Shown piece by piece: positions 1 to 32,805 of a stretch of DNA of 32,805 nt (position 1 is the first letter of the stretch; the number at the start of each line of letters is the position of its first letter). The notes below the pieces were generated by a model. That model worked only from the letters and a program-made list of their open reading frames with translations. It was not told where the DNA came from and made no database searches. The position numbers and the translations under genes are program-made. Origin of the DNA: a virus; the IMG/VR virus record IMGVR_UViG_3300021197_000723, positions 1-32,805 of that record; one strand, given 5' to 3'.

Positions 1-34
1 CCCACCCATTTGATTTTTTATTCATACCCCCCCC
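1..34. repeat. C-tract region at the left end
   Basis: The window opens with CCCACCC, then a T-rich stretch, then eight consecutive C at 27-34. The right end of the window has C runs at 32769-32777 and 32798-32805. If the two ends are joined, three or four C runs are separated by T-rich spacers of about 15-20 bases. No gene overlaps this stretch. The role is unknown; a genome-end, packaging or structural signal is possible, and so is an assembly or library-end artefact for the outermost run. Confidence 0.6.
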
Positions 35-77
35 ATAAATACAGGCATATAAGAGATAGGGGCAAATAGATCAAAGG

Positions 78-143
78 TTTGATTAAATTAAATATAATGT
101 TATGATTAATCAAGGTTAATAAATGATATTAACTGTAATTAAC
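78..143 (+). promoter_or_regulatory. Candidate promoter with operator-like repeats
   Basis: A -35-like TTGATT (79-84) lies 16 bases before a -10-like TATGAT (101-106). A perfect TATAAT also sits at 93-98. The inverted repeat TTGATTAA (79-86) / TTAATCAA (106-113) brackets these boxes. GTTAAT (115-120) is followed by two ATTAAC copies (128-133 and 138-143) ten bases apart. The first 12 bases, TTTGATTAAATT, recur at 30731-30742 with similar spacing to a -10-like box. This looks like a regulated promoter for the small genes starting at 158, but it is inferred from sequence only. Confidence 0.5.
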
Positions 144-157
144 ATAGGAATATAAAT

Positions 158-397
158 ATGATTACATTAGAAGATAAAGTTAAACTACTAACAAATACTT
201 TTGCTGATTCGGTAAAAAACTTTAGCAATAGATTTGACTTAGTCAAAGAGGGTTTGGGTGCTCAAGCTAAGATTAATAGTTTGGCTAATACTCAAATAAA
301 ACAATTAGAAGCACAGGTTGACTCATTAAGAACAGCAATCTTTACTATACTAGGTATTCAAGGGGCAATCTTAATACTGATATATTTTATGATCTAG
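158..397 (+). CDS. Small protein with C-terminal membrane segment
   Basis: A 79-residue protein. Residues 1-58 are polar and probably helical, with heptad-like leucine, isoleucine and valine spacing. Residues 59-79 form a strongly hydrophobic segment rich in I, L and F that ends the protein, as in a tail-anchored or holin-like membrane protein. The start is supported by AGGA at 146-149 and by the upstream promoter-like region. It is the first of three small genes preceding terL. I recognise no family. A membrane role is supported by the sequence; any lysis or superinfection role is a guess. Confidence 0.7.
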   Translation: MITLEDKVKLLTNTFADSVKNFSNRFDLVKEGLGAQAKINSLANTQIKQLEAQVDSLRTAIFTILGIQGAILILIYFMI

Positions 398-408
398 GAC
401 ACTTAACA

Positions 409-424
409 GGGGCAGGGAAGCCCC
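409..424 (+). promoter_or_regulatory. GC hairpin between small genes
   Basis: GGGGC (409-413) and GCCCC (420-424) form a perfect 5-bp stem with a 6-base loop just after the stop of the 79-residue protein. There is no T-tract, so it is not a standard terminator. It could stabilise or process the message before the next ribosome-binding site at 433-436. Confidence 0.4.
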
Positions 425-446
425 ATAACTAACAGAGGTAAACAAA

Positions 447-605
447 ATGATAATAGATAGAAATAAAGAAGGTGCATGGCGTATATCTGAAACAATAAAC
501 GATCATTTAGAAACTAGGGTTTATTATTTCTATACAAAAAGACAGGCACTAAAATTATTTAAACAATATATAAAACAACTAACAGAGGTAAATAACAATG
601 ACTAA
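447..605 (+). CDS. 52-residue protein of unknown function
   Basis: The frame runs ATG to TAA and encodes 52 residues with a basic, aromatic-rich middle. A GAGG ribosome-binding site at 433-436 precedes the start. The last 8 bases overlap the next gene, a junction typical of this genome. The 16-base leader AACTAACAGAGGTAAA before this start recurs before the next gene, where it also encodes the C-terminal end of this protein. No family is recognised. Confidence 0.6.
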   Translation: MIIDRNKEGAWRISETINDHLETRVYYFYTKRQALKLFKQYIKQLTEVNNND

Positions 606-807
606 AGAAAAAATAATACACGACATAGAGCAAGACATAATCCATGAAGAACAATTAGACATGGAATATGGATGGCAATTCTTAATAGAAGATGAGAATG
701 GCAACCAGCGTATTAAGACAATATCCATTCCTAACTACAAAGACGCTGTAGAGGACTTATGGGATAGTTATCCTAATGTAAGAATAGTATCTTATAAAAG
801 CTGGTAA
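598..807 (+). CDS. 69-residue acidic protein of unknown function
   Basis: The N-terminal third is acidic and isoleucine-rich (residues 4-20). The rest looks like a small alpha/beta fold ending in a short basic tail. The start overlaps the preceding gene by 8 bases, and the GAGG of the repeated leader lies about 13 bases upstream. It is the last gene before the roughly 250-base structured leader of terL. I do not recognise the family. An early host-takeover or regulatory role would be typical for such small genes, but nothing in the sequence shows it. Confidence 0.65.
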   Translation: MTKEKIIHDIEQDIIHEEQLDMEYGWQFLIEDENGNQRIKTISIPNYKDAVEDLWDSYPNVRIVSYKSW

Positions 808-1053
808 GCTTCCTATGGGGGCTATGGTACAAGCTGTAGCCCTTATTCTCTTTGACAATAGACAACCATCATCAGCCATAGGGGTACGACCCCCTTTTGT
901 ATTTATCTGAGAAAAGAGATGTTCAGTCCACGCAGCGGTGGGGAAATATGGTTTCCACCACATCTAGTAAAAAATAATAAAAAAAACACAATATGTTGTA
1001 TTATCTAAAAAAAAATGGTATATCTTGGAGTGGACAACTATCTCTAATTCATT
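808..1053 (+). promoter_or_regulatory. Structured leader before terL
   Basis: No convincing gene occupies these 246 bases. Hairpin A pairs GGGCTA (819-824) with TAGCCC (837-842) and can extend inward with wobble pairs. CCTATGG (812-818) is complementary to CCATAGG (876-882). GGGGT (881-885) and ACCCC (889-893), followed by TTTT (895-898), form a small terminator-like hairpin that shares 881-882 with the preceding helix, so the two exclude each other. Further on, AGATGT (917-922) pairs with ACATCT (960-965), enclosing a GGTGG/CCACC hairpin (937-941/955-959). The 3' part (968-1053) is A-rich and includes a 10-codon reading frame at 1015-1047. The pattern resembles an attenuator or a structured cis-acting RNA. 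Confidence 0.45.
881..898 (+). terminator. Short terminator-like hairpin upstream of terL
   Basis: A GC-rich 5-bp stem, GGGGT/ACCCC with the 3-base loop ACG, is followed by C and four T. The stem is short and may be leaky. Its 5' arm can instead pair with 812-818, so it could act as the terminator half of an attenuator. Confidence 0.4.
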
Positions 1054-2475
1054 ATGAACGATCAACAAAGAGTACAAGAGATACTCAAGACCCTCGGAAA
1101 AAGACAAGAAGAAAACAGACTCAACTACTACCAACCTTATGATTTCCAAAAAAGATTTCATAAAGATGGAGCGGAGGCTAATCAACGCCTATTGATGGCA
1201 GCGAACCGAGTAGGGAAATCCTATGTGGGCGCAATGGAGATGTCCATACATCTAACAGGTATATACCCTAAATGGTGGAAAGGAAAAAAATTTTTAAAGC
1301 CCATAAGAGCATGGGTATGCGGCGCTAGTAATGAAACGACTAGAGATATTTGTCAGAAGGAGTTATTTGGGCAACCTGACAACCCAAGAGATAAGGGGAA
1401 AGGCTCAATCCCTAAACATCTCATTGGTGAAACCACAAGAAAACCAGGTGTGCCAAACGCACATTCCTCGGTTCTTGTAAAACACAAATCAGGTGGGTGG
1501 TCTAGGGTTGCCTTTAAAGCCTATGAAATGGGCTCTGAAAAATTTATGGGGGAGAGTATTGATCTAGTATGGCTAGATGAAGAACCGCCCCAAGACATAT
1601 ATTCACAATGTATTACAAGGACACTCGATAAACGAGGGCAAGTATATATGACTTTTACCCCTGAGTCAGGCATGACCGAGGTGGTACAGAATTTTACTTC
1701 CAACTTAATGCCCAAACAATCATTGATTACGGCAGGTTGGGAAGACGCAAGTCATCTAACCGATGATATGAAAGAACAGATTTTACAAGCCTTACCCCCA
1801 CACGAAAGGGAGATGAGGTCAAAAGGGATTCCAATGATAGGAAGTGGGTTAGTATTTCCTGTTAACGAAGAAGAAATCGCCTGTGATCCTTTCACCATAC
1901 CAAAGCATTTTGCTAGAATCGCAGGCTTGGATTTTGGCTACGACCACCCTACCGCAGTAGTATGGTTAGCCTGGGATAGAGATAAGGATATTGTTTATGT
2001 CTACGATTGTTATCGTATGAGCAAACAAATACCTAGTTACCACGCATCACATATCAATGAAAGGGAAGGTAGCGACTATATCCCTATAGTATGGCCACAT
2101 GATGGCTATCAGCACGATAAAGGATCAGGCGTTACCCTGGCCGAACAATATCGTGATGCCTATGTTAATATGCTGCCTTTCCACTTTGAAAACCCACCAG
2201 CGATTGGTGAGAAAAAAGGTGGTAATTCGGTTGAAGCAGGTCTTATGGAAATGCTAGATCGTATGGAAAGCGGAAGATTTAAAGTATTTAATACCCTTTA
2301 TGACTGGTTTGAGGAGTATCGAATGTATCATCGTAAAGATGGAAAGCTGGTCAAACTTAAAGATGACTTAATGTCGGCTACAAGATACGCTGCCATGAGT
2401 CTAAGACATTCAACAACTAAAAACTCACGATGGGAAGCTAAGGGGCGTATTGGTCCTGATGTAGCTGTCGTATAG
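1054..2475 (+). CDS. terL: Terminase large subunit
   Basis: This is the packaging motor ATPase and headful or site nuclease, which docks on the portal. The 473 residues show a Walker A motif AANRVGKS (49-56), a Walker B motif IDLVWLDEE (169-177) and a TFTPESG coupling motif near 200-206. The RNase H-like nuclease domain begins GLDFGYDHPT with Asp293, and the C-terminal KDDLMSATRYA supplies late acidic residues. Length and motif order are usual for the family. The start follows a weak ribosome-binding region after a long structured leader. The small subunit is not adjacent; it lies at 27034-27534, at the far end of the late genes. Confidence 0.97.
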   Translation: MNDQQRVQEILKTLGKRQEENRLNYYQPYDFQKRFHKDGAEANQRLLMAANRVGKSYVGAMEMSIHLTGIYPKWWKGKKFLKPIRAWVCGASNETTRDICQKELFGQPDNPRDKGKGSIPKHLIGETTRKPGVPNAHSSVLVKHKSGGWSRVAFKAYEMGSEKFMGESIDLVWLDEEPPQDIYSQCITRTLDKRGQVYMTFTPESGMTEVVQNFTSNLMPKQSLITAGWEDASHLTDDMKEQILQALPPHEREMRSKGIPMIGSGLVFPVNEEEIACDPFTIPKHFARIAGLDFGYDHPTAVVWLAWDRDKDIVYVYDCYRMSKQIPSYHASHINEREGSDYIPIVWPHDGYQHDKGSGVTLAEQYRDAYVNMLPFHFENPPAIGEKKGGNSVEAGLMEMLDRMESGRFKVFNTLYDWFEEYRMYHRKDGKLVKLKDDLMSATRYAAMSLRHSTTKNSRWEAKGRIGPDVAVV

Positions 2476-2484
2476 GAGATAACA

Positions 2485-2796
2485 ATGACAAACTATTTTG
2501 GAAATTCAGCAGCAAGAAAAAAACTTGCTAAAAGCGGAGGTACTGCTAACAAGAAAAAAGGTACTAATATGCTCAAAAAAACAGGGTCTAAGTCAGCTTA
2601 TGCAAAACTTAAAAGCGCAGGAACTAAAGCAGGGGCAATATTAGCCCTTAAAAAATCAGGTGGTGGTGCAGCTAAGTCAACTAGCAAAATGAACCCTAGA
2701 GCGAAAAAAAGACCTAGCACAAAAGCGATGGCAGAATTTAATCGTAAAATGAAAAAAGGACAAAAAAAATCTAACTTACAGAGAAAAAGCAGATAA
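2485..2796 (+). CDS. Lysine-rich basic protein between terL and portal
   Basis: A 103-residue protein built mostly from K, A, S and G, with K-K pairs throughout and a very high predicted pI. Low-complexity KSGG and KKxG patterns recur. A clear ribosome-binding site, GGAGATAAC, lies before the ATG; the same signal is used by several other genes here. The stop codon is immediately followed by the portal ATG. I recognise no domain. The composition fits binding to DNA or RNA, perhaps during packaging or inside the capsid, but that is inference from charge and position only. Confidence 0.75.
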   Translation: MTNYFGNSAARKKLAKSGGTANKKKGTNMLKKTGSKSAYAKLKSAGTKAGAILALKKSGGGAAKSTSKMNPRAKKRPSTKAMAEFNRKMKKGQKKSNLQRKSR

Positions 2797-4842
2797 ATGG
2801 CTAAAAAAATGACCAATGAAGAATTGGCTTCTAGATTAGGAAACGAAATAGAAGCTGCTTCTGGCAATTTTAATACTGAACTATCTCATCAACGAGAAGA
2901 AGCTATGGAGTATTACCTGGGCGAACCCTTTGGTAATGAGATAGAAGGTAGATCAGAAATTGTTACAACTGATGTTAGAGATACAATCGAGTATATTATG
3001 CCGAGTCTTATGCGTATATTTACCACGCATAACAACACAGCAGAGTTTGATCCACAAGGACCTGATGATGTTGAGATGGCTAAACAAGCAACAGAGTATG
3101 TCAATTATGTCTTTAACAAGCAAAACAACGGATTTAAAGTCTTATATGATGTATTTAAAGACGCTTTAATCAGCAAAACAGGCGTTGTTAAGCATTATTG
3201 GGAAGAAAAAGAAGAAGTTAGTACAGAAAATTACGAACATCTTACAGAAACAGAGTACCAAGCTATCTTAGCAAATGATGAATTAGAAGTTTTAGAGCAC
3301 ACTCAAACAATAATGCAAGAAGCACAAGTAGATGAAGAAGGAATGATGATTTCTCCTGAAGTTATTGAGCACGATGCAAAGGTAAAAAGAACTAAAATAC
3401 ATGGACAAGTAAGAATAATGTCTGTTCCGCCTGAAGAATTTTTAGTTTCCAGGCGTTCTACTGACATAGAATCTGCTAGTTTTGTGTGTCATAGGGTTAA
3501 AAAAACAGTTTCTGATCTAATTTTAGAGGGATATTCTCAAAAAGTAGTAGATGATTTACCAAGTTATGACCAAAATAACGCAGAATATAACGAAGAAAGA
3601 CAAGCTAGATTTAGTTACGATGATGATTCTGTGCCTATGGACGCAGGAAAAGGTCCATCAAGAAAAGTTTGGCTAGAAGAATGTTATGTAAGAATAGATT
3701 ATAACAACGATGGTATAGCAGAATTAAGAAAAATTACTAAATGTGGACACAAAATATTAGACAACGAAGAAATAGAATCAATTCCTTTCTCAACAATTTG
3801 TCCATTACCTATTCCACACAAGTTCCATGGCATGAGTATCGCTGATACTGTCAAAGATATTCAGCTAATCAAGTCGACTATTGTGAGAAACATACTCGAC
3901 AATATGTATCTAACTAATAACGCAAGATACGCTGTATTAGCAGGACAAGTTGAGTTAGATGATTTACTTTCCTCGAAACCAGGCGGCATTGTTAGAATGA
4001 GAGCCCCTGGAGCTGTAACAGCCCTGCCAACTCCTCAAATATCAGGAGATGCGTTCAGAATGGTACAATACCTGGACGGAGTCAGAGAAGAAAGATCAGG
4101 CGTGTCTAAAATGACACAAGGACTCAATCCTGATGTTTTAACTTCTCATGTAACTTCAGGAGCTGTTGCCGCAGTAACTGAGGCTTCAATGCAAAGAATA
4201 GAGTTAATCGCTCGTATATTTGCAGAAACAGGTATTAAAGATTTATTCAGAAACATCTATTCACTAGTACAAAGATACGAAGATAGGCAAAAGATAGCTT
4301 ATCTCAATGGTAAATTTGTACCGATAGATGTATCTCGATGGAAAGAAAAGCTTAATTGTACTGTTAATGTTGGCGTTGGATCAGGAAGTCAAACAGCAAA
4401 GACACAAACAATGTCAGGAATATTAAACATTATTCAAAGCCTGGTCGACAAAGGAGCTATGGGAACATTGGTTAGTTCTGATAACATCTACAATGCTATT
4501 AGCGAGTTTATTACACAAGCTGGTTATAAAAATCCTGACCAGTTTATTTCTAATCCGCAAATGATGCCGCCTAAACAACCACCTCCACCAACAGTAGAGG
4601 AGAAAATAGCGAATCAAAAAGCACAACTAGAATTACAAAAACTTCAGTTACAAGCTCAAGAGATGCAAATAGATACTCAAATTAAGGCTCAAGAGTTAAA
4701 ACTCAAAGCCAGGGAGTCAGCTATTGACCTTGCTCTGAAGAAAAAAGAACTAGAATTAAAAGAATCTCAATTAGAATTAAATCAAGCTGAGCTTACTTTG
4801 GAAACATTCCAGGGTAGACCAGTAGCAATAGGACCTAAATAA
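2797..4842 (+). CDS. Portal protein
   Basis: The portal is the dodecameric ring at the head vertex through which DNA enters and leaves. The 681 residues resemble the P22-like portals of marine podoviruses, with an early region of ELSHQREEAMEYYLG type, the phrase SEIVTTDVRDTIEYIMP, and a central segment where PHKFHGMSIADTVKDIQ stands out. The C-terminal part has a proline stretch (about 591-598) followed by a long Q/E/K/L helix (about 600-672), probably the barrel or a coiled coil. It directly follows the basic protein, lies downstream of terL, and overlaps the next small gene by one base (TAATG). Confidence 0.93.
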   Translation: MAKKMTNEELASRLGNEIEAASGNFNTELSHQREEAMEYYLGEPFGNEIEGRSEIVTTDVRDTIEYIMPSLMRIFTTHNNTAEFDPQGPDDVEMAKQATEYVNYVFNKQNNGFKVLYDVFKDALISKTGVVKHYWEEKEEVSTENYEHLTETEYQAILANDELEVLEHTQTIMQEAQVDEEGMMISPEVIEHDAKVKRTKIHGQVRIMSVPPEEFLVSRRSTDIESASFVCHRVKKTVSDLILEGYSQKVVDDLPSYDQNNAEYNEERQARFSYDDDSVPMDAGKGPSRKVWLEECYVRIDYNNDGIAELRKITKCGHKILDNEEIESIPFSTICPLPIPHKFHGMSIADTVKDIQLIKSTIVRNILDNMYLTNNARYAVLAGQVELDDLLSSKPGGIVRMRAPGAVTALPTPQISGDAFRMVQYLDGVREERSGVSKMTQGLNPDVLTSHVTSGAVAAVTEASMQRIELIARIFAETGIKDLFRNIYSLVQRYEDRQKIAYLNGKFVPIDVSRWKEKLNCTVNVGVGSGSQTAKTQTMSGILNIIQSLVDKGAMGTLVSSDNIYNAISEFITQAGYKNPDQFISNPQMMPPKQPPPPTVEEKIANQKAQLELQKLQLQAQEMQIDTQIKAQELKLKARESAIDLALKKKELELKESQLELNQAELTLETFQGRPVAIGPK

Positions 4843-5015
4843 TGGCATTTTCTAATTATGATCCTGATTACGATAAACTAGGAAAGAGAAGTAAGTTAAT
4901 TGGCAATAAAATAAAGCTTTTAAAAAAAGAAGGCAAACCACAAAAACAAGCTGTAGCAATAGCTTTAAACACTTATCCTAAAACAAGATTAAAACCATTG
5001 GTAAAAAAATATTAA
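4842..5015 (+). CDS. 57-residue basic microprotein (KQAVAIAL motif)
   Basis: Starts in the portal stop codon (TAATG), so it is probably translationally coupled. It has a short tyrosine/aspartate N-terminus (SNYDPDYDK), then a basic helix whose KEGKPQKQAVAIALNTY core resembles small basic proteins of phages and bacteria related to the DUF6496 type. That assignment is from memory of the motif. It is the first of four lysine-rich microproteins between portal and the scaffold region. Function unknown; nucleic-acid binding is plausible from charge. Confidence 0.7.
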   Translation: MAFSNYDPDYDKLGKRSKLIGNKIKLLKKEGKPQKQAVAIALNTYPKTRLKPLVKKY

Positions 5016-5025
5016 GGAGGACTTT

Positions 5026-5085
5026 ATGTACGGATATAAAAAACCAACAAAAAAAGGCAAAAAAGGCAAAAAAGGTAAATGTTAA
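5026..5085 (+). CDS. 19-residue Lys/Gly microprotein
   Basis: A 19-residue frame (MYGYKKP, then repeated KKGK units, ending in Cys) preceded by an excellent ribosome-binding site, AAGGAGG, at 5014-5020, five bases before the ATG. Nine of 19 residues are lysine. It overlaps the next gene by 7 bases. Very short MYGYKKP-like peptides occur at this position in other marine phages as far as I recall. The strong initiation signal argues that it is translated, or that it serves to load ribosomes for the overlapping gene. Confidence 0.55.
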   Translation: MYGYKKPTKKGKKGKKGKC

Positions 5086-5225
5086 CTAAAAGACAAAAAG
5101 CTACTCTTGCAAAACATAAAGTACATCATACTGCAAAGCATATGGCTTTTATGCGCAAAGAGATGAACAAAGGTAAAACTTTTACACAAGCACATAAACT
5201 AGCAATGAAGAAGGTAGGTAAATAA
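5079..5225 (+). CDS. 48-residue basic microprotein (KHMAFMRKEM motif)
   Basis: Starts within the preceding 19-residue frame and ends in a TAATG junction with the next gene. It is a His/Lys-rich helix with the pattern TAKHMAFMRKEMNKGKTF followed by HKLAMKKVG, which I recognise as recurrent in small proteins of marine phages. No enzymatic motif is present. It probably belongs to the same translationally coupled string as its neighbours; the function is unknown. Confidence 0.65.
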   Translation: MLTKRQKATLAKHKVHHTAKHMAFMRKEMNKGKTFTQAHKLAMKKVGK

Positions 5226-5386
5226 TGGCTAAAAAAGGATTATACGCAAACATTCATGCAAAAAGAAAAAGAATTAAAGCAGGTTCTAAAGAAAAAATGA
5301 GAAAGAAGGGTGCTAAAGGAGCGCCAACTAATGCTCAATTTAAAAAAGCAGCTAAAACTGCAAAAAAATCTAAGAAGAAAGTATAA
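5225..5386 (+). CDS. 53-residue basic protein, DUF5872-like (GLYANIHAK)
   Basis: The sequence KKGLYANIHAKRKRIKAGS, then KGAPT and a lysine-rich tail, matches a widespread short motif (GLYANIHAK...KGAPT...KTAK) found in phage and bacterial proteins, which I associate with DUF5872. About 40 percent of residues are Lys or Arg. It is coupled to the preceding gene by TAATG. The biochemical role is not known to me; the composition suggests nucleic-acid contact. Confidence 0.75.
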   Translation: MAKKGLYANIHAKRKRIKAGSKEKMRKKGAKGAPTNAQFKKAAKTAKKSKKKV

Positions 5387-5590
5387 TTGGTTAAATTAAC
5401 AGAAAAATCAGAACTTACAAACACAGAATTACAACAACTTATGTTGAAATATCGCATTTCAGTAAATGAGTTACACTTGAAGACATCTATTCCTAAGAAT
5501 GATATTCATGGGTATCTCGCTGGGAGAAAAACTATAACCACAGATATTGTGGATAGAATCAACCAAATAGGAGCAGACAATGGCAGATAA
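5387..5590 (+). CDS. Small HTH-like protein with TTG start
   Basis: A 67-residue protein whose start, if full length, is TTG immediately after the preceding stop; the first in-frame ATG comes about 19 residues later. Residues 12-60 show an XRE/Cro-like pattern: a first helix (ELQQLMLKY), a turn, VNELHLKTSIPKNDIHGYLAGRK as the recognition region, then DIVDRI. The overlap with the next gene is 11 bases. A DNA-binding regulator inside a head operon is unusual, so a structural protein with an HTH-like helix pattern is the alternative. Start and fold are both moderately sure. Confidence 0.6.
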   Translation: MVKLTEKSELTNTELQQLMLKYRISVNELHLKTSIPKNDIHGYLAGRKTITTDIVDRINQIGADNGR

Positions 5591-5834
5591 AGACAGTCAA
5601 ATTAAAGAAGGACAAGATGCTGAGAGGTTATTAACCGATCCTCTCTTAATAAAATCTTATGAAGTTATCCAAAATGATATTTTTCAGCAATGGATAAGAA
5701 CTGATATAGAGGAAGCTAGTAAAAGAGAATCTCTATATTTTTCACTTCGAGGTGTACTTACAGCACAAAATGTACTCGTAAACACAATGGAGAATGGAAA
5801 AATAATTAAAAACGAATTAGAGGGAGGTAAATAA
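5580..5834 (+). CDS. Conserved small head-module protein before scaffold
   Basis: An 84-residue, mostly helical protein. The layout, with LLTDPLLIKSYEVI followed by QQWIRTDIEEASKRESLYFSLRGV and a C-terminal NGKIIKNEL, matches a small family I know from immediately upstream of scaffold or capsid genes in many podoviruses and siphoviruses. Its role is unknown; it may aid capsid assembly. It overlaps the HTH-like gene by 11 bases and is separated by two bases from the scaffold gene. Confidence 0.75.
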   Translation: MADKDSQIKEGQDAERLLTDPLLIKSYEVIQNDIFQQWIRTDIEEASKRESLYFSLRGVLTAQNVLVNTMENGKIIKNELEGGK

Positions 5835-5836
5835 TC

Positions 5837-6862
5837 ATGGCAAAAGATGATATCCCTGTACAAGAATCCACTAATGGTGGTGTGCCTGTGACTGATGTAA
5901 AATCAGCACAAGCAGCACTTCAAGGTATGATGAGCACTCCAACGGAGCAAAGCACAGAAGACCAAGAAGAAACAGAAACAACGGAAGAAGTTTCTGCACA
6001 GGACATGGAGTCCGAATCAGTTGAAACAGAGGCAGCAAATCCTGATGGATTGACTGCTGATGATTTAGTAGACCAAAACCAAACGGAAGGAAGTCAGACA
6101 CCTGACACATACACCATCAAAGTAGATGGTAAAGATGTAGAGGTTACTCTTGATGAACTTCAAGCAGGTTACAGTAGACAAGCTGATTACACAAGAAAAA
6201 GTCAAGTATTGGCAGAGCAACGCAAAAAAGCTGATGATGAATTAGCTGCGACTCAACAAGAAAGACAGCGTTACATGTCGCAACTTGAACAATTTGATAG
6301 TCAAGCAGATGCTAAACTTAATGAGTTTAAAACTGTTGATTGGACTAAACTCAAGGAAGAAGACCCAACTGAGTATATGTTAAAGAGAGATCAGTATAGG
6401 GAACTTCAGGACAGCAAAAGGTCTGTAGAAGAAGAAAGACAACAAGTCATTCAGAAATCACAGCAAGAAGCTCAAATAAAATGGCAAGATGAACTTGCAA
6501 GACAGCAAGAAATTATGGCACAAAGACTCCCTGAATGGGCAGATCCAAGCAAAGGCCCTAAACTCAAACAAGAGATAAAAGGATTTGCAGTAAAAAAAGG
6601 ATTTACTGAACAGGAAGTTAATAGCCTAATTGACGCAAGGTCTGTAGATGTTCTTCATAAAGCCATGCTATACGAGAACCTTTTGGCAGCCAAGATTTCA
6701 GGAAAGAAAGCAAAGGTTGTTCCTAAAGTTACTAAGCCTGGTACACCTGCAACAAGAGATGAGGTTTCAAGCGACAAAGTTAAAGCACAAAGAGCAAGGT
6801 TAAGGAAGACTGGGCATGTTAATGATGCTAAAAGCGTTATTGAAAGCCTACTCAACAATTAG
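5837..6862 (+). CDS. Capsid scaffolding protein
   Basis: A 341-residue protein with a disordered acidic N-terminus (about 1-90, rich in E, T and Q) and a small motif around 103-122 (VTLDELQAGYSRQADYTRKS) seen in many phage scaffolds. A long charged coiled-coil region (about 120-240) follows, then a basic C-terminus that would bind the capsid protein. It lies directly upstream of the major capsid gene, the canonical position. It should guide procapsid assembly and be removed before packaging. No protease motif is visible, so it is probably not self-cleaving. Confidence 0.9.
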   Translation: MAKDDIPVQESTNGGVPVTDVKSAQAALQGMMSTPTEQSTEDQEETETTEEVSAQDMESESVETEAANPDGLTADDLVDQNQTEGSQTPDTYTIKVDGKDVEVTLDELQAGYSRQADYTRKSQVLAEQRKKADDELAATQQERQRYMSQLEQFDSQADAKLNEFKTVDWTKLKEEDPTEYMLKRDQYRELQDSKRSVEEERQQVIQKSQQEAQIKWQDELARQQEIMAQRLPEWADPSKGPKLKQEIKGFAVKKGFTEQEVNSLIDARSVDVLHKAMLYENLLAAKISGKKAKVVPKVTKPGTPATRDEVSSDKVKAQRARLRKTGHVNDAKSVIESLLNN

Positions 6863-6898
6863 CCTAATACAAAACTTTTTTAATATAGGTAATCAAAA

Positions 6899-7837
6899 AT
6901 GGCAATTTATAGTAACTCTTATGAAACTTTTGATAGTAACAATAAGAGAGAAGACTTGGCGAATGTTATTTATAACATCTCACCAACAGAAACCCCATTT
7001 ATGTCTAGCATTGGTACTGGTTCAGCTAATGGCACAAAACATGAATGGCAAACAGATAGTTTAGCAGCAGCAGCTGGTAACTTAGTAATTGAGGGTGATG
7101 ACTCTCCAAACAGAGCTTTAACAGCAACAACAAGACTACTCAACCACACGCAGATTTCTACAAAACCTGTAGTAGTTACTGGTACTCAAGAAGTTGTTAA
7201 CAAAGCTGGTGTAACATCAGAGATGGCTTATCAAATAGCTAAAGCTGGTAAAGAACTAAAAAGAGATATGGAACTAGACATGACTGGTAAACAAGAAGCG
7301 GCAGCAGGTTCTTCAGGAACAGGTCGTGCTTCAAGGGCTTATGAGTCTTGGATTACTACTAATGAACTTCATGGAACTGGTGGTTCTACAAGTGGCTCTG
7401 GTGCAGTTACTGATGGTACTCAAAGAGTACTAACAGAATCTCTTTTAAAATCTAACTTAAAAAAATGTTACGACGAAGGAGGTAATCCTGATCTATTGTT
7501 AGTTGGTTCATTTAACAAACAAAAAGTATCAGGCTTTACTGGTAACTCAACAAGAATGGACATGGCAGAAGATAGAAGTTTAGTCGCTACTATTGATGTT
7601 TATGTTTCAGACTTCGGTGAAGTTAGAGTAGTAGCTGATAGGATCTTAAGAAGTTCAGGAAGAACTGCACTTGTGGTTGATACAGAAATGTGGTCAGTTG
7701 CATATTTAAGACCTTTCGGTGTACAAGACTTAGCGAAAACTGGTGATGCTGACAAGAAGCAATTAATAGTAGAATATACTTTAGTTGCTAAAAATGAAGC
7801 AGCTAATGGTAAAATCGCTGATTTAACTACATCATAA
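6899..7837 (+). CDS. Major capsid protein (SU10/DUF5309 type)
   Basis: The 312-residue shell protein has an HK97-like fold in this family. The opening (residues 15-45), with SPTETPFMSSIGTG followed by a KHEWQTDSLA segment, is characteristic of the SU10-type/DUF5309 capsid proteins. The later YLRPFGVQDLAKTGDADKKQ and VEYTLVAKNEAANG are also typical of the C-terminal region. It follows the scaffold gene by 36 bases and precedes a folded intergenic element. It should be the most abundant virion protein. Confidence 0.95.
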   Translation: MAIYSNSYETFDSNNKREDLANVIYNISPTETPFMSSIGTGSANGTKHEWQTDSLAAAAGNLVIEGDDSPNRALTATTRLLNHTQISTKPVVVTGTQEVVNKAGVTSEMAYQIAKAGKELKRDMELDMTGKQEAAAGSSGTGRASRAYESWITTNELHGTGGSTSGSGAVTDGTQRVLTESLLKSNLKKCYDEGGNPDLLLVGSFNKQKVSGFTGNSTRMDMAEDRSLVATIDVYVSDFGEVRVVADRILRSSGRTALVVDTEMWSVAYLRPFGVQDLAKTGDADKKQLIVEYTLVAKNEAANGKIADLTTS

Positions 7838-7979
7838 TAAAATTTTACTTTCCTCGTAGTTGGTAAAAAGGGTGGGGTTTTGCACTCCAATGTTTTCTCC
7901 ACCCACTTAGATACATTAATAATGACCTTGAAGAACAGTATCGCTTCGGAACGAGGGTTATTAATTTGGAGAATATTTA
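7838..7979 (+). promoter_or_regulatory. Folded intergenic element after capsid gene
   Basis: Two structures lie in this 142-base gap. The first pairs 7870-7877 with 7897-7904 (GGGTGGGG with CTCCACCC, one G-T pair) and has a 19-base loop but no T-tract. The second pairs TTAATAA (7916-7922) with TTATTAA (7958-7964), with an inner CCT/AGG and GAAG/CTTC stem. A ribosome-binding site GGAGAA follows before the ATG at 7980. The position matches the post-capsid terminators of other phages (for example T7 Tphi), which reduce readthrough into minor virion genes. Confidence 0.5.
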
Positions 7980-8327
7980 ATGAGAACATTAAACGATTAT
8001 TTTGTAACAGCAGAGATAGAAGATATATCTACTGCATCAAGCACATTCGTAGCTATTCCTGATGGTGGCAGAATTATTAAAATTATTACTGCGCTACAAG
8101 GAGCTATAAGTGGTGGGAACGCTGCTATTAGTTTTGAAATTGGTGGTACTGCTGTAACAGGTGGTGGCATTACAGTTGCACACTCAGGCTCGGCAGCAGG
8201 TAATGTTGATTCAGCAGAACCTACAGCAGCTAATAGAGTTGAAGAAGATGGAACAATCGAGATGATTACAGATGGTGGTTCTACAGGTGCTAAAAAACTA
8301 TTAGTAACATTCGTAATTAGGAGATAA
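7980..8327 (+). CDS. Small beta-rich virion protein, possible head decoration
   Basis: A 115-residue protein rich in G, A, T, I and V with alternating hydrophobic strands and the phrase SFEIGGTAVTGGGITV, suggesting an all-beta fold. The end, KKLLVTFVIRR, looks like a closing strand. It starts after GGAGAA in the post-capsid leader. The position right after the major capsid gene fits a decoration or head-vertex protein. No family is certain, so the function is inferred from position and composition. Confidence 0.65.
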   Translation: MRTLNDYFVTAEIEDISTASSTFVAIPDGGRIIKIITALQGAISGGNAAISFEIGGTAVTGGGITVAHSGSAAGNVDSAEPTAANRVEEDGTIEMITDGGSTGAKKLLVTFVIRR

Positions 8328-8329
8328 AC

Positions 8330-8617
8330 ATGGCAAATTGGTTAGGTGGTTACAGAGTAATAGCGAATCACACAAGAACAACAAGTGGAACTTCGGCACA
8401 AACATCAGCTTTCAATGCTAGTATTGAATATGTAAGAGTAACAACTACTGGCCCTGTATTTATTGAGTTCGGAGCGAACCCTACAGCAGTGGTTGCTACT
8501 TCAATATACATGGCAGGAGATGAATCTATCATCTTCAAAATAGATGGTGGCATGAAAATGGCAACTATCCATGGTAGTGGAACACCTACTGTTTTTGTCC
8601 AGGAGCTTAGTGAATAA
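8330..8617 (+). CDS. Small beta-rich virion protein
   Basis: A 95-residue all-beta-looking protein beginning WLGGYRVIANHTRTTSGTS, with TGPVFIEFGANPTAV in the middle and GDESIIFKIDGGMKMATI near the end. Its composition is similar to the preceding protein, but I see no clear sequence identity. The ribosome-binding site GGAGATAAAC is strong. It probably sits on the head or at the connector; the function is not established. Confidence 0.65.
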   Translation: MANWLGGYRVIANHTRTTSGTSAQTSAFNASIEYVRVTTTGPVFIEFGANPTAVVATSIYMAGDESIIFKIDGGMKMATIHGSGTPTVFVQELSE

Positions 8618-8920
8618 ATGAAAAGAAGGCTAGGAGATGGCGAGACCTTTCATTTTTCAGAACATTCAGGGGAATTTGCAATACAATACAAATCCCCTGA
8701 TTTGTCTAAATTGATACAAAACAATAAAAGACTACAAGAGGAAGATCATCACATGAGAGATGACTTTCGTTTGTGTGCAAGAATACCTGTAATGGTTGCA
8801 CAAGAATGGAAGATTAAATTTGGAATTGACATAAATAAAAAACAAGACATGAAGGCTATTAAGAAACTACTTAACAGTCCTGATTACAAATATTTAAAGA
8901 CAACATCTAGGGTAATATAA
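8618..8920 (+). CDS. Conserved phage protein near the adaptor
   Basis: A 100-residue protein. The C-terminal half (FRLCARIPVMVAQEWKIKFG, then KKLLNSPDYKYLKTTSRVI) matches a recurring small-protein pattern of podoviruses: a helix with RIP and W, then LNSPDYxxLKT. It is usually encoded close to connector genes. The start abuts the preceding stop (TAAATG) and the stop overlaps the adaptor start (TAATG). Function unknown; a connector or virion assembly role is suggested by position only. Confidence 0.65.
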   Translation: MKRRLGDGETFHFSEHSGEFAIQYKSPDLSKLIQNNKRLQEEDHHMRDDFRLCARIPVMVAQEWKIKFGIDINKKQDMKAIKKLLNSPDYKYLKTTSRVI

Positions 8921-9546
8921 TGGCAATATCAACTTATGCAGAATTAAAAACAGCAATAGCTAGTTGGCTAGACAGAAGTGATTTAACAGATGTAATTCCT
9001 GATTTTATAGTTTTAGCTGAAACAAGACATAAAAGAGATTTTAAAATCAGAAGAATGGAAACTAGAGTAACAGCTAACACTATAGCTGATACTGAATATT
9101 ATTCATTACCTGATAACTATGTTGCTATGCGTAACATAAAGCTTAACACAAACACAAAGACACCTTTGGAGTTTTTAACTCCTGAAATAATGGATAGATT
9201 ACAAGCAGGTAGCAGCGTAGGTTGCCCAAAAGCTTATTCAATTAAAGGAAATACTATACAAATTAGACCTATTCCTGATGGCGTTTATGAAATAGAAATA
9301 TCTTATTACAAACACTTTGCTGCTTTATCAGATTCTAATACTACAAACGATATGCTTACAAACCACCCTGATGCATATTTGTATGGAGCGTTGGTGGAAG
9401 CAGAACCTTATCTTATGAATGATAAAAGAATAACAGTTTGGCAGCAATTTTATGATAGAGCAAAAGTAGATATTATTGCATCTAACGAAAGGGATAGGCA
9501 CTCAGGCACAACACCTGTAACAAGAGTTGATTACGGATTATATTAA
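8920..9546 (+). CDS. Head-tail adaptor protein
   Basis: A 208-residue protein of the P22 gp4 / SU10 adaptor group. The signature is a helical N-terminus (YAELKTAIASWLDRSDL), then ETRHKRDFKIRRMETR, then SLPDNYVAMRNIKL, followed by a beta domain and a C-terminal helix region where DAYLYGALVEAEPYLMND stands out. Adaptors form a ring between the portal and the nozzle. This supports a podovirus virion together with the nozzle gene at 14585. It overlaps both neighbours by one base (TAATG). Confidence 0.88.
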   Translation: MAISTYAELKTAIASWLDRSDLTDVIPDFIVLAETRHKRDFKIRRMETRVTANTIADTEYYSLPDNYVAMRNIKLNTNTKTPLEFLTPEIMDRLQAGSSVGCPKAYSIKGNTIQIRPIPDGVYEIEISYYKHFAALSDSNTTNDMLTNHPDAYLYGALVEAEPYLMNDKRITVWQQFYDRAKVDIIASNERDRHSGTTPVTRVDYGLY

Positions 9547-9755
9547 TGACTACCTGGACTATAGTTTCTTCAAGTTCAACTACATGGAGTATTATACAAA
9601 ATACATCTGAGGGATATTTTGAAACAGAAGATAATTTGGATTTATTAGTAACAGAAGCAGGTTTACTGTTTCAACAAGAAGGGGGAGTTGTCATAGCTCC
9701 TGATGACTGGCAAGATGTTCCAGCAACAGCAACTACAACATGGACTGAACAATAA
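9546..9755 (+). CDS. Small Thr/Trp/Ser-rich protein before the fibres
   Basis: A 69-residue protein with TTWTIVSSSSTTWSII at the N-terminus and TTTWTEQ at the C-terminus, so the same TTW motif occurs at both ends. The middle is acidic (ETEDNLDLL). It is coupled to the adaptor by TAATG and to the first fibre gene by TAAATG. Short proteins of this make-up accompany fibre genes in marine phages, but I cannot name a function. A small virion surface component is plausible. Confidence 0.6.
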   Translation: MTTWTIVSSSSTTWSIIQNTSEGYFETEDNLDLLVTEAGLLFQQEGGVVIAPDDWQDVPATATTTWTEQ

Positions 9756-11378
9756 ATGGCAACACAAAAATTTAGTGATTTAACGGCAACAACAACCCCT
9801 AATACAGAATCTGTATTTGCTATCGCTTATTCAGGATCTAACTTTAAATTAACAATTACAGATTTAGCAGCTAACTTACCAGCAGTTACAGCAACCAGTT
9901 TAACCACTTCAGGAACTATAACAGGTGGTGGTGGGTTTATCGGAAACCTAACAGGTAATGTAACAGGAGCTGTAACAGGAAATGCAAGTACGGCAACGGC
10001 TCTAGCTACAGGTCGCACAATAGGAATGACTGGAGATGTTATATGGACTTCAGCATCTTTTGATGGATCAGGCAATGTTACAGGTACAGCAGCGATTGGC
10101 ACAGGGGTTATAGTCAATGCAGATGTTAATACAAGTGCAGCAATAGATGCCACTAAAATACATGATGGCACAATATCAAATACAGAATTTGGATACTTAA
10201 ACAATGTATCAGGTAATATACAAACACAATTAGATGCAAAAGCATCATCAAGTTATGTACCTACTGCAATTACAGTTGCAGATGAATCATCAGACACTAC
10301 TTGTTTTCCCTTGTTTACAACGGCAGCGACTGGGGATTTAGGTCCAAAGACAGCATCAGGATTAACTTTTAACTCAAGCACAGATGTATTATCAGGAACT
10401 TTTGCAGGAAATATTACAGGTAATGTAACAGGTAATACTTCAGGTACATCAGGTTCGACTACAGGAAATGCAGCAACTGCAACAGCATTAGAAACTGCAA
10501 GGAACATTGGTGGCGTATCTTTTGATGGCACAGCGAATATTGATTTGCCTGGTGTAAACTCAGCAGGTAATCAGAATACAAGTGGTTCTGCTGCAAGTTT
10601 ATCTGCAACATTAGCTGTTGCTAGTGGTGGTACAAATATTACATCTTATACTACAGGAGATATAATCTATGCTTCTGCTTCAGGTACACTTGCAAAACTT
10701 GCAATTGGTAGCACAGGACAGGTTTTAACAGTAGATGGTGGGTTGCCAACTTATGCAGCAACAGCTTCTTCGGTTACCTTTCCAACTGTAAGCAGTATAA
10801 GCCCAAGCACAATTACTAATAATGCTACCTCGATAACTTTAACAGGTACAAATTTTGTAAATGGTTGTCATGTAGAAGCAATAAGTTCTACAGGAGCAAT
10901 CTTTACTCCAAACTCAGTTTCATTTACTAATGCAACCACAGTAGTTGCAAACTTTACAATAGGCACAGATGGCACATATTTTATAAGAGTTGAGAACCCT
11001 GATGGTTTAGCAGTTCGTTCAAGTTCAGCATTACTTACAGTATCAGATGCACCTACATGGTCTACATCTGCTGGAAGCATAGGAACAGTAGCAGCAGGAG
11101 CATCAGTATCTTTAGATGTAGATGCTTCATCAGACTCAACAGTAGCGTTTAGTGAAACGACAAGTGTGCTAACTAGTAATACTGACACACCTGCAAGTAC
11201 CATGAATTTAACTTTGAACTCATCGACTGGAGCAATAACAGGAACAGCTCCTAGCCCAACATCTGAAACAACTTATAACTTTACATTAAGAGCAACAGAT
11301 GCAGAAGCTCAAACAGCAGACAGAGCATTTAGTATAACCATATCAGTCGGTATGAATAATTCAGGACAATTTAACTAA
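9756..11378 (+). CDS. Tail fibre with repeats and Ig-like C-terminal domains
   Basis: The N-terminus (ATQKFSDLTATTTPN) looks like a virion-attachment segment. Residues about 63-115 and 218-265 contain two copies of a repeat of the form GNxTGNxTG...GNA-TATAL-R-IG...FDG, known from fibres of marine myo- and podoviruses. Around 341-428 is an IPT/TIG-like Ig domain (SISPSTITNNATSITLTGTN), and residues 430-530 resemble a cadherin/He_PIG domain with GAITGTAPSPTSETTYNFTL. It should take part in host binding. It overlaps the next fibre gene by one base. Confidence 0.85.
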   Translation: MATQKFSDLTATTTPNTESVFAIAYSGSNFKLTITDLAANLPAVTATSLTTSGTITGGGGFIGNLTGNVTGAVTGNASTATALATGRTIGMTGDVIWTSASFDGSGNVTGTAAIGTGVIVNADVNTSAAIDATKIHDGTISNTEFGYLNNVSGNIQTQLDAKASSSYVPTAITVADESSDTTCFPLFTTAATGDLGPKTASGLTFNSSTDVLSGTFAGNITGNVTGNTSGTSGSTTGNAATATALETARNIGGVSFDGTANIDLPGVNSAGNQNTSGSAASLSATLAVASGGTNITSYTTGDIIYASASGTLAKLAIGSTGQVLTVDGGLPTYAATASSVTFPTVSSISPSTITNNATSITLTGTNFVNGCHVEAISSTGAIFTPNSVSFTNATTVVANFTIGTDGTYFIRVENPDGLAVRSSSALLTVSDAPTWSTSAGSIGTVAAGASVSLDVDASSDSTVAFSETTSVLTSNTDTPASTMNLTLNSSTGAITGTAPSPTSETTYNFTLRATDAEAQTADRAFSITISVGMNNSGQFN

Positions 11379-12787
11379 TGGCAAATTCATATTTAACAAG
11401 AGCAGTATCATCATCAGGTAATCAAAAAACTTACACAGTATCAGCATGGTGTAAGATTGGTAGTTTAGTAGGTTCTAAAACAATTTTTAGTAGTGATGTT
11501 GAAGATGATAGTGCTAATTATGGAAGTTTATCTATAGAAGCAGATGGATTGTTAAAATTTATCAATACGACAAGCAGTTCCTTAGTAACTAATTATCAAT
11601 CTACTAGAAAACTATTAGATACTACATCTTGGTATCACATAGTATTGAGAGTAGATACAACACAATCTACTGCTGGAGATAGAATTAGAATGTATGTTAA
11701 TGGAGAACAATTAACATCATGGGCTTATTCAACAACACCAAACCAAAATACAGATACAGGTGTGTTTAAATCAGGTAATGCAACACTTGTTGGTGCAAGA
11801 CATGGCTCATCATCTCAAAATTTCTGGGATGGACACTTAGCTCATGTTCATATAGTTGAGGGACAGTCATATGACCCAACAGTATTTGGAGAAGCTGATA
11901 GTACAACAGGAGAATGGAAACCGATTTTAACTCCCTCTGTTACTTATTCAGCAGATAACTCTGCTTTTTTAAAGTTTGAAAACAGTGGTGCATTAGGTAC
12001 AGACTCATCAGGACAGTCGAATGATTTTACAGTAAATGGAGATTTAAAACAATCTATATCAACACCTAGTAATTTATTTGCAACATATAATTATTTACAC
12101 AATGGCATTGGTCAACAAAATGTTATAAGCAAAGCTGGTACACAGATAGACCATACTAACGATTCTTATAATTGGAGAATAACTGCTGCATCATTAGGTA
12201 TGAATAAAGGGAAGTGGTATTGGGAAACTAAATACTCTACTGAAGCTGGGTATTTAAATGTTGGGTTTGCTAGAAATGGTTGTGATGATTTAACACAGAA
12301 CATGAGAGGAAGTAAACAGCTTGGCGATGATTCTGATGGTAATGGAAACTCATGGGCTTTTAGTGCTGGTAACACATCAGGTAATAACATTGCCAAATTA
12401 AGACACAACAATGCTGATGCTGTTGCAGATATGGGAGTTACCCCAGCAAATGGAGATATTATCCAATGTTGGTTAGATTTAGATAATGGTAAAGCATGGT
12501 GGGGTATTAATGGTACTGTTATGAATAGTGGTAGTGGTGTAGGTGTTCCTAACACAGGAGCATATCCACACTTTACCTTTACTGTAGGAGATGAATTTTA
12601 TATACCAGCAGTATCTTTATTTGGATTAGGTGCACCTCAATGTCAAGTCAACTTTGGCGAGGGAAGATTTGGAACAACAGCAGTATCATCAGGAGTCGCA
12701 GACAATGGTGGCAATGGAACATTTGAATATTCTCCTTTAGCTGGATTTTATTCAGTATGTACAAAGAATATTAAGGATTACGGATAG
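11378..12787 (+). CDS. Fibre protein with LamG-like and SPRY-like domains
   Basis: A 469-residue protein. The N-terminal 170 residues follow the concanavalin A-like/LamG pattern: YTVSAWCKIG, then TTSWYHIVLRVD, RIRMYVNGEQL and FWDGHLAHVHIVEGQ. From about residue 278 a second domain, GKWYWETKY...YLNVGFARN with GDIIQCWLDLDNGKAWWGING, matches SPRY-like folds. Both domains typically bind sugars or proteins at surfaces, so this is a receptor-binding or fibre-tip protein. It lies in a four-gene fibre block. Confidence 0.8.
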   Translation: MANSYLTRAVSSSGNQKTYTVSAWCKIGSLVGSKTIFSSDVEDDSANYGSLSIEADGLLKFINTTSSSLVTNYQSTRKLLDTTSWYHIVLRVDTTQSTAGDRIRMYVNGEQLTSWAYSTTPNQNTDTGVFKSGNATLVGARHGSSSQNFWDGHLAHVHIVEGQSYDPTVFGEADSTTGEWKPILTPSVTYSADNSAFLKFENSGALGTDSSGQSNDFTVNGDLKQSISTPSNLFATYNYLHNGIGQQNVISKAGTQIDHTNDSYNWRITAASLGMNKGKWYWETKYSTEAGYLNVGFARNGCDDLTQNMRGSKQLGDDSDGNGNSWAFSAGNTSGNNIAKLRHNNADAVADMGVTPANGDIIQCWLDLDNGKAWWGINGTVMNSGSGVGVPNTGAYPHFTFTVGDEFYIPAVSLFGLGAPQCQVNFGEGRFGTTAVSSGVADNGGNGTFEYSPLAGFYSVCTKNIKDYG

Positions 12788-12795
12788 GAGATAAC

Positions 12796-13845
12796 ATGGC
12801 ATATATTTCATTTCAACCACACGACCACTTTGACTGTCCTAGATGGACTGGTAGTAGCACTACTACTACAATTAATGGTATGCAATTTAAACCTGATGCT
12901 CTTTGGATTAAAAGATATGATGGTAGTGGACACCCATTGCTTAATAACTCATCAGAAGGTACAGGACAAAACTGGATTCCATCAGGAAACAATGCAAATA
13001 ATACAACAGTTCATGTAGCTAGTTATACATCAGATGGATTTACTCTAACAGGAAACATAAATGATACTAACGCTGCTACTCAAAATTATTTAGCAGCTTG
13101 TTGGAAAATAAATGCTGGTACAGAAGTAACAAATACAACAGGTTCTATTTCTGCCGAAGTACAAGTTAATCAAACTGCTGGTATAAGTATATGTAGTTAT
13201 ACAGGTACAGGAGCTAATGGCACGATTGGACATGGACTAGGAGCTATTCCAAAACTTATAATAGGAAAATCTACAACTGTTGCAGATAGAGGAGATGTAT
13301 ATATAGGAGATATCTTATATTACACAGACACCGAAACAGACTTAATACAATTTGCTGCAACTGGTGCTAATCAAGATGATGTCGGTGGTTGGAATGATAC
13401 CAAACCTACCAGTTCAGTATGGTCTATAGGAAACAAATCACATCATAATACTAGTGGTGCTGCAAGTATTGCTTATTGTTTTACACAAATTAATGGTTTT
13501 AGTAAATTTGGATTATATAAAGGTAATGGAAATGCTAATGGTTCATATATTTATTGTGGGTTTAGACCAAAATGGTTAATGATAAAAAAATGGGATGACA
13601 CAGAAGATTGGTTTGTTAAATCACCAGTAGTAACTGGATATGGTGTAGGTGGTACATTAACAAGAACACTTAAATTTAGTGATAACACATCATCCACAAA
13701 CTGTACTGTAAATATAACTGCAACTGGATTTAGACCTACAACTACAGATGGTAAAGCAAATGGTGATGGTAATATATATTTATACATGGCGTTTGCAGAC
13801 CACCCAATAGTAGGAAGTAACGGAACAATAGCATTAGCTATATAG
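12796..13845 (+). CDS. Fibre-associated protein, DUF7483-like
   Basis: A 349-residue beta-rich protein. The pattern HGLGAIPKLIIGKS, then SIAYCFTQINGFSKFGLYKGNG and FRPKWLMIKKWDD, then GDGNIYLYMAFADHPIVGSNG, matches a repeat-like fibre domain that I associate with DUF7483 in marine phage adhesins. GFRPKWLMIK and the final IYLYMAFAD are the strongest cues. A ribosome-binding site GGAGATAAC is present. It is likely a fibre or adhesin component. The domain name comes from memory of the motif and is moderately sure. Confidence 0.75.
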   Translation: MAYISFQPHDHFDCPRWTGSSTTTTINGMQFKPDALWIKRYDGSGHPLLNNSSEGTGQNWIPSGNNANNTTVHVASYTSDGFTLTGNINDTNAATQNYLAACWKINAGTEVTNTTGSISAEVQVNQTAGISICSYTGTGANGTIGHGLGAIPKLIIGKSTTVADRGDVYIGDILYYTDTETDLIQFAATGANQDDVGGWNDTKPTSSVWSIGNKSHHNTSGAASIAYCFTQINGFSKFGLYKGNGNANGSYIYCGFRPKWLMIKKWDDTEDWFVKSPVVTGYGVGGTLTRTLKFSDNTSSTNCTVNITATGFRPTTTDGKANGDGNIYLYMAFADHPIVGSNGTIALAI

Positions 13846-13856
13846 GAGAAAATTAA

Positions 13857-14585
13857 ATGGGATTAGAAACAGGAACATATATATCAGACTTAAATAGCTC
13901 AAACCCAGTAGCTGGAGACCCAGTTAACGAGGGTGATGACCATATAAGATTGGTAAAATCTACAGTCAAAGCAACCTTTCCAAGTATTACTGGAGCAGTT
14001 ACTTCAACGCACACAGAATTAAATTTATTAGATGGCGTTACAGCAAATACAACAGAATTAAATTATGTAGATGTAACAACACTTGGAACAGTAGAAGCCT
14101 CAAAAGCGGTAACAGCAGATGCTAGTAAAGATATTACAGGAATACGAAATTTAACAGCAACAGGAACTCTAACAATAGGCGGAAACGCAGTAACAACTTT
14201 ACAAGCGGTATACCCTGTTGGATCTATTTATATTAACGCTGCCGTTACAACTAACCCTGGAACATTATTAGGGTTTGGAACTTGGGTAGCTTTTGGAACA
14301 GGTAAAGTAATTGTAGGTTATGATGCGAGTGATAGTGATTTTGATGCACTACAAGAAACTGGTGGTTCTAAAACACATACTTTAACAACTTCTGAATTAC
14401 CATCTCATACACATAATTTTAATTTAGATTCTTCACAAAATGGTGGTAGTTCACACGACCACGCTTTATTCCCTGATAGCACCTCAAGTGCAGAAACATT
14501 TACATCAGCAGCAACAGGTGGGGGTGGAGCACACAATAACTTGCAACCATACATCGTTGCATACATGTGGAGAAGAACTGCGTAA
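13857..14585 (+). CDS. Fibre protein with tail-collar-like C-terminus
   Basis: A 242-residue protein. Residues about 10-110 are fibre-like (THTELNLLDGVTANTTELNY, then SKAVTADASKDITGIRNL). From about residue 119 the sequence YPVGSIYINAAVTTNPGTLL, FGTWVAFGTGKVIVG, then SELPSHTHNF and NLQPYIVAYMWRRT is the short collar/baseplate-type domain with His residues often binding metal in fibre tips. It is preceded by GGAGAAAATT and ends in TAATG with the nozzle gene. It is probably a receptor-binding fibre tip. Confidence 0.88.
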   Translation: MGLETGTYISDLNSSNPVAGDPVNEGDDHIRLVKSTVKATFPSITGAVTSTHTELNLLDGVTANTTELNYVDVTTLGTVEASKAVTADASKDITGIRNLTATGTLTIGGNAVTTLQAVYPVGSIYINAAVTTNPGTLLGFGTWVAFGTGKVIVGYDASDSDFDALQETGGSKTHTLTTSELPSHTHNFNLDSSQNGGSSHDHALFPDSTSSAETFTSAATGGGGAHNNLQPYIVAYMWRRTA

Positions 14586-16147
14586 TGGCTGTTTTTCAAT
14601 CAGGAATACCCAAAGGAGTTAACAAAGATGTAAACCCAACAGCTTTGCCGCCTGAAGTGTACTCACACTCACAAAATACAAGATTTGGAGAAGGCGCAGC
14701 AAAAAAGTTTTCAGGACATGACAATCCTTTTCCAGTAGCTAATCCTTCAGTCGCTCCTTATCAAGTATTAAACTGGGCAACAGGTCAAAACAACTATTGG
14801 TTTTACGCAGGTTCTGCAAAGATATACAGAACAGATGGCTCAACACATACTGAATTTACTAGAACAGCGTCAGATTATTCTGTAAATCTTACAGCAGTAG
14901 GAAACTGGGATACTTCTGTTTTTAATGGATTACCAATATTTAACAACGGAGTTGACGATCCACAATGCCTGGCTAACTTAGGATCAAATAATTTTACAGA
15001 TTTAACTAACTGGCCATCGAATACAGTATGTAAAACTATTAGACCTTATGGTAACTATTTAATAGCTTTAAATTTAACAGAATCATCTGTTAATTATCCC
15101 AATAAAGTTAGATGGGGTGATTCAGCAGAAAACTTAACATTACCTAGCACATGGACAGCTGGAGCAACTAATGATGCAGGTGCTGCTACTATTGGTGATA
15201 ATGGAGATTTTATAATTGATGGAGCTCAGTTAAAGGGTTCTTTTATTATTTACAAAGAAAAAACAACCTGGATTATGACTTATGAAGGTACGGAACTAGT
15301 ATTTAACTTTCAAAAGCTTTTTAGTGATACAGGAATATTATCTAAAAACTGTGTAACAGAATTTAATGGAAATCACTTTGTTGTAACTAATGGAGATATA
15401 ATTGTGCATAACGGAGTAACTAAAAACTCTATTGCTAACAACATAATTAAAAATGACTTTTTTAGCGATATAGATGGAACAAATTTTGCTAACACTTTTG
15501 TTACACACAACATACAAAAAGGCGAAATATGGGTGTCTTATCCTAGAGTAGGATCAGTAAACTGCAACAGATGTTTGGTTTACAATTACAACACTCAAGG
15601 TTTTAGTTTTAGAGATTTACCAGGAATACTTGGAATTGGTCTTGGAGTGGTTAGTCCTACCTCAGATGGAAGCACTAGCATTTTATGGTCAGGTCAGTCG
15701 CAAAGTTGGATAGCTTACAGCACAACTGAATCATGGGGAGAAAGAGCCTACAACCCTACAGAAACATCTATGTTAATGGCAGGTACTAGCGATACTAGAT
15801 TGTATAGAGCAGATCAAGGATTTGATTTTGCAGGAAGCAACTTTACTATGTTGTTAGAAAGAAAAGGTTTGGTTCTTGACAATAACCCAAACACAGTAGT
15901 ACAGGTTAGAAAAGTTACACCAAGGTTTTCAGGAACAGGCTCTGCTGAAGTATTTGTAGGAAGTTCAATGAGCCCTGATGGTACATACACTTACAAAGCA
16001 CAACAAACTATAAACCCTGACACACAAAATAAAGTAGATGCTAGAGCAACAGGTAAATACATAGCTATTAAGTTTCAAAACACAACGGCAACTACATTTG
16101 AATTAAACGGATATGATATAGAATACGAGGTCTTAGGAGAAAGATAA
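14585..16147 (+). CDS. Tail nozzle, P22 gp10-like
   Basis: I place the start at the ATG inside the TAATG junction (14585), giving 520 residues; an earlier in-frame start at 14567 would add six residues inside the preceding gene. The N-terminus GIPKGVNKDVNPTALPPEVY, then FGEGAAKKFSGH and many short beta blades (for example FRDLPGILGIGLGVVSPTSD), agree with the beta-propeller nozzle / DNA-stabilisation proteins of P22-like podoviruses. It would extend the tail below the adaptor and retain DNA. It supports the short-tail assignment. Confidence 0.82.
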   Translation: MAVFQSGIPKGVNKDVNPTALPPEVYSHSQNTRFGEGAAKKFSGHDNPFPVANPSVAPYQVLNWATGQNNYWFYAGSAKIYRTDGSTHTEFTRTASDYSVNLTAVGNWDTSVFNGLPIFNNGVDDPQCLANLGSNNFTDLTNWPSNTVCKTIRPYGNYLIALNLTESSVNYPNKVRWGDSAENLTLPSTWTAGATNDAGAATIGDNGDFIIDGAQLKGSFIIYKEKTTWIMTYEGTELVFNFQKLFSDTGILSKNCVTEFNGNHFVVTNGDIIVHNGVTKNSIANNIIKNDFFSDIDGTNFANTFVTHNIQKGEIWVSYPRVGSVNCNRCLVYNYNTQGFSFRDLPGILGIGLGVVSPTSDGSTSILWSGQSQSWIAYSTTESWGERAYNPTETSMLMAGTSDTRLYRADQGFDFAGSNFTMLLERKGLVLDNNPNTVVQVRKVTPRFSGTGSAEVFVGSSMSPDGTYTYKAQQTINPDTQNKVDARATGKYIAIKFQNTTATTFELNGYDIEYEVLGER

Positions 16148-16779
16148 TGGCAACAATGCAAGAGCAAATGCAAAATTATAGAAATCAACAAAACATTAAT
16201 GCTCAAAATCAACAAATGAGAAACATAATGAATATTGGTGGTAGTAAAAACCCTCAAGGTTTTGTTGGGCCAAGACAGATGTCATTACTTGATGACAGAC
16301 CTATGTATCAAAAAGCTATTAATTTTATGAGAAATCCAGCTGCATTAAGGACTATGGGTGTTGTGCCTGGACTAGGATTACTGGCAACAGGCGGAATGTT
16401 AGCTTCAGCAGCTTACGATTCTTTTACTGAAGATGATAGAACTATGGCAGAACTTGTCAATACAGCAGAAGTTAATTATGGTTGGGCAAAAAGAGCATTG
16501 AACCCAAACACACCAACAACTGAAAACAACGAGACAATTAGATCATCTCATGACAAGCACAGCGAAACAGGAGAATGGATAGTATATCCAACTATAAGAA
16601 GTATAGGTGGAAGGTTAGTAACCTTAACTCCTGATGAGGCAAAAGCACAAGCAGAAAAACTTGGAGATTTTATTAGTTTTGACAGCGAAGTAAAAGCTTT
16701 AGAATTTTCTAAAGGATTATCAGAAGAAGTAGGAAGAAGAAGAAGCAAAGTTAACAATGCAGGTTTGTTAAATGTCTAA
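16147..16779 (+). CDS. Virion protein with a conserved C-terminal phage domain
   Basis: A 210-residue protein. Residues 1-30 are a Q/N/M-rich coil. Residues 70-90 are hydrophobic (GVVPGLGLLATGGMLASAAY), perhaps membrane-active. The C-terminal part, about 128-195, contains EWIVYPTIR...GRLVTLTPDEAKAQAEKLGD followed by a FDSEVKALEFSKGLSEEV helix. I recognise this as a small domain of the ReVLIPT...EAIxxYxxTGxHLGxFDTPEEA type carried at the ends of many phage ejection or peptidoglycan-related proteins. I infer an internal or ejection protein. It overlaps the next gene by 8 bases. Confidence 0.7.
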   Translation: MATMQEQMQNYRNQQNINAQNQQMRNIMNIGGSKNPQGFVGPRQMSLLDDRPMYQKAINFMRNPAALRTMGVVPGLGLLATGGMLASAAYDSFTEDDRTMAELVNTAEVNYGWAKRALNPNTPTTENNETIRSSHDKHSETGEWIVYPTIRSIGGRLVTLTPDEAKAQAEKLGDFISFDSEVKALEFSKGLSEEVGRRRSKVNNAGLLNV

Positions 16780-17032
16780 AGCACCTATATACACACCAGC
16801 ACCAGTACCTAACAACCCTGAAGATTTACCACAATACATATTCCAGGAGTTGATAAAACTACAAGGAGCTTTAAAAGAAAATCCAATAGCTTACATTGCA
16901 GTTAAAAATGCAGCTCCAAGCAGAATTAAACAAGGAGATATAGTATATGCAGACGGATCTAATTTTAATCCAGGAAGTGGCGAAGGAGTTTACTTTAGAA
17001 ATGCAGCAGGAAGTTGGGTAAAACTAGGGTGA
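16772..17032 (+). CDS. Small virion protein (VYADGSNFNPGSGEG motif)
   Basis: An 86-residue protein with a helical LPQYIFQELIKLQGAL segment and a C-terminal beta motif, GDIVYADGSNFNPGSGEGVY, then GSWVKL. This is a recurring small protein of marine podovirus tail modules as I recall it. It may attach to a fibre or tail. It overlaps its neighbours on both sides (8 bases upstream; TGATG with the next gene). No enzymatic residues are seen. Confidence 0.7.
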   Translation: MSKAPIYTPAPVPNNPEDLPQYIFQELIKLQGALKENPIAYIAVKNAAPSRIKQGDIVYADGSNFNPGSGEGVYFRNAAGSWVKLG

Positions 17033-17454
17033 TGTATTTATCAGGCATACCAGCAGAGGAAGTAGAAATGATTTGGGAAGAATGTTTGCCTTTTATAGAA
17101 TTAGGCAACAACAAAAGCCAAGAAGAATATTCTTTAGAAGACATTAAAAGATGTTGTCTAACAGAAGAAATGCAAATATGGGTTGTTTTTAATGACGAAA
17201 GAGAAATACACGCAGTCGTTACAACTCAAATACAAATTTATCCAAATAAAAAGACTTGTAGAATAGTTACTTTAGGCGGCAAAGATTTTGACGATTGGGT
17301 AGATTTAATTGACACTATTGAGGAATGGGCAAAAGACATGAATTGCAGTTCAGTAGAAATGTTTTGCAGAAAAGGATTTATTAAAAAGTTAGGAAGCAGA
17401 GGATATGGAGAAATATATACTGTGCTAGGAAAAGAATTAACAACAGTTCACTAG
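17032..17454 (+). CDS. GNAT-fold-like virion-module protein
   Basis: The start is the ATG in the TGATG junction, giving 140 residues; a TTG further upstream (17014) is less likely. A strand AVVTTQIQIY, then RIVTLGGKDFDDWVDLIDTI, then CSSVEMFCRKGFIKKLGSRG resembles the degenerate acetyltransferase-like fold found in many podovirus tail modules and in T7 internal proteins. It lacks a clear acetyl-CoA loop of the QxxGxG/A type, so it is likely a structural or inactive form. The function is open. Confidence 0.7.
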   Translation: MYLSGIPAEEVEMIWEECLPFIELGNNKSQEEYSLEDIKRCCLTEEMQIWVVFNDEREIHAVVTTQIQIYPNKKTCRIVTLGGKDFDDWVDLIDTIEEWAKDMNCSSVEMFCRKGFIKKLGSRGYGEIYTVLGKELTTVH

Positions 17455-17467
17455 AGAGGACAACATT

Positions 17468-18370
17468 ATGGGCGGAAGTGGCGGTGGAACAAACACCATA
17501 CAATCAGCAACACCCTGGGAAGGACAACAAAAGTATATTACAGATGTATATGAAAGAGCGTCAAATCAAGTTGACACTCCTTTACAATATTTTCCTAATA
17601 AAACTTTTGCTGACCCAGTAGATTTACAATTACAAGCAGAAGCCTTAGCACAACAAACAGCTTTAGGTGGACAATCAGCCGTAACAGGTTCAATGATTCC
17701 TGCACTTCAAGAACAACTTGCAGGTTCATCAGGTTTAGCAAACAACCCTTATTTAGCAGCAGCAAACGAAGCAGCACTTAGACCTCTCTACCAAGGTGCT
17801 ACAGGTTTGTTAACACAAGCAAGACGAGGAGCTAATACTGCTGGACAGTTAGGCGGAACAAGACAAGCTATTTTAGAACAAAATGTTATATCTGATTATT
17901 TACAAAAAGCATCAGATCAGTCAGCACAGTTTTATAACAATGCTTACGGACAGGCACTAGAAGCTCAGACTAGAACTTTAGCAACTACGCCTCAATCTTT
18001 AGCAGCCCTACAAATTCCAGCACAACAACTTGCAAGTGTGGGCGGAGCTGAACAAGCAAGAATACAACAAGCAATTAATGATCGTAGAGCAAGGTTTGAA
18101 TTTGGACAACAAGCACCAGGTTCTGCATTAGCTCAATACTCAAACTTAGTAGCAGGTAGTATCTTGCCAGGAAGTTCGAGTTCTAAAACTGAAATGCCAG
18201 GACAAAGTGCACTAGCCCCTGGACTTATAAACTCAAGTGCTGCGTTGGCAGGTGGTTTGTATGGGAGTTCTGCAGCATTTGGAGCTACGGCATTAGGAAC
18301 TCAATTAGGAACTGCGGCAGGTCCAGTAGGAGCAGCAGCAGGTTATTTAATTGGAAGTTTGTTTGAATAA
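17468..18370 (+). CDS. Probable internal/ejection virion protein
   Basis: A 300-residue Gln/Ala/Gly-rich protein. It begins with the glycine-rich GGSGGGTNT, then PWEGQQKYITDVYERASNQ, and has long Q/A helices (about 55-200) with ARRGANTAGQLGGTRQAILE. It ends in a hydrophobic Gly/Ala stretch (about 255-300) that could insert into a membrane. This layout is common in podovirus proteins ejected with DNA. AGAGAGGA precedes the ATG. I name it from position and composition, with no catalytic motif seen. Confidence 0.7.
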   Translation: MGGSGGGTNTIQSATPWEGQQKYITDVYERASNQVDTPLQYFPNKTFADPVDLQLQAEALAQQTALGGQSAVTGSMIPALQEQLAGSSGLANNPYLAAANEAALRPLYQGATGLLTQARRGANTAGQLGGTRQAILEQNVISDYLQKASDQSAQFYNNAYGQALEAQTRTLATTPQSLAALQIPAQQLASVGGAEQARIQQAINDRRARFEFGQQAPGSALAQYSNLVAGSILPGSSSSKTEMPGQSALAPGLINSSAALAGGLYGSSAAFGATALGTQLGTAAGPVGAAAGYLIGSLFE

Positions 18371-18381
18371 CAGGAGATAAA

Positions 18382-19686
18382 ATGGCAACAACACTAGAAG
18401 AACAAGCAAGAAGACTTAAATTAGAACAAGACGCTAATAGAAGTCTTTATCAACAATATATACAAGATCCTTACAACAGTATGTTTAATCCAGTAGATCC
18501 TAATGCTCCTAAAGTTGGGCAAGTTATCGGTTCACCTGCTGTTGGAGATATTCCTGCGGTTGATTTACCTTCTTACATGAATCCAGGATTATTAACAAAT
18601 CAATTAATGAGTGGAGCATCTGTTGTTGATGGAAATATTGTGCCAGGAGCAGGAAGAAAGCCTGGAATGTTTGACCCAACCCCAAATATTCCAAGTCAAG
18701 GAGAGTTTGGATCTACTTATACGCCTGGTTCTAGGTTAGAAGGAAATATTACTTACAACGCTCAAGGAAGACCAACCTATAGTTTACCTGCAACACAACA
18801 AAAAATTAGGTTTAACCCAAATTATAATATGGGAAGTGATTTAGTTAGGGAAAACAGAGTCGGTTTTGCTGATTTGAAAGAATATGATGTAGGCGGAGGC
18901 GGAACTCTAGATAGAAATTTAGCAGGACTTGGCGGTCAAGATACAAAATATGGAGAATTAATTGCTTCAGATTTAAACGCACAAGGACAAGAAAAGCTTA
19001 AAAAAGGACGAGAAGCAGTAAAAGAATACAACAAAAACAACAGCCCAGGAGTTAATCCTTTTAGCGATCAAACTGCTAAATATCAAGAAGGGTTAAATAA
19101 AATTGGAGATAAATACGCATTTGGGCTCAATGATTTAACAGATACTGGATTAGATAAATTTAATGTAGGAAAAGATGCAGACACAGGCGCTTTTAGAAAT
19201 ATTGGAAGTGGAGGAATATACAATCCAGGTGGAACTCCAGGGCCAAATCTCGAAGGTCGTGCTTTTGAAGGAGGCGACACTTTACAGCAAACAGTTACTA
19301 ACGCAGGTATGACTTTGTCAGGAGATGGACAAGTTGGAACACCAACAGCTGATAGTTTGCGATACACAGGAGAAAATGTAATGCAATCTAATCCAATGAT
19401 GCGAGATACTAGAAATGCTCTTGGTGGCGGAATAGTTTTAGACCCTGAAGTTTCTAAAATGTTTTTACCAGGCGGACAGTATGGACAAGCAACAGGAGAA
19501 GCAGCAACAGGTGGCATTTTAAATGAAATGGGAGGCATAACAGGAGCTGTAGGTCTTTTAGGAGATATTATGTTAATGCAAAGTTTACTAGATAATAAAC
19601 AAACAGCAGCACCAGCAGCTGGAATCCCTAGAGGACAAGCAGGTGCAAATGTTCAATATGTTGATCCATATAAGAGGAGGTTCTAA
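18382..19686 (+). CDS. Probable virion/ejection protein, Gly/Pro-rich
   Basis: A 434-residue protein with a charged N-terminal helix (EEQARRLKLEQDANRSLYQQ), a long low-complexity middle full of P, G and N, and a C-terminal hydrophobic section (about 370-410, GGILNEMGGITGAVGLLGDI). No known domain stands out. It sits between two other presumed ejection proteins and ends in a TAATG junction. GGAGATAAA precedes the start. It may form part of the internal core or tail tip; this is inference from context only. Confidence 0.7.
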   Translation: MATTLEEQARRLKLEQDANRSLYQQYIQDPYNSMFNPVDPNAPKVGQVIGSPAVGDIPAVDLPSYMNPGLLTNQLMSGASVVDGNIVPGAGRKPGMFDPTPNIPSQGEFGSTYTPGSRLEGNITYNAQGRPTYSLPATQQKIRFNPNYNMGSDLVRENRVGFADLKEYDVGGGGTLDRNLAGLGGQDTKYGELIASDLNAQGQEKLKKGREAVKEYNKNNSPGVNPFSDQTAKYQEGLNKIGDKYAFGLNDLTDTGLDKFNVGKDADTGAFRNIGSGGIYNPGGTPGPNLEGRAFEGGDTLQQTVTNAGMTLSGDGQVGTPTADSLRYTGENVMQSNPMMRDTRNALGGGIVLDPEVSKMFLPGGQYGQATGEAATGGILNEMGGITGAVGLLGDIMLMQSLLDNKQTAAPAAGIPRGQAGANVQYVDPYKRRF

Positions 19687-20510
19687 TGGCTTATCAAAAA
19701 GATTTTAACATGCAATTAATAGGAGCTATGTTAGCAGGAGCGAGAGGAGATAGTTTAGGAGATGCTTTAGCACAAGGCGGCAAAATGCCTGATAAACTTA
19801 GACTAAGAGAGGCTAGTGTTGGACAAGCTCAAGCTAATTTAGAACAAACGCAATTAGAAAATATAAAACTAACACAAGAAATAACAGGAGCTGGTCAAGA
19901 TATTACTGTTCCTGAAAGGACTTATTCTATACAAGAACAAAACCAAGACCTTCTTATTGCAGAAGCTTTTGGAATTTATGATGCTGCTGAAACAGGTATA
20001 GCTGATATTGGTTCTGCTATAGGTTTAGCCCCAGCAGGTGGTTATGAATCACAAATTGCTAACGCTGCAAAAAAACAAATAAACTTTGATATAAAAGCAA
20101 CAGCAGCAGATGCCTGGAGAGGTAAACCTAACAACTTTCTTCTACAGCAAATTATAGAACTTATACCATCTAGTTATTTTAATGGAGATGCTAAAGCAGG
20201 AGCTAGATACGGAGTTATTAGAAACAACTTTGCATCAAGAATAAGCGAATTAGATGGACAAATATCTAATGCTAAAGCTGGAAGTGCTGCACAAGCAAAC
20301 CTTGTCAAAACAAGAGCCAATGTAAAACACATGATAGATAGATTAGATGTTGTTCAACAAGGTTTTAAAGGAGTTACGCCACAAGATGGATCATTAAGCG
20401 TTGATTCTTTTTATGGAGTTAAAGGCATTACTCCTGGAATAGAATTAGAAGCAGATGAAGCAGGTTTAGATGCTATGGAATTAGCTTATAATCAATTTTT
20501 AGAGGAATAA
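19686..20510 (+). CDS. Probable virion/ejection protein, helical
   Basis: A 274-residue protein. The N-terminal section includes MLAGARGDSLGDALAQGGK and a helix AQANLEQTQLENIKLTQEI, typical of coiled virion proteins. The C-terminal part is acidic. It begins in the TAATG junction of the preceding gene and ends two bases before the 1031-residue gene. No catalytic signature is visible. The set 17468-23607 looks like the group of proteins released ahead of DNA in podovirus infection. Confidence 0.7.
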   Translation: MAYQKDFNMQLIGAMLAGARGDSLGDALAQGGKMPDKLRLREASVGQAQANLEQTQLENIKLTQEITGAGQDITVPERTYSIQEQNQDLLIAEAFGIYDAAETGIADIGSAIGLAPAGGYESQIANAAKKQINFDIKATAADAWRGKPNNFLLQQIIELIPSSYFNGDAKAGARYGVIRNNFASRISELDGQISNAKAGSAAQANLVKTRANVKHMIDRLDVVQQGFKGVTPQDGSLSVDSFYGVKGITPGIELEADEAGLDAMELAYNQFLEE

Positions 20511-20511
20511 A

Positions 20512-23500
20512 ATGGTAACACAAACAACGCCTGATACGCCCTTAGAATTAGCTAGAAAACAAAGGGAAGAAGAAACTAAACAATTAATGGGTTTTGGAGC
20601 AGATACTGCTTCTAAAATGGATCTTACAGAAATGCAAGAAATTCAAAATATGTTTAACACACACAAGCGTATGGGTTCTGATTTATTACAATCAGGAAGA
20701 ATTACAACAGAACAGTATTACGAAAACACTAGAAAAATGGGAATTAAGTTAGGTGTTATAGGCCCTGATGAATATCCAAACGATTTACCTTCTTGGCTAA
20801 AACCTACGCTAGAAATAGGTGGTGCAGTTATTGGAGGAATTATTCCTTATGTTGGTGGCCCAGCAGGAGTAGGTACTAAGTTAGTTGCTGAATCCGTTGG
20901 TTCAGGTTTAGGTAGTGCATCAGGTACAGCTTTATATGGATTAATAGCTGATCTTGCAGCTCCTGATGGTATGCCAACGCAATCATGGTCAGAGATAGGA
21001 AAAGAAGCTGCTACAGAAGGAGCGATTGTAACAGGTTTAACAGCAGGTATTTTAAAAAGCATACCAGCCATAGGCTCTCTTGCTAAAGAAGCAGGAAAAA
21101 TATCTCCTAAAACAACCGAAGCTTTAAATAGAATGGGTAAAGGAGCTAGAAATAAAATTATTAACAGCCCAACAGGACAAAGGTTAAAAGCTTTTGGTGG
21201 AGGTTATTTAATAAAACAAGAAAAAGTTGCTAATGAATTATTACAAGAATTAAGAAACAACGGCATTGAACCTTCATACAGCATGTTAATACAAAATGAT
21301 ACAGTCAGATCACTAATACAAGCTTTAGCCAGGACTCCTATTTTAGGAACACCTGAGAGAGAAAGTTATGAGTTAATTAAAAAAGACATTTTTAAAAGAA
21401 TAACCGAAGGTGTTACGCCTGGATCAAACACAACTTTAGAGCAATCTTTAGGTGCTTTTAGTAGTAACTTTGTTTTAGAGTCAGGTAAATACAGATTAAA
21501 AAAAGGTGTAAAAGAAAGAAGTTTAAGAGATATAAGTATGTTGTCAGGATTTCTAAGAGAACAGGGTTCAAGAAATGAGGGAATAGAAGCAACTTATAAC
21601 TTAATGAAATCTGCTGTTAATAACGATAAAGATTTTGCAAAAAGGTTAGCAGGGAATGATTTTGCAGCTACAAGAAATTGGTGGCTAAACATTAATAACA
21701 CAGAAAGTATTGCTCTTTCAAGAGGTAGAAGCATTACAGATATATTAGATCAAAAAGCATCTAATACAGGATTGTATTTTAATCTTCTTTTTTCTCCACA
21801 AAGACTAGCAGAGAAAGAAGTTGGAGAAAATGTTTTTAGAAATGTAGCAGATGCAGAAGCAATTTTAAAAAATGCTAATGATGATTTTATAGATATAGAT
21901 GGCATGTTGCTTCCTCTATACAAAAAAGACTCAGGCATAGAAGGATTTATTCCTGCACAAGAAGGAAAAACTATTTTTGCTAGTAATAATGATATTAATA
22001 GTCAACTTATACTTAAATTAAATGATGGGGAAATACCGCTTGGTGGAACTTTACCTACAAGATTTGGAACTCGTTCTTATAACGAAATTAAACAAAATTC
22101 AGCTTTATTAGAGGAATTTAATACATTTCTTAAAAACCGAAAAATTAAACAAACCACAAGCAAACCCACAAAAGCTAAGTTTGTAAAAAAAGATGGTACA
22201 GAAATGAATATTAATAAGACAAAAGCGGAAAAATACACTAGAGAAAATTTAATAAAAAGAACTAGTCCAGAGGGAGAACTCCAAAAAGATGGTGCTTTTT
22301 TTGATGCTGCAAGTATTTTAGCAACCAAAAAAGTTAGCGGAGCAGGACAAAAGTTTCTAAGCTTATCAAGAGGCGAACAACTTTTACAAGCTCAAAAATC
22401 ATTAAATGATGATTTAGCTACTATAAGATATTATGAAAAGAGTTTAGCATCTGATCCTGATTTACAGGTTATTGGAGCTGCTTACAACAGCGGCAGAGCA
22501 AATATGAAAGATGACCTTCGTTTATCTTCTAACAACGAACAATTAGAGTTATTAGAATTAGCAGATAAAAAATTTGTTGATAATTTAAACTTGTTAGACA
22601 GATCAAAATCTTTTTTACAAGCACACAGACAAATATCAACTAGTGCTGATGCAGAAAGATTTTTAAGATTTGACGATTTGTTTGGCGGAAAAGTTCCAAG
22701 ATTAGATGTAAATGGAGAGCGTATTGCTTCAGATTTAAAAGCAAAATTAATACCTGGAAAAGATGGCAAACCTGCTTATTATGAAGTACAAAAAAATTCA
22801 CAAGGAACTCCTATAAAAATGACCATTCAAGAACGAATTGGAGGTATTCCAGGACTTACTAAAGGACAAATGACAGAAAGAATGGGAGGCAGCCCAACAG
22901 ATGTGCCTGATGCCAAACTTATTGATGATTTATTTAGAAAAGGAACGCCTACACAAGTAAAAGAATTTAGAGAACTTGTAGGCAAAGAAGCTTTTAGAAA
23001 AATGGCACAAGATGAAATTGATTCAGCATTAAACAATACTCTTATAAAGTATATTAATGGAAGCACAGATGATGGAATAGGAGAATTTTGGAAAGCATTT
23101 GGAATAGGTAAGTTTAAAGGAGCAGCAGAAACTAAAGCTAGAATGTCTGCAATTATTGACCAGGCTGGGTTATCTTTTAAATATTCAGAATTAGAGTCTT
23201 TTGGACACATGCTTAGATATTTAAACGGAGCACCACAGCTAAACCAGTTTATACAAAGATCAATGATACTAAGATTTTCACAAGGTGTTGGACCAAGCGC
23301 TGTAGGTGGTTTGTTTCTTGGTGGCGGTGGTTTAGCAGCTGGAGGCGTGTTGGGTTCTTTGGCTGGGTTAGGCGGAATGTATTTTCTAAACAAAATGATG
23401 GCCTCAAGAGTATATGGACCTGAAGTTAGAGGAGCTTTAAAAAATTACGCATCAGCAGTTGCGGCAGGTAATAAAGAAAAAGCTGAAGAAGCTGCAAATC

Positions 23501-23607
23501 TTGTTCTCAGAAGAATGGAATCTTTTAGTGTTCCTTTTCAAAAACAAATGGCTGTTGCAGCATCACAAACAGGAATAAACTTAGGGGTTACAAATAACCT
23601 CGAATGA
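20512..23607 (+). CDS. Large internal/ejection protein
   Basis: The largest protein here, 1031 residues. Two hydrophobic Gly/Ala-rich regions, about 101-150 and 925-963, could insert into or cross a membrane. Between them lies a long charged helical region with a lysine-rich stretch near 540-590. Size, composition and place at the end of the virion genes match large internal proteins of podoviruses that help build a DNA conduit into the cell. I see no lytic transglycosylase or peptidase motif. It overlaps the next gene by four bases (ATGA). Confidence 0.72.
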   Translation: MVTQTTPDTPLELARKQREEETKQLMGFGADTASKMDLTEMQEIQNMFNTHKRMGSDLLQSGRITTEQYYENTRKMGIKLGVIGPDEYPNDLPSWLKPTLEIGGAVIGGIIPYVGGPAGVGTKLVAESVGSGLGSASGTALYGLIADLAAPDGMPTQSWSEIGKEAATEGAIVTGLTAGILKSIPAIGSLAKEAGKISPKTTEALNRMGKGARNKIINSPTGQRLKAFGGGYLIKQEKVANELLQELRNNGIEPSYSMLIQNDTVRSLIQALARTPILGTPERESYELIKKDIFKRITEGVTPGSNTTLEQSLGAFSSNFVLESGKYRLKKGVKERSLRDISMLSGFLREQGSRNEGIEATYNLMKSAVNNDKDFAKRLAGNDFAATRNWWLNINNTESIALSRGRSITDILDQKASNTGLYFNLLFSPQRLAEKEVGENVFRNVADAEAILKNANDDFIDIDGMLLPLYKKDSGIEGFIPAQEGKTIFASNNDINSQLILKLNDGEIPLGGTLPTRFGTRSYNEIKQNSALLEEFNTFLKNRKIKQTTSKPTKAKFVKKDGTEMNINKTKAEKYTRENLIKRTSPEGELQKDGAFFDAASILATKKVSGAGQKFLSLSRGEQLLQAQKSLNDDLATIRYYEKSLASDPDLQVIGAAYNSGRANMKDDLRLSSNNEQLELLELADKKFVDNLNLLDRSKSFLQAHRQISTSADAERFLRFDDLFGGKVPRLDVNGERIASDLKAKLIPGKDGKPAYYEVQKNSQGTPIKMTIQERIGGIPGLTKGQMTERMGGSPTDVPDAKLIDDLFRKGTPTQVKEFRELVGKEAFRKMAQDEIDSALNNTLIKYINGSTDDGIGEFWKAFGIGKFKGAAETKARMSAIIDQAGLSFKYSELESFGHMLRYLNGAPQLNQFIQRSMILRFSQGVGPSAVGGLFLGGGGLAAGGVLGSLAGLGGMYFLNKMMASRVYGPEVRGALKNYASAVAAGNKEKAEEAANLVLRRMESFSVPFQKQMAVAASQTGINLGVTNNLE

Positions 23608-23786
23608 AAGTAACTAACGAACAATTAGCTGAAAAAATAGATGCCTTAACCAAAATTGTAGAACGCAACAGCAAAGACATTGTTGATCTTTATAAAATTA
23701 TAAATATAGGTAGAGGTGGCGTAAAAGTGCTGGTTTGGGTTGGAACAATAGTTATAGCAATATTAAGTTGGAGGTACACGCAATGA
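23604..23786 (+). CDS. Small holin-like protein, coiled coil plus TM
   Basis: A 60-residue protein. Residues 1-35 form an amphipathic helix (VTNEQLAEKIDALTKIVERN), and residues 40-56 a single membrane span (VKVLVWVGTIVIAILSW) with a short basic end. It starts in an ATGA overlap with the large ejection gene and overlaps the next gene by four bases. Small single-span proteins with a soluble coil are common near podovirus lysis genes and resemble class-III-like holins or spanin-type partners. The lysis role is inferred, because no endolysin is next to it. Confidence 0.65.
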   Translation: MKVTNEQLAEKIDALTKIVERNSKDIVDLYKIINIGRGGVKVLVWVGTIVIAILSWRYTQ

Positions 23787-24214
23787 TACCAATGGAATTA
23801 TTAAGTATGTTAGCTAGTACAGTTCTAGGCGGCATTATGTCTATCATGGCTCAAAAAGGACAAGCTGAGCAAGAAAAGCAAAAGATGTTGATGCAACGAG
23901 CAGGATTTGCAGCTAAACAAACTGACAAAGCTCGTAATGTTACAGATAGCCACACAAAACACACAAGAAGGGCTATCGCAATTATGTGCGTATTTAGTAT
24001 TATTGTAGTACCAATTGTTGCACCAATATTTACAGATGTTAATGTTGCTTATCAAATAGTTACTGAAGCTAGTAGTGGTTGGTGGATATTTGGCGAAACT
24101 TACGAGACCTCATACTTTCAAGAAGGCAACACAATTTTTATAACTAACCTACAATCACACACAATATTCTCAATCATTGGTCTATATTTTGGTGGATCAC
24201 TAACCAGGAAATAA
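23783..24214 (+). CDS. Membrane protein with two to three hydrophobic spans
   Basis: I start at the ATG of the ATGA overlap (23783), giving 143 residues; a longer TTG-initiated version is unlikely. Hydrophobic spans lie at about 1-23, 64-83 and 127-138, with a charged Q/K/R coil between the first two. The pattern resembles a small membrane protein that I have seen in marine phages near the lysis region, with conserved TRRAIAIMCVFSIIVVPIV and SIIGLYFG. Its job is unknown; a holin or inner-membrane modifier is possible. Confidence 0.65.
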   Translation: MIPMELLSMLASTVLGGIMSIMAQKGQAEQEKQKMLMQRAGFAAKQTDKARNVTDSHTKHTRRAIAIMCVFSIIVVPIVAPIFTDVNVAYQIVTEASSGWWIFGETYETSYFQEGNTIFITNLQSHTIFSIIGLYFGGSLTRK

Positions 24215-24215
24215 A

Positions 24216-24464
24216 ATGGTAGCTAAAAAATATCAAAGCAAAACAGGCGGATTAAACGCTGCTGGAAGAAAATATTTTAAAAACAAAACAGGAGCTAATC
24301 TTAAAAGACCTGTAACAGGTAAAGCACCTAAAGGCTCTAAAGCAGCAGCAAGAAGAAAGAGTTTTTGTGCAAGAATGGGTGGCGTTAAAGGCCCTATGGT
24401 TAAAAACGGAAAACCAACAAGAAAAGCCCTAGCACTTAGGAAATGGAAATGTCGCAAATCATAA
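24216..24464 (+). CDS. DUF6321-like basic protein
   Basis: An 82-residue basic protein with the strong signature SKTGGLNAAGRKYF...KTGANLKRPVT, then AARRKSFCARMGGVKGPM and RKALALRKWKC. I recognise this from marine phage proteins labelled DUF6321. Two cysteines (about 51 and 79) and many Lys/Arg suggest binding to nucleic acid or a structural role; no function is known to me. The preceding AGGA supports the start. The end overlaps the next gene by 16 bases if that gene begins at 24449. Confidence 0.8.
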   Translation: MVAKKYQSKTGGLNAAGRKYFKNKTGANLKRPVTGKAPKGSKAAARRKSFCARMGGVKGPMVKNGKPTRKALALRKWKCRKS

Positions 24465-25051
24465 CTAAGCAATGCTTATGGGTAATGCTAGTTTTGATAT
24501 TAGTCTATGGAATAACTGATGCTATAGGAGATGTTACTTCATCTGGGAGTACCACGAATACCCAGTCGAACAATGCTGGTTCTAATACAGCAATTACAGG
24601 TGGGTATGAATCAAGCACTACATATCAATCAGGTTCTAGTTCTAACAGCACAACGAATAACGAAACCAATAACTCAACTAATACTAAAACTGCTGTAAAC
24701 AGTTCATCAGCCCCTGGCATGAGTGTATATGGTCAAGACAGCTGTGTTATACCTTTAGCTGCTGGAGTAACTGTAATAGGTTTTTCAGGTTCTTTTGGAA
24801 GTTATTACACAGATCCAAATTGCGAGAGAAGAAAATCTGTAGCTGTATTAGCTAAACTTGGCATGAAAGTCGCAGCAATATCTTTGATGTGTCAAGATGA
24901 AAATGTATGGGAAGCTATGATGAACGCAGGTACACCTTGTCCTATTGATGGATTAATTGGTGAGAAAGCTAAAGCTAGATGGATAGAGAAACGCAAACAA
25001 GAATTAACAGGAGCTACTCAAACTAAACCGAGTATGACTTGGAATGATTAG
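24449..25051 (+). CDS. Secreted protein with four-Cys C-terminal domain
   Basis: I choose the ATG at 24449 because AGGA at 24438-24441 is well spaced for it; the ATG two codons earlier is too close. Residues 1-27 form a signal peptide or anchor with a hydrophobic core of the type WVMLVLILVYGI. A 65-residue S/T/N/G-rich linker follows. The compact C-terminal domain has Cys in DSC, DPNC, LMC and GTPC contexts, likely two disulfides, with LGMKVAAISLMCQDENVWEA. Similar proteins occur in marine phages near secreted or lysis genes. Function unknown; it should work in the periplasm or cell surface. Confidence 0.7.
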   Translation: MSQIITKQCLWVMLVLILVYGITDAIGDVTSSGSTTNTQSNNAGSNTAITGGYESSTTYQSGSSSNSTTNNETNNSTNTKTAVNSSSAPGMSVYGQDSCVIPLAAGVTVIGFSGSFGSYYTDPNCERRKSVAVLAKLGMKVAAISLMCQDENVWEAMMNAGTPCPIDGLIGEKAKARWIEKRKQELTGATQTKPSMTWND

Positions 25052-25166
25052 AGCAATATTACTATCTTTAATATTAACTGGTTGTGCTACACACTCAGTT
25101 ACTTTAGGACCAATGACAGTATATGGGAGCAATGAGCAAGAAATATACTTGCCTGAAAGACAATGA
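25044..25166 (+). CDS. 40-residue lipoprotein
   Basis: A very short frame, ATG to TGA, whose first 14 residues are MIRAILLSLILTGC, a hydrophobic signal with the lipobox LTGC. The lipid would attach to Cys14, leaving a 27-residue mature tail. It overlaps the end of the secreted four-Cys gene by 8 bases and the next gene by four (ATGA), so it is translationally coupled to both. The size and lipobox fit outer-membrane lysis proteins of the Rz1 type, but a small assembly lipoprotein for the neighbouring secreted protein is equally possible. Confidence 0.75.
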   Translation: MIRAILLSLILTGCATHSVTLGPMTVYGSNEQEIYLPERQ

Positions 25167-26806
25167 AATATTTAATACCTTTGTTATTTCCTTTATCTTT
25201 GTTTGCTGAAACAACAGGCAATCTTTTAAATCAAACTTATTTTAATGGCAGTACACCTATCAATGGTTGGTCAGGAACTAATGACCATAGTCATGGTGGT
25301 TCAATTATTGCTGGTGTTCATGGTGAGTATTTAGAAAATACTATTATGCTGGGTGACACCCTTAATAAATCTCAAATGAATGGTGGTTGGACATCTACTT
25401 TTGGTAGTGACATATGGCATTGGAACAATTATCAATCTACAGTTAAGATGACACAGGTTATAACAGGAGCAGATGGTACAGTTACAACACAAGTAAGAGA
25501 TGTTGTTAGCTCACCTTGTGGTGGCAATAATTGTGGTAGCTATGTAACTTATACAGACTCTTACACTCAAGGAATTAATAATCAATCTAACTTCAACATC
25601 AAAGTAAGATATGATTTTTCAGATACCAGTCAATCTAGTTCTCACTGGTCACCTGATATAAAAAATCCTACATTAATTATAGAACATAGTCTTTTGTCTG
25701 TTGAACAGCAAAGCACTATATCAGAAATAAATGAAACAATAGATGAAACTATACAGCAACAAATAGAAACAGTAGAGTTTATACCAATAGAAGAATTTAC
25801 TTTTGAGGTATATAAAGAACCTGAGATATTTGTTGAAAAGTTTGAAGAAGTATTTATTGAAGAAATTAAAAAAGAAGAAATTAATATAGGAACAATTAAC
25901 GTGTTCAAAGAAATACCTATGGAGGTAGCATATGAAGAGCCAAAGACCATCGAAGCGTTCACAACAGAAGTCGAAAGTTTTGAAGAAAGAATTGAAACAA
26001 CAGAAAGTTTCAACAACACGCCAACAGGCGAAATCATACAAGAAATCTTTGCAGAAGAACAAACCTCAAACTCTAGCGGAATCGTTGAGCGAGAAGCTCC
26101 ACTTGAAGAAGTTCGAGGAGGAGCTGAAGAAAGAACAAGCGTTGAAGAAACAGCAAGAGGAGGAAATGAATCTGCACCAGGAGAAAACGAAGAAAGAGTT
26201 TCTACAGAGCCTGGAGAAGAAAGCACAGTCGCAGAGTCTACCCCTGAAGCTGTGGAACAAACTGAGAGCAATACTCCTGAGCCTGGAGAAGAAACTACAG
26301 TTGCTTCTGAAGAAGTAAATGAGGTTAACGGAGAAGGAGAAACAGGAGGAAGTGAATCAGGAAATGGAGGAACTGAAACAGTTGCTGAAGGAGAAGAAAC
26401 CCTCGAAGGCCGAGATACTGAGGTGGAAGAAGGCAGGGCTGAAAGAAACACTAGAGCAGATACTCAAACTGTTTCAATAGAATCCATAGAAAAGAAAGTC
26501 AACGAAACCCTCAAACGAGTAGATCAAAGACTAATTGCTACTTCCCTTATTGTTGCAAAAGCTATGGAAAGTCCAATTAAATTAGAACAATACGGAAACA
26601 CAAACAATAACATATTTAATAATCAATTAAATATTGATGGAGGTAGTTATGATGACCAAAGAGAATACCTTGATTTGCGAGATATATATGCTGAGAATCA
26701 AAATGTTTACAACGACTCTGTGGCACAGCATCAAACAAACATTCAACAAAGTGTTGATGAAGTTATAAGAACACAAGAACATCTAAGGAGGATTCGTGGA
26801 TTTTAA
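25163..26806 (+). CDS. Large secreted acidic protein of unknown function
   Basis: A 547-residue protein with a signal peptide (KYLIPLLFPLSLFA, cleavage near residue 15-16). Residues about 16-175 look like a beta-rich domain with a Cys pair near 119 and 124. Residues about 176-440 are acidic low complexity, mainly E, T, S and G. Residues about 440-547 are helical (ESIEKKVNETLKRVDQRL) and may oligomerise. It overlaps the lipoprotein gene by four bases. I know similar secreted proteins near virion genes of marine phages but no assigned function. A periplasmic or surface role after expression is likely. Confidence 0.7.
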   Translation: MKYLIPLLFPLSLFAETTGNLLNQTYFNGSTPINGWSGTNDHSHGGSIIAGVHGEYLENTIMLGDTLNKSQMNGGWTSTFGSDIWHWNNYQSTVKMTQVITGADGTVTTQVRDVVSSPCGGNNCGSYVTYTDSYTQGINNQSNFNIKVRYDFSDTSQSSSHWSPDIKNPTLIIEHSLLSVEQQSTISEINETIDETIQQQIETVEFIPIEEFTFEVYKEPEIFVEKFEEVFIEEIKKEEINIGTINVFKEIPMEVAYEEPKTIEAFTTEVESFEERIETTESFNNTPTGEIIQEIFAEEQTSNSSGIVEREAPLEEVRGGAEERTSVEETARGGNESAPGENEERVSTEPGEESTVAESTPEAVEQTESNTPEPGEETTVASEEVNEVNGEGETGGSESGNGGTETVAEGEETLEGRDTEVEEGRAERNTRADTQTVSIESIEKKVNETLKRVDQRLIATSLIVAKAMESPIKLEQYGNTNNNIFNNQLNIDGGSYDDQREYLDLRDIYAENQNVYNDSVAQHQTNIQQSVDEVIRTQEHLRRIRGF

Positions 26807-27032
26807 AGATATAAAAACATGGGGAGTTTTACTCTCAATCGTAGTTGCTATTGGTGGTGGTTTTTCTAAGTTTGGAGAAATCTCTAATCGCCTAGCTGTG
26901 CTTGAGAAAAAATCAGCTCCTGATATTAAACCTTTGACAGCAGACATTGCCATTAACAAAGCAGAGATAGCAGTATTAAATGCTAAAGTTAATGAGATGA
27001 AAGCTAGATCAGACAACCCATTAGGACAATAA
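26796..27032 (+). CDS. Small TM plus coiled-coil protein (GTG start)
   Basis: A 78-residue protein that starts with GTG, five bases after a perfect AAGGAGG (26785-26791). Residues 8-24 are hydrophobic (TWGVLLSIVVAIGGGF), and the rest is a charged helix (NRLAVLEKK and later AEIAVLNAKVNEMKA). The layout, one N-terminal membrane span and a soluble coil, resembles inner-membrane spanins or small holin-associated proteins. It is separated by one base from terS. Pairing with the 40-residue lipoprotein would make a spanin-like set, but that is speculation. Confidence 0.7.
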   Translation: MDFKDIKTWGVLLSIVVAIGGGFSKFGEISNRLAVLEKKSAPDIKPLTADIAINKAEIAVLNAKVNEMKARSDNPLGQ

Positions 27033-27033
27033 T

Positions 27034-27534
27034 ATGCCAAAGAAAATAGATAAAGAAACAGAGATGAAATTTGTTGAAGCTTTTTGTGAAGGCAAAACAG
27101 CTGGGAACGCAACCCAGTCTGCTTTAGCGGCTGGATATCCTAAAGACAAATCGCCCAGGCAACAAGGCGCTTATCTTAAAAAAAGATACGCAGCCGAGAT
27201 CAGAGAAAAGAATGAAGAAAGAATTACTTCTACATCAGGAATGGCTATTTCAACATTACAAGACTTGTTATTAAATTCTAAACAAGACCTGGTCAAACTT
27301 AACACAGCAAAACTTCTTCTTGAGCTTGGAAATTTCCATTCACAAAACATTAACATCAATGTAGACAAGACACATCAGAAGACAGATGATGAGTTAATTA
27401 TAGAACTACAAGGATTAATGAAAAACATACCTAATCTGCAACCAAAACTCCAGGGATTAGCAGAAATGGAAGAAGAAAAAGAAAAAATCAATTCTAATAA
27501 ACCTAACAAGGTCGAGAAAAGGACTGTAAATTAA
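27034..27534 (+). CDS. terS: Terminase small subunit
   Basis: A 166-residue protein that recognises phage DNA and hands it to TerL. The N-terminal region, with FVEAFCEGKTAGNATQSALA, then AGYPKDKSPRQQGAYLKK, matches the HTH arrangement of small terminases (Terminase_2 type). The middle is a helical oligomerisation region (ISTLQDLLLNS, KLLLEL) and the tail is basic and charged. The gene closes the rightward transcription unit, far from terL at 1054. A terminator-like element follows directly. Confidence 0.85.
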   Translation: MPKKIDKETEMKFVEAFCEGKTAGNATQSALAAGYPKDKSPRQQGAYLKKRYAAEIREKNEERITSTSGMAISTLQDLLLNSKQDLVKLNTAKLLLELGNFHSQNININVDKTHQKTDDELIIELQGLMKNIPNLQPKLQGLAEMEEEKEKINSNKPNKVEKRTVN

Positions 27535-27561
27535 GGGTTACTTAGGTATACCAAGGGCAAT

Positions 27562-27597
27562 AAAAACGCCTTCCTGGGCCTATTAGAAGGGGCTTTT
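27562..27597. terminator. Probable bidirectional terminator between terS and the leftward genes
   Basis: GCCTTC (27568-27573) pairs with GAAGG...C (27586-27593) with a 2-base bulge. An A-run (27562-27566) flanks it on one side and a T-run (27594-27597) on the other, so it can end transcription from both directions. It overlaps the 3' end of the leftward gene at 27583. Just upstream, at 27545-27552, lies the 8-base palindrome GGTATACC. Confidence 0.6.
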
Positions 27598-27840
27598 GTG
27601 ATCAAAGTCATCAGAATTGCCCATTATCATGAGAACTGGCATATTTACATCTCCTAAAGTACAAACAACATTATAGGTAATCCATTCATAAGCTTCTTCT
27701 TCTGTAGACCCATCTCTAGTCATTAATATACGAACCATTGCAGCTACATCATAAACCAATCTAGGCTCTCCTAAGTATTCATCAGCCATTCCAACAATAG
27801 CATCATCAAAACCATCTATTCTAACTAGATCACCATTCAT
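27583..27840 (-). CDS. Conserved phage protein (85 residues)
   Basis: Runs right to left. I use the ATG at 27840 because GGAGATAACAA lies just upstream; an earlier in-frame ATG at 27864 has no such site. The pattern FDDAIVGMADEYLGEPRLVYD, then RDGSTEEEAYEWITYNVVC, agrees with a small conserved phage protein family known to me from many tailed phages, with no assigned function. It is the last gene of the leftward cluster. It overlaps the preceding gene by 11 bases. Confidence 0.78.
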   Translation of the reverse strand: MNGDLVRIDGFDDAIVGMADEYLGEPRLVYDVAAMVRILMTRDGSTEEEAYEWITYNVVCTLGDVNMPVLMIMGNSDDFDHKSPF

Positions 27841-28069
27841 ATTTGTTATCTCCGTACAATCCATGATTAGGTTTCTTCTGCAAACGCCTAACCTTTACTT
27901 CAGATTTTTTAAAAGAAACAACTTCAGGCAACTTTTCACTATCAGCAATAACTTTTTGTATAGCTTCTGCCTCTGTATTAGCTTTCAAACAACCTGAAAA
28001 GGTTACTGTGGCTCTGTAGCACCAGTAGCTGCCTTTTTCTTTTTTTTCTTTTTGAATATTTTTTCCCAT
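27830..28069 (-). CDS. 79-residue protein overlapping the KGYRQR gene
   Basis: The start at 28069 follows a moderate ribosome-binding site (AGGTAAGA) and overlaps the upstream gene by 67 bases. Residues from about 15 onward (YWCYRATVTFSGCLKANTEA) look like a small alpha/beta fold; the N-terminal 14 residues are a lysine-rich stretch that copies the upstream reading frame one base shifted. Translation could therefore also come from a -1 frameshift at 28039-28045. It is conserved-looking but unrecognised. Confidence 0.6.
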   Translation of the reverse strand: MGKNIQKEKKEKGSYWCYRATVTFSGCLKANTEAEAIQKVIADSEKLPEVVSFKKSEVKVRRLQKKPNHGLYGDNKYEW

Positions 28070-28128
28070 TGTTCTCTTACCTGTTCTTCAGGAACTTGTG
28101 ATTTCCTTTGTCTGTAGCCTTTGCTCAT
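28003..28128 (-). CDS. 41-residue KGYRQR protein
   Basis: Residues 1-10 (MSKGYRQRKS), then QVPEEQVREQWEKIFKK, match a recurrent short phage protein whose signature is M-x-KGYRQR...W..IF. The frame then runs into a lysine homopolymer and ends at TAA. It starts in an ATGA overlap with the gene upstream at 28125. The A AAA AAG heptamer at 28039-28045 lies in this frame. No function is known to me. Confidence 0.7.
   Translation of the reverse strand: MSKGYRQRKSQVPEEQVREQWEKIFKKKKKKKAATGATEPQ
28039..28045 (-). promoter_or_regulatory. Candidate -1 frameshift slippery site
   Basis: On the minus strand the message reads A AAA AAG in the frame of the 41-residue gene, the same heptamer used by dnaX. 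A -1 slip puts the ribosome in the frame of the 79-residue gene, whose body begins about 10 residues later. The upstream gene would otherwise stop 12 codons after the site. No stimulatory downstream hairpin or upstream Shine-Dalgarno is obvious, so this is a candidate only. Confidence 0.4.
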
Positions 28129-28634
28129 GTATCACCTATTTTAGATAAAGCAGATATCTCAATATCTTTAATTATCATTGTTAAATTGTTATATATTTCT
28201 TTGTAATCAGAAAAGTTTTTTATGTTTAACAACTCGTTTCTAATCTCATCTGTAAAATTAAAAATACCATCAGTACAATGCGGACATTCAGTAATACTGT
28301 TTATGGTGGTAATAGTTCCCACTCCATTACAAAAAATACATTTAGGTTCGCAACACTCTATTACCGCCAAGTTTATCAGTTTGTTTAGAAAAGAATGTTC
28401 CAGGACTTTGTGTTCTTTATCAATGTGCCTTAAAGCTATTTCAGAAACAAAACTATTCCTGTATGTGTCTGCTGACACAAACTTCATTAATAAAAAATTA
28501 TATTCTTCTTTGTTCAATTTAGAATAAGAAAGGATTAGGTTAATATCTTCTACTGTAATGGAATCATTACTGCCTGAAGACTTTTCCAGGGATTGTGTTT
28601 TAGGTACTAACATAGTCAGAAGTTCTTTATTCAT
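28125..28634 (-). CDS. Zinc-ribbon protein, possible antitermination-type factor
   Basis: A 169-residue protein with a CIFC...CPHC pair (Cys99, 102, 117, 120) embedded in GVG and TDG turns, a layout like DnaJ-type or phage Q-like zinc ribbons. The N-terminal half is helical and contains ITVEDINLILSYSKLNKEEY. The gene overlaps its neighbours by 8 bases and by ATGA. A role in controlling late transcription is possible because Q-type antiterminators carry similar ribbons, but this is a resemblance, not a firm match. GAGGAG precedes the start. Confidence 0.6.
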   Translation of the reverse strand: MNKELLTMLVPKTQSLEKSSGSNDSITVEDINLILSYSKLNKEEYNFLLMKFVSADTYRNSFVSEIALRHIDKEHKVLEHSFLNKLINLAVIECCEPKCIFCNGVGTITTINSITECPHCTDGIFNFTDEIRNELLNIKNFSDYKEIYNNLTMIIKDIEISALSKIGDT

Positions 28635-28920
28635 CTTTGTGCTCCTCGTAAAATTCTAAAAGCTCATGCTCAGTTCCATATATTTTAGTCCAAGCTTTGC
28701 TGCCCATTCCATGTATACCATACTTGGGGTGGAGATGATGATTATAACAAAGAGGTATTGTTTCAGATCCACGCTGCCCTAACCCAGCCCCTTTCCTAAT
28801 GTGATGAATCTGCGCTGGTGTAATTACACTGATATCAATTTTTCTACACACGACACACCCCCATCTCGCTTTTCTATCCATGTCTTTTTTTTCTTCTTTC
28901 GAAGGTTTTTTCTTAGCCAT
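28627..28920 (-). CDS. HNH nuclease, Ref-like
   Basis: A 97-residue protein. Cys22 and Cys25 (CVVC), then IHHIRKGAGLGQRGSETIPL with His39 and His40, then CYNHH with Cys58, His61 and His62, and YGIHGMG with His70, follow the HNH arrangement of the P1 Ref-like / phage recombination nuclease family. The W...YG..HELLEFYEE tail is typical too. The role would be nicking or cutting DNA during recombination or host takeover. It starts in a TAATG junction. Confidence 0.82.
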   Translation of the reverse strand: MAKKKPSKEEKKDMDRKARWGCVVCRKIDISVITPAQIHHIRKGAGLGQRGSETIPLCYNHHLHPKYGIHGMGSKAWTKIYGTEHELLEFYEEHKDE

Positions 28921-29189
28921 TATAAAAAACTTTTTTGTCTGTCTTCATTTTCCTCTTTACTATATCTAAAGTCTACTAACTTATACTCTTTGTATGGTGG
29001 AAATTTAGACTTGTTTGCTTTGTTTGTGTTCCCATTTAAAGCGTGTTTTAAAGATTCAGGACTAACCTCAAGAACCACTTTGTTTTTGTGAACAATAGCC
29101 AAACCCCCATTATGTATAGCTTTCACGCAATCATAATCTCGGACAGACAACAAGCCATTATAGTTTTTGTTTACTTTAACTTTGTGCAT
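28920..29189 (-). CDS. 89-residue protein of unknown function
   Basis: A basic, mixed alpha/beta protein with VVLEVSPESLKHALNG in the middle and a charged C-terminus. AGGAGG precedes the ATG, so it is probably well translated. It is coupled to the HNH gene by TAATG. No family is recognised. Being inside the leftward early cluster, it may act on the host or on DNA metabolism; nothing more can be said from the sequence. Confidence 0.65.
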   Translation of the reverse strand: MHKVKVNKNYNGLLSVRDYDCVKAIHNGGLAIVHKNKVVLEVSPESLKHALNGNTNKANKSKFPPYKEYKLVDFRYSKEENEDRQKSFL

Positions 29190-29198
29190 ACATTCCTC

Positions 29199-29501
29199 CT
29201 AATCATAATTTATATCTTTCCAGTCTGTTCCTTCTACTTCGTGCATCATAGATAAAGATGAAGTAAGATATCCTTGATGAATGAAATTATCTTCATCTAT
29301 TGTGTCTTGCACACAGAAACCCCCACTTTCAATTTCTTTATATTCACATTGGAGAGGGTCTACTTCTTCATCTACGAGATAATATAAATTACTCATACTT
29401 GTAAATGCAAATATTCCTACTAAGTAATATACTCTTTTCTCCTTGCTCCCATCGAAAAATGATGATCTAACAATGGCTACTTTTAATTGATTTTGCTTCA
29501 C
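29199..29501 (-). CDS. 100-residue protein of unknown function (GTG start)
   Basis: The start codon is GTG, with AGGAGA about six bases upstream. The N-terminal part is basic and beta-rich (LKVAIVRSSFFDGSKEKRVYY), and the rest is acidic (DEEVDPLQCEYKEIESGG). No known domain is visible. It lies nine bases after the preceding gene in the leftward operon. Confidence 0.6.
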   Translation of the reverse strand: MKQNQLKVAIVRSSFFDGSKEKRVYYLVGIFAFTSMSNLYYLVDEEVDPLQCEYKEIESGGFCVQDTIDEDNFIHQGYLTSSLSMMHEVEGTDWKDINYD

Positions 29502-29510
29502 TAGGTTCTC

Positions 29511-29867
29511 CTAAGTTTTGGCATAAACTTTTTTTTCGAAATATTCTTCATTCGTTTGTCTAAATGTTTCAGCTTTCCAAGCCTCAAACTTCATTCTGTA
29601 ATAGTGCATTTCTGTATAAGCTTTATCTTTCTCAAGTTCGTGCATTGCAATAAACTCCATTAGCTCACGCAAGTTTTCATTTGATCCAGCATAAGCTTTA
29701 GCCTGAGTAACAGAAGTATGAGATTCTTCTGACACCAAGTTCTTTGCTTTTTTAAACTCAAGCAATGATTCGTTTTTCCTTAATTCAGCATTATGGTAAG
29801 CGTAGTTCAAGCCATGCTCCCTGTAATTTTGTAAATATTTCTCTGCCATTTCATCATTTAATTTCAT
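29511..29867 (-). CDS. Conserved helical phage protein
   Basis: A 118-residue, mostly helical protein. The order LRKNESLLEFKKAKNLV, then SVTQAKAYAGSN, then YYRMKFEAWKAETFRQT matches a small helical family found beside recombination or replication genes in many phages (YLEEYRK...K..L, EREAYA, A...R.E.WR). Its function is not known to me. It starts in an ATGA overlap with the upstream gene and GAGGA precedes it. Confidence 0.7.
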   Translation of the reverse strand: MKLNDEMAEKYLQNYREHGLNYAYHNAELRKNESLLEFKKAKNLVSEESHTSVTQAKAYAGSNENLRELMEFIAMHELEKDKAYTEMHYYRMKFEAWKAETFRQTNEEYFEKKVYAKT

Positions 29868-30154
29868 TGTATTGTCCTCTTTGCTTTGCCAAACATTTCA
29901 TCTGCTTTAGCTGTCAAATCTGCCATTTCTCTAGCTTCTTCAGGTGTACTGCCTGTGTCGATAGATAATTTATAAACAAAATCTTTTAATCTTTTGTAAA
30001 ACTTATCGTATTCTTCCTTGGTTTCTGCGTTCTTAACATCTTCTGCATGTTTAACTAGTAGTTTATAATTAAGATCAGCCTCTAGACCGAAGTCAATTTC
30101 TTTTACAACCTCACCTGCTTTGTTTATTTTTTGCATTTTAATAAATCTGCTCAT
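29864..30154 (-). CDS. 96-residue protein of unknown function
   Basis: A helical charged protein, with ADLNYKLLVKHAEDVKNAET and YKRLKDFVYKLSID, then TPEEAREMADLTAKADEMFG. Overlaps both neighbours by four bases (ATGA), so it is translationally coupled. I recognise no family. Its place between the helicase-loader-like gene and the conserved helical gene suggests a role in DNA metabolism, on context alone. Confidence 0.62.
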   Translation of the reverse strand: MSRFIKMQKINKAGEVVKEIDFGLEADLNYKLLVKHAEDVKNAETKEEYDKFYKRLKDFVYKLSIDTGSTPEEAREMADLTAKADEMFGKAKRTIQ

Positions 30155-30597
30155 TTCTTTCCTCCAATTAGTTTTAGTTTAATCGCTTTAGGCAAAGCTT
30201 CATACTTCTCCTTAGCCTCGTGTTGTTTATATAAATTTAAAAACATTTCTTCCTTTGCTTTTAGTTCGTTTGTTGTCATCTTGTTTAGTTTTTGACCACC
30301 CATTATTCTGTATATTTGAATAGCTTTTTTGTCATCAACTTCTTTGTGATCAAAAAACTTCTGAAAAGTGCTCAGAATGTGCTGGTCTGTAGTTTTTAAG
30401 TATTTTGTAATATCACAAACCTTTGGCCGCCATTCAGAATGTTGCACATGCAACGCCAGGGCGTTCATAACTTCTTTAATTTCATACTCACTCACAGCGT
30501 GAGCCATAAAATTAATCTCGGTTTGGTTCATAGGCATCTGTTTGGGGTATGCTTGATTGCAGTTTTCGCAAAAAAAATCAAATTCTTCTTTTGTCAT
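30151..30597 (-). CDS. Possible helicase-loader-like / DUF6475-like protein
   Basis: A 148-residue helical protein, the first of the leftward operon, with AAGGAG six bases before the ATG. The section YEIKEVMNALALHVQHSEWR, then PKVCDITKYLKTT, resembles the Al..h....ffPkpaDi..hl pattern of phage replication-initiation or helicase-loader N-termini (DUF6475-type). A helicase loader would recruit host helicase, which fits the absence of a phage helicase here. The match is a pattern, not a firm family call. Confidence 0.55.
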   Translation of the reverse strand: MTKEEFDFFCENCNQAYPKQMPMNQTEINFMAHAVSEYEIKEVMNALALHVQHSEWRPKVCDITKYLKTTDQHILSTFQKFFDHKEVDDKKAIQIYRIMGGQKLNKMTTNELKAKEEMFLNLYKQHEAKEKYEALPKAIKLKLIGGKK

Positions 30598-30782
30598 TTT
30601 AGCTCCTTGTTTTTATATATATATATATTATATATATTACTATTTTTATATATATACACTCACATATAGTTCTATGTATGTGTGTATGTATATAAATATA
30701 TATTAATTTTATATTAAATGTAAGTTGTTTTTTGATTAAATTTCTTGTAATATTAATATAACTAACAAAACAAGGAGATATC
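30598..30782. promoter_or_regulatory. Divergent AT-rich control region, possible origin
   Basis: This 185-base gap separates the leftward and rightward operons. Roughly 30613-30660 and 30680-30720 are runs of TA, TG and A/T repeats, easily melted. A rightward promoter candidate has TTGATT (30732-30737), a 16-base spacer and TAATAT (30754-30759), with the box TTTGATTAAATT shared with 78-89. AAGGAG sites lie before both flanking genes. A replication origin is plausible but no DnaA box or iteron set is evident. Confidence 0.5.
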
Positions 30783-30944
30783 ATGGATATTTGGAGCTTA
30801 ATCGAAGTAGAAAAAGAACTCGAAGGCAAGACTTTAGAGGAATTTAAGCTATGGGTTAAAGAAGAAATAATTAAAGAAGACCAAAAAATGACACAATGGC
30901 ACAAAGAACAAGCCATGGCGAACAAACGAGGAGAAAATAAATGA
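30783..30944 (+). CDS. 53-residue acidic protein, first rightward gene
   Basis: A 53-residue charged helical protein (IEVEKELEGKTLEEFKLWVK). AAGGAGA lies just before the ATG, and a promoter-like region is upstream. It overlaps the next gene by four bases (ATGA). No family recognised. It could be an early regulator or a recombination accessory protein, on position alone. Confidence 0.62.
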   Translation: MDIWSLIEVEKELEGKTLEEFKLWVKEEIIKEDQKMTQWHKEQAMANKRGENK

Positions 30945-31465
30945 CTGACAAGAAAAAAATAGAAGATGTAATGACACCTGAGCAATTAGCTTGGCATAAA
31001 AAATATGGTCTAAAAAGTAGTGATTATTGGGATTGTCATGGCAAACCAGTAGTTAAACACCAAGGTATGCAAAAAGTAGCTAGAATTGAGGGTATAGAAA
31101 GTGGTAGATACGAGGTTATAGAGTGCAACATAGCCAAAGGTATCGTTGTGGTTCAAGTAACTTGTAAAATGGGCGATAAGGAGGTGTCAGCACTAGGCGA
31201 GGCACAGCCCCTAAACAACAAAATTGCTTATCCAACCGCTATGGCGCAGAAAAGGGCGTTTGACAGGGTTATTTCTGATCTGACTAGCTCAGGAATGTAT
31301 TCAGAATCCGACACAACAATACTAGATGATGGCACTATGGGGTTTGCCCCAAACACATCATTTGATGAAGAAGAAAAAGCTAAAGAAGAAGCTAAAAGCA
31401 AAGCCGAAAGAATAGCACAAGCACAAGTAGAAAATGAGGACTTAGAGAATGATAACAAATCTTAG
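30941..31465 (+). CDS. Candidate single-strand-annealing recombination protein
   Basis: A 174-residue protein. The core, with SSDYWDCHGKPVVKHQGMQK, then GEAQPLNNKIAYPTAMAQKRAFDRVISDL, has the pattern YP-AMA-KRA-DRV that I know from proteins coded next to YqaJ-type exonucleases and that resembles Erf/Rad52-like annealing proteins. The C-terminal 40 residues are charged and disordered. It lies directly before the exonuclease gene (17-base overlap), as in two-gene recombination systems. The exact annealing-family assignment is uncertain. Confidence 0.68.
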   Translation: MTDKKKIEDVMTPEQLAWHKKYGLKSSDYWDCHGKPVVKHQGMQKVARIEGIESGRYEVIECNIAKGIVVVQVTCKMGDKEVSALGEAQPLNNKIAYPTAMAQKRAFDRVISDLTSSGMYSESDTTILDDGTMGFAPNTSFDEEEKAKEEAKSKAERIAQAQVENEDLENDNKS

Positions 31466-32087
31466 AAGTTCTAGTTTTAAAAACTATTGTTTAGGTTATA
31501 GGGTTTCACGAAAGAAACAGTTGGAAATGGATCTTAAATGTGAAGAAAAGCCTATTACTTTTACAAAGTTTATTGATTGGGGGAACGCCCACGAAGTTAA
31601 TGGTTTAGCTAAGTGGGTTACTCTTAACAAGCAAATGCCAAAATATATACTTGAAGATCAGAAATCTTTTCAAGTGGAGGATTGGTACGAAAACTTTAGC
31701 ATATCTACAACGCCTGATGGTGTTCTAGAAGAAACTTTGCTTGAAATAAAATGCCCAGCAGCAGGTGTCAAAAATTATCCTGAAGTAGATAAGAAAGGAA
31801 ACAAACTTCCTTACGATGGATTTCCAGCAGAACATTTATGTCAGGTATATGGACAACAAATGATAATGAACAAGCTTGGTTATAAAATTAAAAAGACAGA
31901 CTTGGTTTGTTGGACACCAAAGCACACAAAAATATGGACTGTTTGGCTCAACGAAGATTACATTTTATACATGAGTGAACTGTTAAAGGAATACTGTAAA
32001 TCATTGTTAACAAAGGATAAATTAGACAAGCCTGATCCATATCAAGGCAAACATTATATAGAATTAACTTACAACAACGGAGCATAA
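31449..32087 (+). CDS. YqaJ / lambda-type exonuclease
   Basis: A 212-residue protein. It shows WGNAHE (Glu49), then TPDGVLEETLLEIKCPA with Asp90, Glu99 and Lys101 of the PD-(D/E)XK centre, then HLCQVYGQQMIM with Gln132. This is the signature of YqaJ/lambda-exonuclease family 5'-3' exonucleases that resect double-strand ends for annealing-type recombination. It overlaps the preceding candidate annealing protein by 17 bases, with which it would form a recombination pair. Confidence 0.9.
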   Translation: MITNLRSSSFKNYCLGYRVSRKKQLEMDLKCEEKPITFTKFIDWGNAHEVNGLAKWVTLNKQMPKYILEDQKSFQVEDWYENFSISTTPDGVLEETLLEIKCPAAGVKNYPEVDKKGNKLPYDGFPAEHLCQVYGQQMIMNKLGYKIKKTDLVCWTPKHTKIWTVWLNEDYILYMSELLKEYCKSLLTKDKLDKPDPYQGKHYIELTYNNGA

Positions 32088-32088
32088 A

Positions 32089-32415
32089 ATGGCAAAAGCA
32101 AAATATATAAATTTGTTTATAAACGAGAAAGCTTACGAAGAAGAAACTAATGGCTTTTACAAATCTATGAACAACAAGAGAGCAGAAACAGGGAAGAACC
32201 CTCCGCCTTTCTTATATAACAAAAAATACACACCTAAAGAGGATATCATTCTTAAAGCTGGGCAAAGCTATGATGTCAGTCTATGGTTTAATGAGCGTGA
32301 TGGGAAGAAAGACTCATCGGTAGCAATTAAACCTGCAACAGAATATGTTAAACCTGCTGAACCACAAGGTGACACAAGTGTGTTTGGTCAATCGAGCAGC
32401 AATGGCTGGGATTAA
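32089..32415 (+). CDS. Small protein, possibly ssDNA-binding
   Basis: A 108-residue protein. KYINLFINEKAYEEE leads into a charged linker, then beta strands including QSYDVSLWFNERDGKKDSSVAIKP, and a tail ending in Gly-Trp-Asp with upstream Gln/Ser. The LWFNERDGKK strand resembles small replication or SSB-like phage proteins (VSLWVKE.DGKKY), and the acidic aromatic tail would suit an SSB. GGAGCATAA precedes the ATG. It follows the exonuclease, so a recombination or replication role fits. Confidence 0.6.
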   Translation: MAKAKYINLFINEKAYEEETNGFYKSMNNKRAETGKNPPPFLYNKKYTPKEDIILKAGQSYDVSLWFNERDGKKDSSVAIKPATEYVKPAEPQGDTSVFGQSSSNGWD

Positions 32416-32417
32416 GC

Positions 32418-32711
32418 ATGAGCAAAGAAAAGGAGTACGCTAGGAAATATTATCTTGATCGTAAAGAAGACAAGAAAATAAAGAACAGGGAAAGTTATTT
32501 AAAAAATAGAGAAGACAGACTTAAGAAAGCTAAGGAGAAAAGAGATAACAGAACTCCTGAACAAATCGAGCTGGAAAAAGAAAAAGCAAAAGAATATTAT
32601 AAAGCTAATGCACACACTCTCCAGCAAAAGAGAAAAGATAAAGCTGAAAGAGATAAGCAAGAACTGATCGCAATGAGAGAAGAACTTGAAAGATTGAAAG
32701 CTAAAGAATAA
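32418..32711 (+). CDS. Charged coiled-coil protein, end of the rightward operon
   Basis: A 97-residue protein made largely of K, E and R with a long heptad-like helix (KNRESYLKNREDRLKKAKEK, then RDKQELIAMREELERLKAKE). It begins two bases after the preceding stop. No family recognised. The composition suggests a coiled coil that could act as a nucleic-acid or protein scaffold; nothing more can be inferred. A strong terminator follows. Confidence 0.6.
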   Translation: MSKEKEYARKYYLDRKEDKKIKNRESYLKNREDRLKKAKEKRDNRTPEQIELEKEKAKEYYKANAHTLQQKRKDKAERDKQELIAMREELERLKAKE

Positions 32712-32721
32712 GTTTGTCGTG

Positions 32722-32763
32722 GGTTAGCCTGGTTTTGTTAGTTAGGCTGGGTTAACCTTTTTT
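32722..32763 (+). terminator. Intrinsic terminator after the recombination operon
   Basis: GGTTA (32722-32726) pairs with TAACC (32753-32757), and GCCT (32727-32730) pairs with AGGC (32744-32747), separated by a 5-base internal loop (32748-32752). Six T follow (32758-32763). This is a convincing stop for the rightward operon that starts near 30.73 kb. Confidence 0.8.
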
Positions 32764-32768
32764 CTATT

Positions 32769-32805
32769 CCCCCCCCCTCTTTATTCTTTTTTTATTACCC
32801 CCCCC
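32769..32805. repeat. C-tract region at the right end
   Basis: C runs of nine (32769-32777) and eight (32798-32805) surround a T-rich spacer that contains TTTTTTTATTA before the last run. They mirror the C run at 27-34 near the left end, which is preceded by TTTTTTATTCATA. Joined end to end, the C tracts form a cluster whose complement is a set of G runs capable of G-quadruplex folding. No gene overlaps. Confidence 0.6.

Follow-up and report, generated by a model that had tools for sequence, protein, structure and literature searches.

What is the role of a run of overlapping genes for secreted and membrane proteins that lies between the virion genes and the terminase small subunit gene (terS) of a tailed phage? 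Such a cassette is present in the window, i.e. the whole stretch of DNA analysed (32,805 nucleotides), a linear virus record (32.8 kb, 36% GC) that encodes terL, a portal, a scaffold, a capsid and tail proteins, and whose portal is 37-38% identical to the portal of LUZ24-like podoviruses. The contigs of two relatives, G008 (37.3 kb; L093-L094) and G003 (36.4 kb; L097-L098), end in neighbouring genes and, therefore, each covers almost the whole circle. Separately from the cassette, the window encodes lectin-like folds in its tail genes (Laminin_G_3, SPRY and He_PIG domains at 11378-12787 and 9756-11378). The cassette and its surroundings comprise:

23604..23786, + strand: 60-aa protein, a coil followed by a C-terminal TM, found only in some relatives
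23783..24214, + strand: tm143, a 143-aa membrane protein with homologues in 45 relatives
24216..24464, + strand: DUF6321 basic protein, 82 aa, charge +26 (PF19846, E 1.1e-23)
24443..25051, + strand: cys202, a 202-aa secreted four-cysteine protein with a signal peptide
25044..25166, + strand: lipo40, a 40-aa lipoprotein with the lipobox LTGC and Ala at +2
25163..26806, + strand: cbm547, 547 aa, net charge -67, with a signal peptide
26796..27032, + strand: coil78, 78 aa, GTG start, one TM plus a coil
27034..27534, + strand: terS, a neighbour outside the module (terminase small subunit; phrog_2538 E 4e-7, phrog_51 E 1e-6)

The sequence-only reading had described five genes strung together with overlapping starts, namely for a DUF6321-like basic protein, a signal-peptide protein with four cysteines, a lipoprotein with the lipobox LTGC, a 547-residue secreted acidic protein and a TM plus coil protein, and had seen no catalytic domain. 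This description was borne out in full. All five ORFs are present at 24216-27032 on the + strand. Successive ORFs overlap by 22, 8, 4 and 11 bp, and 1 bp separates coil78 from terS. The DUF6321 protein scored 84.1 bits, well above the curated PF19846 cut-off of 28.5 bits; the other four proteins have the features named, and none of the five matched a catalytic family among the Pfam and PHROG profiles.

The overlap geometry is conserved in relatives: the 8-bp cys202/lipo40 overlap in 39/51, the 4-bp lipo40/cbm547 overlap in 37/51 and the 11-bp cbm547/coil78 overlap in 51/84. Moreover, the median dN/dS over dozens of relatives (tm143 0.10, cys202 0.14, DUF6321 0.14, coil78 0.22, lipo40 0.23 and cbm547 0.51) indicates purifying selection on each ORF. 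Because the overlap geometry is conserved and the ORFs appear to be under purifying selection, we conclude that all five ORFs, lipo40 included, are real genes.

Searching with cbm547 yielded 80 loci, and an alignment search with cys202 found this gene in at least 600 viral contigs. Gene order in related genomes had been proposed as a check on the cassette, which would be in doubt if the genes were scattered and never co-occurred; instead, the order cys202, cbm547, coil78 on a single strand is kept in 77/78 loci that were long enough (39/39 from the cbm547 query and 38/39 from the cys202 query). By contrast, the DUF6321 gene is present in 41 loci and absent from others, e.g. L004 and L028-L032, and is not universal. 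The DUF6321 protein also matches the C-terminal ~75 residues of several families of large phage proteins (phrog_10346, 450-525 of 525; phrog_3477, 855-928 of 928) and thus occurs both as a separate protein and as the C-terminal tail of a longer one.

The lipoprotein is dispensable. A strict lipobox is present in 50/51 lipo40 homologues, in which the +2 residue is Ala or Thr. By the usual +2 rule, Ala or Thr directs a lipoprotein to the outer membrane (OM), and lipo40 is accordingly expected, on sequence grounds, to be sorted there. lipo40 is gone in six relatives (L015, L025, L035, L050, L054 and L064), in all of which a hybrid signal peptide joins the lipo40 start (MIRxILL) to the last part of the signal peptide of cbm547 in a clean deletion; no substitute lipoprotein was found nearby in these six. 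Moreover, no lipoprotein was seen in most HTVC023P-type loci. The overlap of the lipoprotein gene with both secreted genes had been taken to imply matched amounts; given these losses, a need for such matching in the function is not supported, and we rejected the lipoprotein as the key part. A different lipoprotein of 52-56 aa (LSACSVGKKCTYTQDGTK type) is encoded near cys202 in L124, L125, L126, L127, L136, L138 and L155; the one in L127 occupies exactly the lipo40 position, between cys202 and cbm547, but is unrelated to lipo40 in sequence. In total, we conclude that the invariant part is the triad cys202-cbm547-coil78 rather than the lipoprotein, and that the functional unit also includes tm143.

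The position of tm143 varies: in G010, L005, L023 and L024, tm143 lies 3' of coil78 and not 5' of the DUF6321 gene, and it is because of these loci that we assign it to the unit despite the changed place. Its size and layout are holin-like and resemble those of GTA_holin_3TM (PF11351). However, tm143 itself has no PF11351 match among 14 members, and hhalign gave 12.6% probability over 19 residues; we therefore rejected it as a proven GTA_holin_3TM. By its layout and position, tm143 is likely the holin of the set. The 60-aa coil-TM protein encoded at 23604..23786 has a layout that we take to be XhlA-like, and a homologue lies directly 5' of tm143 in Votkovvirus S28-C10 (L088), L048, L049, L057-L059 and L070; it is a probable accessory of the cassette unit.

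The triad is present in the isolates HTVC023P, HTVC033P, HTVC202P, Baldr, Mosig and Votkovvirus S28-C10, and its carriers are mutually unrelated marine phages, including LUZ24-like phages, the T7-like Votkovvirus, HTVC023P, HTVC033P, HTVC202P and the myovirus Mosig; HTVC027P gave no match. The genes and their order are as in the window in HTVC023P (gp45-46-48), HTVC033P (gp46-45-44), Mosig (00202-00201-00200) and S28-C10 (BAQ94056-94058). In these isolates, the triad proteins are annotated only as hypothetical, 'putative carbohydrate binding domain containing protein' or DUF2730; in the open-access literature, we found neither a description of this module nor a grouping of the isolate triads as one module. 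The triad also occurs in a 328-kb viral contig (L160:7980-11127), hence beyond small phages. In the roseophages CRP-810 and CRP-207, HTVC115P and two spring-water phages, cys202 lies beside different secreted or acidic genes. In L012 (7704-8417) and L013, which are near-identical contigs, a gene that by eye is DNA methyltransferase-like from its sequence lies between cbm547 and coil78.

G010 illustrates how the cassette may move. This 37-kb phage encodes a DNA polymerase of family A and a single-strand-binding protein of the T7 type, and its cassette proteins are 89% (cys202), 89% (tm143), 85% (DUF6321), 60% (coil78) and 53% (cbm547) identical to those of the window. Across the window group, tm143 is 84-94% identical to that of the unrelated G010. 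Outside the cassette, a single G010 ORF matches the window, at 28.6% identity; a comparison with G008 and G003 adds two more small ORFs, one for a coil-TM protein (68%) and another at 47%. From these identities, we conclude that the cassette is a unit transferred between unrelated phages. Homologues of cys202 were also found at 20 loci (L179-L198) in marine MAGs or one single-cell genome labelled as archaea, Flavobacteriaceae, Porticoccaceae, Trichodesmium and others. As these labels span unrelated phyla, we rejected a cellular origin of cys202, and these matches are best read as wrongly binned viral contigs or infected cells.

The three invariant proteins all carry signals for export or membrane insertion. 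An SP-like signal was detected in 127/139 homologues of cys202, in which the signal peptide is followed by a spacer rich in S/T/N (S/T/N/Q) and then by a four-cysteine domain. The cysteines past the signal peptide are at positions 101, 127, 150 and 166, with one more inside the signal peptide, and the four-cysteine pattern is present in 138/139 homologues and invariant from pelagiphages to roseophages. Structure prediction for cys202 gave a pLDDT of 40 and no usable fold. In coil78, a TM (residues 5-29) precedes the coil. The N-terminal flank of the TM is the more positive one in 104/132 homologues and the less positive one in none, and coil78 is thus predicted to be N-in/C-out in the inner membrane with a periplasmic coil. 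An NPL motif lies within the last eight residues in 131/132 homologues, and the coil has a weak match to phrog_739 (E 0.011). Outside the window lineage, 28/55 coil proteins (L082:13459-13818 and 27 others) have clusters of at least four histidines in the periplasmic coil (e.g. HSHDMPKHSHEVGEHQHDEHGH), a composition that suggests metal binding.

cbm547 consists of a signal peptide (residues 1-15; SP-like signal in 115/127 homologues), a CBM-like beta-sandwich head (~28-178), an acidic linker (~180-436; 27% Glu) and a conserved helical tail (~437-547). In the AF2 model (m0dbcaa891f36), the pLDDT of the head is 56-85 by ten-residue block, and confidence in the linker is very low. In a Foldseek search against the PDB, the head matched Fbs1, CBM22, CBM16 and CBM4 with E values from 8.4e-5 at best to 3e-3, a probability of 1.0 and TM-scores by target of 0.34-0.52. 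These proteins (CBM22, CBM16, CBM4 and Fbs1; PDB 4xup, 2zew, 3p6b and 1umh) share the beta-sandwich; the cbm547 head differs from them in being only ~8-11% identical, a comparison at the level of the fold, and in carrying the acidic linker and the helical tail. A sequence search of solved structures with A1 and A2 gave no meaningful match. We conclude that the modelled head has a galactose-binding-like CBM fold, from which carbohydrate binding is predicted.

The head and the tail of cbm547 have different histories. In 21 relatives, the head is less than 35% identical to that of the window while the tail is at least 75% identical. Similarly, in a set of 57 dereplicated triads, cys202, the cbm547 tail and coil78 have distances that correlate with r = 0.74-0.88 whereas head distances correlate only at 0.34-0.45, values that are lowered by saturation of low identities. 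By these sequence comparisons, heads are exchanged while the tail, cys202 and coil78 co-diverge. Separate head families were considered and rejected; BLAST clustering places all but one head in one cluster via intermediates, and the heads are therefore diverged or exchanged versions of one superfamily.

The triad is frequently located beside lysis genes. An M15 peptidase gene lies directly 3' of coil78 in HTVC023P, L099, L104, L118, L134, L148, L154 and L161; an Amidase_2 gene lies 5' of cys202 in HTVC033P, L100, L101, L103, L105, L109, L111 and L142; and a Phage_lysozyme gene lies 5' of the triad in L106, L110 and L169 and 3' of it in L175. In total, 18/20 endolysin matches were within 1 kb of the triad while only 132 of the 564 kb of flank searched are so close; after dereplication at 80% cys202 identity, 7/8 endolysins were within 1 kb (binomial P = 2.4e-4). 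In Mosig, a PF11351 holin above the cut-off lies directly 5' of cys202, and a homologue occupies the same place in L128. In Votkovvirus S28-C10, the set lies between the tail-fibre genes and terL, an interval that in T7 harbours holin and spanin genes. Against a link to lysis, the M15 gene of HTVC202P (29106-29594) and the lysozyme gene of Baldr (28425-28874) are far from the cassette; in CRP-810 and CRP-207, a 'lysozyme' near cys202 is so named by annotation only, which Pfam did not confirm for CRP-810. The sequence-only reading had offered a lysis unit, a surface-modification system or an undescribed secreted complex as explanations; the first and the last survive, as the genes co-travel in unrelated phages and are enriched beside endolysin and holin genes.

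Altogether, the cassette looks like an exchangeable machine that breaks or grips the host envelope. Based on co-inheritance, the export signals, the predicted topology, the predicted head fold and the neighbouring lysis genes, we read it, at little short of an even chance, as a mobile envelope module acting at the lysis (release) step of a tailed phage. In the mechanism that we propose, coil78 would be anchored in the inner membrane, its coil would extend into the periplasm, and its C-terminal NPL end would bind cys202, the helical tail of cbm547 or both. With ~250 residues, the linker could then cross the periplasm and let the head hold on to a glycan of the envelope (peptidoglycan or LPS), and lipo40, where present, would add an OM anchor. 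Once the wall is cut, this bridge might pull on or destabilise the OM in a spanin-like manner. The exchange of heads would be explained if the head is matched to the sugar of the host envelope.

Further observations argue against parts of this reading. Around the module of the window lineage, no canonical lysis set is visible: no endolysin was found with PF08291, PF00959 or PF01510 (15 records) or when those ORFs of G008 and G003 that had no other assignment were scanned with Pfam. coil78 is short for spanning the periplasm alone, and the bridge is our own proposal. Finally, a lectin head that changes fast and is exchanged is a typical trait of receptor-related functions, too. The main rival explanation is a surface lectin or a superinfection-exclusion system, in which cbm547 and cys202 on or under the OM late in infection would mask receptors or block incoming phage DNA, with head exchange tracking receptor diversity. 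The CBM-like head, exchanged in the 21 relatives with a head below 35% and a tail of at least 75% identity, the secretion of the proteins and the OM lipoprotein of the window lineage all fit; the low-complexity part of cys202 even matches a superinfection-exclusion family weakly (E 0.0086), which we regard as an effect of composition. However, the genes share a strand with late genes for the virion, the terminase and lysis and lie amid them, not in early or moron positions, they are enriched beside endolysins, and the lipoprotein, which is usually the effector in exclusion, is dispensable; we consider this explanation unlikely. The late position, the glycan-binding fold and the exchangeable head would equally suit an extracellular aid to release, i.e. 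a lectin complex that coats envelope debris against re-adsorption of progeny or clumps cells for the next infection. But coil78 is membrane-anchored, the ordinary Sec-type signals of cbm547 and cys202 end in the periplasm and no OM export partner was seen, making such an aid distinctly improbable.

A role in the virion or in ejection, e.g. as a tail-tip lectin, is suggested by the location between virion genes and terS and by the frequency of CBM-like folds in tail fibres. A clear match to a described virion component would have counted against the sequence-only reading; no virion family was matched. Moreover, the signal peptides of cys202 (127/139) and cbm547 (115/127) lead out of the cytoplasm where virions assemble, and the set is common to podo-, T7-like and myoviruses with unrelated virions, so that we give this role very little weight. 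Least probable by far is that the cassette belongs to the curli (type VIII secretion, T8SS) modules that pelagiphages are reported to encode. These also move between podo- and myoviruses (PMC9599517), and the cys202 spacer is S/T/N/Q-rich; however, the published set consists of a histidine kinase, CsgF, CsgG, CsgA/B and FecR (PMC9599517), none of which is present here, and the cassette proteins matched no curli family (CsgG, CsgF, curlin repeats) up to E = 1. Without a family match, membership was rejected.

A bolder version goes beyond the lysis-step module that we favour and seems to us rather unlikely: in marine phages, those of SAR11 included, the module would stand in for spanins or act in addition to them, as an envelope-breaking machine of a new class. 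Here, the inner-membrane coil and the four-cysteine periplasmic protein would drive a long acidic tether, the exchangeable lectin head of which would be matched to the host envelope sugar; lysis may depend mostly on the module in the window lineage, which lacks a recognisable endolysin. Phages of SAR11 rank among the most abundant marine viruses. With a conserved triad in at least 600 viral contigs, and with triad-bearing isolates that can be grown (HTVC023P, HTVC033P and Mosig), the opening of the host cell by SAR11 phages becomes testable. Moreover, the triad provides a clear case of one envelope module moving among podo-, T7-like and myoviruses with an exchangeable head of a predicted glycan-binding type.

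Among known systems, the curli modules of pelagiphages and methylophages are similar to the cassette as secreted multi-gene sets exchanged between podo- and myovirus pelagiphages (PMC9599517, PMC9004378), and a lysis role has been proposed for CsgGF (PMC9004378); we found no gene families in common. For GTA_holin_3TM, the correspondence is one of place, as the genuine PF11351 member in Mosig adjoins cys202. No cassette protein has both a lipobox and a C-terminal TM, as in a unimolecular spanin. The two-component spanins (lambda Rz/Rz1 and T7 gp18.5/18.7; defining features from PMC6139136) are different in several respects: the invariant part of the module includes two extra secreted proteins while its lipoprotein is dispensable; the lipo40 and coil78 genes are 1.6 kb apart with cbm547 between them; coil78 has no Cys and mature lipo40 only the lipid Cys, leaving no capacity for an intermolecular disulfide; and the module has no proline-rich region and no sequence homology to spanins except the weak phrog_739 coil match. 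Because the lipo40 and coil78 genes are non-adjacent, a disulfide partner is lacking and the lipoprotein is dispensable, we do not class the module as a spanin. Nevertheless, the module resembles the two-component spanins in having an inner-membrane coiled-coil protein predicted to be N-in/C-out (coil78) with a conserved C-terminal end, a small lipoprotein predicted for the OM in the window lineage though lost in six relatives, overlapping genes and a position beside holin, endolysin and terminase genes.
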